From positions 97,234 to 161,233 of the forward strand of contig NZ_LMIW01000015.1 in the NCBI RefSeq assembly GCF_001429185.1: a stretch of 64,000 nucleotides of DNA, read 5' to 3'. Below, in pieces: positions 1 to 64,000 of the stretch; the stretch's first letter is position 1; each line of letters opens with the position of its first letter. The DNA is from Terrabacter sp. Root85. GTDB taxonomy: Bacteria > Actinomycetota > Actinomycetes > Actinomycetales > Dermatophilaceae. A program made the translations under genes and the position numbers. The notes beneath the pieces are model-generated. The model saw only the letters and a list, made by a program, of their open reading frames with translations. It searched no databases and was not told the DNA's origin.

Positions 1-861
1 GCCGAGGTCGGCGCCCTCGTCGAAGCCGCCCTCGCCGAGGCCAAGGACCACCTCTTCCACACCCTCACCCCCGAGAGCGCCCGCGACGCTGACGGCGGTG
101 TGAGCGACGAGCAGAAGCAGGCCCTCAACGGGGACGTGCTGCACCCGGACCGGTACTGCACCGACGGAGGCCGGCCCCGCGTCACGTGGGCCGACGCCCT
201 GCTCGTGCTCGCCACCCGTTCCCTCGACGCCGCCACCACGTCCGGCGCCGCCCGGCGGGCTCGCTACCGGGTGCAGGTCCACCTCGACACCAACGGTGGC
301 TGGCTCACCGGCCGGCCCCGCCTGCCCCAACACATCACGAACCACCTGACCTGCGACGGACAGCTCACCCCCGTCTGGGAGACCGACGGACACCCCGTCA
401 ACGTCGGCCGCACCCACCGCGTCGTCCCCCACCGCACCCGCATCCTGGTCCTGGACCGCGACCGCGGCTGCCGCTTCCCCGGCTGCGCCTCCACCCACCA
501 CCTCGAGATCCACCACCTCCGGCACTGGCGCGACGGCGGCCCCACCGACACCAGCAACCTCCTGGCCCTGTGCACCTTCCACCACGACGGACACCACCGC
601 GGCGAGTTCACCCTCACCGGCGACCCCACCCACCCGGACGGCCTCACCTTCCACACCGACACCGGCCTGCTCATCGGCCCACCCCGCCTCGCCCTGGCGC
701 CCGATGTGGCGCCCGACCCGGAGGCTGAAGACCACGGCGACCACAGCTCTGCCCCGGGCGCACCACATCGACGCAGACCCCCAGCCCGACTCGGCCGGCG
801 CTACCCGGCCCCGACTGGCGGCCACCTGCACCTGCACCTCGTCGACTTCACCCCGACCTGA
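1..861 (+). CDS. DUF222/HNH endonuclease family protein, 3' part (5' end outside window)
   Basis: The reading frame is open from base 1, so the start lies upstream and only the last 286 residues are present. The C-terminal part is a zinc-type HNH nuclease module: CRFPGC, then HHLEIHH, a DGGPT turn, SNLLALC and FHH between about nt 466 and 600, giving the Cys pairs and His residues of the HNH fold. This arrangement is typical of the actinobacterial DUF222 (13E12-repeat) family, which exists in many copies per genome. The tail after the HNH module is low-complexity, rich in Pro, Arg and His. The cellular role of the family is not established; nuclease activity is inferred from the motif. The DUF222 domain itself is mostly outside the window. 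Confidence 0.85.
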   Translation, partial: AEVGALVEAALAEAKDHLFHTLTPESARDADGGVSDEQKQALNGDVLHPDRYCTDGGRPRVTWADALLVLATRSLDAATTSGAARRARYRVQVHLDTNGGWLTGRPRLPQHITNHLTCDGQLTPVWETDGHPVNVGRTHRVVPHRTRILVLDRDRGCRFPGCASTHHLEIHHLRHWRDGGPTDTSNLLALCTFHHDGHHRGEFTLTGDPTHPDGLTFHTDTGLLIGPPRLALAPDVAPDPEAEDHGDHSSAPGAPHRRRPPARLGRRYPAPTGGHLHLHLVDFTPT

Positions 862-885
862 GGCCCTCCAGCGCGTGCCGCTCGG

Positions 886-1659
886 CTACTCCGCCTCCGG
901 TCGGAGCCGGGCCGCGTCGAGACGATGGCTCCCACCCGCGAGCAGGTGCGCCGTCTCGGCTCGGGACACCGCACCGAGCGTGTGCATGAGCACCGAGACG
1001 TCGGCGGCGACGGTCCGCAGCGACACGGCGAGATCGCGGGCGATGGCCGAGTCCTTGGCCCCGAGGACGAGCCTCCGGGCGACCTCGCACTGGCGGGCGG
1101 TGAAGGGCGGCTTCTGGCCCGCGGGCACACCGGGGTGCGACAGCTGCCAGGTCAGTTCCCAGATGCCTCGGACGAGCGTCAGCACATCGGCGCGGGTCGT
1201 GAGCCACGCCGTCGGATAGCCCTCTTCGCTGTGCGGCCCACCGACGACGGCGACCGCCTCGTCGACGAGGATGAACTGTGAGCGGGCCGGGCCGAAGCGG
1301 ACGTGCGGGATCTCCGAGGTGAGCAGGGGGTAGAGGTTCAGGCTGCGTTCGGTCGTGATGCACCGCATGTCGACGCCTCGGCGTCGGGTGTGGTCGTCGA
1401 GCAGCGTCATCTCGTTCGCGGGGTCGTAGCTGAGGATCGGGTGCATCGTCCAGACGCTGCGCTGAGCGGTGGGCTCGAGGGCCGTGAGCCCCTTGTCGAT
1501 CTGGTCGATGCCCACGCCGAGCCGGCGGAAGCCAGGCGTCGGTCGACCGGCGAGCAGCCCGACGACGTGGTCGCTCACGAGCCGGGTGAGATCGGCAGCC
1601 GCCGCGTAGAGGTCGAGCCCGGCGCCTGCGGTGAGGTGCCGCTCCCTGTCGCCGCGCAC
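886..1659 (-). CDS. LuxR-type HTH transcriptional regulator
   Basis: A 257-residue protein whose last 70 residues form a LuxR-type helix-turn-helix: FTARQCEVARRLVLGAKDSA, then AIARDLAVSLRTV as the recognition segment. The first 180 residues (TMHPILSYDPANEM, VDMRCITTE, RFGPARSQFILVDEAVAVV) resemble the effector domain of TrmB/PLD-like LuxR regulators common in actinobacteria; the ligand is unknown. I place the start at the GTG at 1659, which has AGGAGGT at the usual distance; a GTG at 1665 overlaps that Shine-Dalgarno and is less likely. The gene stands alone, convergent with the HNH gene and divergent from the DUF3800-like gene across a hairpin-rich 185-bp spacer. Confidence 0.82.
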   Translation of the reverse strand: MRGDRERHLTAGAGLDLYAAAADLTRLVSDHVVGLLAGRPTPGFRRLGVGIDQIDKGLTALEPTAQRSVWTMHPILSYDPANEMTLLDDHTRRRGVDMRCITTERSLNLYPLLTSEIPHVRFGPARSQFILVDEAVAVVGGPHSEEGYPTAWLTTRADVLTLVRGIWELTWQLSHPGVPAGQKPPFTARQCEVARRLVLGAKDSAIARDLAVSLRTVAADVSVLMHTLGAVSRAETAHLLAGGSHRLDAARLRPEAE

Positions 1660-1751
1660 CGGCACCTCCTGGTCTCTCTTGGTCTTCTCCGGGCCTCTCC
1701 CGGCTTCTCCGGTCCCGGCGAGGTGTCACGCCCGCCCACGGACCCGTCGGT

Positions 1752-1797
1752 CGGACGGGCCCTCCAACCGTAAGGGAGCCGAGCCGGGGCCCGTCCG
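1752..1797. other. Nested inverted repeats in divergent intergenic region
   Basis: CGGACGGGCCC at 1752-1762 is perfectly complementary to GGGCCCGTCCG at 1787-1797 (11 bp, 24-nt loop). An overlapping repeat, GCCCACGGAC at 1734-1743 with GTCCGTGGGC at 1793-1802, shares the right arm, so two alternative stems are possible. The element sits between the divergent LuxR regulator and DUF3800-like gene, and the polypyrimidine stretch 1666-1730 lies beside it. It could be an operator, an attenuator in a leader, or a structured RNA; nothing in the sequence decides between these. Confidence 0.45.
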
Positions 1798-1844
1798 TGG
1801 GCACCGTTTCTATTCACTGGTGCTCCCGCCCCGTCCGGACGAGC

Positions 1845-2879
1845 ATGGGCCGCGTGGCCGGCGCATCGAGACCTCCCCTGCAGGGCGGCCTGCCGCCCGT
1901 AGGCGATCTCGCCGGCGCCGTCGTCGAGATCGCCTGCGACGAGTCGGGCTTCTCGGGCAGCAACCTGCTCGACCCCGCGACGCCGGTGTTCACGCACGCC
2001 AGCACCGACCTCAGCCTCACCGAGGCGACGGAGCTCGTCGATGCGCTCAGGAGCGACTCACGCTGGTCCCTCGACGAGCTCAAGTCCGGACAGCTGCTCC
2101 GCGGCCGCCACGCGGACGAGGCCCTGGTGTGGCTGCTCTCGCGCCTCGAGGGCCGTGCCCACGTCGAGGTCGTCGACAAGGAGTACTTCCTCGCGACCCG
2201 CGTCGTCGACCTCTTCCTCTCGGAGCCGTCGTGGGCGGCCGGCACCCGCCTGACGGCGCACCAGCGACCCGCCGCCATCGCGCTCCACCGGTGCGGCCGG
2301 TCACGCGCACCGGAGTGGCTGGCCTTCCTCGCGGCCTTCGTCGACCTCGTCCGCACCAAGCGCCGACACCACGTCGACCGCAGGGTGCTCGAGACCTTCT
2401 TCCAGGCCAGGGACGCGCTCGCGCCCGGGGTGGACCCCGAGGCCCGGGCCGTTCTCGCGGCGTTGACCCGGACCAGGGTGCGTGGCGTCGTGACGCGGCT
2501 CGTCCACGACGACCGCACGATCCCACCACCGCTCGAGCCCCTGCTGACAGCCCTCGCCGACACCGTCCTGACGTGGAGCGACGGTCGACGGCAGGTGCTC
2601 GTGGTCCATGACGAGCAGAGCGCCCTGACCGCCGACCGGCTCCGGCGCCTCCAGCAGGCCCTGTCGGACGGCACCGACGACGGCACCGACGACGGCGGCC
2701 ACGGCGGCGGCCACGGCGGCGTGTCACCGCTCGCCGGGCTCGTCACGGTCGACTCCCGCGACGACGCGCGGGTCCAGGTCGCCGACCTGCTGGCCGGCGT
2801 CGCCCGGCGGTGGCCCGACCTGGGCGTCGACAGCCCCCTTCGCCCGTTCCTCTCCCCGACCTCGCTCCGGGTGCCCTAG
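1845..2879 (+). CDS. DUF3800-like protein
   Basis: A 344-residue protein with the layout of DUF3800 proteins: an acidic first strand with ACDESGFSGSN near residue 30, a central helical region, a second acidic strand LVVHDEQSA near residue 250, and a C-terminal DSRDDARVQVADLLAGVARR that matches the family's closing 'Q-ADL-aG' segment. DUF3800 is considered RNase H-like, but the activity is not proven, so nuclease function is only a possibility. Between the last two motifs is a low-complexity insert (GTDDGTDDGGHGGGHGG, nt about 2671-2721). The ATG at 1845 follows GGACGAG; an in-frame GTG at 1797 would add 16 residues. The stop overlaps the stop of the convergent carboxyltransferase gene by 4 bp. 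Confidence 0.65.
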   Translation: MGRVAGASRPPLQGGLPPVGDLAGAVVEIACDESGFSGSNLLDPATPVFTHASTDLSLTEATELVDALRSDSRWSLDELKSGQLLRGRHADEALVWLLSRLEGRAHVEVVDKEYFLATRVVDLFLSEPSWAAGTRLTAHQRPAAIALHRCGRSRAPEWLAFLAAFVDLVRTKRRHHVDRRVLETFFQARDALAPGVDPEARAVLAALTRTRVRGVVTRLVHDDRTIPPPLEPLLTALADTVLTWSDGRRQVLVVHDEQSALTADRLRRLQQALSDGTDDGTDDGGHGGGHGGVSPLAGLVTVDSRDDARVQVADLLAGVARRWPDLGVDSPLRPFLSPTSLRVP

Positions 2880-4330
2880 CCGGCGAGGACGTGGGCCTCG
2901 CCATGGGTCTGGCGACGCAGCGCGGCCGCGCACTCGGCGACGACCGCGAGCGCCAGCGAGGCGGCCGTGTCGTCGGCAGGCTCGGGCACGATGCGGCTGA
3001 CGATCCCCCGCGCGGCGAGATCGAGGACGCCCACCTGCTGGAGCTCGGCCATCTCAGCGGCGTGCGCCACGTCGCCGTGGACGATGGCGCTCGCGCCCTC
3101 GGGCGGGAGTGGCGAGAGCCAGGCGTGCTCGGCGGCGATGACCTCGCGGGCCGGCAGCAGCGCGAGTGCCCCTCCCCCGCAACCCTGCCCGAGGACGACC
3201 GACACCGTCGGCACGGTCATCGTCGTCAGGGTCGCGATGCACCGGGCGATCTCGCCCGCGATCGCGCCCTCCTCGGCGTGCGCCGACAGCTCGGCGCCAG
3301 GGGTGTCGATGACGGTGACGAGCGGCATACCCAGCTCTTCGGCGAGGCGCATGGCGCGCCGGGCCTCACGCAGCGCGCCCGGCCCCATCGGCGACGTCGG
3401 CGACTGCCGCGCCCGGTCCTGTCCGACGAGGACGCAGGGCTGTCCGTCGAGGCGCGTCAGCGCGACGAGCATCGTGGAGTCCCGCTCGCCCTCGTCGGTG
3501 CCCCGCAGCCGCAGGGTGCCGGTCGCGCCGTAGCGCAGCAGCTCACGAACGCCGGCGCGGTCCGGACGGCGAGTGACCTCGATGGACTCCCAGGCGGACA
3601 GGTGCCGGCTCGGCTCGCCGGCACGGTGGTCGAGACGCGGCAGGGTCGGGCCGTCGACGAGGACGCCCAGGGCCCGGTCGACGAGCATCGGCAGGTCCTC
3701 GGCGGCCACGACCGCGTCGAGCACCCCCTTGGCGGCGAGGTTCTCGGCGGTCTGCACGCCGGCCGGGAAGGGCACGCCGTTGAGCGCCTCGTAGACCTTC
3801 GGCCCGAGGAAGCCGACGAGCGCTCCGGGCTCGGCGACGGTCACGTGCCCGAGGGACCCCCACGACGCGTACACCCCTCCGGTCGTCGGGTGCCGCAGGT
3901 GTACGAGGTAGGGCAGCCGGGCGGCGCGGTGCGCCATGAGCGCCCGCGAGATCTCGACCATCTCGATGAACGCCGGGGTCCCCTCCTGCATGCGGGTGCC
4001 ACCGGAGGCCGTCGAGGCGAGCACGGGCAGACCCTCGGCGGTCGCGCGCCGCACGGCGGCGGTGATCCGCTGGGCCGCGGCCCGACCGATCGAGCCGGCG
4101 AGGAAGCGGAACTCGTTGACGACGACGGCCACGGGCCGGCCGCGGACGAGGCCGCGCCCGGTGAGCACGGACTCGTCGGTCCCGGCCCTGGCCGCCGCCG
4201 CCTCGAGCTGGCGGCGGTAGTCCTCGGGCTGGCCGCTGATGTCGATCGGCTCGTCCCACGACTCGAAGGAGCCGGAGTCGAGCACGAGGTCGAGCAGCTC
4301 GTGCGCGGTCCACGGTCGGCGCGCCATCAC
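2876..4330 (-). CDS. Fused AccD/AccA-type carboxyl transferase
   Basis: A 484-residue two-domain carboxyltransferase. The N-terminal half (about 40-250) is AccD/MdcD-like, with GRGLVRGRPVAVVVNEF and the oxyanion-type segment STASGGTRMQEG. The C-terminal half (about 290-475) is AccA/MdcE-like, with MPLVTVIDTPGAE, GQGCGGGALALLP and LSPLPPEGAS. The four-Cys zinc finger of bacterial AccD is absent. No biotin carboxylase or biotin carrier gene is nearby. It overlaps the upstream CoA-transferase gene by 4 bp and belongs to an operon with a MatC-type carrier. Automated annotation would say acetyl-CoA carboxylase; the context fits better with a malonyl-thioester decarboxylase, like the MdcD-MdcE pair of biotin-independent malonate decarboxylase. 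That function is inference. Confidence 0.85.
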   Translation of the reverse strand: MMARRPWTAHELLDLVLDSGSFESWDEPIDISGQPEDYRRQLEAAAARAGTDESVLTGRGLVRGRPVAVVVNEFRFLAGSIGRAAAQRITAAVRRATAEGLPVLASTASGGTRMQEGTPAFIEMVEISRALMAHRAARLPYLVHLRHPTTGGVYASWGSLGHVTVAEPGALVGFLGPKVYEALNGVPFPAGVQTAENLAAKGVLDAVVAAEDLPMLVDRALGVLVDGPTLPRLDHRAGEPSRHLSAWESIEVTRRPDRAGVRELLRYGATGTLRLRGTDEGERDSTMLVALTRLDGQPCVLVGQDRARQSPTSPMGPGALREARRAMRLAEELGMPLVTVIDTPGAELSAHAEEGAIAGEIARCIATLTTMTVPTVSVVLGQGCGGGALALLPAREVIAAEHAWLSPLPPEGASAIVHGDVAHAAEMAELQQVGVLDLAARGIVSRIVPEPADDTAASLALAVVAECAAALRRQTHGEAHVLAG

Positions 4331-5502
4331 TCCTCCTTGAGCCAGGCGCGGATGGCCGCACCGTCCTCGTCGAGAGTCGGTGGTGCGTCATGGTCGCGGC
4401 GCGTCACCTCGGTGCCGTCACCGTCGAAGAACCGCAGTGGCGGACCCGGCAGGGTCAGCGGCCCGAGGGTCGGGTGCTCGACCTCGACGAGCAGGCCCTG
4501 GCTCGCGGTCTGGTCCCACGCATACACCTCGTCGAGGCTGCGCACCTTGCCGGCGGGCACGCCGACCTCGGCGAGCCGGGCGAGCAGCGGCTCGGCGTCC
4601 CAGTCGGCGAAGGCCGCCTCGACGACCTCGATGACCCGCTCGCGCTCGGCGACGCGCTCGGCGTTCGTCGCGAGTCCCTCGGCGGCCGGGTCGAGGCCGA
4701 ACGCCGCGCAGAGCCGCTGCCAGAGGCCCTCGCTGCCGACGGCGATCTGGACGAAGCCGTCGCGGCAGTGGAAGAGGCCGTACGGGCTGATCGACGGGTG
4801 GTGGTTCCCGGCCGATCGGCCGACCTCTCCGGCCACGGTCCAGCGCGTGCCCTGGAACGCGTGCACGCCGACGACCGCTGCGAGCAGGGAGGTGCGCACG
4901 ACGGAGCCCGTCCCGGTGCGGTGCCGCTCGTTGAGGGCGGCGACGACGCCGTAGGCCCCGTACATCCCGGAGAGCAGGTCGGCGATCGGCACGCCGACGC
5001 GCTGCGGGTCGTCGGGTCCGGAGCCGGTCAGCGACATGACGCCGGCCTCGCCCTGGGCGATCTGGTCGTAGCCGGCGCGGCCGCCCTCGGGCCCGTCGTG
5101 GCCGAAACCGGTGATCGACAGCACGACGAGCCGCGGGTTGCGCTCCATGAGCGAGTCGATGCCGAGGCCGAGCCGCTCGAGCACACCGGTGCGGAAGTTC
5201 TCGACGAGCACGTCGGCCCGGTCGACGAGCGCGAGCAGCACGTCGCGGTCCGCCTCGTCCTTGAGGTCGAGGGTGATCGACTCCTTGTTGCGGTTGGCCG
5301 ACAGGAAGTACGTCGACTCGCGCGCGCCCTCCTCGCCGACGAAGGGCGGGCCCCAGCCGCGGGTGTCGTCCCCGCGGCCGGGGGCCTCGACCTTGATGAC
5401 GCGCGCGCCCTGGTCGGCCAGCATCATCGTCGCGTGCGGTCCCGCGAGGGCACGGGAGAGGTCGACGACGACGATGTCGGAGAGGGGTCCATGAGCGGTC
5501 AT
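4327..5502 (-). CDS. CaiB/BaiF (class III) CoA-transferase
   Basis: A 391-residue family III CoA-transferase. Typical landmarks are LSDIVVVDLSRALAGPHATMMLADQGARVIKVE at the N-terminus, the ANRNKESITLDLK segment, and GRAGYDQIAQGEAGVMSLTG, which contains the Asp expected to form the enzyme-bound acyl anhydride. Members swap CoA between an acyl-CoA and a free carboxylic acid without ATP. It lies between the MatC-type carrier (4-bp gap) and the fused carboxyltransferase (4-bp overlap), so malonate, or a related dicarboxylate brought in by the carrier, is the likeliest acceptor. Substrate assignment is inference from the operon; the family assignment is firm. Confidence 0.9.
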   Translation of the reverse strand: MTAHGPLSDIVVVDLSRALAGPHATMMLADQGARVIKVEAPGRGDDTRGWGPPFVGEEGARESTYFLSANRNKESITLDLKDEADRDVLLALVDRADVLVENFRTGVLERLGLGIDSLMERNPRLVVLSITGFGHDGPEGGRAGYDQIAQGEAGVMSLTGSGPDDPQRVGVPIADLLSGMYGAYGVVAALNERHRTGTGSVVRTSLLAAVVGVHAFQGTRWTVAGEVGRSAGNHHPSISPYGLFHCRDGFVQIAVGSEGLWQRLCAAFGLDPAAEGLATNAERVAERERVIEVVEAAFADWDAEPLLARLAEVGVPAGKVRSLDEVYAWDQTASQGLLVEVEHPTLGPLTLPGPPLRFFDGDGTEVTRRDHDAPPTLDEDGAAIRAWLKEE

Positions 5503-5506
5503 TCGG

Positions 5507-6847
5507 TCACCATCCGGGGAGGATCAGGGCGGCCCACACGAGCAACGGGCCGGCGACGACCACGATGACGCTGTAGGTGAGGATCTGCTTGTAGTACACC
5601 GGTTCGCTGATGCTGTCGGGCCGGTTGGCCAGCATCAGGGCGCCGTTCGTCGAGAACGGGCTCACGTCGACGATCGTCGAGCTGATCGCGAGCGCGGCGA
5701 CGAACGCCGCAGCGCCGATGCCGCCGTTGGCGATGAGCGGCACGGCGATCGGGATGATGACGGGCAGCAGGGCCGTCGACGACGCGAACGCCGAGACGAC
5801 GCCACCGACGTAGCAGAGCACGAGCGCCCCGATGACGGCGGCGCCGAGGCCTGCAGCCCAGTTGCCGACGAACTCGGGCGCCTTCGCCTCGGTCAGCACG
5901 GCGGCATACGTGCTCACGCCCGCGACGAGGAGGACGGTCGGCCACGCGACCTGCTTGATGGCGTCCTTGTGCTGGGTCGGCGCGAACATCGCGAGGATGA
6001 CGGCGGCCGTGATCGAGACGAAGCCGATGTTCTTGTCGAAGGCCAGCGCGATGAGGGCCACGAGCGTGAAGGCGACGAGCGTCAGCACCTGGTCGCGCTT
6101 GACGCCGAGCGCCTGGGTGCGGGTCGCGGTCATCGTGCCGGTACCGCGCGTGGCGACGCCGACGCCGCCGCGGTGGAGGTCCTCGGAGATCGAGTCGCCG
6201 CCCATCGGGCCGTCGACGTCGTCGAGGTCGTCGGCGCGCTGGTTCATGAGGCGCCGGCCACCGAGGACGAGGAAGAGGATGACGGCCATGAGGACGTTGA
6301 CCGCCAGGCTCGCGAGGAAGACGGTCATCTCGCTCGACGGGAGGCCGTTGTCCTTCATGACGGAGTTCGTGATCGTGCCGTAGATGCTGATCGGCGAGAA
6401 GCCGCCGCCCTGGGCGCCGTGCACGACGAACATGCCCATGAGGAGCGGGTTGATCTTGTAGCGCCCGGCGAAGCCGAGGGCGATCGGGCCGATGATGGCG
6501 CAGGCCGCAGGGCTCGCAGCGCCGATGGCGGTGAGCAGCGCCGTCACGAAGAACATCACCCACGGGATGAGTGCCACGCGCCCCCCGACCGCCTTGACCG
6601 CGGATCTGACGATGAGGTCGACGGTGCCGTTGTTCTTGGCGATGGCGAAGAGGTACGTGACCCCGATCAGGGTGAGGATGAGGTCACCGCTGACGCCACC
6701 GAGGATCTCCTTCTCGCTGAGGCCGAGCGAGTAGACCCCGACGAGCCAGGCCGCCACGTAGGCGAGGGCTCCCATGTTGATCGGCAGCAGCGTGCCGATC
6801 ACGAAGAGTGCGACGAGCGCGATGATCGAGACCCATTCCGGTCCCAT
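5507..6847 (-). CDS. MatC-type malonate/dicarboxylate carrier (SLC13-like)
   Basis: A 446-residue integral membrane protein with about 11-12 hydrophobic segments. The N-terminal 150 residues follow the MatC N-terminal family closely: ALFVIGTLLPINMGALAYVA, GDLILTLIGVTYLFAIAKNNGT, VALIPWVMF and VVHGAQGGGFSPISIYGTI, the last being the signature loop. MatC imports malonate in rhizobia. A hydrophilic cytoplasmic loop (about 200-240) separates two halves, and the second half has the NGALMLANRPDS loop. GGAGG precedes the ATG at 6847. It is the first gene of a three-gene operon and faces a GntR/FCD regulator gene across a 119-bp gap with repeats, as matC/matR-type systems do. Confidence 0.87.
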   Translation of the reverse strand: MGPEWVSIIALVALFVIGTLLPINMGALAYVAAWLVGVYSLGLSEKEILGGVSGDLILTLIGVTYLFAIAKNNGTVDLIVRSAVKAVGGRVALIPWVMFFVTALLTAIGAASPAACAIIGPIALGFAGRYKINPLLMGMFVVHGAQGGGFSPISIYGTITNSVMKDNGLPSSEMTVFLASLAVNVLMAVILFLVLGGRRLMNQRADDLDDVDGPMGGDSISEDLHRGGVGVATRGTGTMTATRTQALGVKRDQVLTLVAFTLVALIALAFDKNIGFVSITAAVILAMFAPTQHKDAIKQVAWPTVLLVAGVSTYAAVLTEAKAPEFVGNWAAGLGAAVIGALVLCYVGGVVSAFASSTALLPVIIPIAVPLIANGGIGAAAFVAALAISSTIVDVSPFSTNGALMLANRPDSISEPVYYKQILTYSVIVVVAGPLLVWAALILPGW

Positions 6848-6912
6848 GCGTGTCCTCCGTCGGTCGCGGCCAGCGCGCCTGGTTCCACGCCCTTGTGACG
6901 AGGCTCATGGCT

Positions 6913-6954
6913 GGCTCAGTGGCCTAGCCAATAGGTCAGTGGGCCGACTGTCAA
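6913..6954. promoter_or_regulatory. Candidate GntR operator over the divergent promoter
   Basis: TCAGTGG occurs twice in direct orientation (6916-6922 and 6936-6942), 20 bp apart, about two helical turns. Between them is the imperfect palindrome TGGCCTA-N5-TAGGTCA (6920-6938). On the minus strand TTGACA (6949-6954) is a clear -35 for the carrier operon, and the repeats fall in its spacer and -10 zone. On the plus strand the regulator's own -10 box lies just downstream (6955-6960). The geometry fits a FadR/GntR-type dimer repressing both directions. Confidence 0.5.
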
Positions 6955-6960
6955 TAGAGT
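6955..6960 (+). promoter_or_regulatory. Leaderless -10 box of the GntR gene
   Basis: TAGAGT followed by 6 nt and then the ATG at 6967. The spacing puts the transcription start at the A of the start codon. Confidence 0.55.
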
Positions 6961-6966
6961 GACCCC

Positions 6967-7665
6967 ATGTCGACATCGGGCATGTCCCGCCTCACGCGCA
7001 CCCGGCTCTACGAGCAGGTGGCCGAGCAGATCACCGCGTGGATCGACTCGAACGGTCTCACGACGGGCGACCGGCTGCCTCCCGAGCGCGAGCTCGCCCA
7101 GCGCCTCGGCGTCAGCCGCGCCACACTCAGCCAGGCCCTCGTCGCGCTCGAGGTCATCGGTGTCGTCACGGTCCGGCACGGCGACGGCACGGTCCTGTCG
7201 GACGCCCCCGGACCGCGGCGGATCGTCGAGGCCATCCGCGCGCACGCCCACCGGCTGCCCGAGATCATCGACACGCGTGACGCCCTCGAGACGAAGATCG
7301 CCGCCCTCGCCGCAGCCAGACGCACCGCCGACGACCTCGCCCGCATCGACGAGGCCATCGAGGAGATGGCCCGCGACGTCGAGGCCGGCGGGCGCGGGGT
7401 CGAGGGCGACGAGCGCTTCCACGGCGCCGTCACCGCGGCCGCCCACTCGCTGCTGCTCGCCCGGCTCATGGACGAGATCCGCGACCTCGTGCGCGAGACC
7501 CGCATCGAGTCGCTGAGCCAGCCCGGCCGCCCTGCCGACTCGCTCGTCGGGCACCGCGCCATCGCCGACGCCATCCGCTCCGGCGACCCGGAGGCGGCCG
7601 CCGCGGCGATGCACGCCCACGTCGTCATGGTCAGTGACGTGGCGGTGCTGCGAGACGGGTCGTGA
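6967..7665 (+). CDS. GntR family regulator, FadR/FCD type
   Basis: A 232-residue regulator. Residues 5-75 are a GntR winged helix (LYEQVAEQITAWIDSNGLTT, LPPERELAQRLGVSRATLSQ). The remainder is an all-helical FCD ligand domain, with ETKIAALAAARRTADDLARI and DERFHGAVTAAAHSLLLARL carrying the Asp and His positions that bind a metal and a carboxylate effector in this family. It is divergent from the carrier/CoA-transferase/carboxyltransferase operon, so a malonate-like acid is the expected effector, as for rhizobial MatR. A TANNNT box 6 nt before the ATG suggests a leaderless mRNA. It is translationally coupled to the TauE-like gene: its TGA overlaps the next GTG. Confidence 0.87.
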   Translation: MSTSGMSRLTRTRLYEQVAEQITAWIDSNGLTTGDRLPPERELAQRLGVSRATLSQALVALEVIGVVTVRHGDGTVLSDAPGPRRIVEAIRAHAHRLPEIIDTRDALETKIAALAAARRTADDLARIDEAIEEMARDVEAGGRGVEGDERFHGAVTAAAHSLLLARLMDEIRDLVRETRIESLSQPGRPADSLVGHRAIADAIRSGDPEAAAAAMHAHVVMVSDVAVLRDGS

Positions 7666-8423
7666 CGCCCCTCGAGATGCTCGCCGTCCTCGGCGCAGGT
7701 CTCGGCGCCGGCATCCTCACCACGACCGTCGGGGTGGCCTCGCTGCTCAGCTTCCCCGTCCTGCTCGCCGTCGGGCTGCCACCCGTCGTGGCCAACGCCT
7801 CCAACACCGTCGGCCTCGTGCCCGCGGGCGTCAGCGGGTCGTTCGGCTACCGGGCCGAACTGCGCGAGCACCCGCGCATCACGTGGACCGTCGTCGTCAC
7901 GTGCGCGCTGGGTGCCGTCGGCGGCGCGGTGCTGCTGCTGGCCCTGCCGTCCAGCGTCTTCGAGGCCGTCGCGCCGTGGCTCATCCTCTTCACCTGCCTG
8001 CTCGTCGGCGTGCAGCCGTGGGTCGCCCGCTGGCTCCGGTCGCGCGGCGGCAAGGACGTCGGGCCACGCACCCGGATGGGGCCGGTGACGACCTTCTTCG
8101 CCCTGCTGACCGGCGTCTACGGCGGCTACTTCGGGGCGGGCTCCGGCGTCATGATGGTCGCCGTCCTCGGGCTCGGGCTCGACATCGACCTGCGGGTCGT
8201 CAACGCCCTCAAGACCCTCGCGATCTTCGCCGGCAACGTCGTCGCCGGGCTCATCTTCATCGCCGTCGCCGACCTCGACTGGCAGGCCATCGGGCTGCTC
8301 GCGGCCGGCTCGGTCGTCGGCGGCTACGTCGGCGCCCGCGTCGGACGCCGCCTGCCGCCGACCCTCTTCCGGGTGCTCGTCGTCGTCGCAGGCGTCGTCG
8401 CCGCGGTCCTGCTCCTCCGCTGA
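7662..8423 (+). CDS. TauE/SafE family sulfite/organic anion permease
   Basis: A 253-residue membrane protein with seven to eight hydrophobic segments in two repeats, starting GAGLGAGILTTTVGVASLLSFP and repeating as LLTGVYGGYFGAGSGVMM, the paired Gly-rich loops of the TauE/SafE (DUF81) family. Family members export or import sulfite, sulfoacetate or other small organic anions. The GTG start at 7662 overlaps the stop of the GntR gene, so the two are co-translated; the permease may serve the same carboxylate system, for instance as an exporter, but no substrate can be read from the sequence. Confidence 0.85.
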   Translation: MTPLEMLAVLGAGLGAGILTTTVGVASLLSFPVLLAVGLPPVVANASNTVGLVPAGVSGSFGYRAELREHPRITWTVVVTCALGAVGGAVLLLALPSSVFEAVAPWLILFTCLLVGVQPWVARWLRSRGGKDVGPRTRMGPVTTFFALLTGVYGGYFGAGSGVMMVAVLGLGLDIDLRVVNALKTLAIFAGNVVAGLIFIAVADLDWQAIGLLAAGSVVGGYVGARVGRRLPPTLFRVLVVVAGVVAAVLLLR

Positions 8424-8433
8424 ACCGCCGTTC

Positions 8434-8473
8434 GAGGTGATGCCGGCACCGACATCGCTCGCGACATCACCTC
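8434..8473. terminator. Inverted repeat between convergent genes (possible terminator)
   Basis: GAGGTGATG (8434-8442) is complementary to CATCACCTC (8465-8473) with a 22-nt loop. A second small stem, CTCCG/CGGAG (8471-8475/8481-8485), follows. The element lies in the 99-bp space between the convergent TauE-like and carbonic anhydrase genes. No T-tract is present. Confidence 0.4.
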
Positions 8474-8522
8474 CGTCCAGCGGAGGGTATGCCGGGTGGC
8501 CCGCCGCCGCGCGTGCGCGCGC

Positions 8523-9038
8523 TCAGGCGCTGGTGGCGTCGCGGTGGCGGCGGGCGAGCTCGACGTAGACCTCGGCGTTGGCGCGGATGCGCGCGAGCCC
8601 CGGCTCGTCGATCTCGCGGCGGATCTTCCCCGGCACGCCGGCGACGAGCGACCGGGGCGGGATGACGGCACCCTCGGGCACGACGGCGCCCGCGGCGATG
8701 AGGCTGCCCGCGCCGATGCGTGCTCCGTTGAGCACGATGGCACCCATCCCGACGAGGCAGTCGTCCTCGACGGTGCAGCCGTGGAGGACGGCACGGTGGC
8801 CGACCGACACGCCGGCGCCGATGCTCGTCGGGTGTCCGGCATCGGTGTGCACGACGACACCGTCCTGCAGGTTGCTGCCCTCGCCGAGCACGATCGGGTC
8901 GAAGTCCGCACGGAGCACGGCGGTGTACCAGACGCTCGAGCCCGCGCGGAGGTCGACGGCCCCGACGAGGTCGGCGCTCGGCGCCACCCAGGCGGTCTCG
9001 TGGACCACCGGGGTGACGCCGGCGAGGCTGACGATCAC
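8523..9038 (-). CDS. Gamma carbonic anhydrase family protein
   Basis: A 171-residue left-handed beta-helix protein of the gamma carbonic anhydrase/YrdA family. Hexapeptide repeats run from AWVAPSADLVGAVDLRAGSS through VVPEGAVIPPRSLVAG. The zinc ligands can be placed at GVVVHTDAGHP and VSVGHRAVLHGC, and QDGVVVH is the usual active-site strand. The C-terminal helix (ANAEVYVELARRHRDA) is also typical. The GTG at 9038 starts 1 nt inside the end region of the upstream peptide transporter gene (stop 9040-9042), so the two are an operon. A longer in-frame upstream extension would be antisense-like Ser/Arg sequence inside the transporter gene and is rejected. Whether this member hydrates CO2 is unknown. 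Confidence 0.85.
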   Translation of the reverse strand: MIVSLAGVTPVVHETAWVAPSADLVGAVDLRAGSSVWYTAVLRADFDPIVLGEGSNLQDGVVVHTDAGHPTSIGAGVSVGHRAVLHGCTVEDDCLVGMGAIVLNGARIGAGSLIAAGAVVPEGAVIPPRSLVAGVPGKIRREIDEPGLARIRANAEVYVELARRHRDATSA

Positions 9039-9039
9039 G

Positions 9040-10596
9040 TCAGTGCACCGAGACGCTGTCGGCGCGGTCGCTGCTGGCGACGCGGTCGGTGGCGTGCAGC
9101 TCGGCCGTCGACATCTTGCGACGGATCCACGGCACGAGCGCCAGGAGCACGCCGGCGACGACGAGGGTGATGACGCCGTTGACGAGGTAGTACACCGCGT
9201 CGCTGAGGCCGCCCATCGCCTGGATGAGCTGCGCGGCGATGGCCTGGCCCGCGGCGCTGCCGAGGAACCACAGCGCCATGGCCTGGCTCGCGAAGGCGCG
9301 CGGCGCGAGACGGGTCGTGGCCGAGAGTCCCACCGGCGAGAGGCACAGCTCGGCGACGGTCTGCATGACGAAGACGCCGCCGAGGATGTAGACGGGCGCC
9401 GTGTTGTCCTGGAACGTCGCGAAGGCCCACGACATGGCGAGGGCCGAGAGGCCGATGATCGTGACACCGAGGACGAACTTCATCGGCGTCGAGGGCGAGC
9501 GTCCGGCGCGCTTGGTCCAGATCCAGCCGAAGACCGGCGCGAGCAGGACGATGGCGAGCGGGTTGATCGACTGGAACCACTCGGGGTTGATGGTGATGCC
9601 CGCCGTCTCCTTGACGGTGTTCTCGGCGGCGAAGATCGCCATCTTGCCGGCGGCCTGCTCGAAGATCATCCAGAAGAGCATCGCGCCGATCCACAGCGGG
9701 AGGTAGGCGGCGAGGTGCGACTTCTCCTCGCGCTCGACCTTGGGGCTGCGGAACATCATCGTGAAGTACGCGATGGGCGTCAGCACGGCGACGATCGAGA
9801 TCGCGTCGATGACCTGGTCGAGGACGGTGTCGCGCCACAGGCCGGCGAGCACGACGATGACCGCGAAGGCGACGACGGCGCCGACGGCGAGGGCCGACAC
9901 GCGGCCGCGCTCCTCGGGCGAGAGCGGGTTGGGCACGTCGTCGACAGCGGGGCCGAGGGCCTTGCGACCGAGGACGAACCACACGATGGCGATGGCCATG
10001 CCGACGGCCGCGGCCGAGAAGCCGGCGTGGTAGCCGTAGTGCTCACGCAGCCACCCGACGACGAGCGGCGAGAAGAACGAGCCGATGTTGATCGACATGT
10101 AGAAGATCGAGAAGCCGCCGTCGCGACGTGCGTCCTCGGGCTTGTAGAGCGTGCCCACCATGGCGGAGACGTTGGGCTTGAGCAGACCGGTGCCGAGGGC
10201 CACGAGCGCGATGCCGAGCCAGGCGGTCGCCGCGGCCGGGACGGCGAGGCAGACGTGGCCGGCCATGATGACGACCGCGCCGTAGAGCGTCGAGCGGCGG
10301 GCGCCGAAGAGCCGGTCGGCGGTGAAGCCGCCGATGATCGACAGGAGGTAGACGGACGCGCCGTAGATCGCGACGACGGCGGTGCCGGTGGTCTCGTCGA
10401 TGCCGAGGCCGCCGTTGGCCACGGTGTCGATGAGGAAGTAGAGCAGGATGGCGCGCATCCCGTAGTAGGAGAAGCGCTCCCACAGCTCGACGAAGAAGAG
10501 GGTCGACAGTCCCTTGGGGTGCCCGAGGAAGGCCCGGTCGTCGGCGCTGGCGCCCGAGTCGGGAGTCGGTGGTCGGTCCTGGGTCTGTGTGGTCAT
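9040..10596 (-). CDS. POT/PTR family peptide MFS transporter
   Basis: A 518-residue proton-dependent oligopeptide transporter. The first helix has the family signature LFFVELWERFSYYGMRAIL (the ExxERFxYY motif that couples protons), followed by GGFTADRLFGARRST, and FSIFYMSINIGSFFSPLVVG is the second PTR signature. About 14 transmembrane segments are visible. It imports di- and tripeptides across the cytoplasmic membrane. The ATG at 10596 has GGGAG at good spacing; an upstream in-frame start at 10647 lacks one. It is followed directly by the gamma carbonic anhydrase gene. Confidence 0.9.
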   Translation of the reverse strand: MTTQTQDRPPTPDSGASADDRAFLGHPKGLSTLFFVELWERFSYYGMRAILLYFLIDTVANGGLGIDETTGTAVVAIYGASVYLLSIIGGFTADRLFGARRSTLYGAVVIMAGHVCLAVPAAATAWLGIALVALGTGLLKPNVSAMVGTLYKPEDARRDGGFSIFYMSINIGSFFSPLVVGWLREHYGYHAGFSAAAVGMAIAIVWFVLGRKALGPAVDDVPNPLSPEERGRVSALAVGAVVAFAVIVVLAGLWRDTVLDQVIDAISIVAVLTPIAYFTMMFRSPKVEREEKSHLAAYLPLWIGAMLFWMIFEQAAGKMAIFAAENTVKETAGITINPEWFQSINPLAIVLLAPVFGWIWTKRAGRSPSTPMKFVLGVTIIGLSALAMSWAFATFQDNTAPVYILGGVFVMQTVAELCLSPVGLSATTRLAPRAFASQAMALWFLGSAAGQAIAAQLIQAMGGLSDAVYYLVNGVITLVVAGVLLALVPWIRRKMSTAELHATDRVASSDRADSVSVH

Positions 10597-10674
10597 GCGA
10601 GTCTCCCAGCCCCTCGTGGGGGCAGTTCGATGGTTGGACAACCACACAAAACTAGAGGGGTCCCGCCGTCGGAC

Positions 10675-12345
10675 TCAAACCGTGGAGGTGCGCGCGACGC
10701 CGGTCCGCAGCGCCAGCGCGTCCTTGACGAGGCCGGTCGCGAGGGCCGCACCGACGCCCTCGCCCGCACGGATCCGCAGGTCGAGGAGGGGCTCGAGACC
10801 CAGCTCGCGGAGCACGAGGGCGTGGGCCTTCTCACGTGACCGCTGGCCGGCGACGAGGTGCGCCGCGACCGCCGGCTCGAGGCGCACGGCGGCGAGCGCA
10901 CACACCGACGTGGCGAGGCCGTCGAGCACCACGACCCCTCCGGACTCGGCCACCCCGAGCACGATCCCGGTGAGGACGGCGAGCTCTCCCCCGCCGAGGC
11001 GACGGACGGCCTCGTCGGGGCCGACCCGCCCGACCCGGGCGAGCGCCTGCGTCACGACGTCGCGCTTGCGGTCGAGCATCGCGGCGTCGGCGGACGACCC
11101 GCGGCCGACGACGTCGTCGGCCGGCACGTCGAGCAGGGCTGCGGCGAGTGCGGCCGCCACGGTCGTGTTGCCGACACCGACCTCGCCGAGCGCCACGGGT
11201 CCGGCGCCCGCCAGCGCGCGACCGCGGTCGCGACCGAGGGCGAGCAGGGCGGCATACGCCACCTCATCGAGTGCGTCGGAGGTGACGAGATCGCCTCTGC
11301 TGCAACCGATCCCGGCGTCGATGAACTCAACGTCGAGGCCCGCAGCGCGAGCCGCGACAGCCCCCATCGACGTGCCCTCACGGGTCGCGCGAGCGACGTC
11401 GGCAGTGACCGTCGGGTCGAAGGCGGAGATGCCGTATGCCGTCACGGCATGGTCGGCGGCCGCGACGACGAGGGTGCCCCGACCGTCCACGGCCGCGAGC
11501 GCGGTGACGCGGTCGAGGACGGTGTCGAGGACCCCGAGCGAGCCCGGCACCGTGAGGAGGTCGTCGGAGCGGTCGCGGGCGGCGACGACGTCGGCCGGCT
11601 CCGGCGCACGCAGGTGGGAGGGCGGGGCGTCGCGCTCGGTCCAGCGTTCGCGCATGACGACCTGCTCGAGCGGGAGGCGCCTGCTCCAGCCGGCCCGCTC
11701 GAGGCCGGGCTCGGGCGGCCGCTCGTCGGGCCAGCCGAGGCAGAGCCAACCGAGGGTCTCGACGCCGTCGGGCAGGCCGAGCAGGTCGGCGAGCTCGGCC
11801 GGCTCGAAGAGGGTGACCCAGCCGAGACCGAGGCCGTGGGCCCGGGCCGTCAGCCAGATGTTCTCGATGGCCGCCGCGCACGACCAGAGGTCGGCGTCGG
11901 GGAAGGTGGCCCGACCGAGCACCCCGGCGGCCGGGGTGCGGCGGTCGCACGCGACGACGACGCCGACGGGCGCCTCCCGGATGCCCTCGAGGCGCAGGTC
12001 GAGCAGGCCGCGCGCCGACTCCTCCGTCATCCCGGCGGCCTGGCGCAGGCGGCTCCGGTCGGCCATGAGGGCGGCGGTGTCACGGATCGCGGCCTCGGTG
12101 ACGACGACGAAGCGCCACGGCTGGCTGTGCCCGACCGACGGACCGAGGTGACCGGCCGTGAGCACCGCGGTGAGCACGTCGTCGGGCACGGGGTCGGGTC
12201 TGAAGCGGCGGATGTCGCGGCGAGCGCCGACGACCCGCTCGAGCGAGGCGAGGTCGTCGCGCAGCGCCCACGCGTCGGGCGCCTGGGCCCGCTCGGCGGC
12301 CGACGACGGGTCACCGATCGTCGGGACGGGCCTGCGGTAGCTCAC
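10675..12345 (-). CDS. BluB-CobT fusion: DMB synthase + nicotinate-nucleotide-DMB phosphoribosyltransferase
   Basis: A 556-residue bifunctional protein. Residues 30-235 are BluB-like nitroreductase fold (RRDIRRFRPDPVPDDVLTAV, GHSQPWRFVVV, GLGLGWVTLFEP), which breaks down reduced flavin to 5,6-dimethylbenzimidazole. Residues 255-556 are CobT, which activates that base to alpha-ribazole phosphate: AAADHAVTAYGISAF, ALGEVGVGNTTVAAAL, and RAGEGVGAALA, which contains the catalytic Glu. CobT is usually about 350 residues, so this domain is slightly short at its N-terminus. Joining the two steps would channel the lower ligand of cobamides. The GTG start has a leaderless TAGAGT box 7 nt upstream. The 3' end lies 78 bp from the transporter start. 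Confidence 0.88.
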   Translation of the reverse strand: MSYRRPVPTIGDPSSAAERAQAPDAWALRDDLASLERVVGARRDIRRFRPDPVPDDVLTAVLTAGHLGPSVGHSQPWRFVVVTEAAIRDTAALMADRSRLRQAAGMTEESARGLLDLRLEGIREAPVGVVVACDRRTPAAGVLGRATFPDADLWSCAAAIENIWLTARAHGLGLGWVTLFEPAELADLLGLPDGVETLGWLCLGWPDERPPEPGLERAGWSRRLPLEQVVMRERWTERDAPPSHLRAPEPADVVAARDRSDDLLTVPGSLGVLDTVLDRVTALAAVDGRGTLVVAAADHAVTAYGISAFDPTVTADVARATREGTSMGAVAARAAGLDVEFIDAGIGCSRGDLVTSDALDEVAYAALLALGRDRGRALAGAGPVALGEVGVGNTTVAAALAAALLDVPADDVVGRGSSADAAMLDRKRDVVTQALARVGRVGPDEAVRRLGGGELAVLTGIVLGVAESGGVVVLDGLATSVCALAAVRLEPAVAAHLVAGQRSREKAHALVLRELGLEPLLDLRIRAGEGVGAALATGLVKDALALRTGVARTSTV

Positions 12346-12352
12346 GGGGCCG

Positions 12353-12358
12353 ACTCTA
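12353..12358 (-). promoter_or_regulatory. Leaderless -10 box of bluB-cobT
   Basis: On the minus strand TAGAGT is followed by 7 nt and the GTG at 12345. Confidence 0.5.
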
Positions 12359-12367
12359 ACGAGGAGC

Positions 12368-13207
12368 TCACTCGATCCAGGACCGGGTCACGCCGAGCAC
12401 GCGGCTGCCGTCCGTGTCGGCGAGCGACATGCCGACGAAGGCGGTCGCGCCCTCCGAGGTCTGCCAGCGGAAGCGGTGCTCGGCCGACGTCGCGGCGTCG
12501 GCGATGGCGACCGCGGCGTCCCGGGAGGACTGCGCGTTGGCGAAGGCGCCCGCGGACCGCGCGAGGTACGCGTCGAGCTGGGCGGCATACGGGTCGGCGG
12601 GATCGCCCCCGGGACGGGCCACGTTGCCGACGAAGTCGCTCGCGACGGCCGCGGGCTCGATGACCGAGACGTGCACGCCGTGGGCGAGCATGACGACGGC
12701 GAGCGACTGCATGAAGCCCTCGACGGCGAACTTGGCGCCGCAGTAGGCGTCGGCGAACGGCTGCCCGACGGCGCCGCCGACGCTCGTCACGGTGAGCACG
12801 GTGCCGGACCCGGCCGAGCGCATGTGGGGCAGGACGAGCTTGGTCAGGGCGACGGGCCCGAGGTAGTTGACCTCGAGCTGGTCGCGGATCTCGTCGAGGC
12901 TCAGCTGCTCGGCGGTGGCGACGGCGCCCCGGCCGGCGTTGTTGACGAGGACGTCGAGGCGGCCGTGGTCGGCGAGCGCCCCGTCGACGCAGTGCCGGGC
13001 GGCCTCGTGGTCGGTGACGTCGAGGGCTCGCACGTCGAGCTCGACGCCGGCCTCGGTCGCGGCATCGGTCAGCGCCGCGGACCGGCTCGTGTCGCGCATC
13101 GTCGCGACGACGGTGAGGCCGCGGCGGGCCAGCTCGACGGCGGTGTGCAGGCCCATGCCCGAGGAGGTTCCGGTGACGAGGGCGACCGGCTGCCCGTTGG
13201 CGTTCAT
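12368..13207 (-). CDS. Short-chain dehydrogenase/reductase (classical SDR)
   Basis: A 279-residue classical SDR. The cofactor motif TGTSSGMG is at residues 12-19, NNAG near 90, the catalytic Ser in VTSVGGAVG, and YCGAK gives the YxxxK pair. The residue after the second strand is Arg (ATMRDTSR), which favours NADP(H). The late segment VIEPAAVASDF is the usual post-catalytic loop. The substrate is not predictable. The ATG at 13207 has a TAGCGT box 7 nt upstream. It lies between the BluB-CobT gene and a MarR gene on the same strand, but the leaderless promoter suggests its own transcript. Confidence 0.88.
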   Translation of the reverse strand: MNANGQPVALVTGTSSGMGLHTAVELARRGLTVVATMRDTSRSAALTDAATEAGVELDVRALDVTDHEAARHCVDGALADHGRLDVLVNNAGRGAVATAEQLSLDEIRDQLEVNYLGPVALTKLVLPHMRSAGSGTVLTVTSVGGAVGQPFADAYCGAKFAVEGFMQSLAVVMLAHGVHVSVIEPAAVASDFVGNVARPGGDPADPYAAQLDAYLARSAGAFANAQSSRDAAVAIADAATSAEHRFRWQTSEGATAFVGMSLADTDGSRVLGVTRSWIE

Positions 13208-13214
13208 GCGGGCG

Positions 13215-13220
13215 ACGCTA
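13215..13220 (-). promoter_or_regulatory. Leaderless -10 box of the SDR gene
   Basis: On the minus strand TAGCGT is followed by 7 nt and the ATG at 13207. Confidence 0.5.
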
Positions 13221-13241
13221 CGCCCGCGACGCCGGCCCGGG

Positions 13242-13754
13242 CTACGCGTCGATGTCGTCGAGCCCCGCGATGACGATGTCGAGGAGCCGGGCCAGCTCGT
13301 GCCGCTCCGAGTCGGACAGCCCGCGCAGGGTGTCGCTCTCGACGACGTTGGACTCGCGGACCGCGGCGCTGAACAGGGCCCACCCGTCCTTCGTCAGGGA
13401 GACGAGGGTGCGGGTGCGGTTGGACTCGTCGGGGCGGCGCTGGAGCAGGCCGCGGCCGGCCATCTTGTCGAGGCGGTGCGTCATCGACGAGGGGGCGACG
13501 TTGGAGAGGTCGGCGAGCTGGCTCGGGGTGAGGCACGTGTCGCCCGCGCGGGCCAGGGAGGCGAGCACCGACCACTCGCCCTGGGTCAGGTCGAGGTCGG
13601 CGAACTGCCGGACGTACCACTGGTCGAGCTTCTTCGTCACGGAGAACACCGCGGTGATGACCCGCTGGACGGACTCCTCACCGCCGGCGGCCACGTAGGT
13701 CGCGACGTCCGCGGCGTGCTCCTGCTGGGCGGTCGGTCGTCGCTTCGCTGCCAT
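13242..13754 (-). CDS. MarR family regulator
   Basis: A 170-residue MarR-type winged helix protein. LDLTQGEWSVLASLARAGDT leads into the DNA-binding region TPSQLADLSNVAPSSMTHRLDKMAGRGLLQRRPDESNRTRTLVSLT, which shows the recognition helix and the wing with its conserved Asp-Arg pair. The ATG at 13754 gives MAAKRRPTAQQ; a GTG at 13772 would add six residues, and neither has a strong ribosome site. It is divergent from an MFS transporter gene, and three tandem palindromes lie between them, so it most likely represses that transporter and itself and is released by a small hydrophobic or phenolic ligand. Confidence 0.85.
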   Translation of the reverse strand: MAAKRRPTAQQEHAADVATYVAAGGEESVQRVITAVFSVTKKLDQWYVRQFADLDLTQGEWSVLASLARAGDTCLTPSQLADLSNVAPSSMTHRLDKMAGRGLLQRRPDESNRTRTLVSLTKDGWALFSAAVRESNVVESDTLRGLSDSERHELARLLDIVIAGLDDIDA

Positions 13755-13794
13755 GGAAAGGCATTGTCGCACCCGGGTGGGCTGGTGCTACTCT

Positions 13795-13834
13795 TTCGAC
13801 GTCGAACTTCGATGACGAAATATTCGATACCGAA
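13795..13834. promoter_or_regulatory. Three tandem TTCG-N4-CGAA palindromes (MarR operator)
   Basis: TTCG-ACGT-CGAA at 13795-13806 (perfect 12-bp palindrome), TTCG-ATGA-CGAA at 13808-13819 and TTCG-ATAC-CGAA at 13823-13834. Centres are 13 and 15 bp apart. They lie between the divergent MarR and MFS genes, about 55 bp before the MFS start and 40 bp before the MarR start. A TACTCT -10-like box (13789-13794) touches the first palindrome on the plus strand. Confidence 0.65.
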
Positions 13835-13887
13835 GCTGCGTTGACTCCCGAAGTCCGCCTCCCCGTCCCCGAAAGGGTGTGAAACCC

Positions 13888-15174
13888 ATGCGCACCAAGC
13901 TGCTCATCCTCGCGTCGTCCATCGGCATGCTCGGATGGGGCACCGTGCTGCCCTACCAGTACGCGTATGCGGCCAACACCCGCGGCTGGGGCGCCCTCGC
14001 TGCCGCCCTGGCCAGCACGCTCTTCTCGGTCGGCGCGCTCGTCGCCGCACCCTTCGCCGGGCGCCTCAGCGACCGCTACAACCCGGTCACCGTCGCCGTC
14101 GTGGCCAAGCTGCTCGCCGCCGTCGGCGTCGGCAGCCTCGTCTGGGCCGGGTCGGCGCCGGCCTTCCTCGTCGGCATGTTCGTCTTCGGCTTCGGCCTGA
14201 CCGCAGCCGGCCCCGCCGCGTCGGTGCTCGTGCTGCGCTGGGCCGGGAGCGACGACCGTCGCAAGGTCTTCGCCTACAAGTTCACGGCCGAGGCCATCGG
14301 CATGGCCCTCGGCGCCTTCGTCGCCGGCCAGTTCGTCGACCTCTCGCGCGCCGACGGCATGACGTTCGCGTTCATCGCGGCGGGTGCGGGCTTCGCGATC
14401 TCGGCCGTCCTCATCCACGTCGCCGGCATCGGCGCCCCGAGCGAGGTGGCCCCCGACCTCGCCGCCGGCGAGGCGGAGACGCAGCTCGGCACGATGGAGG
14501 CCCTGCGCCGCATCTTCGCCGTGCCGGCCCTGCGCTGGACCGCGGTCGTCGCGGTGGCCCTGGCCCTCGGCTTCTACGCGCAGTTCGAGTCCGGCCTGCC
14601 GGCATACGCCCTCACCGTCCTCGACGTCGACGAGTCCGCCATCGGTCTCGCGGCCGCCGTCAACTGCGTCGTCATCGTGGCCCTGCAGGTCGTCGTCGTG
14701 CGGGTCACCGCGCGCCGCAACGCGGCCAGCCTGCTCATGGTCGTCGGCGCCATCTGGACCCTGTCGTGGGTCGTCCTCTCGGTCGCGCAGCTCACGCCGC
14801 AGGTCGCCTCGGCCCTCTTCGTCACGACGTTCGGCATCTTCGCCGTCGGCGAGACGATGTACGCACCCGTGCTCAACCCGCTCACCGCGAGCCTCGCTCC
14901 CCGCGGGCTCGTCGGCACGACGCTGGGCACGTTCACGGCGATCCAGACGACCTTCTCGGCCGTCGGGCCGCTCGTCGCCGGCGCCCTGCTCGGGATGGGG
15001 CTCGCCAACGGCTTCCTCGGTCTGCACCTCGTCATCAGCCTCGTCGCCGTCTACGGCGCGTGGCGCCTGCGCGCCGCGCTCCGGGACCGCCGCGTCGAGG
15101 AGCGTCGGGAGGCTGCACACCGAGCCGCCGCCGAGCCGTCGCTCGAACCGGCCCCGGCGCCGGTCGCCGCCTGA
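13888..15174 (+). CDS. MFS transporter
   Basis: A 428-residue major facilitator with 12 predicted membrane helices. The loop between helices 2 and 3 is FAGRLSDRYNPVTVAVVAKL, the MFS motif A (G-x-L-x-D-R). A long central loop (EVAPDLAAGEAETQLGTMEAL) joins the two halves, and the C-terminus is charged and cytoplasmic (RDRRVEERREAAHRAAAEPS). The ATG at 13888 has AAAGGGTG about 10 nt upstream; a GTG at 13879 is too close to it. Divergence from a MarR gene with palindromes between suggests a regulated exporter of a toxic or aromatic compound, but the substrate is unknown. Confidence 0.87.
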   Translation: MRTKLLILASSIGMLGWGTVLPYQYAYAANTRGWGALAAALASTLFSVGALVAAPFAGRLSDRYNPVTVAVVAKLLAAVGVGSLVWAGSAPAFLVGMFVFGFGLTAAGPAASVLVLRWAGSDDRRKVFAYKFTAEAIGMALGAFVAGQFVDLSRADGMTFAFIAAGAGFAISAVLIHVAGIGAPSEVAPDLAAGEAETQLGTMEALRRIFAVPALRWTAVVAVALALGFYAQFESGLPAYALTVLDVDESAIGLAAAVNCVVIVALQVVVVRVTARRNAASLLMVVGAIWTLSWVVLSVAQLTPQVASALFVTTFGIFAVGETMYAPVLNPLTASLAPRGLVGTTLGTFTAIQTTFSAVGPLVAGALLGMGLANGFLGLHLVISLVAVYGAWRLRAALRDRRVEERREAAHRAAAEPSLEPAPAPVAA

Positions 15175-15219
15175 CCTCGCCGGCCTCGCTCCCTCACGGG
15201 GCGAGGTCGGCGACCGGCG
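15158..15219. terminator. Two-part hairpin over the ends of convergent genes (bidirectional terminator)
   Basis: Outer stem CGCCGGTCGCC (15158-15168) pairs with GGCGACCGGCG (15209-15219); after a 4-nt bulge the inner stem GACCTCGCC (15173-15181) pairs with GGCGAGGTC (15200-15208). Together 20 perfect pairs. It covers the last codons and stops of both the MFS gene and the DUF5995 gene. There is no T-tract. Confidence 0.6.
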
Positions 15220-15955
15220 TCAGCAGGTAGCGCCCGGCCATCCCCACGGTGCGCGACAGGGTGGCGAGGAAGTCGGTGCGCAACGGCTCGACGCCCTCCA
15301 GCGACCACAGCACGCGGGCGTTCGTCCACGCGGCGTCGCGGGCGCGCGCGATGCTCCAGCCGCTGACGAGGTTGGCGACCGGGCCGGCGTACTGCTCGTC
15401 GACGGTGAGCGCGATGCCGTCGAGGAACGATCGGCGCACGTCCTCCTGGACGGCGGCGAGCAGGTCGTTGACCCGGTGGTAGTCGTCCTCGACCCCGGGG
15501 CTGTCCGGCGACAGGCCCAGCTGGCGGCACGTCGTGACGACGGCCAGCGGCAGGTCGTGGTTGATGTGGGCGTTCATCCCGGCGAGCGCGAACTGGATCG
15601 GCACCCGGCCCTGCTCGAGCCGGCACGTGAAGAGCGGCGCCCACGACGGGTCGGGAGTGCCCGCGCCGACCGCGTCGAGGTAGAGCCCGGCGAAGACGAG
15701 GTCGAGCCGCGTCACGAAGGCCGGGTTGCCGAACCACCCCTCGACGAGCCGGTCACGGACGAGCTCGGTGACGCGGAGGTACATCCGGTTGAAGGCCACG
15801 ACACCGTCGGTCGACGGCAGGGCGCGGTCGATCTCGTGCATCCGCTCGACGAGCGCGTCGACCGTCGCCGGCTGGCCGGGCGCCGGCGGCTCGGGCCGCG
15901 GCTGGCTCCCGATCCGCGAGCGGACCCACGCCACCGCGCCGGAGAACCACCCCAT
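15194..15955 (-). CDS. DUF5995 family protein
   Basis: A 253-residue, mostly helical protein that follows the DUF5995 pattern: VDALVERMHEIDRALPSTDG, AFNRMYLRVTELV, LDLVFAGLYLDAV, WAPLFTCRLEQGRVPIQFAL and AGMNAHINHDLPLAVV. The invariant-looking NAHINHDL segment has two His residues and an Asp that could bind metal. The function of the family is unknown. The N-terminal WFSGAVAWVRSRIG could be a short membrane-associating helix, and a Pro-rich linker follows. A leaderless TAGCGT box lies 6 nt before the ATG. It is convergent with the MFS gene and shares a terminator with it. Confidence 0.8.
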   Translation of the reverse strand: MGWFSGAVAWVRSRIGSQPRPEPPAPGQPATVDALVERMHEIDRALPSTDGVVAFNRMYLRVTELVRDRLVEGWFGNPAFVTRLDLVFAGLYLDAVGAGTPDPSWAPLFTCRLEQGRVPIQFALAGMNAHINHDLPLAVVTTCRQLGLSPDSPGVEDDYHRVNDLLAAVQEDVRRSFLDGIALTVDEQYAGPVANLVSGWSIARARDAAWTNARVLWSLEGVEPLRTDFLATLSRTVGMAGRYLLTPVADLAP

Positions 15956-15961
15956 GGGCCG

Positions 15962-15967
15962 ACGCTA
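15962..15967 (-). promoter_or_regulatory. Leaderless -10 box of the DUF5995 gene
   Basis: On the minus strand TAGCGT is followed by 6 nt and the ATG at 15955. Confidence 0.55.
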
Positions 15968-15998
15968 GCGGCTCAGCGCGTCCCGGGTGGGCAAGACG

Positions 15999-16012
15999 CG
16001 GGACCAAGGCCT
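15999..16012. promoter_or_regulatory. DosR/DevR-like half-site upstream of small membrane protein
   Basis: CGGGACCAAGGCCT resembles the actinobacterial DosR/DevR box (GGGACT-WW-AGTCCC) in its left half and central spacing. It lies about 60 bp before the gene at 16073. The right half is degenerate, so this is a weak call. Confidence 0.3.
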
Positions 16013-16072
16013 CTGACGCGCGCGCTCCGGGTGAGCCACGCTGGAAGGAGACGAGGAAAGGAGGTGAGGACG

Positions 16073-16420
16073 ATGTCACAGCTCCTTGAGAAGGAACGTG
16101 TGGGGACCGAACGTCTCCCGAGGTTGTTCCGCAACCGCACGTTGGACTACACGCTCTTGACCCTGGGTCTTCTGGTTGCAGCCTTCGGCGCGTATGCATA
16201 CCTCGTGCCGGCCGGCTGGATCCTGGCGGGCCTGAGCGAGGCCTGGTACCTCGGCAGCTGGATCGCCGGCGGCGTGCTGCTCACGGCAGGCTTCGGCCTG
16301 TTGGGTGCGAGTGTCCGCGACCGGTCCGGCTACTGGACCGCAGGCGCAGTGACGAGCTTCGTGCTCGGCACGCTGAGCCTGGCCGGAGCGATCATCGCTG
16401 CGGTAGTGCTCATCCTCTGA
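16073..16420 (+). CDS. Small membrane protein, three to four TM segments
   Basis: A 115-residue protein that I do not assign to a named family. A basic N-terminal stretch (KERVGTERLPRLFRNRTLDY) precedes hydrophobic segments at about 26-45 (TLLTLGLLVAAFGAYAYLVP), 62-82 (SWIAGGVLLTAGFGLLG) and 92-115 (AGAVTSFVLGTLSLAGAIIA), ending at the membrane. The ATG at 16073 has the strongest Shine-Dalgarno in the window, AAAGGAGGTGA at 16057-16067, unlike the leaderless genes around it. A DosR-like box lies upstream and a very strong terminator downstream, so it is a well-expressed single-gene unit. Codons 40-42 contain the palindrome GTATGCATAC. Confidence 0.75.
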   Translation: MSQLLEKERVGTERLPRLFRNRTLDYTLLTLGLLVAAFGAYAYLVPAGWILAGLSEAWYLGSWIAGGVLLTAGFGLLGASVRDRSGYWTAGAVTSFVLGTLSLAGAIIAAVVLIL

Positions 16421-16444
16421 CCACCCGGAAGGGGTGAGGCCAGA

Positions 16445-16474
16445 TCGAAGCCCCCAAAAGATTGGGGGCTTCGA
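16445..16474. terminator. Strong rho-independent-type hairpin
   Basis: TCGAAGCCCCCAA (16445-16457) and TTGGGGGCTTCGA (16462-16474) form a perfect 13-bp stem with an AAGA loop. It sits between the convergent small membrane protein gene and the aminotransferase gene and can serve both directions. No long T-tract follows. Confidence 0.8.
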
Positions 16475-16496
16475 CGCGACCGGCGACGCATCCGGG

Positions 16497-17726
16497 TCAG
16501 CGGGCGTTGAACGCCTCGATCCGCTCGATCGCCTCGCTGACCGCGGTCGCTCCGGCGGCGAAGCTGAGGCGCACCGAGTGGCCGCCTGCCCGGTCGTCGA
16601 AGTCGCCGCCCGGCGTGATCGCGACGCCGACCTCCTCGAGCAGGGCGCTGGCGTATGCCGCCGAGCCGCCCCACCGGCCCCGTTGCGGCCCGAGGTCGGC
16701 CCAGTAGTAGAACGCGCCGTCCGGCGGCGCTGACTCACCCCAGCCGAGGCGGGACGCGTTGTCCAGCAAGAGCTTTCGCGTCCGCGCGAACTCGGCGACC
16801 GCGTCGTCGCACTCGCGGTAGGACTCCTCCGCGAAGGCCGAGACGGCGGCATACTGCGCCGGTGCGGGTGGGCACAGCGCGACGTTGCCGGCCAGCGCGT
16901 CGACGGGGCGCACGAGGTCGGCGGGGAGCAGCATCCAGCCCAGACGCCAGCCCGTCATCCCCCAGTACTTGCTGAAGGAGGAGATGACGAGGGACGTGTC
17001 GTCGGTCTCCCAGGCGCAGACACCGCGGGGGTCGGCGGCGCCGGGGTCCGGATAGGTGACGCCGTGGTAGATCTCGTCGCTGACGAGGCGCACGCCGTGG
17101 GCCGCGCACCAGTCGGTGATCGCCGCGAGCTCGGCGCGGTCGACCATCGTGCCGGTCGGGTTGGCGGGCGAGGCGACGATGAGCCCCGCGAGCTCCCCGT
17201 CGGCCTGCGCGGCGTCGAGCAGCTCGGGCGTCGGCTGGTAGCGGGTCTCGGGGCCGCAGTCGATCAGGGCGACCTCGCACCCGAGCGAGGTGAGGATGTT
17301 GCGGTAGGCCGGGTAGCCGGGCCGCGCGAGCGCGACACGGTCCCCCGCCTCGAAGGCTGCGAGGAAGGCGAGCACGAAGCCGCCCGACGAGCCCGTCGTG
17401 ATCGCGACGCGGGCGGGGTCGACGTCGAGGCCGTACCACCGGCCGTAGTGCGCGGCGATCTCGGAGCGCAGCTCTCGGATGCCGAGCGCCGAGGTGTAGG
17501 TCAGGGCGCGGCCCGAGCCGTGGATGCGTGCCGCGGCCTCCGAGACGAGGCTCGGCGCACCTCCCGACGGCTCACCGGCGCAGAGGGACACGACGTCGCG
17601 CCCCTCGGCCCGGAGCACGGCCACCCGGTCGAGCACGTCCATGACCTCGAACGGGGGCACCTGCGAGCGCCGGGAGGGCCGGAGCGGTCGGGTCGGGCGG
17701 CTGGCGCGGCTCGGGTCGAGGGTCAC
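16497..17726 (-). CDS. Class I/II pyridoxal-phosphate aminotransferase
   Basis: A 409-residue fold-type I aminotransferase. LTYTSALGIRELRSEIAAHYG and TTGSSGGFVLAF form the cofactor phosphate region, SPANPTGTM holds the conserved Asn, LVSDEIYHGVTY the Asp-Tyr pair, and SSFSKYWGMTGWRLGWML the Schiff-base Lys. VRLSFA near the end has the Arg that binds the substrate carboxylate. The family includes aspartate and aromatic aminotransferases; the exact substrate cannot be read. The GTG start is preceded by a near-consensus CAGACT box at 6 nt. It is a single gene between a strong terminator and a broken phosphoribosyltransferase gene. Confidence 0.88.
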   Translation of the reverse strand: MTLDPSRASRPTRPLRPSRRSQVPPFEVMDVLDRVAVLRAEGRDVVSLCAGEPSGGAPSLVSEAAARIHGSGRALTYTSALGIRELRSEIAAHYGRWYGLDVDPARVAITTGSSGGFVLAFLAAFEAGDRVALARPGYPAYRNILTSLGCEVALIDCGPETRYQPTPELLDAAQADGELAGLIVASPANPTGTMVDRAELAAITDWCAAHGVRLVSDEIYHGVTYPDPGAADPRGVCAWETDDTSLVISSFSKYWGMTGWRLGWMLLPADLVRPVDALAGNVALCPPAPAQYAAVSAFAEESYRECDDAVAEFARTRKLLLDNASRLGWGESAPPDGAFYYWADLGPQRGRWGGSAAYASALLEEVGVAITPGGDFDDRAGGHSVRLSFAAGATAVSEAIERIEAFNAR

Positions 17727-17795
17727 CCGGCCAGTCTGCCCGAAGCCTCGACACCCGAAACACGCCGTTCACGTGACGTGACCAGCCTTCCTCGC

Positions 17796-18180
17796 ATGAC
17801 GATCGCCTACCACGCAGACGCCTCCACGCTCGTCGACACGGAGGTGCTGACGTGGGAGCAGTTCGGCGTCGCGATCCGCGAGCTCGCGACCCTCGTCGCC
17901 GACTCGAGCTTGCGCCCGGAGGTGCTCGTCGCCGTGGCGCGTGGCGGGCTCATCCCCGGCGGCGGGCTCTCGTACGCGCTCGGCGTCAAGCTCACCGATG
18001 CTCGACCTGCTCCAGGAGCACGGTGCCGAGGCACGCAGCGCGGTGCTCCACGGCACGCCCGGATCGGTCGTGACGCCCGACTACGTCTGGCGCCAGACCG
18101 ACCAGTGGATCGTCTTCCCGTCGTCGGCCGAGCCGCCCGTCTCCGGCTCCCAGGTCACCGCGACTCCAGGATCCGCCTGA
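17796..18180 (+). pseudogene. Phosphoribosyltransferase gene with central deletion
   Basis: The first 67 codons (TLVDTEVLTWEQFGVAIREL to ARGGLIPGGGLSYALGVKL) match the start of small type I phosphoribosyltransferases. After nt about 17995 the frame no longer makes sense, and 1 nt shifted the C-terminal part appears: LDLLQEHGAEARSAVLHG, then VVTPDYVWRQTDQWI and FPSSAEPPV. The missing middle should hold the acidic PRPP-binding motif (VVDDV-A-SG-T). So about 50 codons were deleted with loss of frame, and the product cannot bind PRPP. The original frame reads on to 18320 as junk. The remnant overlaps the 3' end of the SRPBCC gene (18155-18180). Confidence 0.8.
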
Positions 18181-18595
18181 TCCTCGCGAGGTCCTTCGTC
18201 ATGGCCCCACGCATCGCAGCGGCCATGGCCTTGGCGCCGAGCGCCGCGAAGCCGGTGGGCTGCCCCGTGTTGCGCAGCACCATCCGGGTGCGTCCGTCGC
18301 CGGCGTCCTCCCACTCGTAGGTCGTGCGCATGGGGAACGGCCTGCCGTCGGTCTGCATGACGAGCCGCTCGCCCGGAACGAGCTCGACGACCTCGTAGAC
18401 GTACTCGATGCGTCGCCCGAGGAAACGGGCCACGAAAGCCAGCCTGCTGCCCACACCCGTCGGCGGCGCCGTCTGCCAGTCGACCGAGTCGATGTTGGCG
18501 TACCACTCGGGAGCGTGGGACGGGTCCCCGGCGTACGCCGCGACCTCGGCCACCGGTCGGGCTATCACCGTCTCGACCCGCACGTCGACCGCCAT
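18155..18595 (-). CDS. SRPBCC (START-like) family protein
   Basis: A 146-residue polyketide cyclase/START-like domain protein. It begins VDVRVETVIARPVAEVAAYA, continues with PEWYANIDSVDW, the beta strands RLAFVARFLGRRIEYVYEVV and RLVMQTDGRPFPMRTTYEWE, and ends in a long C-terminal helix (FAALGAKAMAAAMRGAMTKD), as in the helix-grip fold. Such proteins bind small hydrophobic ligands in a central cavity; no specific function can be assigned. GAGGAGG precedes the ATG. Its last 26 bp overlap the remnant of the convergent phosphoribosyltransferase gene, which suggests that the deletion there brought the two ends together. Confidence 0.85.
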   Translation of the reverse strand: MAVDVRVETVIARPVAEVAAYAGDPSHAPEWYANIDSVDWQTAPPTGVGSRLAFVARFLGRRIEYVYEVVELVPGERLVMQTDGRPFPMRTTYEWEDAGDGRTRMVLRNTGQPTGFAALGAKAMAAAMRGAMTKDLARIRRILESR

Positions 18596-18686
18596 CGTCC
18601 GCCTCCTCGTTCTCGCCCGCCGGACCCGGCCATCATCCCGCACGAGATCGAGGCGCTGCTCCCACGCCGATCCCAGCGAGCGGACG

Positions 18687-18692
18687 TAGTGT
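18687..18692 (+). promoter_or_regulatory. Leaderless -10 box of the LLM oxidoreductase gene
   Basis: TAGTGT is followed by 6 nt and the ATG at 18699. The GGAGG within those 6 nt abuts the ATG and is too close to act as a normal ribosome site. Confidence 0.55.
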
Positions 18693-18698
18693 CGGAGG

Positions 18699-19571
18699 AT
18701 GCATCTCGGACTGCACCTCGCCAACTTCACGTGGAGCGGCGGCTCCTCCACCTTCGTCGACGACCTCGTCCGCACGGCGCGGACCGCCGAGGACGTCGGC
18801 TTCACCAAGCTCTCGGTCATGGACCACGTCTGGCAGATCGGCATGGTCGGGCCCAAGGAGCACGAGATGCTCGAGGCCTACACGGCCCTCGGCTTCCTCG
18901 CGGCCGTCACCGAGAAGGTGCAGCTGCTCGCCTGGGTCACGGCCGCCGTCTACCGCGAGCCCGGGCTGCTCGCCAAGGAGGTCACGACCCTCGACGTGCT
19001 GTCGAAGGGCCGCGCCATGCTCGGCATCGGCGCGGCGTGGAACGAGGAGGAGTGCGTCGGTCTCGGCCTACCCTTCCCCGCCACCGCCGAGCGCTTCGAG
19101 CGCCTCGAGGAGACGCTGCAGATCTGCCTCCAGATGTGGGGCGACAGCGTCGAGCCGTATGCCGGCAAGCACTACCGGCTCGGCAGCACCCTCAACTCCC
19201 CGCAGTCGGTGCAGCGCCCGCACCCGCCCATCCTCATCGGTGGCGGCGGCGAGAAGAAGACGCTGCGGATGGTCGCGCAGTACGCCCAGGCCTGCAACCT
19301 CTTCGACAGCCCCGACCTCGCCCACAAGCTCGAGGTCCTCCGCGGCCACTGCGAGGCTCTCGGCCGCGACTACGACGAGATCGAGAAGACCGTCATGGGG
19401 CCGGTCGACCCGGGCCCGAACGGCGAGAACGTCGACGCCACCCTCGAGCACCTCCGCGACCTCGCCGGGCTGGGTGTGACACACGTGCAGCTGGGCATCG
19501 GTGACGGGTCGAAGACCGACGTGCTCGAGCTCATCGGCGAGCGCATCATCCCCGAGGCCGCGAAGCTCTGA
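18699..19571 (+). CDS. LLM class (F420-dependent) oxidoreductase
   Basis: A 290-residue luciferase-like TIM-barrel enzyme. It starts MHLGLHLANFTW, with DLVRTARTAEDVGFTKLSVM and MDHVW in the first units, AYTALGFLAAVTEKVQLLAWV in the centre, and FPATAERFERLEETLQICLQMW and PPILIGGGGEKKTLRMVAQYA (the GGGGEKK cofactor-phosphate loop) later. Actinobacterial members of this subgroup usually use coenzyme F420. The substrate is unknown. It is transcribed alone, with a leaderless promoter and a large inverted repeat just downstream. Confidence 0.88.
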   Translation: MHLGLHLANFTWSGGSSTFVDDLVRTARTAEDVGFTKLSVMDHVWQIGMVGPKEHEMLEAYTALGFLAAVTEKVQLLAWVTAAVYREPGLLAKEVTTLDVLSKGRAMLGIGAAWNEEECVGLGLPFPATAERFERLEETLQICLQMWGDSVEPYAGKHYRLGSTLNSPQSVQRPHPPILIGGGGEKKTLRMVAQYAQACNLFDSPDLAHKLEVLRGHCEALGRDYDEIEKTVMGPVDPGPNGENVDATLEHLRDLAGLGVTHVQLGIGDGSKTDVLELIGERIIPEAAKL

Positions 19572-19597
19572 GCCTCGTCGGGCTCCGACGCAGCAGT

Positions 19598-19662
19598 CCC
19601 GCCGTGGCTGGATGGTTGCGGCGAGGTCGGGTGACTGGCCGCATCCATCCACCCACGGCGGG
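19598..19662. repeat. Large imperfect inverted repeat between convergent genes
   Basis: 19598-19619 and 19641-19662 pair over 22 bp with two mismatches (core CCCGCCGTGG with CCACGGCGGG, then TGGATGG with CCATCCA), leaving a 21-nt loop. It occupies the 142-bp space between the LLM oxidoreductase and the ABC permease genes. It could be a bidirectional terminator or a small REP/MITE-like element; the copy of GTATGCC at 19662-19668 begins on its last base. Confidence 0.6.
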
Positions 19663-19713
19663 TATGCCGCAGAGCTCGCTCAGTCGGTCGCGACCGCGGG
19701 CGTACGCGTCGGG

Positions 19714-20640
19714 CTAGCTGAGGATGTCGCTGCGCCGGAAGCGGCGGTAGGCGAGCATCGTGAAGGCGACGGCCCACACGAGCGCCCACAGGGCGCCGTG
19801 CACCATGTCGGTGTAGTCCGGTGACACGGCGAGGGCGTCCTGCCAGGCCCGCGAGTAGTGGCCCGGGAAGGCGTTGCGGTAGGGGTCGAGCGCGTCGAGC
19901 TGGTCGAGGATGTTGAGCAGGATGCTGACGAGCACGGCGCCGCCGACCGCGGCGAGCGGCGCGTCGGAGCGGGTCCCGATCCAGAAGGCGATGGCTGCGA
20001 TCGGCAGCAGTGTCACGAAGATGTAGGCCATCGCGAGCGCCAGGCGCGGCAGGAACTGGCCCCACGAGAGGTTCTCGCCGAGCGGGTTGGTCAGCGGGTC
20101 CCATCCGTAGGCGACGCCGCCGACGAGCAGGCCCCACGCCGGCAGCAGGACCGTCGCGACGAGGGTCGAGGCGATCCCGATCGCGAGCTTGCTCGTGAGC
20201 AGGCGGGCCCGCTGCACCGGCGCGATGAGCAGGTAGCGCAGCGACGACCACGACGCCTCGGACGGCACGGCGTCGCCGCAGAAGAGGGCGGCGAGCAGCA
20301 CGAGGAGCAGCTCCGAGGCGAGGAAGACGAGCACGAGGCTGAAGTTCGCGGCCCCGCTCTGGGCGAGGTCGAAGATCCGGGTCGAGGCACCGCCACGGCT
20401 GTTGCTCGACCGCTGGCCGAAGGCGAACGACCCGACGAGGACGAGCGGCAGCGCGAGGAGCAGTCCGAAGGCCCAGATCGTGCGTCGCCGGCCCCACTGC
20501 CGGCGCAACTCGGACCGCCACGACAGCGGGTCGCGCACCTGGTGGATCTCGCCGCTCCCTGCTGCCGGAGCCGGCTCGATGACGTCGAGCAGCGCGTCCC
20601 CGGGGCTCACGTCCGGGCCCTCTGCGTGGGTCTCGCTCAT
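19714..20640 (-). CDS. ABC-2 type transporter permease
   Basis: A 308-residue permease with a cytoplasmic N-terminus of about 60 residues, then six hydrophobic segments: IWAFGLLLALPLVLVGSFAF, NFSLVLVFLASELLLVLLAA, KLAIGIASTLVATVLLP, LALAMAYIFVTLLPIAAIAF, DAPLAAVGGAVLVSILLNIL and GALWALVWAVAFTMLAY. FCGDAVPSEASWSSLRYLLI is the typical ABC-2 intracellular loop that docks on the ATPase. Its ATG overlaps the last codon of the upstream hydrolase-ATPase fusion gene by 4 bp, so the two proteins form one transporter. The direction and substrate are not evident. Confidence 0.87.
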   Translation of the reverse strand: MSETHAEGPDVSPGDALLDVIEPAPAAGSGEIHQVRDPLSWRSELRRQWGRRRTIWAFGLLLALPLVLVGSFAFGQRSSNSRGGASTRIFDLAQSGAANFSLVLVFLASELLLVLLAALFCGDAVPSEASWSSLRYLLIAPVQRARLLTSKLAIGIASTLVATVLLPAWGLLVGGVAYGWDPLTNPLGENLSWGQFLPRLALAMAYIFVTLLPIAAIAFWIGTRSDAPLAAVGGAVLVSILLNILDQLDALDPYRNAFPGHYSRAWQDALAVSPDYTDMVHGALWALVWAVAFTMLAYRRFRRSDILS

Positions 20641-23432
20641 CGCGCCCTCACCTGCCTCAGTCGCTCGACGAGGGACGCGCCCTCGTCTCCGGGCTCGCCG
20701 GCCGCACCCGGTGCGGACGCCGACGAGATGACGCCGAGGAAGACCTCCTCGAGGTGGCGGCGGCTGCTGACGCCGACGACGGGCAGCCCCGCCGACACGG
20801 CAGCCGCGACGACCTCGGCCCGGCCGCGGTCGGCGACGACGACGATCCGGGTCGGGGTGTCGACGCGCACCTCGGTGACGCCACCTGCGGCCTCGAGCGC
20901 GTGCACGCCGGCGCTGACGACGTCGTGGGCGACGTGCTCGGGCAGGTCGAGGATCGTCGTGTCGTCGCTGTCGACGAGCTCGGCGACGGGGCCCTGCGTG
21001 ATGACCCGGCCGGCGTGCATGACGACGACGTGGGTGCACGTCATCTCGACCTCGGCGAGCAGGTGGCTCGACACGACGACGGTGCGCCCGGTCTCGGCGT
21101 AGCGGCGCAGGATCGGGCGCATCGCCGCGATCTGGGGCGGGTCGAGGCCGTTGGTCGGCTCGTCGAGGATGAGCAGCTCGGGCAGCCCGAGCATGGCCTG
21201 GGCGATGCCCAGTCGCTGCTTCATGCCGTGGCTGTAGGACTTGACCGGCCGGTCGACGGCGCCGCCGAGGGCCGCGACGTCGAGCGCCTCGGCGATGTGG
21301 GCGTCCTCGGGGTCCCGGCCCGTGGCGGACCAGTAGGCCTCGAGGTTCTGGCGCCCGGTGAGGTGCGGCAGGAAGCCGGGTCCCTCGATGAGCGCACCGA
21401 CCCGGCCGAGCACCCGCGAGCCGGCGGAGACGGGCTCGCCGAGCACGTGGACGCTGCCGGCGTCGGAGGAGATGAGTCCCATGACCATCCGCATGGTCGT
21501 CGTCTTGCCGGCGCCGTTGGGGCCGAGCAGCCCGACGACCTGACCCTTCTCGGCCCGCCACGACACGTCGTCCACGGCGCGGTGGCCGTCGGCGTACGTC
21601 TTGACGAGTCCCTCGATGACGAGCGGGACGTCGGCGAGGTCAGGCCGCGCGGGCAGGTGCATCCGGCGGCGCCGGCGCACGAACCAACCGGCGAGCGCCG
21701 CGAGGAGCAGCACCGCGAGGGCGCCGGAGGCGAGGAGGGTCTCGGTGTCGACGCCGCCGGCCACGGCCCCGTCGACCGCAGCACCGGTCGCGACCGGGAG
21801 GGTGAGCGCCGAGGCCCCCGAGATGCGGATGCCGCTCGGGGTCCGCGAGTTGGAGTACGTCGACTCGGTGCTCGTCAGCAGGACGCGCCACCGGGTGCCG
21901 GCCGGCAGGTCGTAGGTCGCTGCCGGGAGCGAGATCGTCACGGGGGTGGGCCGGCCCGGCGTCACGGTGAGGCGCACCGGCGCGACGAGCGGGTTGGTCA
22001 GCGTCACCGAGCCACCGGTGACGCGCCACACCGACGCGAAGAGCGTGACGTCCGGCGCGTCGGACGTGACGGTGAGTCGCATCGTCGGCGACCCGACCAC
22101 CGTCTCGGCCTCGGCGACGGGCTGGGTGTCGAGGGCCGTCGACTGACCGGGCAGCGCCGCGATCTGGTACGTCGAGAGGCTGACGCCCAAGGCGGCGAGG
22201 CCGGGCACGGCGATGAGCGAGGCCGGCTGTCCGCCGGGCGGGTGCAGCAGCGCCCCGGAGGTCGTCGTCAGGGGCAGCTCGCGCGTCCGGAGTGCCGCGC
22301 CGGACAGCCCCGGGTATGCCGTGAGGGTGTGGAGCGTCGTCGGCTGACCCGCCCGACCGGCGGGGGTGCCGTAGGTGAAGGCCGCTGTGGGCAGGGCCGA
22401 TCCGCGCGCGCCCTTGTCGCGCACGTAGTGGTCGAGCCACGTGTAGGAGGCCTCGACCTCCTCCGCCTCGTGGGTGCTCGGGGCGTCGTGGCCGCCGTCG
22501 CTCCACCGGACGGCATACGGCGTGCCGGAGGCGGCGAGCGCCGACGCGTTGGCGTCGGCCTGGTCGAGCCCGAAGAGCGAGTCGCCGACCCCCTGGACGA
22601 GGAAGGTCGGCGCGGTGACGGCGTTCATCGTCGGCTTCGGGCTGTGCGCGCGCAGCAGCGTCGTCAGCTGTGGTGAGGCGGTGCCGGTCTCGGAGGCCTG
22701 GACGAAGAGGCGGCAGATCGTCGGGTCGAAGCGGCCGCAGTCGGCGGCTCCGGTGCCCGCCCCCTGGCCGCCACGGAGCGCCGAGAGGAAGAAGTTCGTC
22801 GCCCAGACCTGCTTGAAGGGTCCGACGACGTCGATCGGCGAGCGCCCGGCAGCGGTGGTCGCCGGCTTCGTCACGGCGGCCTGCGGGAAGAAGGCGTCGG
22901 CGAGGTCGTTCCACGTGATGGCCGAGACGACGCCGTCGACCCGCCGGTCGGAGCCGGCCAGCATGAGGGCGAGGGCGCCGCCGTAGGAGGCACCCATGAC
23001 CCCGGCGCGCGGGTCTCCCGGACCGTCGAGCTCGACGTCGGAGCGCTTGGCCGCGAGGTCGAGCAGCGTTCTCGCGTCAGCGATCTCGTAGGCCGGGTCG
23101 TTGAGGTGGATGCGACCGCCGGACGCGCCGTGCCCACGGGCGCTCCACGCGATGACGACGTAGCCGCGGTCGTGCAGGTCGTTCGCCTGGCTCGTCACCG
23201 AGTCCTTGGTGCCGCCGAAGCCGTGGGCGAGCAGGACGACCGGGTGCTTGCCGCTCGACTGCGGCCACACGGAGACGTCGAGGCGCACGGCCGTGCCGTC
23301 GGGCTCGGCACCGACGGGCACCGTCGTGGCCTCGGGCGAGACCGGGTCGGCGGCGAGAGCGGCCGGGGCGGGCGCCATCGCCAGGCTCGACCCGAGGACG
23401 AGCGCGGCGAGGAGGGAGGCCCGGACCGACAT
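20637..23432 (-). CDS. Secreted alpha/beta hydrolase (S15/CocE-like) fused to ABC transporter ATPase
   Basis: A 931-residue fusion. A signal peptide (about 1-30, ending APAALAA) leads to an S15/X-Pro dipeptidyl peptidase-type alpha/beta hydrolase: HPVVLLAHGFGGTKDS, AWSARGHGASGG, the nucleophile elbow GASYGG and a late Asp/His region (SDGGHDAPSTH), then a beta-rich domain to about 555. One membrane helix (about 565-585, ASGALAVLLLAALAGWF) with a following RRRRR stop-transfer leads to a cytoplasmic ABC ATPase with GPNGAGKTT near 637-645, signature YSHGMKQRLGIAQ, and LLILDEPTNGLDP. The hydrolase would be outside and the ATPase inside. I chose the ATG at 23432, with TGTGAT 6 nt before it; a GTG at 23438 is the alternative. 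Confidence 0.88.
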   Translation of the reverse strand: MSVRASLLAALVLGSSLAMAPAPAALAADPVSPEATTVPVGAEPDGTAVRLDVSVWPQSSGKHPVVLLAHGFGGTKDSVTSQANDLHDRGYVVIAWSARGHGASGGRIHLNDPAYEIADARTLLDLAAKRSDVELDGPGDPRAGVMGASYGGALALMLAGSDRRVDGVVSAITWNDLADAFFPQAAVTKPATTAAGRSPIDVVGPFKQVWATNFFLSALRGGQGAGTGAADCGRFDPTICRLFVQASETGTASPQLTTLLRAHSPKPTMNAVTAPTFLVQGVGDSLFGLDQADANASALAASGTPYAVRWSDGGHDAPSTHEAEEVEASYTWLDHYVRDKGARGSALPTAAFTYGTPAGRAGQPTTLHTLTAYPGLSGAALRTRELPLTTTSGALLHPPGGQPASLIAVPGLAALGVSLSTYQIAALPGQSTALDTQPVAEAETVVGSPTMRLTVTSDAPDVTLFASVWRVTGGSVTLTNPLVAPVRLTVTPGRPTPVTISLPAATYDLPAGTRWRVLLTSTESTYSNSRTPSGIRISGASALTLPVATGAAVDGAVAGGVDTETLLASGALAVLLLAALAGWFVRRRRRMHLPARPDLADVPLVIEGLVKTYADGHRAVDDVSWRAEKGQVVGLLGPNGAGKTTTMRMVMGLISSDAGSVHVLGEPVSAGSRVLGRVGALIEGPGFLPHLTGRQNLEAYWSATGRDPEDAHIAEALDVAALGGAVDRPVKSYSHGMKQRLGIAQAMLGLPELLILDEPTNGLDPPQIAAMRPILRRYAETGRTVVVSSHLLAEVEMTCTHVVVMHAGRVITQGPVAELVDSDDTTILDLPEHVAHDVVSAGVHALEAAGGVTEVRVDTPTRIVVVADRGRAEVVAAAVSAGLPVVGVSSRRHLEEVFLGVISSASAPGAAGEPGDEGASLVERLRQVRAR

Positions 23433-23494
23433 GCCCACATCACATCACGGGCTCGTCGTTGAACGGTCACCGACCGTCGAGGGTTGGACCCGGG

Positions 23495-23743
23495 TCAGTC
23501 GCGGGAGAGCCGCTGCTCGAGGACGTAGGCGACGACGATGCACGCGACGAGGACCATCCCGGGCGGGAGGAACCGCGCGGCCCCCTCGAGCTGGAGCCAC
23601 GCGTACGGCGCGACGGTGAACTCGAAGAGCGACAGGTCGAGCAGGTAGCGCACGATCGGGAGCACCCCGAAGACGATGCCGATGACGCCGACGAGGTTGA
23701 TGACGAAGCGCGAGCGTGCTCCGGTGTCCTGCGGGTCGGTCAC
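23495..23743 (-). CDS. Small two-helix membrane protein
   Basis: An 82-residue protein with two hydrophobic segments, about 14-36 (VINLVGVIGIVFGVLPIVRY) and 60-76 (PGMVLVACIVVAYVLEQ), joined by a short loop with FEFTVAPYAWLQLEG. I do not recognise a family. The GTG at 23743 overlaps the stop of the upstream ankyrin gene by 4 bp (GTGA), so it is the third gene of an operon with the CREST-type membrane protein and the ankyrin protein. It may be a membrane partner of one of them. Its 3' end is 62 bp from the start of the hydrolase-ATPase fusion gene. Confidence 0.65.
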   Translation of the reverse strand: MTDPQDTGARSRFVINLVGVIGIVFGVLPIVRYLLDLSLFEFTVAPYAWLQLEGAARFLPPGMVLVACIVVAYVLEQRLSRD

Positions 23744-24138
23744 CCTCGGTCCTCTCCGTCGATGAGGTGCTGCTGCCCGAACAGCTGGGCCGTGGCGCGC
23801 GCGGTCGGCGACCCGGCGTCGAGGTCGGCGCCCGCGGCGACGAGGACTCGGACGACCTCGTCCTCGCCCTTGAACATCGCCCCGGCCACCGGGGACTGGT
23901 CGCGGTCGTTGCGGCGGTCGACGTCGGCGCCGCGGTCCACGAGGCTCGTGACCGTGTCGAGGTGACCGTGGTAGGCCGCGAGCATGACGAGCGTGTTGCC
24001 GGCGGGGTCCTGCTGGTCGAGCGGGAAGCCGTGGTCGAGGAACTCGACGAGGTCGGCCGTGCGCCCGTCGCGCGCCATGTCCATCGCGACCGCCACGATC
24101 TGCTCCTGCTGCTCCGGCGTGAGCGGCGACTCCGTCAT
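23740..24138 (-). CDS. Ankyrin repeat protein
   Basis: A 132-residue soluble protein with a helical N-terminus (LTPEQQEQIVAVAMDMARDG) and about three ankyrin repeats: TADLVEFLDHGFPLDQQDPA, GNTLVMLAAYHGHLDTVTSL with VDRGADVDRRNDR, and SPVAGAMFKGEDEVVRVLVA with AGADLDAGSP. Ankyrin repeats bind other proteins; there is no catalytic motif. It overlaps both neighbours by 4 bp (24135-24138 with the CREST protein gene, 23740-23743 with the small membrane protein gene), so the three products are made together in fixed proportion. Confidence 0.87.
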   Translation of the reverse strand: MTESPLTPEQQEQIVAVAMDMARDGRTADLVEFLDHGFPLDQQDPAGNTLVMLAAYHGHLDTVTSLVDRGADVDRRNDRDQSPVAGAMFKGEDEVVRVLVAAGADLDAGSPTARATAQLFGQQHLIDGEDRG

Positions 24139-24800
24139 GCCACCAACCTACGGGTCGCCCAGTGGCGGGCGAGGCACCACCCGGCGACGGCGCCGAGGAC
24201 GTGCCAGGCCGCATGCCCCTGCAGCGGGCTCGTCGGGTCGCAGAGGACGCCCCACTGGTCGAGCAGCCAGAGGGCGTATGCGGTCACGAGCAGTCCCAGC
24301 CCGACGTGCAGCCAGCGCGCGCCGCCGGCACGGCCCCGGGCGGCCACCAGCTCGAGGACGATGCCGGGCAGCAGGACGGCGGCGAAGAGCACCCGCCGGG
24401 ACTCGGGCCAGACCCGGAGCAGGACGCCGAGGGCCACGAGGAGGGAGACCCCGCCGAGGACGGCCACGCGCGGCGTGACCCGGCGCAGGCGCACGAGGGC
24501 ACCGGCGAGCAGGACGCAGCCGACGGCATACATCGGGAGGACGTCGACGAACTGGCCCCACAGCGTCAGGGTCGCGTGGAAGGCGAAGCTGCCGATCCCG
24601 ACGGCGACGAGCGAGACCGCGAGGAGCGGGACGAGGACGCGCTCGGGACGCGCGGCAGGACCCAGGAGCACGGCTGCGGCGACCCCGGCCACGACGAAGG
24701 CCAGGGACGACCACGCGTCGGCCGGCTGGGCGATGCCGTCGGGGCGGGCGAGCTCGCAGAAGCAGCGGGTCGCGAGGCACGTCGCGCCGTCAGCGGGCAT
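24135..24800 (-). CDS. CREST/ceramidase-like membrane hydrolase
   Basis: A 221-residue protein with about seven hydrophobic segments in the pattern of alkaline ceramidase-like (CREST) proteins. [20 protein letters not shown] starts the domain, [20 protein letters not shown] carries the conserved Ser, His and Asp, and [15 protein letters not shown] near the end has the paired His. In the family these residues bind zinc and hydrolyse lipid amides. The real bacterial substrate is unknown. It is the first gene of an operon with an ankyrin protein and a small membrane protein. A TACCGT box 6 nt before the ATG points to a leaderless mRNA, back to back with the Tpx promoter. Confidence 0.8.
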
Positions 24801-24806
24801 GCCGCG

Positions 24807-24835
24807 ACGGTAGCCCCAGGCGACCCGTGTTAGAT
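24807..24835. promoter_or_regulatory. Back-to-back leaderless promoters in a 41-bp gap
   Basis: TACCGT on the minus strand (24807-24812) ends 6 nt before the CREST gene ATG at 24800. TTAGAT on the plus strand (24830-24835) ends 6 nt before the tpx ATG at 24842. With 17 bp between the boxes, the -35 region of each promoter would fall on the -10 region of the other. Confidence 0.45.
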
Positions 24836-24841
24836 ACGTCC

Positions 24842-25336
24842 ATGGCCACCACCTCCCTCGGAGACACCACCGTCCACACCGTCGGCGACCTGCCGGCCGT
24901 GGGCACCCCCGCTCCCGCGTACACGCTGACCGGCACCAACCTGCGCGACGACGTGACGCTGCCCGACGGCAGCCGCGTGGTCCTCAACATCTTCCCGAGC
25001 GTCGACACCGGCGTCTGCGCGGCGAGCGTGCGCCGCTTCAACGAGATCGCCGCCGGGCTCGACAACGCGGCGGTCGTCTGCGTGTCGGCCGACCTACCGT
25101 TCGCGCTGAACCGCTTCTGCGGCGCCGAGGGCATCGAGAACGTCGTCGTGGCGTCGTCGTTCCGCTCCGGCTTCGGCTACGACTACGGCGTACGGATGGA
25201 GAACGGCGGCTTCGCCGGCCTCCTCGCCCGTGCGGTCGTCGTCATCGACGCGGACGGCACCGTCGCGCACACGGAGCTCGTCCCCGCCATCGGCCAGGAG
25301 CCCGACTACGACGCCGCCATCGCCGCCCTGGGCTGA
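24842..25336 (+). CDS. tpx: Thiol peroxidase Tpx
   Basis: A 164-residue atypical 2-Cys peroxiredoxin. The peroxidatic Cys is C59 in [16 protein letters not shown], and the resolving Cys is C93 in [13 protein letters not shown]; both positions and the 33-residue spacing match Tpx. It reduces hydrogen peroxide and organic peroxides with thioredoxin as donor. [16 protein letters not shown] is the usual C-terminal strand. The ATG at 24842 is chosen over an in-frame upstream ATG at 24827 because of the length of known Tpx and the promoter spacing. The last 243 bp lie opposite the open frame of a convergent MFS gene. Confidence 0.93.
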
Positions 25337-26533
25337 CGCGCGGGTGAAGCCGCGGACGCTGCGCACCAGCAGCGGCCAGCAGCCGGCGACGAACATCCAG
25401 ACGGCGATGCCGACCATGAGGTCGGGCGTCTCGACGGAGGCGCTGAGCGGGCCGGCGATGACGTTGCCGAGTGGCAGCGCGACGAACGAGATGAGCACGT
25501 CCCACGAGACGACGCGGGCCAGCCGGTCGTGGGGCACGCCCTGCTGGACGGCGGTCTGCCACCCGACGTCGAAGTAGAGCAGTCCGGCCTGGCCGACGAG
25601 GGCGAGCGCCATGATCGCGACGAGCCCGCCGGGCCAGGCGAACGCGAGCGGGAAGAGCGGGAAGAGGCCGAGGAAGGCGAAGGCCCAGAGGAGCATCCGG
25701 CGCGGCTGGAGCCGCATGGCGACGAGCCCTCCGACGAGCCCGCCCACGCCGAGCGCTGCCGTGACGAGGCCGAGGGCGTGGGCGCCGCCGAGGTCGCGCA
25801 CGGCCGTCACCTCGACGAGGACGATGAAGACCCCACTGGCGACGTGGAACATCGCCGCCGCGAGGAGGCTCGACCACAGCCAGTCCCGACTCCGGATCTC
25901 CGCGAGGCCCTCGCGGATCTCGGTCAGCATGCCGGTGCGCTCCGCGACGTGGTCGGCGCGAGCCCGGAGCCGCGCGACGCAGACCGCCGACCAGGCGAAG
26001 GTCAGCGCGTTGACCGTGAGGCCGGCGACCGGGCCGAACCGGGCGACGACGAGGCCGGCGAGGACCGGGCCGCCCACCTGGGCGCTCGACTGGAGGAAGC
26101 TGATCGCGCCGTTGGCGGTCTGCAGAGCTGCAGCCGGGACGATGAGGGGCCTCAGCGAGACGAAGGCCGGGTGGAAGAACGCGCCCGCACCCGCTGTGAC
26201 CGCGGCCAGACCGGCGAGCACGGCCACCGGCGGGTCGCCGAGCGCGAAGGCGACGGCCATGGCGGCGACGGAGCCGGCTCGGGTGAGGTCGGCGCCGACC
26301 ATGATCCGGTGCGGCGTGACGCGGTCGGCCCAGACGCCGCCGACGAGGGTGCACAGGAGGCGGGCCACCACGGCGCTCGCGAGGACGACACCGAGCTCGC
26401 CTGCACCCCCGCCACCCAGGACGACGGCCACGGACAGGGCGATGGGGTTGAAGGCGTCGCCGACCCACGAGAGTCCCTGACCGGCCAGCAGGAGTCGGAC
26501 GTCGCGGAGGTGGAGCAGGTCGCTCATGGTCAT
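25094..26533 (-). CDS. MFS transporter with C-terminal extension antisense to tpx
   Basis: A 479-residue reading frame. Residues 1-398 are a normal 12-helix MFS protein ([20 protein letters not shown]; motif [40 protein letters not shown]), close to the enterobactin/macrolide exporter group. After [10 protein letters not shown] there is no stop and the frame runs 80 residues further ([20 protein letters not shown]) entirely on the strand opposite to tpx, ending at 25094. That tail is hydrophilic and is probably not selected as protein; the ancestral stop has been lost or the gene never had a separate 3' end. TTGACA (26564-26569), TAATGT (26540-26545) and 6 nt to the ATG form the promoter, with a palindrome between. 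Confidence 0.83.
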
Positions 26534-26539
26534 GACGTG

Positions 26540-26580
26540 ACATTAGTTAGACGTCTGACTATCTGTCAATGAATAGTCAG
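26540..26580. promoter_or_regulatory. MFS promoter with overlapping MarR operators
   Basis: TAGTTAGACGTCTGACTA (26544-26561) is an 18-bp palindrome with one mismatched pair. CTGACTAT (26555-26562) also pairs with ATAGTCAG (26573-26580) around a 10-nt spacer, so three TAGTCAG-type half-sites lie in a row. They fill the spacer of the minus-strand promoter TTGACA (26564-26569) to TAATGT (26540-26545), which ends 6 nt before the MFS ATG. Binding by the MarR protein encoded next door would block it. Confidence 0.65.
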
Positions 26581-26622
26581 GGATCTGCGCTCCCCGTGCT
26601 GCACCTCTGCGAGACTGACGCC

Positions 26623-27129
26623 ATGGCGAGAGCACGGCAGGACTCGGTCGACCGGCACGTCGCACGCTGGAGCGGACTCCTCGAGGACATGGACCCCGAG
26701 GTCGAGGGTGCCGTCACGCGCATGCAGGCGATCACCAAGCGGCTCAAGGCCGCCGACCACGCGAGCTACGCCGGCACGGACGACACGATCGAGGACTACC
26801 ACACGCTCCACGCGCTGATGATCCAGCCGTTCCCCGAGGAGGCGACACCCGCACAGCTCGCCGACGCGTGCGGCGTGACCCGGGCCGCGATGACGTCACG
26901 CGTCGACCGGCTCGTCCAGCGGGGCCACGCGACCCGCGAGGTCGACCCCATCGACCGGCGCCGCATCCTCATCCGTCCGACGCCATCGGGACGGGCCATG
27001 TGGGAGAAGGGGATCGAGGCCGGCATGGCTCGTGAGCAGGAGGCCTTCTCGGGCCTGACCGCCAAGGAGCTCGTCGCCCTCAACGGCCTGCTGCGCAAGG
27101 TCGTCCTGCACCTCGAGGGCGAGGACTGA
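26623..27129 (+). CDS. MarR family regulator
   Basis: A 168-residue MarR-type winged helix protein. A long N-terminal helix (HVARWSGLLEDMDPEVEGAV) precedes YHTLHALMIQP, the HTH ATPAQLADACGVTRAAMTSRVDRLVQRGHATREVD and the wing PIDRRRILIRPTPSGRAM with its conserved Asp-Arg. The C-terminal helices (LTAKELVALNGLLRKVVLHL) dimerise. It is divergent from the MFS gene, and the palindromes between fit local repression. The ATG at 26623 follows GAGACT and 6 nt, close to the leaderless pattern; an in-frame ATG at 26569 would place the start within the operator and is less likely. It is convergent with glpK, 4 bp away. Confidence 0.87.
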   Translation: MARARQDSVDRHVARWSGLLEDMDPEVEGAVTRMQAITKRLKAADHASYAGTDDTIEDYHTLHALMIQPFPEEATPAQLADACGVTRAAMTSRVDRLVQRGHATREVDPIDRRRILIRPTPSGRAMWEKGIEAGMAREQEAFSGLTAKELVALNGLLRKVVLHLEGED

Positions 27130-27133
27130 GCCG

Positions 27134-28660
27134 TCAGGGAGTGTCGTCGTCGACCCAGTCGAGGGTGCGTTCGACGGCCTTCTTCCACGTGCGGAAGAGG
27201 CGCTCCCTCTCGGACTCGTCCATCGCGGGGGTCCACCGGCGGTCCTCGCCCCAGTTCTCACGGATCTCGTCGGTGCTCTGCCAGTAGCCGACAGCCAGCC
27301 CGGCGGCATACGCGGCCCCGAGAGCGGTGGTCTCGGCCACGACGGGTCGCACGACGTCGACCCCGAGCAGGTCGGCCTGGAACTGCATCAGCGTCTCGTT
27401 GACGACCATGCCGCCGTCGACCCGCAGCTCGGTGAGCGGCACTCCCGAGTCGGCGTTCATCGCCTCGAGCACCTCGCGCGTCTGAAAGGCCGTGGCCTCC
27501 AATGCGGCTCGGGCGATGTGGGCCTTGTTGACGAAGCGGGTCAGACCGACGAGCGCACCGCGGGCGTCGGGACGCCAGTGCGGCGCGAAGAGGCCCGAGA
27601 AGGCCGGGACGAAGTAGGCGCCGCCGTTGTCGTCGACGCTCGCCGCGAGCGTCTCGACCTCCTTGGCGTCCTTGATGAGGCCGAGGTTGTCGCGCAGCCA
27701 CTGCACGAGCGACCCGGTGACGGCGATGGAGCCCTCGAGGGCATAGACGGGCCTGCCGTCACCGAGCTGGTAGCAGACCGTCGTCAGCAGCCCGTTCTTC
27801 GACGCGACGATCTCCTCACCCGTGTTGAGGAGCATGAAGTTGCCCGTGCCGTAGGTGTTCTTGGCCGTGCCGACGTCGAGGCAGGCCTGGCCGAACGTCG
27901 CCGCCTGCTGGTCGCCGAGGATGCCGGCGACCGGTACGTCGATGAGGATGCCCGGCTTGCACGAGCCGTAGACCTCGGACGACGAGCGGATCTCGGGGAG
28001 CATCGCGAGCGGGACACCGATCGCCTCGGCGGCCGACGCGTCCCAGTCGAGGGTGCGCAGGTCCATCAGGAGGGTGCGCGAGGCGTTCGTGACGTCGGTG
28101 ACGTGCACGCCACCGTCGTCGGCGCCTCCCGTGAGGTTCCAGAGCAGCCACGTGTCGATGGTGCCGAAGAGCAGCTCCCCCGCCTCGGCCCGTTCGCGGG
28201 CGCCGTCGACGTGGTCGAGGATCCAGCGCGCCTTGGGCCCCGCGAAGTACGTCGCGAGCGGCAGACCGGTGACGTCCTTGAAGCGCTCGATGCCGCCGTC
28301 GCGGGCCAGCTCGTCGCAGATCGCCTGGGTGCGGGTGTCCTGCCAGACGATGGCGTTGTGGATCGGCCGGCCGGTCGCACGCTCCCAGACGACGGTCGTC
28401 TCGCGCTGGTTCGTGATGCCGACCGCGGCGACGTGGGTGGCGTTGAGGTTGGCCTTGCCGAGCACCCCGCCGACGACGACGCGGGTGTTCTGCCAGATCT
28501 CCATCGGGTCGTGCTCGACCCACCCGGCGCGCGGGAAGATCTGCCGGTGCTCCATCTGGTCGACGGCCACGACGCGGCCCCTCCGGTCGAAGACCATGGC
28601 CCGGGTGCTCGTCGTCCCCTGGTCGATCGACACGACATGGCTGCGCTGCTCCGTCGGCAT
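27134..28660 (-). CDS. glpK: Glycerol kinase
   Basis: A 508-residue FGGY-family kinase that phosphorylates glycerol with ATP to sn-glycerol 3-phosphate in the cytoplasm. It shows [15 protein letters not shown] at the N-terminus, [21 protein letters not shown] and IVWQDTR in the first domain, [19 protein letters not shown] with [11 protein letters not shown], and [20 protein letters not shown] in the ATP domain. Length matches the family. The ATG at 28660 has TACGGT 6 nt upstream, so it is likely leaderless; the in-frame sequence upstream is Arg-rich noise. glpD, the next enzyme, lies 0.8 kb away on the opposite strand. Confidence 0.95.
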
Positions 28661-28666
28661 GACCAG

Positions 28667-28672
28667 ACCGTA
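28667..28672 (-). promoter_or_regulatory. Leaderless -10 box of glpK
   Basis: On the minus strand TACGGT is followed by 6 nt and the ATG at 28660. It lies within the 23-bp gap after the small Cys-rich gene. Confidence 0.5.
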
Positions 28673-28683
28673 CCGTCGCGCGC

Positions 28684-28833
28684 CTACATCTCGTCGCGTC
28701 CGAGCTGGCGGTGGCGCTCCCGGGCCTCGGCCACGGCGCTGATCGCGTCGCACCGTCCGCACACGATGACCGACCCGTCGTCGCGGCTCTCACGGCGCCA
28801 CCGGTGACCGGCGAACAGGCAGATGATCCACAT
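28684..28833 (-). CDS. 49-residue Cys/His protein (DUF1660-like)
   Basis: A short frame reading [20 protein letters not shown], then [20 protein letters not shown] and [10 protein letters not shown]5, H10, C25 and C28 have the spacing of a small zinc knuckle, and the 'C-L-F-G-H-x-W ... C-x-R-C' outline resembles DUF1660 (short proteins first noted in phages). The function is unknown. Codon choice is like the neighbours (GC-rich third positions), which supports a real gene. There is no clear Shine-Dalgarno or -10 box at its ATG. It lies just upstream of glpK on the same strand. Confidence 0.55.
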
Positions 28834-28869
28834 GAGTCTCACCGACCCAGTGTCGTCCCCCCTCGGCGT

Positions 28870-29376
<507 letters not shown>

Positions 29377-29383
29377 GGCGCTG

Positions 29384-29389
29384 AGGGTA
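29384..29389 (-). promoter_or_regulatory. Leaderless -10 box of the DUF1877 gene
   Basis: On the minus strand TACCCT is followed by 7 nt and the ATG at 29376. Confidence 0.45.
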
Positions 29390-29477
29390 CGGGCTGACCG
29401 CCCGGTGAACTGCCCGGAGTCGACACCGGGCCCGGTCGTTAGAGTGTCGTTCTCGGCACCGACGTGAAGGGGAACCG

Positions 29478-31202
29478 ATGACGAGCCCAGTGCGGCTGGA
29501 CACGGACTACCGGGCGCGGGCGTGGAAGCGCCTCGCCACGAAGCAGTTCGACGTGCTCGTCGTCGGTGGCGGCGTGACCGGCGGCGGCGTGGCCCTCGAC
29601 GCGGCCACCCGCGGTCTCTCGACGGCACTCGTCGAGCAGCGCGACTTCGCCTCCGGCACCTCGTCGCGGTCGTCCAAGCTCTTCCACGGCGGCCTGCGCT
29701 ACCTCGAGCAGATGAACTTCGACCTCGTCCGCGAGGCGCTCAAGGAGCGCGAGCTCATGCTGAGCCGCATCGCACCGCACCTCGTCAAGCCGGTCTCCTT
29801 CCTCTACCCGCTGACCAGCCGTGGCTGGGAGCGCCCCTACGTCACCGCGGGCCTGACCCTCTACGACTCGATGGGCGGCGCGCGCTCGGTCCCGCGCCAC
29901 AAGCAGCTGACCCGCACCGGAGCGCTCAAGCTGGCCCCGGCCCTCAAGCGCGACGCCCTCACCGGTGGGCTGCTCTACTACGACGCCCAGGCCGACGACG
30001 CCCGCCACACGCTGACGACCGTCCGCACCGCGGCCGCCTACGGCGCCACCGTCGTCGCCTCGGCCCGCGTCGTCGAGCTGCTGCGTGCGGGCGAGCGGGT
30101 CGTCGGCGCCCTCGTCGAGGACGTCGAGACGGGCGAGCGCACCGAGGTCCGGGCCTCCGTGGTCATCAACTGCACCGGCGTGTGGACCGACGACATCCAG
30201 ACCATGGCGGGTGGCCGCGGCCGCTTCCACGTCCGCGCGAGCAAGGGGGTGCACATCGTCGTCGCCCGCGACCGGATCAACTCCGAGACCGGCCTCATCC
30301 TGCGCACCGAGAAGTCGGTCCTCTTCGTCATCCCGTGGGGCACGCACTGGATCATCGGCACGACCGACACCGACTGGGAGCTCGACCTCGCCCACCCGGC
30401 AGCGACGCGCGCCGACATCGACTACATCCTCGAGCACATCAACACCGTGCTCAAGGTGCCGTTGACCCACGAGGACATCCAGGGCGTCTACGCCGGCCTG
30501 CGCCCCCTTCTCTCCGGTGAGAGCGAGGACACGAGCCAGCTCTCCCGCGAGCACGCCGTGGCCCGCCCGCAGCCCGGGCTCATCTCCATCGCCGGCGGCA
30601 AGTACACGACCTACCGCGTCATGGCCGCAGACGCCGTCGACGCCGCACGCGAGGACATCGGCGGCGACGTCTCCGACAGCGTCACCGAGTTCATCCCGCT
30701 GTCGGGCGCCGAGGGCTACGTCGCTCTCGTCAACCAGATCGACCGCCTCGCGCGCCACCAGGACCTCCCGGTCTGGCGCATCACGCACCTGCTCGAGCGC
30801 TACGGCTCGCTCGTCCACGAGCTCTTCGCCCTCGCCGAGGACGACCGCTCGCTCTACGAGCCGCTCCCCGGGGCGGAGGAGTACCTCCGGGTCGAGGCGT
30901 TGTATGCCGCCACGCACGAGGGCGCGCTGCACCTCGACGACGTGCTGGCCCGGCGCACGCGCATCTCCATCGAGACCTCGAGCCGCGGCGCCGACAGCGC
31001 CCGCGCCGTGGCCGAGATCGTCGCGCCGGTGCTCGGATGGGATCCCGAGCGGGTCGAGGCCGAGGTGTCCGGCTACATCGCCCGGGTCGAGGCCGAGCTC
31101 GAGTCGCAGAAGGAGCTCGCCGACTCCGAGGCCAACGCCGAGCGCCTCAGCGCCCCGGACGTGCGCCGCATCCCGGTGAGCCGCGCGCCGGAGCAGTCCT
31201 GA
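29478..31202 (+). CDS. glpD: Glycerol-3-phosphate dehydrogenase (FAD, aerobic)
   Basis: A 574-residue flavoprotein that oxidises glycerol 3-phosphate to dihydroxyacetone phosphate at the membrane and passes electrons to quinone. FDVLVVGGGVTGGGVALDAA is the FAD-binding dinucleotide fold, followed by LVEQRDFASGTSSRSSKLFH with the GlpD signature, then GGLRYLEQMNFDLVREALKE. IAGGKYTTYRVMAADAVDAA near residue 375 is the second signature, and the C-terminal helical domain has the usual TSSRGADSARAVAEIVAPVL. GAAGGGGA precedes the ATG. It completes the glycerol pathway with glpK, though the two genes have separate promoters and no glpF is present. Confidence 0.95.
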   Translation: MTSPVRLDTDYRARAWKRLATKQFDVLVVGGGVTGGGVALDAATRGLSTALVEQRDFASGTSSRSSKLFHGGLRYLEQMNFDLVREALKERELMLSRIAPHLVKPVSFLYPLTSRGWERPYVTAGLTLYDSMGGARSVPRHKQLTRTGALKLAPALKRDALTGGLLYYDAQADDARHTLTTVRTAAAYGATVVASARVVELLRAGERVVGALVEDVETGERTEVRASVVINCTGVWTDDIQTMAGGRGRFHVRASKGVHIVVARDRINSETGLILRTEKSVLFVIPWGTHWIIGTTDTDWELDLAHPAATRADIDYILEHINTVLKVPLTHEDIQGVYAGLRPLLSGESEDTSQLSREHAVARPQPGLISIAGGKYTTYRVMAADAVDAAREDIGGDVSDSVTEFIPLSGAEGYVALVNQIDRLARHQDLPVWRITHLLERYGSLVHELFALAEDDRSLYEPLPGAEEYLRVEALYAATHEGALHLDDVLARRTRISIETSSRGADSARAVAEIVAPVLGWDPERVEAEVSGYIARVEAELESQKELADSEANAERLSAPDVRRIPVSRAPEQS

Positions 31203-31246
31203 GGGACCAAACGCTCGACAACCGCTCCGCAGGACGGCCTCGTTCC

Positions 31247-31252
31247 TAGACT
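31247..31252 (+). promoter_or_regulatory. Leaderless -10 box of the copper-oxygenase-like lipoprotein gene
   Basis: TAGACT is followed by 6 nt and the ATG at 31259. Confidence 0.55.
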
Positions 31253-31258
31253 GACGGG

Positions 31259-32503
31259 ATGAGGACTCGACGCGGCCGGACCGCGGTAGGGGCTACCGTC
31301 GCGGCAACCGTCGCGGCGGCCGTCGCGGCCGTCGTCCTGCTCGTCGCGGGCTGCGGCACGCCCAACCCGACCGCCCAGGCCCGGCTCGAGGGGCACGCGA
31401 CCGGGCACACGGCGGGCGCCACCGACCACCCGGCGACGGCTGCCACGGGTCACGCGGCGAAGCCCGTCGCTCCCGCCAAGCCGGCCGCGCTGCGGGCCGG
31501 TGAGTCGATGCGGACGGTGACGTCGCCGGTCTCCTACACGCCGAAGGCGCCGACGACCGGCACCGACGACTACCGGTGCTTCGTCCTCGACCCCCAGGTC
31601 ACCCGCGACGCGTTCGTCACCGGCTTCGACATCGCCCCCGGCCAGCCGCAGGAGGTGCACCACGTCATCCTCTTCCGCGTGCCACCGTCGGCGGCCGCTG
31701 CGGCCCGCGCCCGCGACGCCGAGTCCGGCGGCAACGGCTGGACCTGCTTCGGCGGCACCGGGCTCGGGTCGAGCGGCGCGAGCCTCGACGACGCCCCGTG
31801 GGTCGGAGCCTGGGCACCGGGTGGTCGCGAGAACGTCCTACCGGCCGACGTCGGCATCCCCCTGCAGCGCGGCTCCCTGCTCGTCATGCAGGTGCACTAC
31901 AACCTCCGGCACGGCGTGACGCCCGACCGCACCTCGGTGAAGCTGCGTCTCTCGTCCTCGTCGAGGCTCAAGCCACTCGAGACGATGCTCTACCCCGCGC
32001 CCGTCGAGCTGCCTTGTCGCGCAGGCACGTCGGGACCGCTGTGCGATCGCAACGCGGCAGTCGCCGACGTGACCGAACGCTTCGGCGCCATGTCGTCGCG
32101 CATCGTCAACGGCCTGCTGCTCGTCTGCAACGGCACGCTCATCCCGACCCCCGGCGCCACCCAGTCCTGCACGCGCAGCGTCGAGCAGGCCGCGACCATC
32201 CGCGCCGTGGCCGGCCACATGCACCTGCTCGGCTCGTCCCTGCGCATCGACCTCAACCCCGGCACACCCAAGGCGAAGACCCTCCTAGACATCAAGATCT
32301 GGGACTTCGACAACCAGGGCTCGGTCCCGATCCCGGCGACGGCGATCCGCCCCGGCGACTCGATCCGGGTCAGCTGCACCCACGACCAGGCCTGGCGCGA
32401 CAAGCTGCCCGACCTCCAGGGGCTGCCCGAGCGCTACGTCGTCTGGGGCGAGGGCACGACCGACGAGATGTGCCTCGGTCTGCTCAGCGTCACGCGTCCC
32501 TGA
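31259..32503 (+). CDS. Lipoprotein with copper type II monooxygenase (PHM-like) fold
   Basis: A 414-residue exported lipoprotein. The signal peptide ends in the lipobox LLVAGC, and a low-complexity linker rich in Ala, Thr and His follows (about 40-85). The body has the two-domain outline of copper type II ascorbate-dependent monooxygenases: DYRCFVLDP, QEVHHVILFRV and MQVHYNLRHG in the first domain, AGHMHLLGSSLRI (HxH type pair) and EGTTDEMCLGLL (a Met ligand) in the second. In animals such enzymes hydroxylate peptides or dopamine. The bacterial substrate is unknown and copper binding is inferred from the His and Met positions. It is leaderless, between glpD and a sugar kinase gene on the same strand. 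Confidence 0.75.
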   Translation: MRTRRGRTAVGATVAATVAAAVAAVVLLVAGCGTPNPTAQARLEGHATGHTAGATDHPATAATGHAAKPVAPAKPAALRAGESMRTVTSPVSYTPKAPTTGTDDYRCFVLDPQVTRDAFVTGFDIAPGQPQEVHHVILFRVPPSAAAAARARDAESGGNGWTCFGGTGLGSSGASLDDAPWVGAWAPGGRENVLPADVGIPLQRGSLLVMQVHYNLRHGVTPDRTSVKLRLSSSSRLKPLETMLYPAPVELPCRAGTSGPLCDRNAAVADVTERFGAMSSRIVNGLLLVCNGTLIPTPGATQSCTRSVEQAATIRAVAGHMHLLGSSLRIDLNPGTPKAKTLLDIKIWDFDNQGSVPIPATAIRPGDSIRVSCTHDQAWRDKLPDLQGLPERYVVWGEGTTDEMCLGLLSVTRP

Positions 32504-32530
32504 CCGCGTCCGGCCATGCACAATGAGGCC

Positions 32531-33451
32531 GTGAAGACTGACGTCCTCGTCGTCGGCGGTGCCGGCGTCGACACCATCGTGCGCGTCGAGGCCCTGCCCG
32601 TTCCCTTCGCCGACTCCCACGTCGTCCCGCCCATCGACACCGTCGTCGGGCACACGGGCAGCGGCGTCGCGCTCGGCTGCCACCGCCTCGGCCTCGCCAC
32701 GCGCTTCGTCGACGTCATCGGCGACGACCACGAGGGCCGGATGCTCCTCGACCGGTTCGCGGCCGAGGGGCTCGCCTTCGACCATGTCGTCGACGCGAGT
32801 GGCACCCGTCGCGCCGTCAACCTCGTCGACGCCACGGGCCGCCGAATGTCCTTCTACGACCCGCGCCACCCCTACGACCTCGCCCCCGACCCGACGCTCT
32901 GGCGCAGTCCGCTCGAGCAGTCACGTCACGTGCACGCCTCGATCATGCCGTGGGCCGTCGGCGCCCTCAAGGACGCCACGGCCGCCGGGGCCACGACGTC
33001 GACCGACCTGCACGACTGGGACGGGCGCAACCCCCACCACCGCCCGTTCGCGTATGCCGCCGACCTCGTCTTCGTGTCGGGCTCGCGTCTGGACGGGGTC
33101 GAGGACGATGTCGTCGCCGACGTGCTCGACCGCGGCCGCGCGCGGCTCGTCGTCGTCATGGACGGCGCCCGGGGCAGCCGGGTGACGGTGCGCGAGGGCG
33201 GCTCCTTCGCGGTGGCCGCCGTCGACATCGACGGTCGCCCGGCCGTGGACTCGAACGGCGCCGGCGACGCCTACGTCTCGGCATTCCTCCACGCGTGGCT
33301 CGCCGGCGGTGACGCCCGCGCGGCCGCCCGGGCCGGGACCGTGGCGGGATCGTGGGCGTGCGGCACCGCGGGCACGCACTCGAGCCTCATCGGCCCGGAC
33401 GAGCTCACCCGTCAGCTGGCGCGCCACTACGGCGGCGCCGGTCGGGACTGA
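32531..33451 (+). CDS. PfkB family carbohydrate kinase (ribokinase-like)
   Basis: A 306-residue ribokinase-like enzyme. VLVVGGAGVDTIVRVEALP is the N-terminal strand, VVGHTGSGVALGCHRLGLAT is signature 1, and DSNGAGDAYVSAFLHAWLAG is signature 2 with the catalytic Asp in GAGD. It phosphorylates a sugar or nucleoside; the exact one is unclear. I prefer the GTG at 32531, which follows CACAAT and 6 nt, matching the leaderless pattern of the window; an ATG at 32516 would add five residues. It is convergent with a VOC protein gene, with a hairpin over its stop codon. Confidence 0.87.
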   Translation: MKTDVLVVGGAGVDTIVRVEALPVPFADSHVVPPIDTVVGHTGSGVALGCHRLGLATRFVDVIGDDHEGRMLLDRFAAEGLAFDHVVDASGTRRAVNLVDATGRRMSFYDPRHPYDLAPDPTLWRSPLEQSRHVHASIMPWAVGALKDATAAGATTSTDLHDWDGRNPHHRPFAYAADLVFVSGSRLDGVEDDVVADVLDRGRARLVVVMDGARGSRVTVREGGSFAVAAVDIDGRPAVDSNGAGDAYVSAFLHAWLAGGDARAAARAGTVAGSWACGTAGTHSSLIGPDELTRQLARHYGGAGRD

Positions 33452-33463
33452 GGCCCCGACCGG
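33438..33463. terminator. Hairpin overlapping the PfkB stop codon
   Basis: CCGGTCGGG (33438-33446) is perfectly complementary to CCCGACCGG (33455-33463), with an 8-nt loop that contains the TGA. It separates the convergent kinase and VOC genes. Confidence 0.6.
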
Positions 33464-33476
33464 ACCGCCTCGGCGC

Positions 33477-33905
33477 TCACCCCGTCGGCGCGTCGTCCGT
33501 CATGCCGCTGCCGATGTTGACCATCCAGCCGATGCCGAACCGGTCGGTCACCATGCCGAACTCGTCGCCCCACGCCTGCTTCTCGAGGGGCATCATGACG
33601 GTGCCGCCGTCGGCCAGCTTGTCCCAGTAGCCGTGCAGCTCGTCGCTGTCGTCGCCGCTCAGGCTCACCGAGATGTTGGTGCCCGGCTGGTAGGGCATCT
33701 GCTCGGGGGTGTCGGACGCCATGATCGTGTAGCCGCTCGGCGTCTCCAGCTGGGCGTGCATGACGTTGTCGGCGTTGGGTCCGCTGTCGCCGAGCTCGCC
33801 GAACGTCGACACCGTCAGCTCGCCGCCGAAGACGGACCTGTAGAACTCCATCGCCGCTCGGGCGTCGTCCTTGAAACCGATGTACGGGTTGAGGCGTGAT
33901 GCCAT
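33477..33905 (-). CDS. VOC family protein (PhnB-like)
   Basis: A 142-residue vicinal-oxygen-chelate protein of the PhnB/DUF1428-like group: MASRLNPYIGFKDDARAAME with FYRSVFGGELTVSTFGEL, the central MHAQLETPSGYTIMASD, the second half ISVSLSGDDSDELHGYWDKL and the end WGDEFGMVTDRFGIGWMVNI. The paired beta-alpha-beta-beta-beta units are clear. Such proteins often have unknown ligands. GAGAGGAG is upstream of the ATG at 33905. It is divergent from the GDPD gene. Confidence 0.9.
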   Translation of the reverse strand: MASRLNPYIGFKDDARAAMEFYRSVFGGELTVSTFGELGDSGPNADNVMHAQLETPSGYTIMASDTPEQMPYQPGTNISVSLSGDDSDELHGYWDKLADGGTVMMPLEKQAWGDEFGMVTDRFGIGWMVNIGSGMTDDAPTG

Positions 33906-34042
33906 GGCCGTGCTCCTCTCGATTGCTGCGGTCCCAAACACACTAGGACCGTGCGCCGACACGTAGGTTGCGTTTCGGTGGGCACCGACGCCCACCACGA
34001 AGGAGCGGGTCCGCCCGCACACACCGTCAGGGGATGGTCTTC

Positions 34043-34894
34043 ATGACCCAGCAGCAGCACGTCCGCACCCGATCGCCGAGGTTGCGGCGACGCGCCCTCG
34101 CCGTCGGCGCCACTCTCGCCGTGGCGGCAGCCACCGCGGCGACCGTCGCGACGACGACCGCCGCGCCGGCCGAAGCCGCGACGTACGGCACGATCTCGGC
34201 CCACCGCGGAGGCGGCTGGGGTCCCGACAACTCGCTCAAGGCGTTCAAGGGCGCGCTCGCGGCCAACATCGACGACATCGAGGGCGACGTCTACTTCACC
34301 ACCGACGACGTCGCGGTCTTCCGGCACGACAACTCGCTGTCGGCGTGCGGCCTGAACCGGACGATCACCGGCTCGTCGTGGGCGCAGATCGACCAGGTGC
34401 GCTGCAGCGGCGAGCCCCTCGCCCGGCTCACCGACGTCGCCGCGGCGTTCCGCGCCTCCCCCAACACGAACGCGGTCCTGCGCGTCGAGCTCAAGCACCC
34501 GGCATCGCAGACGGCCGCCGCCGCGCAGGCCCACGCACGGCTGCTCGTCTCGCGTCTCGTCGACCGCGGGATCGCCGGCCGGAGCATCATCCAGGACTTC
34601 GACTGGCGCACGACGGCCGCGACGATCCACGCCGCCCGGTCGACGATGCGGGTCTCGTGCCTCGAGTCGTCCGTCACCGACGCCGAGGTCGCGACCGCAG
34701 ACTCCAAGGGCTGCTACGACCTGTCCTACAACTACGCGAACTGGCGCGACGGGCTCAACGCGACGATCCACGGCAAGGGCATGCAGGTCGCGGTCTGGAC
34801 CGTCAACAGCGCCTCGACCTTCACGCGCTTCCGCGACGACCTGCACGCCAACGTCATCATCACCGACTACCCCGGGGCCGCCAAGGGCTGGTGA
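34043..34894 (+). CDS. Secreted glycerophosphodiester phosphodiesterase
   Basis: A 283-residue exported GDPD. A basic N-terminus (RSPRLRRRALAVG) and a hydrophobic Ala/Thr-rich segment end at PAEA, a signal peptidase site. The catalytic face shows ISAHRGGGWGPDNSL, DDIEGDVYFTTDDVAVFRHD (Glu, Asp and His metal ligands), VLRVELKHP and the C-terminal QVAVWTVNSASTFTRF. It splits glycerophosphodiesters from lipids or teichoic acids outside the cell into glycerol 3-phosphate and an alcohol. The ATG at 34043 has CAGGGG at 9 nt; an ATG at 34034 is too close to it. The product could feed the glpD/glpK genes upstream. Confidence 0.9.
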   Translation: MTQQQHVRTRSPRLRRRALAVGATLAVAAATAATVATTTAAPAEAATYGTISAHRGGGWGPDNSLKAFKGALAANIDDIEGDVYFTTDDVAVFRHDNSLSACGLNRTITGSSWAQIDQVRCSGEPLARLTDVAAAFRASPNTNAVLRVELKHPASQTAAAAQAHARLLVSRLVDRGIAGRSIIQDFDWRTTAATIHAARSTMRVSCLESSVTDAEVATADSKGCYDLSYNYANWRDGLNATIHGKGMQVAVWTVNSASTFTRFRDDLHANVIITDYPGAAKGW

Positions 34895-34911
34895 CGCTCA
34901 GTACGAGCGTC
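34893..34911. terminator. Short hairpin across convergent stop codons
   Basis: GACGCTC (34893-34899) pairs with GAGCGTC (34905-34911) around AGTAC. It spans the stops of both the GDPD and nei2 genes, which are 3 bp apart. Confidence 0.5.
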
Positions 34912-35770
34912 GCGACCGGGCCGCTCCCCGGTTCGAGCCGAGGGGTGCCTGGGGCCGGCCGTCGTCGGTCGGTCCCAGGCCGCCCTGGCAGCCGGGGCAG
35001 TAGAACATCGTGCGTTCGCGGGTGGGCTCGCCGATCATCGCGACTCGCACGGTTGCACCGCAGCGCCGGCAGGGCCGGCCGCTGCGCGCGTGGACGTAGT
35101 GCGCCTCGTCGAGGCGCTGGCTGCCCGTGCTCGACTGCACCGCATGGCGCCGGCCGTTGTCGATGAGGCGGTGCGCGCGGGCGACGACCCGCTCGACCGT
35201 CTCGCGCCCGAGCTCGTCGGCGCGGCTCCACGGCGGCACGCGCTCGAGGAAGAGCGTCTCGGCGCACCACATGGTGCCGACGCCCGCGAGGTTGCGCTGG
35301 TCGAGCAGGGCCTGACCGACGGGCACCCGCGCGCCCGCGACGTTGTCGACGGCACGGGCGAGGTCCCAGTCCGGGCCGAGCACGTCGGGCCCGAGGTGGC
35401 CGACGAGGTCGCCCTCGTGCGCGGTCGGCACGAGGTCGAGCATGCCGAGCCGCAGCCCGAGCGCGGTCCAGTCGGGCGCCGCGACGAGGGCCCGCAGCTG
35501 CGGGTTGCGTCGCCAACGGGCGGGCAGACCGGCCGTCGCCTCGACGCGCCACTGCCCCTCCATCCGCAGGTGCGAGTGCAGGGTCAGGCCACCCTCGACG
35601 CGGTGCAGCACGTGCTTGCCGCGGCTGACGACCTCGAGGGTCGTGCGACCCGTGAGGTCAGCCGTGGCGATCTCCCCCGGCCAGCGCAAATCGGACTCGA
35701 CGATCTCGCGGCCGGCGAGGGCCTGGTCGAGGCGGGTGGCGGTGCGCCACACGGTGTCTCCCTCGGGCAC
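34898..35770 (-). CDS. Fpg/Nei family DNA glycosylase (endonuclease VIII, Nei2-like)
   Basis: A 290-residue base-excision repair enzyme. It begins PEGDTVWRTATRLDQALAGR after the initiator, giving the catalytic Pro2 and Glu3 of the family. SRGKHVLHRVEGGLTLHSHL is the beta-strand with the conserved Lys, and LLDQRNLAGVGTMWCAETLF is the helix-two-turn-helix. The C-terminal zinc finger is CRRCG with CPGC. It removes oxidised bases and nicks the DNA. The GTG start has AGGAGG at 5 nt. The outline matches mycobacterial Nei2 (MPEGDT). Confidence 0.9.
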   Translation of the reverse strand: MPEGDTVWRTATRLDQALAGREIVESDLRWPGEIATADLTGRTTLEVVSRGKHVLHRVEGGLTLHSHLRMEGQWRVEATAGLPARWRRNPQLRALVAAPDWTALGLRLGMLDLVPTAHEGDLVGHLGPDVLGPDWDLARAVDNVAGARVPVGQALLDQRNLAGVGTMWCAETLFLERVPPWSRADELGRETVERVVARAHRLIDNGRRHAVQSSTGSQRLDEAHYVHARSGRPCRRCGATVRVAMIGEPTRERTMFYCPGCQGGLGPTDDGRPQAPLGSNRGAARSRRSY

Positions 35771-35840
35771 GCCACCTCCTGATCACCGGTCGTTCACCTG
35801 CGCGGTCGCGCGCCCGTCCAGCCTATTCACATCGCGCGAC

Positions 35841-35846
35841 TACCTT
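35841..35846 (+). promoter_or_regulatory. Leaderless -10 box of the large glycosyltransferase gene
   Basis: TACCTT is followed by 6 nt and the GTG at 35853. Confidence 0.5.
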
Positions 35847-35852
35847 CGCCGG

Positions 35853-38816
35853 GTGCGTGACCTCTCCGTCGTGGTGTCCGCCCACGGCTCCTGCGACCGG
35901 ATGGCCGCGTGCCTCGGTGCGCTGGCAGCCCAGACCCTCCCGGCCGACCGGTTCGAGGTCGTCGTCGTGATCCACGGGTCCGGGTCGCGCGCCCGGGACG
36001 CCGTCGAGCGCGTGACCCGGGGACCGCTCGCGGGCCACGAGGTCGAGCTCGTCGACGCCGTGGCCGACTCACCCGGTGCCGCCCGCAACGTCGGTGTCGG
36101 GCTCGCGCGAGCACCGTGGACGACCTTCGTCGACGGGACCGACGCCGTCGCGCCGACGCACCTCGAGACGTTGTATGCCGTCCGCCACCCCGAGCGCATC
36201 GTCGTCAGCACGACGTCGGCGGCCGACGACTCCCCGCGACACGTCGCGCCGCACCTCGCCCCCGGGGCGTTGCGCGGGCAGGGCGGGAGGCTCTACCCGA
36301 CCCGGTGGCTCGTCGACACCCCGTTCGTCGAGGGGCTGTGCGGCAGCGAGGACACGGTGCTCCACGGACAGCTGCTCAGCCGGTTCGACCGCCAGTTCGC
36401 CGAGCTCGACCTGACGCCCGGTCCTCCTGACGCGCAGCCGGACCGGCCCGACGACGCCATCGACCTCGACCACGACGCCGCCGTCCGGGCCCACCTGTCC
36501 GTCCTCACCGCCCTGACCACCGGCACGCAGGCCGACCCGGCCGACCGCACCGCGGTCACCAACGCCCTCGCGGCCGCCGAGGTCGCCGACCTGCGGCAGA
36601 TCAGCGACCTCCACCCCGGCGGGCACGCCCACGTCGAGGCCGCTCTCCGGGACGCCGGCATCCGCGGCATCACCTCGCTCGGGCCGGCCCACGTCGACGG
36701 GACCGCCGACGGCTTCGGCCTCTTCCACACGCCTCCGTCCGGCGCCCGGTCCCTCGTCGTCGTCGCGGGCAGCGCCGGGTCCGTCAACGAGCACGCGCGG
36801 ATGCTCGGCTTCCTCGCCCGCAGCGGGCACGGCATCCGCGTCCTGCACTATCGCGGGCGGCTCGAGCACAGCCTGCGCAAGCTCCCCGAGACGCACCGGG
36901 TCGAGGTGCTTCCCGCCTCCCTCGGCTGGATCGAGACCCGGGTCACCGCCGGTGCGCCCCGCCGCCGCCGGATCGCGCTGCGGGCCTCGCAGGAGGGCCT
37001 GCGCCTCGGTCGGCGCGCGCTCCCCGAGCTCGTGCCCGCCCGGCTGGCCGCACCCGCCTTCGGCCGGGTCGACACCCGCGCGGCCACGCTGCTCGACGAG
37101 CCGGGGACGCGGGTCGTCCTCGACCGCGCCGGCTCGACCCTGCTGCGCGCGTGGGGCGACGACAGCCCCACCGTCGGCGCGCCCGAGCTCGCCGACCTCG
37201 TGCTGCGCACCGCCGCCAGCCAGCTGCGCGGGTCGCTCGCCGACGCGCACGCCGCCCGCGCGGCCTCGCGGCTGCTGCGCGGCCAGGCCGCACGGACCCG
37301 CGGCGAGCTCGACCCGGACCTGTGGACGATGGTGGCCTACCGGCTGCTCCGCGCCGGCCGGCTCGAGGCCGCCACCGCCCTCCTCGACGACCGGGAGGCC
37401 CTCTTCGGCGCGCTCCCCCACCCCGCCCTCCAGGCACTTCACGCCGTCCTCACCGGCGTCGACCCGTCGACCGTCGACGTCGTCGACGCCGCCCGTGTGA
37501 CGCTGCGTCACACCGACGACGCCCTGGCCGACGGCGACCTCGACCGCGCCGCCTTCCTCACGACGGTTGCTCTCGACCTGCTCTTCACGCGGCGCCTGCA
37601 CACGGCCGAGACGCGCTCGGCCATCGTGTCCGAGCCCGACGCCTTCCTCGCTCCCCTGAGGGAGACCGAGGTCGGACGCCTGCTCGGCCGGCGCACGGCC
37701 AGCCCGACGCCGCGGCTGTCGCGGCAGCAGCCGAGGGAGACCGACCGCCCTCGCGTCACCGTGCTGCCCGGCGCCTACCCGAAGTTCGCGGCTGCCGTCG
37801 TCGCCGGCCTCGACGACCACGCCGACGTCGAGGTGCTCGACCTCTCGACCCGGCAGAGGCGCTTCGCCAACACCGGGGTCGACCCGGTGACGGTGCGCGA
37901 GCGGCTGCTCGCCGCGACCGGCCACCCCCCGACGCTCGACCTCGCCACCGCGGAGGCGCTCTCGGCCGACGTCGTCTTCGTCGACTGGGCCGACAAGGGC
38001 CTGACCTGGCTGACGCAGGTCGTGCCGGAGGGGACGCGCGTCGTCGTGCGCCTGCACGGCGTCGACACCTTGAGCGCCTGGCTGCACACCGCCGAGTGGG
38101 ACAAGGTCGACGACGTCATCTTCCCGAGCGACCACCTGCGGCGTGCGGCCGCGGCGGCGCTGGGAGGACGTCTGGACGGCATACGCCAGCACGTCGTCGC
38201 CAACCCCGTCGACGTCGAGCGCTACGTCCTGCCCAAGACCGAGTCCGCTCGCACGACGCTCGGGATGGTCGGCTGGGCGCAGCAGGTCAAGGACCCGCTG
38301 TGGACCCTCGACGTCCTCGCCGCGCTGCGTCGGCACGACCCCCGCTGGCGGCTTCGGCTCATCGGCACCGACTTCGCCGTCGACGACCCCAACCCCGTCG
38401 AGCGGGAGGCCGCTCGCGCCTTCCACGCCCGGATGGGCGACCCCCTCGTCGCCGACGGCGTCGACTTCGTCGGCTACACGACCCGGTTGCCCGAGCACCT
38501 CCGTGAGGTCGGCTGGGCCGTGAGCTCGAGCCGACGCGAGGGCTTCCACATCGGCCTCGTCGAGATGGCCGCGAGCGGCGCCGTCCCCGTCGTGCGCGAC
38601 TGGCCGGTGTATGCCGGCATCGGCGGTGCCACGAGCCTCTTCCCGGCCGACTGGGTGTCGACCACCCCGGCCGAGGCCGCCGAGCGGATCCTCAGGGTCA
38701 GCGGCTCCGGGACGTGGGACGACGCGAGCGGGCGCACCGTCGACACGGTGCGCGAGCGCTTCAGCGGGACGGACTCGGCAGAGCGGCTGCGCCGGATCGT
38801 GCTGGGAGAGCGCTGA
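35853..38816 (+). CDS. Large two-domain glycosyltransferase (GT2 + GT4)
   Basis: A 987-residue cytoplasmic protein with two glycosyltransferase domains. Residues 1-100 are GT2 type (LSVVVSAHGSCDRMAACLGA, FEVVVVIHGSGS, then VDGTDAV at the DXD position). Residues 260-600 are a poorly recognised region with a second Rossmann-like part (SLVVVAGSAGSVNEHARMLG) and helical repeats. From about 630 a GT4 domain follows (RVTVLPGAYPKFAAAVVAGL, VVRLHGVDTLSAWL, MVGWAQQVKDPLWTLDVLAA) with EGFHIGLVE as the EX7E motif. A leaderless box precedes the GTG. It opens the polysaccharide locus and probably adds two different sugars. Its last 56 bp overlap the convergent next gene. Confidence 0.85.
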   Translation: MRDLSVVVSAHGSCDRMAACLGALAAQTLPADRFEVVVVIHGSGSRARDAVERVTRGPLAGHEVELVDAVADSPGAARNVGVGLARAPWTTFVDGTDAVAPTHLETLYAVRHPERIVVSTTSAADDSPRHVAPHLAPGALRGQGGRLYPTRWLVDTPFVEGLCGSEDTVLHGQLLSRFDRQFAELDLTPGPPDAQPDRPDDAIDLDHDAAVRAHLSVLTALTTGTQADPADRTAVTNALAAAEVADLRQISDLHPGGHAHVEAALRDAGIRGITSLGPAHVDGTADGFGLFHTPPSGARSLVVVAGSAGSVNEHARMLGFLARSGHGIRVLHYRGRLEHSLRKLPETHRVEVLPASLGWIETRVTAGAPRRRRIALRASQEGLRLGRRALPELVPARLAAPAFGRVDTRAATLLDEPGTRVVLDRAGSTLLRAWGDDSPTVGAPELADLVLRTAASQLRGSLADAHAARAASRLLRGQAARTRGELDPDLWTMVAYRLLRAGRLEAATALLDDREALFGALPHPALQALHAVLTGVDPSTVDVVDAARVTLRHTDDALADGDLDRAAFLTTVALDLLFTRRLHTAETRSAIVSEPDAFLAPLRETEVGRLLGRRTASPTPRLSRQQPRETDRPRVTVLPGAYPKFAAAVVAGLDDHADVEVLDLSTRQRRFANTGVDPVTVRERLLAATGHPPTLDLATAEALSADVVFVDWADKGLTWLTQVVPEGTRVVVRLHGVDTLSAWLHTAEWDKVDDVIFPSDHLRRAAAAALGGRLDGIRQHVVANPVDVERYVLPKTESARTTLGMVGWAQQVKDPLWTLDVLAALRRHDPRWRLRLIGTDFAVDDPNPVEREAARAFHARMGDPLVADGVDFVGYTTRLPEHLREVGWAVSSSRREGFHIGLVEMAASGAVPVVRDWPVYAGIGGATSLFPADWVSTTPAEAAERILRVSGSGTWDDASGRTVDTVRERFSGTDSAERLRRIVLGER

Positions 38817-39975
38817 TCCGGCGGAGCACCTGCACCGCCGCGCTGACGTGCTCGATCGGCGAGCGGTGGTCGAGGGGCTGCTCGTCGAGGGCGCTGCCCT
38901 CCTCGACGACTCCCCACACCTGGGTGCCGCTGCCTCGGTAGTCGCTCCACTTCGACGGCAGGAAGGGGTTCGGCGCCCCCGGTGGGCTCACCGCGTCGTT
39001 GACGAGCAGGCAGTCCATCCGACGCGACAGCGCGAGGAACTCGAGGTAGCCGACGAAGGGCCCGACGCGGACGCAGTCGGCGAGCCCGCGTGCGACGACG
39101 ACGTCGTGCAGCTCCTCGGGCTTCGAGGTGAAGACGTGGAGCATGAGGCGGTCGCGGGACTCGCGAGGGAGCAGAGCCAGGGCGTCGAGCACCCCGGAGA
39201 CGCCACGGTTGGCGTAGAAGTTGCCGAAGTAGCCGATGTGCCGCCGGCCCGGGTCCAGCTGGCGCGTCGACGGTTTCGCGTCGTAGAGCGCGGCCGGCGG
39301 CGTGGGGTGCGGTGACACGACGGCGACCTGCTCGACGCGGGCAGCGAGCTCGCGGTCGTGGCAGCTCTCGAGCATGACGTCGCGCTGGCGCGTGTTGGTG
39401 AACATCACCGAGTCCGCGAGGGCGAACGCCGCGACCTCGCACCACTCGAAGGCGTTGAGGCCGTCAGGTGGCCGGAACCCGGCCCCCTGCACGGCCGAGC
39501 GCAGTCGGGCGAGGGTGCGGTCGTCGTGCGCCGGGGCGGCACGCACCTGTCCGAGGACGTCGTGCGACAGCGGGTCGGAGAACTCGGCGTCCCAGTGCAG
39601 CCCGGGCCGCGCCGACTTGAGCGCGACCGCAAGGAAGTGGGATGCCGCGAACTGCGCTCTGCTGTAGACGGACTCGTACTCACCCTGCAGCGACTCCCAG
39701 CGGACGAAGGTCTCGAGACCGAGCTGCTGGTAGTCGACGATGGAGCCCCACGAGCTGAAGGCCGTGCGTGAGGGCACGGCGGCGAACCGCCGGACGAGGC
39801 CGCCGCAGAGCTGGACGAGGTCAGGGTCCTGGTGGCGGATCGAGTCCATCGCGTTGCAGATGACGTCGACGGGCTCGCCGCGGTCGTGGACGCGCTTGGC
39901 CGCGACGACCGCAGCGGTGTCGCTGTAGGGCGGGAAGCAGTACGACGCGACGAGGCGACGGGCGGGTGCGTTCAT
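38761..39975 (-). CDS. Glycosyltransferase (GT4-like)
   Basis: A 404-residue predicted GT-B glycosyltransferase. It begins LVASYCFPPYSDTAAVVAAK, typical for the first strand of GT4 proteins, and has VMFTNTRQRDVMLESCH as the interdomain segment, HIGYFGNFYANRGVSGVLDA starting the second Rossmann domain and MDCLLVNDAVSPPGAPNPFL with PSKWSDYRGSGTQVWGV in the nucleotide-sugar site. The acceptor and sugar are unknown. GAGGACC precedes the ATG. It is transcribed with the 627-residue glycosyltransferase gene (gap 9 bp), and its 3' end overlaps the large glycosyltransferase gene tail to tail. Confidence 0.83.
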   Translation of the reverse strand: MNAPARRLVASYCFPPYSDTAAVVAAKRVHDRGEPVDVICNAMDSIRHQDPDLVQLCGGLVRRFAAVPSRTAFSSWGSIVDYQQLGLETFVRWESLQGEYESVYSRAQFAASHFLAVALKSARPGLHWDAEFSDPLSHDVLGQVRAAPAHDDRTLARLRSAVQGAGFRPPDGLNAFEWCEVAAFALADSVMFTNTRQRDVMLESCHDRELAARVEQVAVVSPHPTPPAALYDAKPSTRQLDPGRRHIGYFGNFYANRGVSGVLDALALLPRESRDRLMLHVFTSKPEELHDVVVARGLADCVRVGPFVGYLEFLALSRRMDCLLVNDAVSPPGAPNPFLPSKWSDYRGSGTQVWGVVEEGSALDEQPLDHRSPIEHVSAAVQVLRRISALPARSGAAALPSPSR

Positions 39976-39984
39976 GGTGGGTCC

Positions 39985-41868
39985 TCAGACGGTGACGTGG
40001 ACGGTGGGGTCGCCGTGGAAGGCGAGCACCCCACGGCGGGAGAGCAGCTCGACGTCCGAGATCGGCCACGTGTGACCGTCCGGCGTCGACGCGCGCACCG
40101 ACACGAAGTTGAAGCGGTCCGTCGAGTAGACGCGGCCGCCCTCGGCGCGCACCTTGTCGAGGAACGTCGTGTCGACCCGCCGGGGCAGGTCCTCGAACCG
40201 CAGCCGCGCCGCGAGGTCGCGCTCGAAAAGCAGGGTGCCGCCCTGGACGAGGTCGACGTAGCGATGCTCGGCGTCCGGGAAGCGCAGCAGGGTCGCCCCC
40301 GTCGCGGTCAGGTGCGCGTAGTGCGCCCACTTCCCGACGACGGCCGCGTCGGTGTAGTCGAAGGCGCGGACGAGGTCGCGGAGGTAGTGCGCGGCGTAGA
40401 CGTTGTCGTCGTCCATCTTGGCGACGAAGCGCCCGGACGCCGCGTCGACGCCGGCGTTCATGCACGCGCCGAGGGTGTCGGTGGACGGACGCGCGACGAC
40501 GACGACGCGGGTCGGGTCGAGCCCGGCGGCCTCGGCCCGACGACGCAGCTCGTCGCCACCCACCTCGAAGCCGTGCGTCACGAGGACGAGCTCGGTCTCC
40601 GCGTGGGCCTGCGCCGCGACGAAGCCCAGAACGTGCTCGACCTGGCCGGGACGCATCGTCGGGACGACCGCCGAGACGCCGAGGTCGCGGGACGGCGTCT
40701 CGAGACCGACGGCGGCCAGCACGGTGTCGATGCGGTGACCGTAGGTGTGGGCGTCGAGCACCCGGCGGTGGGCGCGCAGCCCGAGCCGGTCGCGGTAGTC
40801 CTCGTGCTGGAGGAGCGCGCGCAGCTCGCGCGTCGTCTCCTCGGCGCTGCGGGTGACGCGGACCGTGTCGCCGAAGAAGGGCTCGACCGAGGCGGCCGGA
40901 CCGGACAGCAGCGGCGTCTGCGCGGCGGACAGCTCGAAGAGCCGCCGGGCGCACATCGTCGGCGACTCGGTGACGGAGTTGACGTTGAGGAAGACCTTGT
41001 AGGCCGTGTAGGCGCCGAGCATGCGACGGTACGGCAGGCTCCCGACGAGCGCTCCGGCATACGCCCTCGGGAACTGGTAGCGCTGGTCGCGGCCGGCAAG
41101 GCGGGAGAAGACCTCGAGCCCGAGCGGCAGGGCGGGCTCGAGGACGTAGGCCATCTGTGCCCGGCGCTCGTCGTGCTTGTCGGCGAAGTAGCTCCCGGCG
41201 AAGGCGACCTCGCGGGTGCGGCCGGCGCCGTGCCGCACCGGCGTGTGGATGCGGGGCTGGGCACCGAAGGGCAGCAGGCCGATCCGGGTGTGGCCGAGGT
41301 CGCGCTCATAGTCCGGGATGCGGCCCGCGTCGACGGTGAAGACGTGGTCGAAGAGGCGGGCCGTCTCGACGAAGAGGTCGTAGTTGGGCGGGTCCTCCTT
41401 GTTCCAGAAGACCGTCGGGACGCCCGTCGAGCGGCAGTGCTCGACGAGCGCGCGCAGCTCCGGTGACGGGCCGGCCTCGGTCGTCATGGCGAGGCGCCAC
41501 GTGCCCCCGTTGCCCGCCCACGCCGACTCGACGAAGAGGAGATCGACCGGCCGGGCCGCGAGCTGGTCGCGCCAGTCCCGCGGCGTCACGCAGACCTGCG
41601 TCCACTCGTAGCCAAGCGCGAGCTGCGAGAAGTCGTCGAGGACCACCGCGGCGACGACCTCCGGACGCGCCACGGGACCGCTCGGGATCTCCGGGCGCGG
41701 CACGTCGACACGCAGCCGGGCCGATCTCACCCGGGGCAGGCGGCGTTCGACCTCCTTGCGCACCTTGCGCGGAAGAGCCTGTCGCGCTTGGGGATCCCGC
41801 GCCGCCCGCACTACGGCACTGCGGGCCCGGTCGAGGTCGGACAGCACTCGCTGCCGCGTGTTCACCAC
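39985..41868 (-). CDS. Bifunctional glycosyltransferase (GT-B like + GT2)
   Basis: A 627-residue protein. The first 340 residues are a CgeB/DUF3880-like GT-B fold: VDLLFVESAWAGNGGTWRLA, GVPTVFWNKEDPPNYDLFVE, AFAGSYFADKHDERRAQM and NVNSVTESPTMCARRLFELS. The last 260 are a GT2 domain: GVSAVVPTMRPGQVEHVLGF, NAGVDAASGRFVAKMDDDNV with the DDD metal motif, and GGTLLFERDLAARLRFEDLP. I place the start at the GTG pair 41868/41865, preceded by AGAGAGAAG; the open frame upstream is opposite to the divergent glycosyltransferase gene and is noise. It is the first gene of a two-gene unit. Confidence 0.84.
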   Translation of the reverse strand: MVNTRQRVLSDLDRARSAVVRAARDPQARQALPRKVRKEVERRLPRVRSARLRVDVPRPEIPSGPVARPEVVAAVVLDDFSQLALGYEWTQVCVTPRDWRDQLAARPVDLLFVESAWAGNGGTWRLAMTTEAGPSPELRALVEHCRSTGVPTVFWNKEDPPNYDLFVETARLFDHVFTVDAGRIPDYERDLGHTRIGLLPFGAQPRIHTPVRHGAGRTREVAFAGSYFADKHDERRAQMAYVLEPALPLGLEVFSRLAGRDQRYQFPRAYAGALVGSLPYRRMLGAYTAYKVFLNVNSVTESPTMCARRLFELSAAQTPLLSGPAASVEPFFGDTVRVTRSAEETTRELRALLQHEDYRDRLGLRAHRRVLDAHTYGHRIDTVLAAVGLETPSRDLGVSAVVPTMRPGQVEHVLGFVAAQAHAETELVLVTHGFEVGGDELRRRAEAAGLDPTRVVVVARPSTDTLGACMNAGVDAASGRFVAKMDDDNVYAAHYLRDLVRAFDYTDAAVVGKWAHYAHLTATGATLLRFPDAEHRYVDLVQGGTLLFERDLAARLRFEDLPRRVDTTFLDKVRAEGGRVYSTDRFNFVSVRASTPDGHTWPISDVELLSRRGVLAFHGDPTVHVTV

Positions 41869-41944
41869 AAACTTCTCTCTCTGTTCGACTGACGTTCCGC
41901 CTGGGCCGGTCCGCCGTTGGGGGTGGGACTGCAACGTTCGGTGC

Positions 41945-43780
41945 GTGACCTCCAGACTCGGCGCCAGTGTGGCATCCGCGCTCGGCGCCCCCGGTCCACG
42001 CGATGCAACGGGGAGTCGAACAGTTGGTGACGTCCCGACCACGACGGCACTGCTCGTCGCCAACCTCCCCGTCGCCGCGTGCGTGGCCCGCTCCCACCTC
42101 GCCCGCAACCCGTGGCAGGCGGTGTGGGTCGGCGCCCGGGTGCTCCCCGCCGGCGCGCGGCGCGAGCTGAGCCGGCGCAGCCGCGGACCACTGTCGGTCA
42201 TCGCCGCCGCGGCCTCCGGACAGCGCGAGCTCGCTCGCCGCCGTCTCACGGACGAGCTGCGTGGCGCGGGTCCCCGGCGGGCACAGCACCTTCTCGCAGC
42301 CGCGGCCGCGACAGGCCAGCTGGACGGGATCGATGGCGCCACAAGCGGATTCACGCAGGCCACGACGGGCTCCTCCGCCGCCTACCTCGCCCACGCCGCC
42401 GGCGACGTCACCGGTGCGCAGCGCGCCCTCGACGGCCTGCGCAACCCTGCCGCCCGAGTGCACCGTCGCTGGCTGGCCGGCGAGCGCTCCGTCCTGACGG
42501 GCGCGGCACTCGACGGACTTCCCACGACGACCGACGGCCCGCACCACGCTCCGTCCACGGCGACCCGCACCTCCGTCGTCCACGTCGTCACGAACTCGCT
42601 GCCCGAGGTGCAGGCCGGCTACACGGTGCGCACGCAGGGCCTCGTCGCCGCCCAGCGCGCCGCTGGGATCGACGCGCACGTGTGCACCCCGCCGGGCTTC
42701 CCCGTCGCCCAGGGACACCTCTGCGCGGCGCCGTCCACGACGCTCGCCGGCGTGCCCTACCACCGTGACCTCGCGGCCGGGCGCCGTCTCGATCTCCCGG
42801 ACCGCCACCTGGAGGCGTATGCCGTCACGGTCGCCGCGCTCGCCCGCGCCGTCGGTGCCGACGTCGTCCACGCGCACTCGAAGCACGTCAACGCCCAGGC
42901 CGCCCTGCTCGCCGGCCGACGCCTCGGGGTGCCCGTCGTCTACGAGGCCCGCGGGTTCCTCGAGGACACGTGGCGCACGCGCGGCGGGGACGCCGACAGC
43001 GACTTCTACCGCTGGACGCGCCGGACCGAGACGCGCTGCCTCTCGCTCGCCGACGCCGTCGTCACGCTGTCGCAGAGCATGCGCGAGGACGTCGTCGCGC
43101 GCGGCGTCGACCCGAAGCGGGTCCACGTCGTCGGCAACTGCGTCCCCGACGCCCTGCTCACCGACGTCGTCGACGGCGGACCCGTGCGCGCGGCCCTCGA
43201 CATCCGCCCCACCGATGTCGTCATCGGCACGGTGTCGACGCTCAACGCGTACGAGGGCATCGACGTGCTCCTCGACGCGGGTGGCCTGCTCGACGACGCC
43301 CGGCTCGTCGTACTCGTCGTCGGGGACGGTCCGGCCCGCGAGCGTCTGACCCGTCGCGCTGCCGAGCTGCGCCGGTCGGGCACGCGGACGCGCTTCGTCC
43401 TCACCGGGCGGGTGCCGCACAGCCGCACCCACGAGCACCACGCGGCCATCGACGTCTTCTGCGTCCCCCGCCGGGCCACCCCGGTCACGACCCTCGTGCC
43501 GCCCCTCAAGCCCGTCGAGGCGATGGCGCTCGGACGTCCCGTCGTCGTCACCGACCTCCCGCCGCTGCGCGAGCTCGTCGCCCCCGACCGCGGATTCGTC
43601 GTCGAGGGCGCGGACCCGCAGCTGCTCGCGCAGGCGCTGGGTGAGCTCGTCGCCGACCCCGACCGGCGGCACCGGCTCGGGGCGAGCGGACGCGACCACG
43701 TCGCGAGCGAGCGGACGTGGTCGGTGGCCGCGGCGGCATACGGACAGGTCTACGAGCAGGTGCAGGCGGTGGCGGCATGA
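41945..43780 (+). CDS. Glycosyltransferase family 4 protein
   Basis: A 611-residue protein. The first 200 residues are Ala/Arg-rich helical sequence without a recognised family. A GT4 domain follows: SVVHVVTNSLPEVQAGYTVR, VGADVVHAHSKHVNAQAALL, VPVVYEARGFLEDTWRTRGG, ADAVVTLSQSMREDVVARGV, HVVGNCVPD, VIGTVSTLNAYEGIDVLLDA and PPLKPVEAMALGRPVVVTDL, the donor-site segment. GT4 enzymes retain the anomeric configuration and use nucleotide sugars. The GTG at 41945 is the best start in the 76-bp divergent gap. It overlaps the ABC permease gene by 4 bp (ATGA), so glycosyl transfer and export are co-translated. Confidence 0.85.
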   Translation: MTSRLGASVASALGAPGPRDATGSRTVGDVPTTTALLVANLPVAACVARSHLARNPWQAVWVGARVLPAGARRELSRRSRGPLSVIAAAASGQRELARRRLTDELRGAGPRRAQHLLAAAAATGQLDGIDGATSGFTQATTGSSAAYLAHAAGDVTGAQRALDGLRNPAARVHRRWLAGERSVLTGAALDGLPTTTDGPHHAPSTATRTSVVHVVTNSLPEVQAGYTVRTQGLVAAQRAAGIDAHVCTPPGFPVAQGHLCAAPSTTLAGVPYHRDLAAGRRLDLPDRHLEAYAVTVAALARAVGADVVHAHSKHVNAQAALLAGRRLGVPVVYEARGFLEDTWRTRGGDADSDFYRWTRRTETRCLSLADAVVTLSQSMREDVVARGVDPKRVHVVGNCVPDALLTDVVDGGPVRAALDIRPTDVVIGTVSTLNAYEGIDVLLDAGGLLDDARLVVLVVGDGPARERLTRRAAELRRSGTRTRFVLTGRVPHSRTHEHHAAIDVFCVPRRATPVTTLVPPLKPVEAMALGRPVVVTDLPPLRELVAPDRGFVVEGADPQLLAQALGELVADPDRRHRLGASGRDHVASERTWSVAAAAYGQVYEQVQAVAA

Positions 43781-44700
43781 CGATCGGGAGCGGCAGCGTG
43801 GTGGAGAGCGTCGAGGCGCCGGAGGCACGGACCGAGCGGGCCCGACTCACCCCCGAGGAGGCGGCCGCCCTGGCGCGCCGTGCCGGCCTGGAGGAGCTCG
43901 GCGTCCGGCCGGGCCTGCTCGGCTACGCCCGCGAGGTCTGGAGCTACCGCCACCTCGTCTGGCACCTGTCGTCGGCGCAGGCCTGGGCGACGAACCAGAA
44001 CAACTACCTCGGCCAGCTGTGGGCGGTCCTCAACCCGTTGCTCCTCGTCGGGTCGTACTACCTGATCTTCGGGCTGCTGCTCAAGACCCGCGGCGGCACG
44101 TCGAACTACATCGCGTTCCTCACCATCGGCATCTTCGTCTTCGGCTACTCCGCGAGCGCGATCATCGCCGGCTCGCGGGCCGTCGTCGGGCAGATCGGGC
44201 TCGTGCGCGCATTGCGCTTCCCCCGGGCCGTGCTGCCCATCTCGGTGACGCTGACGCAGTTCCTCGTCAACGTCCCGGCGTTCGCCGTGCTCATGGTCAT
44301 GATCCCCCTGACGGGAGAGCCGTTCTCGCCGCATTGGCTGCTGTTCCCCGTCGCGCTCGTCTTCCAGAGCCTCATCAACCTGGGTCTCGCGTTCTACCTC
44401 GCCCGCGTCGTCAACACGGCCCGCGACTCGGCCAACCTCGTGCCCGTCGGTGTGCGGCTCGCCCGCTACGTCTCGGGCGTCTTCTTCTCGATCCCGCACT
44501 ACGCCGGCTACGGGCTGGTCAGCGCCCTGCTCCTCTACCAGCCGCTCGCGGTCAGCATGACGACGGCGCGCGAGGCCCTGATGGACCAGTACCCGCTGAC
44601 GTGGGGCAGCTGGGTCGCTGCCGCGGCCTGGGGCGTCGCGCTCAGCGTGACGGGAATCGTCTTCTTCTGGCGCGGGGAGGGTCGCTATGGGAGCAACTGA
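43777..44700 (+). CDS. ABC-2 permease for polysaccharide export (Wzm/TagG type)
   Basis: A 307-residue membrane protein. A cytoplasmic N-terminus with an amphipathic segment (LVWHLSSAQAWATNQNNYLG, QLWAVLNPLL) precedes six helices, as in Wzm/TagG. The usual pattern FPRAVLPISVTLTQFLVNVP is present after helix 3, and the periplasmic-side loop FFSIPHYAG is in the later part. With the ATPase encoded next, it moves a finished, lipid-linked polymer across the cytoplasmic membrane. The start overlaps the preceding glycosyltransferase stop; the end overlaps the ATPase gene by 14 bp. Confidence 0.9.
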   Translation: MTIGSGSVVESVEAPEARTERARLTPEEAAALARRAGLEELGVRPGLLGYAREVWSYRHLVWHLSSAQAWATNQNNYLGQLWAVLNPLLLVGSYYLIFGLLLKTRGGTSNYIAFLTIGIFVFGYSASAIIAGSRAVVGQIGLVRALRFPRAVLPISVTLTQFLVNVPAFAVLMVMIPLTGEPFSPHWLLFPVALVFQSLINLGLAFYLARVVNTARDSANLVPVGVRLARYVSGVFFSIPHYAGYGLVSALLLYQPLAVSMTTAREALMDQYPLTWGSWVAAAAWGVALSVTGIVFFWRGEGRYGSN

Positions 44701-45481
44701 CGTGGCTGACACGACGACGCCCAGCGTCGTCTGCTCGGGGCTCGACATCGTCTACACGGTCTTCGGCGCCAAGCAGAAGGGCACCGACACGGGCGGCCAA
44801 GTGCCGCTCGTCGAGCGCCTGCTGACGAAGCGCAACCCGGTCAGCTCGGTCCGCAAGGTGCACGCCGTCAAGGACGTCTCGTTCGTCGTCAACCACGGCG
44901 AGGCCGTCGGCATCATCGGGCGCAACGGCTCGGGCAAGAGCACGCTGCTGCGCGCCGTCGCCGGGCTCATGCCCCCGACGAACGGGCGCGTCTGGGCCTC
45001 TGGACGCCCGTCGCTCCTCGGCGTCAACGCCGTGCTGCTCACGGGCCTGACCGGCGCCAAGAACGTCATGATCGGCGGTCTCGCGCTCGGCCTGACGCCA
45101 CGCCAGGTCCGTGAGCGCTACGACGACATCGTCGACTTCAGCGGCATCGGGGACTTCGTCAACCTGCCGATGAGCGCCTACTCGTCGGGCATGGGGGCAC
45201 GGCTGCGCTTCGCGATCTCGACGGCGGCCGCCCCCGACATCCTCATGATCGACGAGGCCCTCGCGACCGGTGACGCCGAGTTCCAGGCACGCAGCCGCGA
45301 CCGCATCGCCGAGATCCGCCGCGACGCGAGCACCGTCTTCCTCGTCAGCCACAGCAACGCCGCGATCCGCGAGTCGTGCGACCGCGTGCTGTGGATGGAG
45401 CAGGGACGGCTCGTCATGGACGGCCCCACGGACGAGGTCGTCCGGGCCTACGAGCAGTCCCACCGGAGGGCTCCCGCGTGA
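44687..45481 (+). CDS. ABC ATPase for polysaccharide export (Wzt/TagH type)
   Basis: A 264-residue ATPase. Walker A is GIIGRNGSGKST, the signature is YSSGMGARLRFAIS and Walker B is DILMIDEALATGD, all in the version typical for Wzt/TagH exporters rather than importers. A short N-terminal extension (VYTVFGAKQKGTDTGGQVPL) precedes the nucleotide domain. It lacks the C-terminal carbohydrate-binding domain of O-antigen Wzt proteins, so export is probably not gated by a chain-terminal cap. The ATG lies inside the permease gene. The end overlaps the next glycosyltransferase gene by 4 bp (GTGA). Confidence 0.92.
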   Translation: MGATDVADTTTPSVVCSGLDIVYTVFGAKQKGTDTGGQVPLVERLLTKRNPVSSVRKVHAVKDVSFVVNHGEAVGIIGRNGSGKSTLLRAVAGLMPPTNGRVWASGRPSLLGVNAVLLTGLTGAKNVMIGGLALGLTPRQVRERYDDIVDFSGIGDFVNLPMSAYSSGMGARLRFAISTAAAPDILMIDEALATGDAEFQARSRDRIAEIRRDASTVFLVSHSNAAIRESCDRVLWMEQGRLVMDGPTDEVVRAYEQSHRRAPA

Positions 45482-46689
45482 GCCCTCACCCCGCACCGCG
45501 ACGCGACGGGACCCTGCGCGCGCTCGTCGTCACCGTCGTGCACCACCCCGAGGACGCCCGCATCCGGCACCGCGAGATCGGCGCCCTCCTCGACGCGGGC
45601 GTGCAGGTCACGTATGCCGCCCCCTTCGTCGCGCACGGCCTCGACCTCCCCGACGTGGCCGGACTGCGCCCGGTCGACCTCCCGCACGCCACCGGGCGCT
45701 CGCGCGGCGAGGCCTTCCGGGCCGCCCGGCGGCTGCTGGCCCACGAGGCTCGCGACCACGACGTCGTGATCGTCCACGACCCCGAGATCGTCGCTGCCGC
45801 AGCGGGTCTGCGCCTGGACAACCTCGTCTGGGACGTCCACGAGGACACCGCTGCCGCCATCGAGGCGAAGCCCTGGGTGCCGGCACGTGCCCGCGCTCCT
45901 CTCGCCAGTGCGGCCCGCGCCATCGAGCGGCACGCGGAGCGTCGACACGAGCTCATCCTCGCCGAGTACGCCTACGCCGACCGCTTCGAGCGGGAGCACG
46001 TCGTCGTGCCCAACACGGTGCGCGTCCCGGCCACGGCGACGGCGCCCGGCGCGTCGCGTGCCGTCTACCTCGGCTCGCTGACGATGGCCCGCGGCGCGGC
46101 GACCCTCCTCCAGACCGGGCGGCTGCTCACGGTCGCCACCCGCGGCGAGGTCAAGGTCGAGATCATCGGGGGCGCCCGTGACACCCGCACCGCCGACACC
46201 CTCGACTGGGGCGTCAAGTGCGGCCACGTCGTGCACCACGGCTTCGTGCCGAGCGCGCGGGCCCTCCCGATGCTCGACGGTGCCCTCGCCGGCCTGTCGC
46301 TGCTCGAGGACCGCCCGAACTACCGCCACTCGATGCCGACCAAGGTCATCGAGTACATGGCCCACGGCCTGCCCGTCATCACGACGCCGCTGCCGCTCGC
46401 GGCCGACCTCGTCGAGCGATCGGGCTGCGGCGTCGTCGTGCCCTTCGACGACGCCGAGGCCACGGCCGCCGCCCTCATCGAGCTGGCGCGCGACCCCGAG
46501 CGACGCGCGGCGCTGGGACGGGCCGGACACGCGTACGCCCGAGAGCACCACGACTGGAACGTCATCGGCCGCGACTTCGTGCGCCACGTCACCGACCTCG
46601 CCCAACGCCACCGCGGCGCGGGCGAGCCCCGTGACGTCGGCGAGCGACCCAGCACCTACGCCCACCCCGCCACCCACCAGCAGCACTGA
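45478..46689 (+). CDS. Glycosyltransferase family 4 protein
   Basis: A 403-residue GT-B glycosyltransferase. LRALVVTVVHHPEDARIRHR starts the first Rossmann domain, DNLVWDVHEDTAAAIEAKPW contains the usual acceptor-side His-Glu-Asp, SRAVYLGSLTMARGAATLLQ begins the second domain, and LEDRPNYRHSMPTKVIEYMA with HGLPVITTPLPLAADLV is the donor-binding stretch with its second conserved Glu. The GTG at 45478 overlaps the ATPase stop. A short Pro/His-rich tail ends the protein. It belongs to the export operon and precedes the UDP-ManNAc genes. Confidence 0.87.
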   Translation: MSPHPAPRRDGTLRALVVTVVHHPEDARIRHREIGALLDAGVQVTYAAPFVAHGLDLPDVAGLRPVDLPHATGRSRGEAFRAARRLLAHEARDHDVVIVHDPEIVAAAAGLRLDNLVWDVHEDTAAAIEAKPWVPARARAPLASAARAIERHAERRHELILAEYAYADRFEREHVVVPNTVRVPATATAPGASRAVYLGSLTMARGAATLLQTGRLLTVATRGEVKVEIIGGARDTRTADTLDWGVKCGHVVHHGFVPSARALPMLDGALAGLSLLEDRPNYRHSMPTKVIEYMAHGLPVITTPLPLAADLVERSGCGVVVPFDDAEATAAALIELARDPERRAALGRAGHAYAREHHDWNVIGRDFVRHVTDLAQRHRGAGEPRDVGERPSTYAHPATHQQH

Positions 46690-46708
46690 CAGCACAGGGA
46701 GATCCACC

Positions 46709-47986
46709 ATGTTCGAGGACGGAATCGCCGTCATCGGCCTCGGCTACATCGGCCTGCCCACCTGCGCCGCCCTCACCCGCCACGGACTGCGGGTCACGGG
46801 CGTCGACGTCAACGAACGCACCGTCTCGGAGATCAACGCCGGACGCGTGCCCATCGTCGAGCCGAACCTCGACGTCGCGATCGCCTCGGCCGTCGCCGAC
46901 GGCCTGCTGACAGCGACGACGACGATGCCGCACGCGTCCGTCTACCTCATCGCGGTGCCGACCCCGTTCATGGGCGACCACGAGCCCGACCTGCGGCACG
47001 TGCGCTCGGCCACCGAGGCGATCGCGCCGATGCTCCGTGGCGGGGAGGTCGTCATCCTCGAGTCGACGTCGCCGCCCGGGACGACCGAGCTGATCTCCGA
47101 GTGGATCTCGGACCTGCGCCCCGACCTCAAGCTGCCGCACCTGGGCGGCATCTCGGACGTTCACGTCGCACACTGTCCGGAGCGGGTGCTGCCCGGCCGG
47201 ATCATGGTCGAGATCTTCTCCAACGACCGCATCGTCGGCGGTCTCTCGCCCGAGTGCGCGCTGCGCGCCGCGGAGGTCTACCGGCTCTTCGTCACGGGCG
47301 AGATCATCCTCACCGACGCGAAGTCGGCCGAGATGTCCAAGCTGACCGAGAACGCGTTCCGCGACGTCAACATCGCCTTCGCCAACGAGCTCGCCGAGAT
47401 CTGCGAGCACATCGGCCTCGACGTCTGGGAGGTCATCTCGATGGCCAACCACCACCCGCGGGTCAACATCCTCCAGCCCGGCCCCGGCGTCGGCGGGCAC
47501 TGCATCGCCGTCGACCCGTGGTTCATCGTCTCGGCGGCCCCCGAGCAGGCGCGGATCATCCGGGCCGCCCGGGAGACCAACGACGCCCGCCCGGGCACCG
47601 TCATCCGGAAGGTGTCCGACGCCCTCGTGGCCGCGGGCCGCGGGGACGGGCAGGGCGCGACGGTGGCCTGCCTCGGTCTCGCGTTCAAGGCCGACATCGA
47701 CGACCTGCGCGAGTCGCCGGCCCTGCTCATCACCGAGACGCTCGCCGCCGAGCTCCCCGGCACCCGGGTCCTCGCCGTCGAGCCGCACGTCGGCGCGTTG
47801 CCCCCGGCCCTGGCCGCCCTGCCGAACGTCGAGCTCGCCGCGACCGGACAGGCCATCGACGAGGCGGACGTCGTCGTCCTCCTCGTCGACCACGCCGCCT
47901 TCCGGTCCATCAGCCTCGGCGACCTCCGCGGTCGCGAGCTCGTCGACACCCGCGGCCTCTGGCGACTGAAGGAGATCCGGACATGA
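46709..47986 (+). CDS. wecC: UDP-N-acetyl-D-mannosamine dehydrogenase (WecC-like)
   Basis: A 425-residue nucleotide-sugar dehydrogenase, which oxidises UDP-ManNAc to UDP-ManNAcA with two NAD+. AVIGLGYIGLPTCAALTRHG is the NAD site, LESTSPPGTTE and PERVLPGRI follow, KLTENAFRDVNIAFANELAE gives the catalytic Lys and Asn, and PGPGVGGHCIAVDPWFIV the nucleophilic Cys. The NHHPRVNILQPGPG segment is characteristic of the WecC subgroup rather than UDP-glucose dehydrogenase. The gene is followed with a 4-bp overlap by the 2-epimerase that makes its substrate, which supports the assignment. Confidence 0.9.
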   Translation: MFEDGIAVIGLGYIGLPTCAALTRHGLRVTGVDVNERTVSEINAGRVPIVEPNLDVAIASAVADGLLTATTTMPHASVYLIAVPTPFMGDHEPDLRHVRSATEAIAPMLRGGEVVILESTSPPGTTELISEWISDLRPDLKLPHLGGISDVHVAHCPERVLPGRIMVEIFSNDRIVGGLSPECALRAAEVYRLFVTGEIILTDAKSAEMSKLTENAFRDVNIAFANELAEICEHIGLDVWEVISMANHHPRVNILQPGPGVGGHCIAVDPWFIVSAAPEQARIIRAARETNDARPGTVIRKVSDALVAAGRGDGQGATVACLGLAFKADIDDLRESPALLITETLAAELPGTRVLAVEPHVGALPPALAALPNVELAATGQAIDEADVVVLLVDHAAFRSISLGDLRGRELVDTRGLWRLKEIRT

Positions 47987-49212
47987 CTACTGCACTGCCC
48001 ACGGCCCGACACCGCGTCATGACCGTCTACGGGACACGACCCGAGGCGATCAAGATGGCCCCGCTCGTGGCGGCCCTCGAGGCCGACGAGCGCATCGAGC
48101 CGGTCGTGGCCGTGACCGGCCAGCACCGCGAGATGCTCGACCAGGTCAACGCGCTCTTCGGGATCCGTCCGGCCCACGACCTCGACCTCATGGCCCCGGG
48201 GGCGACGCTCGCCGAGATCACGGCCCGCACGGTGCTCGCCACCTCGGCCCTGCTGCGGGAGACCCGCCCCGACGTCGTCGTCGTCCAGGGCGACACGACG
48301 ACGGTGCTCGCGACGGGGCTGGCCGCCTTCTACGAGCACATCCCCGTCGTGCACCTCGAGGCGGGCCTGCGCACGGGTGACGTGCGCTCGCCCTTCCCCG
48401 AGGAGGCCAACCGGCGCCTCACCGCGCCGCTCGCCGACCTGCACCTCGCCCCGACGGCGACGTCCAGGGCGAATCTCGTGCGCGAGTCGATCGACCCGAG
48501 CCGCGTGCCCGTCACCGGCAACACCGTCATCGACGCGCTCCAGTGGACGACCGCCCAGCCCGTCGAGTTCGACGACCCGCGCGTGGCCGAGGCCGTCGAC
48601 CACGCGGCGGGTGGGCGCGACCTGCTCCTCGTCACCTCCCACCGGCGTGAGTCGTGGGGTCCCCGGATGGTCGAGACGATGACGGCGATCCGCGACCTCG
48701 CGCTCGACCGGCCCGACCTGCAGGTCCTCCTGCCGATGCACCGCAACCCGATCGTCCGCGACGTCATCGAGCCGCTGCTCGGGTCGCTCGACAACGTGCT
48801 GCTCACCGAGCCGCTCGACTACCACCAGTTCGCGCACGCCCTCGCCGGCGCCACCGTCGTCCTCACCGACTCGGGCGGCGTGCAGGAGGAGGCCCCGAGC
48901 CTCGGCAAGCCGGTGCTCGTCATGCGCGACACGACCGAGCGCCCCGAGGCCGTCGAGGCCGGGACGGTCCGCCTCGTCGGCACCGACGGCGGCACGATCC
49001 GCGCCGCCGTCGAGGAGCTGCTCGACGACGCCGATGCCTACGCCGCGATGGCGAACGCCGTGAACCCCTACGGCGACGGTCGGGCCGCCGAGCGGTCGGT
49101 CGCCGCCATCGCCGAGCTGCTCGGCCTGGGCCACCGGGCCCCGGACTTCGACCCGAACGAGTCCACGCGGGAGGCTGCGTCCGACAGCGACTCCCGACTG
49201 GTCCGTGTCTGA
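47983..49212 (+). CDS. wecB: UDP-N-acetylglucosamine 2-epimerase (non-hydrolysing)
   Basis: A 409-residue GT-B-like epimerase that interconverts UDP-GlcNAc and UDP-ManNAc. It shows VMTVYGTRPEAIKMAPLVAA, VTGQHREMLDQVNALFGI, VVQGDTTTVLATGLAAFYEH with HLEAGLRTGDVRSPFPEEAN, VTSHRRESWG, MHRNPIVRDVI, and LTDSGGVQEEAPSLGKPVLV, all conserved in WecB/MnaA. It overlaps both neighbours (the WecC-like gene by 4 bp, the second dehydrogenase gene by 8 bp). Together with WecC it makes UDP-ManNAcA for the exported polymer; UDP-ManNAc may also serve as a linkage unit. Confidence 0.94.
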   Translation: MTTALPTARHRVMTVYGTRPEAIKMAPLVAALEADERIEPVVAVTGQHREMLDQVNALFGIRPAHDLDLMAPGATLAEITARTVLATSALLRETRPDVVVVQGDTTTVLATGLAAFYEHIPVVHLEAGLRTGDVRSPFPEEANRRLTAPLADLHLAPTATSRANLVRESIDPSRVPVTGNTVIDALQWTTAQPVEFDDPRVAEAVDHAAGGRDLLLVTSHRRESWGPRMVETMTAIRDLALDRPDLQVLLPMHRNPIVRDVIEPLLGSLDNVLLTEPLDYHQFAHALAGATVVLTDSGGVQEEAPSLGKPVLVMRDTTERPEAVEAGTVRLVGTDGGTIRAAVEELLDDADAYAAMANAVNPYGDGRAAERSVAAIAELLGLGHRAPDFDPNESTREAASDSDSRLVRV

Positions 49213-50491
49213 CCGGCGACGCCACGACGTCGTCGTCGTGGGGCTCGGCTACGTCGGCCTCCCGCTCGCGCAGGCCGCGGTCGGCGCGGGCCTGTCCGTC
49301 GTCGGTCTCGACGCCAGCGCCGTCGTCGTGGCCTCCCTCGCGAACGGCCGGTCGCACGTCGACGACCTGACCGACGAGGACGTGACGAAGATGCTGGGCG
49401 CCGGCTTCGAGCCGACGACCGACCCGACCTGCCTCGCCGAGGCCGCCGCGGTCGTCGTCTGCGTGCCGACGCCGCTGGGCGACGAGGGCGGCCCCGACCT
49501 CGCCGCCGTCCGGGCGGCCATGACCGAGCTGTCCCGGCACCTGACCCGCGACACCCTCGTCGTCCTCGAGTCGACGACCTACCCGGGCACCACCGACGAG
49601 GTGGTGCGCCCGATCCTCGAGACGACCGGGCTGCGCGCCGGGGTGGACTTCGCACTCGCCTTCTCGCCCGAGCGCGTCGACCCGGGCAACACGGCATACG
49701 GCATCGGCAACACCCCGAAGGTCGTCGGCGGGCACACGCCCGCGTGCACGGAGGCGGCCTGCGCCTTCTACTCACGCTTCGTCGACACCGTCGTGCCGAC
49801 ACGGGGCACCCGCGAGGCCGAGACGGCCAAGCTGCTCGAGAACACCTACCGCCACATCAACATCGCGCTCGTCAACGAGATGGCGCGCTTCTGCCACGAC
49901 CTCGACATCGACCTGTGGGAGGTCATCGCGGCAGCGGGGACGAAACCCTTCGGTTTCCAGGCGTTCTACCCGGGCCCGGGCGTCGGCGGCCACTGCATCC
50001 CGATCGACCCGAACTACCTCTCGCACAACGTGCGCACGCGGCTCGGCTACCCCTTCCGCTTCGTCGAGCTCGCCCAGGAGATCAACGCCTCGATGCCGGC
50101 CTACGTGGCGCGCCGGGTGCAGGACGCGCTCAACGAGGACGGCAAGGCGCTGCGCGGGGCGCGGGTGCTGCTGCTCGGCGTCACGTACAAGGCCGACATC
50201 GCCGACCAGCGCGAGTCGCCCGCCGTCCCCGTCGCCCGCCGCCTCCTCGAGCAGGGCGCACGCCTGTCGTTCCACGACCCGCTCATCGACCACTGGGACG
50301 AGCTGGAGCCCGAGCTCGGGGACGCCGCCATCTCGGTGCCGCACCTCGAGGCCGCCGTCGTCGACGCCGACCTCGTCGTGCTGCTGCAGCGCCACCGGGA
50401 CTACGACGTGGACGCGCTCGCGCGAGCGTCGCGCCGCTTCCTCGACACCCGCGGCGTCGTCACACCCAGCGAGCACGCTGAGCGTCTCTGA
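49205..50491 (+). CDS. Second nucleotide-sugar dehydrogenase (UDP-GlcNAc/UDP-Glc 6-dehydrogenase type)
   Basis: A 428-residue UDP-sugar dehydrogenase of a different subgroup from the WecC-like one. VVVVGLGYVGLPLAQAAVGA is the NAD site, LESTTYPGTTDEVVRP and AFSPERVDPGNTAYG follow, KLLENTYRHINIALVNEMAR gives the Lys and Asn, and PGPGVGGHCIPIDPNYLSHN holds the nucleophilic Cys. SPERVDPGN and the GTKPFGFQAFYPGP stretch are as in WbpA/TviB-type UDP-HexNAc 6-dehydrogenases, so UDP-GlcNAcA is the likely product, but UDP-glucuronate cannot be excluded. The GTG start lies 8 bp inside the epimerase gene. It closes the operon; a hairpin follows. Confidence 0.88.
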   Translation: MSDRRRHDVVVVGLGYVGLPLAQAAVGAGLSVVGLDASAVVVASLANGRSHVDDLTDEDVTKMLGAGFEPTTDPTCLAEAAAVVVCVPTPLGDEGGPDLAAVRAAMTELSRHLTRDTLVVLESTTYPGTTDEVVRPILETTGLRAGVDFALAFSPERVDPGNTAYGIGNTPKVVGGHTPACTEAACAFYSRFVDTVVPTRGTREAETAKLLENTYRHINIALVNEMARFCHDLDIDLWEVIAAAGTKPFGFQAFYPGPGVGGHCIPIDPNYLSHNVRTRLGYPFRFVELAQEINASMPAYVARRVQDALNEDGKALRGARVLLLGVTYKADIADQRESPAVPVARRLLEQGARLSFHDPLIDHWDELEPELGDAAISVPHLEAAVVDADLVVLLQRHRDYDVDALARASRRFLDTRGVVTPSEHAERL

Positions 50492-50523
50492 CGCCTCCTC
50501 CGTTGCGGCGCAAGGGTCCCGGC

Positions 50524-50547
50524 CCCACGACGGCGCGGCGTCGTGGG
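50524..50547. terminator. Hairpin after the polysaccharide operon
   Basis: CCCACGACG (50524-50532) and CGTCGTGGG (50539-50547) form a perfect 9-bp stem with a GCGCGG loop, 33 bp after the stop of the last dehydrogenase gene. No T-tract follows. Confidence 0.5.
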
Positions 50548-50570
50548 CTCGGCGACACACCGACCACGAC

Positions 50571-50702
50571 GTGGCCGGGCGGGCCTACCGGTCAGGTGGT
50601 TACGCGTACGCCCTCGGCTCGAACCAGAAGCTCGGGCTCTACAACACCTTCTACACAGCCACGCTCAAGCAGTCCTCCCCCGGCTACTGGGAGAGGTGCT
50701 GA
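50571..50702 (+). pseudogene. Possible gene remnant, 43 codons
   Basis: The 217-bp gap after the polysaccharide operon contains a short frame reading AYRSGGYAYALGSNQKLGLY, then NTFYTATLKQSSPGYWERC and a stop. Its composition (many Tyr, Asn, Gln, Ser) looks like folded protein and is unlike the Arg/Pro noise of shadow frames, but there is no ribosome site or promoter box and the GTG chosen is arbitrary. It could be the 3' stump of a gene lost at the edge of the polysaccharide locus. I do not recognise the family. Confidence 0.35.
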
Positions 50703-50708
50703 GCAGGC

Positions 50709-51482
50709 TCAGTTGAGCGTGCGGGTGCCCTCGGGCAGCGCGCCACCGGCATAGACGTCCTCGGCGAGACGGGCCAGAGCGGTCAGGGCGACGTTCTGGC
50801 TCCACGGGCCATAGGACACCCGGGCGACGCCCAGGCGCTGCAGGGCCGCGAGGTCGAGGGAGCCCGGGACGGCGATGACGGTGAGCTTCTGCGGCCCCAG
50901 CTCCTCGACGAGCCGGCTCACGGTCGGTTCGTCGAGCTTGCCGGGGACGAAGAACGTCGAGGCGCCGGCGTCGAGAAAGGCGCGGCCCCGCTCCACGGCG
51001 TCGGTGAGCACGTCGGCCGGGTCGCGGTCGCCGGCCTTGACGTAGGCGTCGGTGCGGGCGTTGAGGACGAAGGGGATGCCGGCCCGCTCACCGGCGGCGA
51101 CGGCAGCCTCGACGGCCCGGACGGCGTCCGGCAGCGCCTTCATCTGGTCCTCGAGGTTGGCGCCGACGATGCCGACGTCGATGGCGCGGGCCACCGTCTC
51201 GCCCGCGTCGCCGTAGCCGGCCTCGAGGTCGGCCGTGACCGGCAGGTCGACGGCGGCGGCGATGCGGCCGACGGCCTCGATCATTAGATCGCGCGGGATC
51301 TGCTCGCCGTCGGGGTAGCCGTACGACGCTGCGATCGAGTGGCTCGCCGTGGCGAGCGCCTTCGTGCCGGGGGTGTCGGCGACGACGCGGGCCGTGATGA
51401 CGTCCCAGACGTTGACGACGAGCAGCAGCTCGGGGTCGCGGTGCAGGCGCTGGAGCTCCTGGGCCTTGGCAGCGGTGTCCAT
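50709..51482 (-). CDS. Isocitrate lyase/PEP mutase superfamily protein
   Basis: A 257-residue TIM-barrel enzyme of the PEP mutase/isocitrate lyase superfamily. LLLVVNVWDVITARVVADTP leads the first strand, TASHSIAASYGYPDGEQ follows, LPVTADLEAGYGDAGETVAR has the Asp-Glu pair that binds magnesium, GIVGANLEDQM and FVLNARTDAYVKAGDRDPAD are also conserved, and FFVPGKLDEPTVSRLVEELG is near the end. Members cleave or form C-C or C-P bonds of 2-oxo acids (oxaloacetate, methylisocitrate, carboxyphosphonoenolpyruvate). The classic lyase Cys loop (KKCGH) is absent, so a decarboxylase or hydrolase of a small oxoacid is more likely. GAGAGG precedes the ATG. Confidence 0.88.
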   Translation of the reverse strand: MDTAAKAQELQRLHRDPELLLVVNVWDVITARVVADTPGTKALATASHSIAASYGYPDGEQIPRDLMIEAVGRIAAAVDLPVTADLEAGYGDAGETVARAIDVGIVGANLEDQMKALPDAVRAVEAAVAAGERAGIPFVLNARTDAYVKAGDRDPADVLTDAVERGRAFLDAGASTFFVPGKLDEPTVSRLVEELGPQKLTVIAVPGSLDLAALQRLGVARVSYGPWSQNVALTALARLAEDVYAGGALPEGTRTLN

Positions 51483-51560
51483 CTCGGGTCCTCTCGGTCG
51501 TGGTGCTCGACGAGTTGGACGTACCCGGACGCGACGGGGCACCGACGGCCCGTTCGCGGC

Positions 51561-51566
51561 TAGCAT
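51561..51566 (+). promoter_or_regulatory. Leaderless -10 box
   Basis: TAGCAT is followed by 6 nt and the GTG at 51573. Confidence 0.5.
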
Positions 51567-51572
51567 CGCGAC

Positions 51573-52460
51573 GTGATCGGGTCGTACGCGTCCGCCGGAG
51601 CCTGGGGTGCCCGCTACGGTCCCGTGCTCATCCGGCGGATGCTCGACCGCGAGCGTTCCGGCACCTACGTGGTGCTCGTGCTCGCCGAGCTCGCCCTCGT
51701 CGCCGCTTTCGCGGGCGTGCTCGTGGCACTGCTCATCGTGACCCGGGACGATCCGCTGTGGCTGCGCGCACTCGGCGTCGGCACCGTCGCGATGGCCACG
51801 TGCGGCGCGGTCGTGTGGGTCGTCGAGGCGGCCGCGCGTTGGTCGTGGAGCGTGCGTCGCCCGGAACGGCTCGTCCTCGCGGCAGCGCCGTCCGGTGCCG
51901 CTTCGACCGCCGTCCTCCGCTCACGCGCGTCGTTTGCGACGCCGCTCACCAACGCGATCCTCGTGACGGCGTGGTGCGCCTTCATGGTCGTGCTCACCGC
52001 GCCCGTGCCCTGGGCAGCCGTGGTCTTCGGCCTCGCCACGCTCGCCTCCTGTGCCCGGCTGGCGCCCTTCGCCCTGGGTCGCGCCTCGGCGGGCGGGGTC
52101 TACCTGACGCCGACCGCGGTCGAGCTGCGCTGGGGCGTGCGGTCGGCGAGCGTGCCCTGGGAGACGGTGCGTGGCACCCCCGACGACCTCGCGCACGGCC
52201 TGGCCGGGGCGACCGACGCGACAGGTGACCGGGCCTTCCCGGTCGACGTGCCCCTCGACGTCACCGACCAGCCGTTCGCCGGTCGCGTCGCCGTCCCGGT
52301 CGCCTACCTCTGGCTCCGGGCGGACGAGCTCTCCGAGCTCATCGGGTGGTATGCCGCCCAGCCGGCTCTGCGAGCACGCCTCGGCACGCAGGAGTCCCTC
52401 GCGTGGCGGCCGACGGCGCCGAGTGCCGTGACGATGGCCGACGGCGACACCTTCTCGTGA
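51573..52460 (+). CDS. Membrane protein with PH-like C-terminal part
   Basis: A 295-residue protein that I cannot place in a named family. Hydrophobic segments are at about 30-55 (VVLVLAELALVAAFAGVLVA), 65-85 (LGVGTVAMATCGAVVWVV), 128-148 (LVTAWCAFMVVLTAPVPWAA) and a following short one (VVFGLATLASCARLA). The C-terminal 120 residues are soluble; VYLTPTAVELRWGVRSASVP and WETVRG look like the strands of a PH-like domain as in bacterial membrane proteins with a bPH domain. It has a leaderless promoter and is convergent with the multicopper oxidase gene, 7 bp away. Confidence 0.65.
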   Translation: MIGSYASAGAWGARYGPVLIRRMLDRERSGTYVVLVLAELALVAAFAGVLVALLIVTRDDPLWLRALGVGTVAMATCGAVVWVVEAAARWSWSVRRPERLVLAAAPSGAASTAVLRSRASFATPLTNAILVTAWCAFMVVLTAPVPWAAVVFGLATLASCARLAPFALGRASAGGVYLTPTAVELRWGVRSASVPWETVRGTPDDLAHGLAGATDATGDRAFPVDVPLDVTDQPFAGRVAVPVAYLWLRADELSELIGWYAAQPALRARLGTQESLAWRPTAPSAVTMADGDTFS

Positions 52461-52467
52461 CCCGAGG

Positions 52468-54567
52468 TCAGCCGCTCGGTTGGCGGTGCTGCCTGGGTCC
52501 GATCCGGTAGGGCCGCATCATCTCGTTGTCCTCGTGCTCGACGATGTGGCAGTGCCAGACGAACTGGCCCGGGTTGCTGAACCTGGCCCGGATGCGCGTC
52601 ACCTCGCCCGGGTAGGCGATGACGGTGTCCTTGACGCCGCTCTCCCAGGCCTCGGGTGGGCGGGGATCGCCTGCCGGCCGGGACGGTGGTTCGGTCTCAC
52701 CGGCCTCGTTGGTCACCAGGGCCTGTCGGTCGACCACTTCGAACGTCGTCTCGTGGACGTGCATGGGGTGGGCGTCAGCCGTGAAGTTGTGGAACTCCCA
52801 GATCTCGGTGTCTCCGACGCGAGGGCTCTCGGTGACCGGGTCCGCCCACATGAGGTGCTCCGGATTTCCCCCGCGGTCCACGGTGCCCAGCATCGCCTCG
52901 GCGGGTCCGTCCCAGGCGCTCGACATCATCTCGAGCAGGCCGAGTCGTCGGGTGCGCGTCTCGGCCGGCAGCGGCACGAGGGCCGGCAGGCGCAGGAACC
53001 GGGGCGGTGTCGTCGGGTCGGGCCCGGTGGCGGGCACGACCCGGAACTGCAGGACCTGGCCGGTCGTGTCGGGGTCTGCCGCGTCGAAGTCGTCGTCCGG
53101 CTTGCCACCGCCGAAGGGCTCGTCGGGGCCGACGTTGGCCAGGACGTGCTTCCCGAGAGGCACGTGTGTGAAGTCGACGACGATGTCGGCGCGCTCGGCG
53201 AGGCCCATCAGGAGCCGGTTGTCGTGGTGGGCAGTGAGGTTCACCGGCGCAGCCAGGAAGCCGCCCTCGTTGCCGATGGCCCAGACCTCCACGCCGGGGA
53301 TGTGGGCGAAGTCGAGGATGAGGAAGCGGGACTGGCAACCGTTGAGGAAGCGGAACCGGTAGCGGCGCTGCTCGACGACCTGGAAGGGCCAGGTGTTGCC
53401 GTTGACCATGATCGTGTTGCCGAAGAACTCGGGATTCCAGATCGGTGAGAGGTCCGTGTCCGGGACGAAGCCCGGGTCCGCCGCCGTGGCGCCGTCGAAG
53501 AACTCGCGGCTGTCGGGGTAGAAGAGGGAGCCATCCTCGTTGAACGCCCGGTCCTGGATCGCGATCGGGATCTCGTAGTAGGCCTTCTTCGGAGGAGAGG
53601 GGTCTCCCCTCTTCGGCGCGGGTCCCGGCAGCACGGCAGTCGCACCGGAGCGGACGTCGAGGACGGCCTCGTCACCCTGCGGTCCACCCCTGATGAGGAA
53701 GAACCCGGCAGGCCCGGCGTACACGTTGAGGCGGGTCATGCCGAGTGCGTGGTCGTGGTACCAGAGCGTCGACGCACGTTGGTCGTTCGGGTACTGGAAG
53801 ACGGCGTAGCCCGGGCCCCACTGGGGGCCGAGTGTCCGGGCCGCCTTGTCCTTGAAGAAGGCGTACCAGGTGCCCTCGGTCGCGTATCCGGTCGGTAGGT
53901 TGGCAGCGGCCGGCAGGAACCAGGCCTCCGGGTAGCCGTCGCTCTCGTCGCCGACTCCAACCGCTCCGTGGAGGTGGGTCACCATGGGCACGGGGCCGGT
54001 GTAGCGCCCGGGCGTCTGCCGGAAGGTCGGCCGGGTGTCACGCCCGACAACCCCACCGGGCGGGTTGGCCCAGTGCAACGTCGGGTCGACCGGCAGCAGG
54101 TGCGGCAGGTACTTCCCGGCGGTGTCCACGAGACCGTTGATCCACTTGACCCGCACCGGGCGGTCCCAGCGCGACTCGATCGTCAGCGACGGGGCGTGAT
54201 GCAGCAACAGTCCCTTCTTGCTGTCAGAGGTCACGGCGCCGTAGCCCCACACCGTCGTCGCGGGCAGGCCGGCGGGAAGGATCTGCTGGGAGAACTGCTT
54301 CACCGAGATCTCGTAGTAGTCGGCAGGTTTGCCGCCCTTGCGCTTGATGGACCCCGCGCGCGGCATCACCGGCGGTACGAGCAGCGGTGTCACGAACTTC
54401 GGCACCGTCGAGGGATCGAGCGTGCCACCGAGGACAGCGGCGACGGCCTGTCTCGTGCCGTCCGGTGCGTAGGCGTAGAGCACGAACCCCGCGCCCGCGA
54501 CGCCCGCTGCCCTGATGAAGCTGCGCCGGCTCAGCTGCCGGGGCCGTGTGTCGCCTGGGTCCTGCAT
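52468..54567 (-). CDS. Tat-exported multicopper oxidase (CotA/bilirubin oxidase-like)
   Basis: A 699-residue laccase-type enzyme. The N-terminus has a twin-arginine signal (LSRRSFIRAAGVAGAGFVLY). The four copper motifs are complete: MVTHLHGAVG and STLWYHDHALGMTRLNVYAG in the first cupredoxin domain, AHPMHVHETTFEV and FVWHCHIVEHEDNEMMRPYR in the last; the His-Cys-His and Met of the type 1 site are in the last. The length and the NGNTWPFQVVEQRRYRFRFL segment match CotA/bilirubin oxidase-like proteins. It oxidises phenols, bilirubin or metals outside the membrane with oxygen. An in-frame upstream ATG at 54759 would bury the Tat signal and is rejected. Repeats lie about 200 bp upstream. Confidence 0.92.
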   Translation of the reverse strand: MQDPGDTRPRQLSRRSFIRAAGVAGAGFVLYAYAPDGTRQAVAAVLGGTLDPSTVPKFVTPLLVPPVMPRAGSIKRKGGKPADYYEISVKQFSQQILPAGLPATTVWGYGAVTSDSKKGLLLHHAPSLTIESRWDRPVRVKWINGLVDTAGKYLPHLLPVDPTLHWANPPGGVVGRDTRPTFRQTPGRYTGPVPMVTHLHGAVGVGDESDGYPEAWFLPAAANLPTGYATEGTWYAFFKDKAARTLGPQWGPGYAVFQYPNDQRASTLWYHDHALGMTRLNVYAGPAGFFLIRGGPQGDEAVLDVRSGATAVLPGPAPKRGDPSPPKKAYYEIPIAIQDRAFNEDGSLFYPDSREFFDGATAADPGFVPDTDLSPIWNPEFFGNTIMVNGNTWPFQVVEQRRYRFRFLNGCQSRFLILDFAHIPGVEVWAIGNEGGFLAAPVNLTAHHDNRLLMGLAERADIVVDFTHVPLGKHVLANVGPDEPFGGGKPDDDFDAADPDTTGQVLQFRVVPATGPDPTTPPRFLRLPALVPLPAETRTRRLGLLEMMSSAWDGPAEAMLGTVDRGGNPEHLMWADPVTESPRVGDTEIWEFHNFTADAHPMHVHETTFEVVDRQALVTNEAGETEPPSRPAGDPRPPEAWESGVKDTVIAYPGEVTRIRARFSNPGQFVWHCHIVEHEDNEMMRPYRIGPRQHRQPSG

Positions 54568-54756
54568 CGTTCTCACCGTCCAGCTCGGCGACAGCTCCCG
54601 CGGGTGGGGTGTCCCCGCCTGCGCTCGGTGGCCGCCTGGGGCGCCTTGCCCCCTCCCTGCCAGAGTCGCACCGCGACAACCCCAGGACCGGGGAATCAGG
54701 AACAATGCTGTGAGATCCATGTGACACCCCTCAGGGCGGATTCCCTGTCGTACCAG

Positions 54757-54779
54757 CACGATCGTGACATTTCACGATC
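54757..54779. promoter_or_regulatory. CACGATC/GATCGTG repeats upstream of the multicopper oxidase
   Basis: CACGATCGTG (54757-54766) is a perfect palindrome, and GATCGTG (54760-54766) also pairs with CACGATC (54773-54779) around ACATTT. CACGATC is thus present twice, 16 bp apart. The site is 190 bp before the oxidase start, in a 233-bp gap that otherwise shows nothing I can name. It may be an operator for a copper- or redox-responsive regulator. Confidence 0.4.
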
Positions 54780-54800
54780 AGCGACAGACGCTGCGGCGCG

Positions 54801-57800
54801 TCAACGGCGCAGGCGCAGTCCCCGCGGTGTCATGTGGAAGCCGGCCTGCGACAGGGCCTGCACGAGCGGGTGGTCGGAGCCGAGCACCGAGGCGCCGTCG
54901 GCCTTCTCGACGGTGAGTCGGCCGAGGGCTCCCTCGCGGACGGCGAGCGCGAGGGCGTCGGCCGCAGCCTGAAGTCGCTCGGGGTCGTCGGACCAGCAGA
55001 GCATCGTCTTGCCGCCGCGCTCGACGTAGAGGACGAGCTCGCCGTCGACGAGGACGACGAGCGCCCCGGCCTTGCGGCCGGGCTGGTGGCCCTTGCGGCG
55101 AGGCGCCTGCGGGGACTCCGCTGGCTCATCAGCGGCGTCGGTGAGCCCGCGCTCGGGCCAGCCGATGGCGGCACCGTAGGGGTTGGCGGGGTCGCTCGCG
55201 GCGAGGACGAGGGCCGGCGGCCCGGTGCGCTCACGCCCGGCCGCAGAGTCCTGGGCCCCCGCACCGGGCAGCCGTGACATCGACCTGAGCCGGTCGACGG
55301 CCCCCGTCGAGGCGAACTGCGAAGCGCCGAGGCCCTCGACGAAGTAGCCGCGCCGGACCTTGCCGGCCTCCTCGGCCGCGGCGAGCACGCGGTAGACCGC
55401 CGCGAAGCCACCAGGGACGTCCTCGGTGACGACCGACCCGCGGGTCAGCACGCCGTAGCGGTCGAGGAGCAGCTCGGCGTTGGTGACGGCCCGGACCGTC
55501 GGGTCGGACTCGGCGGGCGGCAGCGACGTCCAGCGACCGACGCCGGTCGAGGGCCCGGACCCGACCGCGCGACCTGCGGCCAGCGCCTTGCCCGTCGCAG
55601 CCTCCTCGGCGGCCTCGATCTGCGACGGGCTCGTGCCGGCGAGGGGACCGCGCAGGGAGCCGAAGCGGCCGAGCGAACCGCGCCGGCCGGCATACCTCGT
55701 CGACCGGGGTCCGGACGTCGTGCGCTTGTGGGCGGTGCGGCCACCGGCGAGGAGGGCACGCAGCGGCGCGATGGTGTCGTTGGTGATGCGCCCCGACCAC
55801 AGCAGCGACCACAGCGCGTCGTTCAGCTCGGTGTCGCCGAGCCCGACCCGCGTCGAGAGGGCCCGGAAGAAGTACGCGCCACCGCTCTCGAGGGCCTCGA
55901 GGACGGCCTGCTCGTCGTCGGTGAGGTCGACGACCTCGGGTGGGGTCAGCGTCAGGTGCGCGGCATCGGCGAGGTGGAGGCTGACCCAGCCGTCGTCACC
56001 GGGCAGCGAGCCGTGGCCGCGCCAGACGACCTCGCCCGAGCTCATCACCTCGTCGAGCAGCGCCGGGCGGTAGTCGGCGACGCGCGCAGGGAGCACGAGC
56101 GACTCGACGGCGCTCGCCGGGACGACCGCTCCGGTCAGCTGCTCGACGGCGCGGAGCAGGCCCTCTCGGCCGCGCAGGCCGCCACCGACGCCCTGCCACT
56201 GCGGGAGGAAGCGGGCGAGGTCGGGCTGGGCGACCGGCTCGACCTCGTGGCGCAGCGCGGCGAGCGAGCGGCGCCGGAGCAGCCGGAGCACCTCGGCGTC
56301 GCAGAACTCGGGGCCGTGGCCGCCGCCGTTCTCGGTGGGGAGCAGCTCGCCCTCGACGACCCGACCGGCCGAGACGAGACGGCGCAGCGCGTCGTGGACG
56401 ACCGCCGGACCCACGCCCCACCACGCGGCGACGGTCTGGACCGCGAAGGGCCCGTGGGTGCGGGCGAAGCGCGCGACGAGGTCGGCGAGCGGGTCGGGCA
56501 CCGGGTCGAGGAAGGCCTGCGGCACGCCGACCGGCAACGCGGTGCCGAGGGCGTCGCGCAGTCGCGCGGCGTCCTCGATGGCAGCCCAGCGCTCCTCGCC
56601 GCCGACGCGCACGGCGATGACGCGACGGGCCGCCTCGAGCTCGGCGAGGGCCGCCTCGACGGCCGACGGCTCGAAGCCCTCGGCCGCACGAGCGACGATG
56701 TCGCGCACCGACAAGGGGCCGAGCACCCGGAGCAGGTCGGCGACGTCCTCGCCGTCACGGGCACCCCGCTCTGGTGTCAGCCGCTGGAGCTCGGCCTCGG
56801 TGCGTGCGACGGCCTCGGGGTCGAGCAGGTCGCGCAGCGCGAGCGCCTCACCCTGACCGAGCAGCTCGGAGAGCAGCGACGGGTCGAGCGCGAGGGCGGC
56901 GGCCCGGCGCTCGGCCAGCGGTGAGTCGCCCTCGTAGAGGTACTGCGCGACGTAGCCGAAGACGAGCGACTTGGCGAAGGGGCTGGGCTGGCTCGACTCG
57001 ACGTCGACGACCTTGACCGCGCGCGAGCGGATGTCGCCCATGAGCTCGACGAGACCCGGCACGTCGAAGACGTCCTGGACGCACTCGCGCACGGCCTCGA
57101 GGACGATGGGGAAGGTGGGGTACTGGCTCGCCACCTCGAGCAGCTGGGCGGCACGCTGCCGCTGCTGCCAGAGCGGCTGGCGCTTGTCGGGTCGGCGGCG
57201 GGGCAGCAGCAGCGCCCGCGCCGCGCACTCCCTGAACCGCGCTGCGAACAGGGCCGATCCGCCGATCTCCTGCGTCACGAGCTCGCTCACCTCCTCGGGC
57301 TCGAGGGTGACGAGCTCGACGAGCTGCTGACCGACCGCAGCGCCGTCGTCGAACTCGAGGTCGGGCAGGCGGAAGACGATGCCGTCGTCGCCGTGCATGG
57401 CCTGGACGTCGATGCCGAAGCGCTCGCGCATGCGTGCCGCGACGCAGAGCGCCCACGGTGCGTGGACCTGGCCGCCGAAGGGCGAGAGCACCGCGACACG
57501 CCAGTCGCCGATCTCGTCACGGAAGCGCTCGACGACGATGGTGCGGTCGTCGGGGACGTGCCGCGTCGCCTCCTTCTGCTCCGTGAGGTAGCCGATGAGG
57601 TTGTCGGCGGCCCACTCGTCGAGTCCGGCGGCGGTGACCCGCGCGCGGGCCCGCTCGGGCGTCAGGCCCACGATCTCGCGGACGAACCCGCCGAGGGCGC
57701 GCCCCAGCTCGGCCGGCCGGCCCTGCTGGTCGCCCTTCCAGAAGGGCAGCTTGCCGGCCTGTCCCGGCGCCGGCGTGACGAGGACGCGGTCGTGGGTGAT

Positions 57801-59612
57801 GTCCTCGATGCGCCACGTCGAGGTGCCGAGGGTGAAGACGTCGCCGACCCGCGACTCGTAGACCATCTCCTCGTCGAGCTCGCCGACCCGGCGACCGGGC
57901 CCCTCACCGGACGCGAGGAACACGGCATACAACCCCCGGTCGGGGATGGTGCCGCCGCTCGTGACGGCGAGGCGCTGGGCGCCCCGGCGGCCGGAGAGCG
58001 TGTCGGTGACGCGGTCCCAGACGATGCGCGGGCGCAGCTCGGCGAACTCGTCGGACGGGTAGCGGCCGGCGAGCATGTCGAGCGTCGCCTCGAGGACCGA
58101 GCGCGGGAGGGAGGCGAAGCTCGCCGTGCGGTGCACGAGCGCCTCGACGTCGGCGACGGTCCAGTCGTCCATGGCGCACATCGCGACGACCTGCTGGGCC
58201 AGCACGTCGACGGGGTTGGCCGGGACGCGCAGGGACTCGATGGCGCCGGCGCGCATGCGCTCGACGACGACGGCGGTCTGCACGAGGTCGCCGCGGAACT
58301 TCGGGAACATGACGCCCTGGCTCACGGCACCCACTTGGTGGCCCGCCCGACCCACGCGCTGGAGCCCGCTCGCCACCGACGGCGGGCTCTCGACCTGGAT
58401 GACGAGGTCGACGGCGCCCATGTCGATGCCGAGCTCGAGGCTGCTCGTCGCGACGACGGCGGGGAGGCGCCCGGCCTTGAGGTCCTCCTCGATGGTGGCC
58501 CGGTGCTCCTTGCTCACCGACCCGTGGTGGGCACGGGCGAGCACGGCCGGCGCCCCGCGAGAGACCCCCGCCTGGGCCATGACCTGAGCGGGCGGCCGCG
58601 TCGACAGGGCAGCAAAGCTCGGGACCGGGAGGTCCTCCTGCTCGGCGAGACGCTCCTCCCAGATCTCGTTGAGGCGCGAGGTGAGCCGCTCGGCGAGGCG
58701 GCGCGAGTTGGAGAAGACGATCGTCGAGCGGTGCTCGGCGATGAGGTCGACGATGCGCTCCTCGACGTGCGGCCAGATGCTCGCCTGTGGCGCCTGGCCC
58801 GCGGCCGGACCCGAGAGGTCGGGCACGCCGGGTGAGATCTCGGCCGGCGCGCCGCCCAGCTCGCCCATGTCGGGGACCGGCACGACGACCTCGAGGTCCC
58901 ACTGCTTCGTCGACTCCGGCTGGACGATCTCGACCGGGCGACCGCCCGCGAGGTAGCGCGCCACCTCCTCGACGGGACGCACCGTCGCCGACAGGCCGAC
59001 CCGCTGGGCGGGGGTGGGCAGGATCGCGTCGAGGCGCTCGAGGCTGAGCGCGAGGTGCGCGCCGCGCTTCGTGCCGGCGACGGCGTGGACCTCGTCGATG
59101 ATGACGGTCTCGATGCCCTTGAGCGCCTCGCGCACCGACGAGGTGAGCATGAGGAAGAGCGACTCGGGCGTCGTGATGAGGATGTCGGTGGGCGTCCGGG
59201 CGAAGGCCCGGCGCTCGTTGGCCGGGGTGTCGCCCGAGCGGACGCTGACGGTGATGTCGGGCGGCGCCAGCTCGAGCCGCGTCGCGGCGTGACCGATGCC
59301 GACGAGGGGCGCGCGGAGGTTGCGCTCGACGTCGACCGCGAGCGCCTTCATCGGCGAGACGTAGAGGACACGGCACCGCTCGAGCCGCTCCTCGGGGACC
59401 GGCTCGCTCGCCATCCGGTCGATGGCCCAGAGGAACGCCGACAGGGTCTTGCCGGAGCCCGTCGGGGCGACGACGACGGTGTGGTGGCCCGAGCTGATCG
59501 CGTCCCACGCGCCGGCCTGGGCGGTCGTGGGCGCGCTGAAGCTGCTCCGGAACCACGCTGCGGTCGCCGGAGAGAATCGGTCGAGCACGTCGGCCCGTCT
59601 GCCCTTCGCCAT
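54801..59612 (-). CDS. lhr: Lhr family ATP-dependent helicase
   Basis: A 1603-residue superfamily 2 helicase. Walker A is VVVAPTGSGKTLSAFLWAID (near residue 47), motif Ia YVSPMKALAVDVERNL, motif Ib TPESLFLMLTSSVREAL, Walker B IIDEVHAVAGTKRG, motif III GLSATVRPVEEVARYL, with IVFSNSRRLAERLTSRLNEI and ELGIDMGAVDLVIQVESPPS and SVASGLQRVGRAGHQVG in the second domain. After the winged helix and beta-bundle of Lhr-Core (to about 900), the long C-terminal domain runs to the end, as in mycobacterial Lhr. Lhr translocates 3'-5' on single-stranded DNA and unwinds RNA-DNA hybrids in repair. The ATG at 59612 fits the family; an upstream in-frame ATG at 59678 is not needed. Confidence 0.95.
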   Translation of the reverse strand: MAKGRRADVLDRFSPATAAWFRSSFSAPTTAQAGAWDAISSGHHTVVVAPTGSGKTLSAFLWAIDRMASEPVPEERLERCRVLYVSPMKALAVDVERNLRAPLVGIGHAATRLELAPPDITVSVRSGDTPANERRAFARTPTDILITTPESLFLMLTSSVREALKGIETVIIDEVHAVAGTKRGAHLALSLERLDAILPTPAQRVGLSATVRPVEEVARYLAGGRPVEIVQPESTKQWDLEVVVPVPDMGELGGAPAEISPGVPDLSGPAAGQAPQASIWPHVEERIVDLIAEHRSTIVFSNSRRLAERLTSRLNEIWEERLAEQEDLPVPSFAALSTRPPAQVMAQAGVSRGAPAVLARAHHGSVSKEHRATIEEDLKAGRLPAVVATSSLELGIDMGAVDLVIQVESPPSVASGLQRVGRAGHQVGAVSQGVMFPKFRGDLVQTAVVVERMRAGAIESLRVPANPVDVLAQQVVAMCAMDDWTVADVEALVHRTASFASLPRSVLEATLDMLAGRYPSDEFAELRPRIVWDRVTDTLSGRRGAQRLAVTSGGTIPDRGLYAVFLASGEGPGRRVGELDEEMVYESRVGDVFTLGTSTWRIEDITHDRVLVTPAPGQAGKLPFWKGDQQGRPAELGRALGGFVREIVGLTPERARARVTAAGLDEWAADNLIGYLTEQKEATRHVPDDRTIVVERFRDEIGDWRVAVLSPFGGQVHAPWALCVAARMRERFGIDVQAMHGDDGIVFRLPDLEFDDGAAVGQQLVELVTLEPEEVSELVTQEIGGSALFAARFRECAARALLLPRRRPDKRQPLWQQRQRAAQLLEVASQYPTFPIVLEAVRECVQDVFDVPGLVELMGDIRSRAVKVVDVESSQPSPFAKSLVFGYVAQYLYEGDSPLAERRAAALALDPSLLSELLGQGEALALRDLLDPEAVARTEAELQRLTPERGARDGEDVADLLRVLGPLSVRDIVARAAEGFEPSAVEAALAELEAARRVIAVRVGGEERWAAIEDAARLRDALGTALPVGVPQAFLDPVPDPLADLVARFARTHGPFAVQTVAAWWGVGPAVVHDALRRLVSAGRVVEGELLPTENGGGHGPEFCDAEVLRLLRRRSLAALRHEVEPVAQPDLARFLPQWQGVGGGLRGREGLLRAVEQLTGAVVPASAVESLVLPARVADYRPALLDEVMSSGEVVWRGHGSLPGDDGWVSLHLADAAHLTLTPPEVVDLTDDEQAVLEALESGGAYFFRALSTRVGLGDTELNDALWSLLWSGRITNDTIAPLRALLAGGRTAHKRTTSGPRSTRYAGRRGSLGRFGSLRGPLAGTSPSQIEAAEEAATGKALAAGRAVGSGPSTGVGRWTSLPPAESDPTVRAVTNAELLLDRYGVLTRGSVVTEDVPGGFAAVYRVLAAAEEAGKVRRGYFVEGLGASQFASTGAVDRLRSMSRLPGAGAQDSAAGRERTGPPALVLAASDPANPYGAAIGWPERGLTDAADEPAESPQAPRRKGHQPGRKAGALVVLVDGELVLYVERGGKTMLCWSDDPERLQAAADALALAVREGALGRLTVEKADGASVLGSDHPLVQALSQAGFHMTPRGLRLRR

Positions 59613-59658
59613 CGGGCCCAGCCTGCCATCCCCCACCGACACGACGGCGTCGCCGTGG

Positions 59659-60099
59659 TCAGAAGGGCGGCAGCTCACCCTCGCCCGGCGTCACCCGACG
59701 CTCCGACTCGTCGATGCGCACGTCGTTGATGCTCGCTTCGCGCCGGCGCATGTACCCGAGGTCGTCGAACTCCCACTGCTCGTTGCCGTAGGAGCGCCAC
59801 CACTGTCCGTCGGCATCTCGCGACTCGTACTGGAAGCGCACCGCGATGCGGTGGCCCTCGAACGCCCAGAGGTTCTTGCGCAGCCGGTACTCCCGCTCCC
59901 GGTCCCACTTGCGGCGCAGGAAGTCGACCACCTGCTCGCGACCCACGAGGTGCTCGTCGCGGTTTCGCCACTCGGTGTCCTCGGTGTAGGCGCTCGCGAC
60001 GCGCTCGGGGTCACGGGTGTTCCAGGCGTCCTCGGCGGCCTGCACCTTCTGGCGCGCGGTCTCCTCGGTGAACGGCGGGACGGGGTGTCGTGGGTCCAT
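59659..60099 (-). CDS. DUF1348 (NTF2-like) family protein
   Basis: A 146-residue protein of the DUF1348 group in the NTF2-like fold. [20 protein letters not shown] and [20 protein letters not shown] form the first helices and the strand, [20 protein letters not shown] and [20 protein letters not shown] the central part, and [20 protein letters not shown] with [10 protein letters not shown] the C-terminal strands. All the strongly conserved WRNR, KNLWAF and GNEQWEF segments of the family are present. The function is unknown. GGAGG precedes the ATG. The gene lies between lhr and selB on the same strand, with no shared motif linking it to either. Confidence 0.9.
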
Positions 60100-60136
60100 C
60101 GTCGGTGCCTCCTTCACGAGACGATGACCAGCGTAG

Positions 60137-61945
60137 TCACGACGGCGCCGGCCGGTCCGGCCTGCGGACCTCGCGGTGCGAGCCGTCGAGACGGCGTGTC
60201 CAACCGCGGCCGTCGAGGTGCTCGAGCAGAGGGATGACGGTGCGCCGGGTGGAGGCGAGCGCGACCCGGGCTTCGCTCGTCGTGAACGGCTGCGGCAGCC
60301 CGGCGAGCACGCGCATCGCGCGGGCCGGACCGGTGGGCAGCAGCACGACGTCGTCGTCGAGGCGCACGAGGCGACCGGCTCGCACGGCCGCAGCCACCTC
60401 GCGCCGGCCGAGACCGAGGGCCTGCAGCTCGCGCTGCTCGGGCGCTGCGAACGGCTCGTCGCCGAGCCGGGCCTCCAACGTGCGCAGGGCGGCCTGCACC
60501 TGTTCCGGCAGCGCCTCCCAGTGCCCGGGCAGGCCGACGCGCCCGTCACGCACCGCGAGTCCTGCGTATGCCGTGAGGTCGGCCAGGAGCGCCCGGTCGG
60601 GCGCGCCCGCCGCGGCACGACCGGCCTCGAGCGTCAGGGTCGGATCGAGCGGGTCGCCGGCAGCCTTGCGCTGCACTGCTGCTCGCAGACGATCGGCCCA
60701 CTCCCGCCAGGCTGCGTCGGACACGAGCCACTGCCCGTGCCGGGCGACCGACGCCGCCGGGCGGCTGCCGCCGGGCACCCGGTTGCCGAGGGCGAGGGCG
60801 GCCTCGACGGTCATGGCACCGCGTCGTCCGACCTCCTGCCCGAGGTCCGGTCGACTGCCCTGGCGTGCCACGACGTCTGCCCGAGCGGCAGCGGCGCCGC
60901 GCCGTTGCAGCCGTGGTGGGTCGGCGTCGACGACGAGGGCGCCGTGGAGCTGTCGGGAGCCGGGGTCACGCAGGATGAGGCGGTCGCCGGCGACGAGGGG
61001 CAGCAAGGACGGCAACGTGAGGCGCGCGGCCGGGCCGCCGAGGGGGCGCACACGCGCCTCGGCCGCGTGCGTGCCGACGTGGACCATGAGGTGTGCCGAC
61101 AGGCGATCCGGCACCTCACCGGTGAGCCGGACGTCGAGCTGGGCGGTCGTCGGCCATGCGCCCGGTGCCAGGAGCAGGTCGCCGCGACGCACCTCCTCGG
61201 CTGGCACACCGCGCAGGTTCACGGCCACCCTGGCGACGGCGGGGACGACGTCGTGGCTCCGCTCCAGCGACTGGAGGCCGCGCACGGTGACGTGCCGCGA
61301 TCGCCCAGCGGCGTCGTGCAGCACCAGCTCGTCACCCGCACGGATCGTGCCTTCGCCCAACGTGCCCGTGACGACGGTGCCTGCCCCGCGGATCGTGAAC
61401 GACCGGTCGATCCACAGCCGCAACCGGCCATCGGCCGCCGGCGGGTCCAGAGCCCCGACGAGCGAGTCGATGGCCGCCCTCAGGTCTGCCAGCCCCTCGC
61501 CCGTGCGGGCCGAGACCACCACGGCCTCGCTCCCGGCGAGCGACGAGCGTGCCACGCGTGCAAGCGCATCCGCCAGCGCCGGGGCAGGGTCGGCCAGGTC
61601 CCTTCGCGTCACGACGACGAGTCCGTGGGTGACGCCGAGCGCATCGACGGCGGCGAGGTGCTCGGTCGTCTGTTGCCGCCAGCCCTCGTCGGCGGCCACG
61701 ACGAGCAGCACTGCGGGAGCGGGCCCCAGGCCGGCCAGCATGTTGCCGATGAAGCGTTCGTGGCCGGGCACGTCGACGAAGGCGACCTGCTCCCCCGAGG
61801 GCAAGGTCGTCCACGCGTAGCCGAGGTCGATCGTCAGCCCACGGCGGTGCTCCTCGGCCCAGCGGTCCGGTTCGATCCCCGTGAGCGCGCGCACGAGGGT
61901 GGACTTCCCGTGGTCGACGTGGCCGGCCGTCGCGATGACGTGCAC
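60137..61945 (-). CDS. selB: Selenocysteine-specific elongation factor SelB
   Basis: A 602-residue translation factor that brings Sec-tRNA to UGA codons marked by a SECIS hairpin. The GTPase domain starts [20 protein letters not shown], with [20 protein letters not shown] and [16 protein letters not shown], and [10 protein letters not shown] as the guanine-specificity motif (NKxD is replaced by TRRD). Domains II and III follow ([15 protein letters not shown]). The C-terminal 250 residues are winged-helix repeats that bind the SECIS RNA, ending [20 protein letters not shown] and [19 protein letters not shown]. The GTG start is 1 nt from the selA stop, so the two are co-translated. Confidence 0.95.
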
Positions 61946-61946
61946 G

Positions 61947-63257
61947 TCACCCGCCGTGCGTCAGCGCCGTGCGTACTGCCCGCGCCAGATCGGCATCGGA
62001 CTCCGTCGGGACACAACGGAGGTCGACGAGGCAGCGGCCACGCTCGACCCGGGCGACCACCCCGGGGTCACCGACGCGCAGGCGCTCGGCGCACGCCTCG
62101 GGAAGGGCGACGGCATACCCGGGCAGTGGTACGCCGGGGGCTCCGCCGCCGCCGACGCGTCCCTCCACGACCACCACCTCGCCGCCGACCGCCTCGGCGA
62201 GGCGCTCGGTGCGCGCACGCAGGTCGTCACGATCCGCGTGGAGGTAGGCGGTGACGGGCGGCACCGGACCGCGCAGGGTCGCCTCGAGGGCCGCGAGGGT
62301 CAGCTTGTCGACCCGGAGGGCGCGGGCCAGGGGGTGGCGGCGCAGGCGTTCCACGCTCTCGGCGTCGCCGAGCACGAGACCGGCCTGCGGGCCGCCGAGC
62401 AGCTTGTCGCCGCTCGCGGTGACGATCGTGGCCCCAGCCGCGATGGCGGAGGCGGCGTCGGGCTCGTCGGGCAGGAGCTGGTCGGGTCGCAGCAGGCCAC
62501 TGCCGATGTCGACGACGAGCGGCACACGGAGGCCACCGGGCGTCGTCAGCTGCGACAGCTGATCGACGGGGGTGGCGCTCGTGAAGCCCTCGATCCGGAA
62601 GTTGCTCGGGTGCACCTTGAGGACGCAACCGGTGTCGGGGCCCAGCGCGGCTGCATAGTCGTCGACCGTCGTGCGGTTGGTCGTGCCCACCTCGCGCAGG
62701 CGTGCGCCCGTCGACGCGATGAGGTCGGGCAGCCTGAAGCCGCCACCGATCTCGACCATCTCCCCGCGGCTCACGACGACCTCGCGGCCAGCGGCGAGCG
62801 CGGTCGTGGCGAGCACGAGCGCCGCGGCCCCGTTGTTGACGACGAGAGCGTCACCCGCTGCGGGCACGGCGTCCCGGAGAGCGGCGAGGGTTCCCCGCCC
62901 GCGCCGGGCCCGTGCGCCGGTGGTCACGTCGTACTCCACGTCGACGTAGCCGGCCGCAGCGACCACGGCCTCGACCGCGGCCGCCGACAAAGGGGCCCGA
63001 CCGACGTTCGTGTGCACGACGACACCGGTGGCGTTGAGGAGCGGGCGCAAGGTCGTGGGGCGCGCCGGCAGGGCCGTTCGTGCGGCCTCGATGACCTGGG
63101 AGGGCGCGATCTCACCGCCCCGCGCCTGCGCCTGCGCCGCGCGGACGGCGGCCTTGACCGTGTCGGCGCCGTGCCGCTCGACCGCGGCGGCGAGCACCGG
63201 GTCGGCGAGGAGCGCGTCGGTGCGTGGGATCCGCCGACGGGGGTCGCTCTGCGTCAC
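61947..63257 (-). CDS. selA: L-seryl-tRNA(Sec) selenium transferase SelA
   Basis: A 436-residue PLP enzyme that converts Ser-tRNA(Sec) to Sec-tRNA(Sec) with selenophosphate. It has LLNATGVVVHTNVGRAPLSA, YVDVEYDVTTGARARRG, LVVNNGAAALVLATTALAAG, VSRGEMVEIGGGFRLPDLIA, LREVGTTNRTTVDDY, HPSNFRIEGF, and VTASGDKLLGGPQAG, which holds the Schiff-base Lys. Length and order match SelA. The GTG at 63257 has GAGGAGG upstream; the open frame further upstream runs through the tRNA gene and is not coding. The gene begins 22 bp after the 3' end of tRNA-Sec, on the same strand. Confidence 0.95.
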   Translation of the reverse strand: MTQSDPRRRIPRTDALLADPVLAAAVERHGADTVKAAVRAAQAQARGGEIAPSQVIEAARTALPARPTTLRPLLNATGVVVHTNVGRAPLSAAAVEAVVAAAGYVDVEYDVTTGARARRGRGTLAALRDAVPAAGDALVVNNGAAALVLATTALAAGREVVVSRGEMVEIGGGFRLPDLIASTGARLREVGTTNRTTVDDYAAALGPDTGCVLKVHPSNFRIEGFTSATPVDQLSQLTTPGGLRVPLVVDIGSGLLRPDQLLPDEPDAASAIAAGATIVTASGDKLLGGPQAGLVLGDAESVERLRRHPLARALRVDKLTLAALEATLRGPVPPVTAYLHADRDDLRARTERLAEAVGGEVVVVEGRVGGGGAPGVPLPGYAVALPEACAERLRVGDPGVVARVERGRCLVDLRCVPTESDADLARAVRTALTHGG

Positions 63258-63279
63258 GCCGGCCTCCTCACGAGTGGTT

Positions 63280-63375
63280 TGGCGGAGGTGGACGGGAATC
63301 GAACCCGCCAGACCGAGATGCTCGGTCTCACCGGTTTTGAAGACCGAGGGGACCACCAGGTGCCCAGACACCTCC
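63280..63375 (-). tRNA. selC: tRNA-Sec (anticodon TCA)
   Basis: On the minus strand a 96-nt tRNA including an encoded CCA. The acceptor GGAGGTG pairs with CACCTCC, the discriminator is G, the anticodon stem-loop is CGGT-CTTCAAA-ACCG with TCA at 63338-63340, the variable arm is a perfect 7-bp hairpin (GACCGAG-CAT-CTCGGTC), and the T arm is GCGGG-TTCGATT-CCCGT. The eighth acceptor pair (T opposite C) is not canonical as I fold it. The UGA anticodon complement, long variable arm, length and the flanking sel genes make the identity certain. It lies directly upstream of selA and may be processed from the same transcript. Confidence 0.96.
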
Positions 63376-63419
63376 ACGGGTCACCGTACCCAGCACACCG
63401 CATGCACGCTGCGCCGACC

Positions 63420-63425
63420 TACGGT
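63420..63425 (+). promoter_or_regulatory. Leaderless -10 box of selD
   Basis: TACGGT is followed by 6 nt and the ATG at 63432. It lies in the 56-bp gap between the divergent tRNA-Sec and selD genes. Confidence 0.55.
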
Positions 63426-63431
63426 GTGGGT

Positions 63432-64000
63432 ATGAGCGCTGACGTGGAGCACGTGACAGCGGTGAGGCTGACCCAGTTCGCGCACGGTGGCGGCTGCGCC
63501 TGCAAGATCCCCCCGGGCGAGCTCGAGGAGATGGTGCGCGGCCTGACCGGGACGAGCCACCCCGACCTGCTGGTCGGGCTCGACTCCGGCGACGACGCGG
63601 CGGCGGTGCGCATCGACGGTGGGCTCGCCGTCCTGGCGACGGCCGACTTCTTCACCCCAGTCGTCGACGACCCCTACGACTGGGGGCGCATCGCCGCAGC
63701 GAACGCGCTGTCCGACGTGTACGCCATGGGTGGCCGCCCGGTGCTGGCCGTCAACCTGCTGGGGTGGCCGCGCGACGTCCTGCCGCTCGAGCTCGCCGCG
63801 GAGGTCCTTCGGGGTGGGCTCGACGTCGGACGCCTCGCCGGGTGCCCGGTCGCCGGTGGGCACAGCATCGACGACCCCGAGCCCAAGTACGGCATGGCCG
63901 TCACCGGCATCGCCGACCCGGACCACCTGCTCCGCAACGATGCCGCCGTCGCGGGACTGCCGCTCAGTCTGACGAAGCCCCTCGGGGTGGGCGTCCTCAA
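63432..64000 (+). CDS. selD: Selenide, water dikinase SelD (3' end outside window)
   Basis: The first 189 residues of SelD, which makes selenophosphate from selenide and ATP. LTQFAHGGGCACKIPPGELE contains the catalytic Cys22 (a Cys, not a selenocysteine), Cys24 and Lys25; LVGLDSGDDAAAVRIDGGLA and LATADFFTPVVDDPYDWGRI give the metal-binding Asp residues; AANALSDVYAMGGRPVLAVN and GHSIDDPEPKYGMAVTG are also typical. The frame is open to the last base. It is divergent from tRNA-Sec/selA/selB and completes the selenocysteine machinery. The start is supported by the leaderless -10 box. Confidence 0.95.
   Translation, partial: MSADVEHVTAVRLTQFAHGGGCACKIPPGELEEMVRGLTGTSHPDLLVGLDSGDDAAAVRIDGGLAVLATADFFTPVVDDPYDWGRIAAANALSDVYAMGGRPVLAVNLLGWPRDVLPLELAAEVLRGGLDVGRLAGCPVAGGHSIDDPEPKYGMAVTGIADPDHLLRNDAAVAGLPLSLTKPLGVGVL

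Follow-up and report, generated by a model that had tools for sequence, protein, structure and literature searches.

A secreted S15-type hydrolase fused to an ABC ATPase and encoded with an ABC-2 permease in Terrabacter sp. Root85 and other actinobacteria

Enzymes joined covalently to ABC proteins are already known. In ZmaM, EdeA and PamJ a secreted, prodrug-activating peptidase is continuous with an ABC half-transporter (PMC9889268): a secreted serine hydrolase precedes the membrane helices and the ABC ATPase in one polypeptide, the hydrolase being outside and the ATPase inside. In FtsEX, which acts with RipC, PcsB or CwlO, an ABC ATPase system is likewise tied to an extracellular hydrolase, and its control of wall hydrolases is established (PMC10694151, PMC6355983). 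NosFY of the NosDFY complex (PDB 7o0y), PmtCD, Rv1217c-1218c and the ABCA proteins combine an ATPase bearing a C-terminal extension with a six-helix permease.

The window analysed here, a 64,000-nucleotide stretch of contig NZ_LMIW01000015.1 of Terrabacter sp. Root85, carries a fusion gene that resembles each of these systems in part. The genome holding the window is 4.9 Mb in size. As in the ZmaM type, a secreted hydrolase is N-terminal to a membrane segment and an ABC ATPase. However, the ZmaM hydrolase is a D-Asn peptidase of the S12 family (beta-lactamase superfamily) whereas that of the fusion is an alpha/beta hydrolase, and PF00144 (S12) is not among the Pfam matches of the fusion. The ABC part of ZmaM is a same-chain half-transporter of the cyclic-peptide-transporter type whereas the membrane domain of the fusion system is a separate ABC-2 permease, and ZmaM-type genes, unlike the fusion loci, lie in biosynthetic clusters. 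These three differences rule out membership of the ZmaM family, although by analogy the fusion system may work like ZmaM without homology to it. In FtsEX the hydrolase is a separate protein, and FtsX is an ABC3-class permease that has a large ectodomain; membership of this family is excluded by the permease of the fusion system, an ABC2_membrane protein whose six long helices are joined by short loops. The ATPase and permease folds of NosFY, PmtCD, Rv1217c-1218c and ABCA are shared, but their ATPases have no signal peptide, enzyme or extra transmembrane helix ahead of the ATPase domain. The literature searched, with most subscription journals outside its coverage, contained no description of an S15 hydrolase–ABC fusion, nor of an S15-type ectodomain combined with one transmembrane helix, an ABC-2 ATPase and a separate permease.

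Architecture of the two-gene unit

From either the GTG or the in-frame ATG, the open reading frame of the fusion is unbroken to its stop and encodes, in this order, a signal peptide, an S15/CocE-type hydrolase with a PepX_C beta domain, a transmembrane helix, the run RRRRR and a complete ABC ATPase (Table 1). Pfam assigns Peptidase_S15 to residues 47-292 (57.8 bits, cut-off 23), PepX_C to residues 429-537 (40.9 bits, cut-off 22.5) and ABC_tran to residues 623-763 (100.2 bits, cut-off 25). In the AlphaFold2 model, built with 47 window and locus sequences, an uninterrupted helix joins the two folded halves; the mean pLDDT is 86, and at a pTM of 0.63 the relative placement of the domains in the model is tentative. 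An initial sequence-only reading had described a secreted hydrolase, one membrane helix and a cytosolic ABC ATPase, and this anatomy is borne out by Pfam, the model and the homologues, the hydrolase–helix–ATPase order being conserved in those of other actinobacteria. The closest relatives of the fusion gene, in Terrabacter and Terracoccus, are 97% identical. A scan of positions 19560-24300 for sigma-70-like promoters and terminators gave no match and is uninformative at the local G+C content.

Table 1. Features of the fusion gene and permease gene in the window (residues of the fusion counted from GTG 23438)
Feature	Position	Strand	Residues or length	Basis or remark
Hydrolase–transmembrane–ABC ATPase fusion gene	20637..23438	minus	933 aa from GTG 23438; 931 aa from ATG 23432	
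Signal peptide	23349..23432	minus	3-30	MSVRASLLAALVLGSSLAMAPAPAALA/AD; sequence
Alpha/beta hydrolase core (S15)	22389..23348	minus	31-350	Pfam, triad conservation, fold
Triad serine codon	22986-22988	minus	S151	
Triad aspartate codon	22581-22583	minus	D286	
Triad histidine codon	22488-22490	minus	H317	
Beta-sandwich domain (PepX_C type)	21789..22379	minus	354-550	PF08530 and strands in model
Transmembrane helix, single	21660..21746	minus	565-593	AlphaFold2 model
RRRRR	21663-21677	minus	588-592	End of transmembrane helix
ABC ATPase	20640..21626	minus	Domain 605-830, C-terminal extension 831-933	
Walker A			639-648	
Signature			736-740	
Walker B/DEPT			755-762	
H-loop			H792	
ABC-2 permease gene	19714..20640	minus	308 aa	Start inside fusion stop (ATGA)

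Topology was considered in an alignment of 62 homologues spanning many actinobacterial families. In 59 of them the N-terminus contains a hydrophobic stretch (KD15 of at least 1.6), and two (L046 and L052) carry a lipobox signal peptide (LAAC), which places the hydrolase downstream of it outside the cell. Between the halves, all 62 have a hydrophobic helix with two or more basic residues after it, indicating that the ATPase is inside. Cysteines 234 and 242 are each found in 60 of the 62 sequences and are compatible with a putative disulphide formed in an oxidising compartment.

The product of the second gene matches PF12679 (45.9 bits, cut-off 27.2) and PF12730 (40.3 bits, cut-off 27), the ABC2_membrane_2 and ABC2_membrane_4 families. 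Its model consists of six long helices with short loops and has no large extracellular domain. The best structural match, a modest one, is NosY (E 1.4e-3, TM about 0.5), followed by PmtCD and ABCG proteins. Wherever the sequence downstream of the fusion is long enough, the permease gene comes directly after it, and in all 53 loci measured the two genes overlap by 4 bp when the permease start nearest the fusion stop is taken; the ATGA overlap and this adjacency uphold the proposal that the permease is co-translated. By sequence, the unit thus has the predicted ABC-2 permease encoded beside the ATPase that characterises the ABC-2 exporter type.

Integrity and conservation of the fusion

The sequence-only reading had cautioned that a sequencing error might have joined two genes, or that an internal start might yield two proteins. 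The fusion stands against both: the same joint occurs in scores of independent assemblies, and the linker of the window protein holds no credible internal start, that is, one in frame with a good Shine-Dalgarno sequence. In locus L008 there is no ATG, GTG or TTG at all from the end of the hydrolase to the start of the ABC domain, the first in-frame start being a GTG within that domain.

When the hydrolase half was used to query 296 Actinomycetota genomes, the 14 best-matching genomes (E < 1e-50), the window's own among them, each had the match in a frame of 881-1171 aa, a length that can accommodate the fusion. The weaker relatives in these genomes were mostly stand-alone proteins of 500-720 aa. 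Stand-alone secreted S15-like hydrolases of Actinomycetota have a related hydrolase and beta domain, and several share a GxSYGG elbow, but they lack a fused ATPase and a matching permease alongside. This sample is a fairer test than the set of fetched loci, because the latter include loci chosen by peptide patterns from both halves; among the fetched loci, the ATPase was also present in 70 of 71 hydrolase-positive ORFs (the window being counted twice in the 70), and the odd one belongs to a MAG with a split frame (L025). In the family of the window, strong hydrolase matches occur in 53 of 119 species, almost all within long frames. Of the short-frame exceptions examined, one is due to a contig end (L115) and the other is a genuine unfused paralogue (L113). 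The fusion is therefore a real and conserved joint rather than the result of a sequencing error or a pair of proteins; an artefact, for which the split frame of one MAG and the general caution voiced earlier could be cited, is scarcely credible given the independent genomes sharing the fusion, the conservation of linker, transmembrane helix and basic run, and the startless linker of L008.

Conservation of the catalytic triad and the ATPase motifs in the 62 homologues indicates that both activities are under selection. In comparisons of the window with seven relatives, the hydrolase core, the beta domain and the ATPase all showed dN well below dS. The stretch comprising the linker and transmembrane helix evolves faster; dN is below dS in all seven pairs, marginally so against L017 (0.464 vs 0.47). 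Trees of the hydrolase, ATPase and permease agree: distance correlations are r = 0.92-0.96, permutations reach about 0.16 at most, and 31-35 of 46 splits are shared, as would be expected if the three parts had been inherited jointly since one fusion. The fused hydrolases separate from the sampled stand-alone ones in the tree, with weak support (0.28).

Properties of the hydrolase and the ATPase

The nucleophile elbow GASYGG occupies residues 149-154, and S151, D286 and H317, assigned as the triad from motif and position, are invariant in all 62 aligned homologues, in keeping with the active-looking nucleophile noted from the sequence. Phe74 of the HGFGG motif is equally invariant (62/62). It may occupy the place of Tyr44 of the oxyanion hole of CocE. 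The solved structure closest to the hydrolase model is that of PaL, the lipase of Pseudomonas alcaligenes (PDB 8yzn; Z 31.5 over 449 residues), which is also first in a profile search and hydrolyses menthyl propionate (PMC9902596); cocaine esterase CocE (1ju3) follows with a Z of about 27. Both consist, like the fusion hydrolase, of an alpha/beta hydrolase and a beta domain, but they are free enzymes of about 20% identity with neither a transmembrane helix nor an ATPase. X-Pro peptidases and alpha-amino-acid ester hydrolases rank lower in the Foldseek list. Since the lipase and the cocaine esterase come ahead of the X-Pro peptidases, an esterase is the better guess from the models, and the X-Pro specificity entertained in the sequence-only reading loses ground, S15 being only the name of the Pfam family.

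The ATPase is complete by its motif set: the Walker A motif GPNGAGKTTT, the signature region (S736, G738 and M739), the DEPT sequence of Walker B and the H-loop H792 are each present in 62 of 62 homologues or nearly so. Profile and structure comparison place it in the ABCA/NosF/DrrA type. Among the 25 NCBIfam models listed for the fusion, all of which match the ATPase half alone, none reaches its cut-off; the best scores are those of the lantibiotic-protection and DrrA models. In a search for anti-phage defence systems, PADLOC gave nothing beyond weak ABC-domain matches.

Possible functions of the system

ABC-2 transporters consist of two ATPases and two permeases. The reading that we favour, and to which we give about even confidence, is that the locus encodes a two-gene exporter of the ABC-2 class (type V) with a secreted serine esterase on the outer-face side of each ATPase chain. 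By the architecture of the class, two fusion chains would assemble with two permease chains, and this arrangement would therefore place two tethered esterases on each pump, near the exit. The pump would export a hydrophobic or acylated compound from the cytosol or the inner leaflet, and the esterase would cleave an ester bond, or less probably a peptide bond, of the cargo as it emerges. The cut might serve to unmask a product, to destroy a toxic compound or to block its return. The chief role of the fusion would be to hold the enzyme where the cargo leaves; the hydrolysis, being exergonic, would not have to be driven by ATP. Processing or release of a substrate during export, one of the options raised by the sequence-only reading, is viable.

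The neighbourhood was compared in 25 diverse loci, among which no conserved neighbour other than the permease was found beyond close relatives; further apparent conserved clusters consist largely of antisense or alternative-frame ORFs that overlap the fusion and permease genes. The flanking genes belong to mixed, unrelated housekeeping or metabolic families, and the loci examined offered no metabolic hint and no biosynthetic cluster. Regulators are the exception, being found beside three of the loci examined: both Actinomadura loci have a TetR gene immediately upstream, and in L110 a PadR gene comes after the permease. Genes of these two types are common next to drug pumps, and here they provide a weak hint of such a function.

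NosDFY is regarded as relaying a conformational change to its periplasmic partner. It is possible, though on the unlikely side, that the ATPase and permease act, much as in FtsEX or NosDFY, as a mechanotransmitter that toggles the tethered hydrolase, with no transport taking place. The enzyme would then be gated by ATP; its target would be a cell-envelope substrate, e.g. a lipid or an acyl or peptide bond in the wall. This alternative is close to the mechanical tie between outside hydrolysis and ATP use that the sequence-only reading proposed. The proximity of both folds to NosF and NosY, a permease without an ectodomain of its own, the lack of a cargo-gene neighbour and the precedent of FtsEX are consistent with it, as is the presence of the module in Candidatus Nanopelagicales, which extends its range beyond antibiotic producers. 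However, most ABC-2 permeases are exporters, and FtsX is of a different class, ABC3, with a large extracellular loop. An obligate tie is further opposed by genome G338, which has, alongside a full system elsewhere, a triad-intact paralogue that stops just past its transmembrane helix and has no ATPase or permease gene nearby within the 14 kb read. The stricter claim that cytosolic ATP hydrolysis directly gates or powers the serine hydrolase outside the cell by way of a single covalent helix in each chain, in a system that is not a transporter, appears rather unlikely.

A detoxification pump, in which the hydrolase would inactivate a membrane-inserted lipophilic ester or peptide antibiotic and the ABC-2 pump expel it, is fairly improbable. 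The best-scoring ATPase models, the patchy occurrence in the family of the window, the adjoining TetR or PadR genes and a copy of the module on a Tsukamurella plasmid all point in this direction, but the regulators are confined to the three loci, and no resistance model reaches its cut-off. Import, with the enzyme processing the substrate outside beforehand as had also been suggested, is very improbable: an outside hydrolase could trim a nutrient, but the permease is of the ABC-2 exporter type, with NosY, PmtCD and ABCG proteins nearest, and the conserved neighbours in the 25 diverse loci include no substrate-binding protein.

If export with cleavage of the cargo is correct, the system would represent a transporter family, widespread in actinobacteria, whose motor subunit incorporates a processing enzyme, and the invariant triad would provide an easy handle on the exported or detoxified compound. 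If gating is correct, the fusion would allow the control of an enzyme by an ABC motor across a membrane to be studied in a single chain. The Tsukamurella plasmid copy is annotated as 'alpha/beta fold hydrolase', with 'ABC transporter permease' as the next gene; public annotation names only one half of the fusion and the system is therefore hidden. The fusion is also carried by a MAG contig labelled as Bacteroidota ('Rubrivirga', L054), which may be mis-binned.

Unfused hydrolase paralogue

Genome G338 encodes, in addition to the complete fusion and its permease (locus L114), a hydrolase paralogue that is about 51% identical to the hydrolase of the window, retains unbroken catalytic triad motifs and terminates just past the transmembrane helix. 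No ATPase or permease gene was found in the 14 kb read around it.

N-terminal and upstream features

The fusions at loci L046 and L052 start with a lipobox signal peptide (LAACSS), so they are probably lipid-anchored at the N-terminus, besides being anchored by the transmembrane helix. In the window, one of the small ORFs upstream of the fusion (VTDPQD...VLEQRLSRD) ends in two hydrophobic helices. About 57 bp separate these ORFs from the start of the fusion gene, making a shared transcript possible.

Genomic context of homologous systems

Regulator genes adjoin the system at three loci. The fusion and permease genes are also present on a contig labelled Rubrivirga sp. NP52 (L054, a Bacteroidota MAG), reflecting either horizontal transfer or mis-binning of an actinobacterial contig. 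A 386-kb plasmid of Tsukamurella tyrosinosolvens bears the system as well.

Features of the window and of homologous loci
Feature	Location	Positions	Strand	Remark
TetR regulator	L036	6853-7518	+	Actinomadura; directly upstream
TetR regulator	L061	7083-7742	+	Actinomadura; directly upstream
PadR regulator	L110	2207-2770	-	Genome other than the two Actinomadura; directly after permease
Two-gene system	L112, plasmid NZ_LR134452.1	219332-222591		T. tyrosinosolvens
Hydrolase paralogue, 620 aa	L113	5946-7805	-	G338, contig 11
Small ORFs, overlapping	Window	23495-24214	-	Just upstream of fusion, same strand
Ankyrin-like protein	Window	23740-24138	-	Before small ORF with two hydrophobic helices
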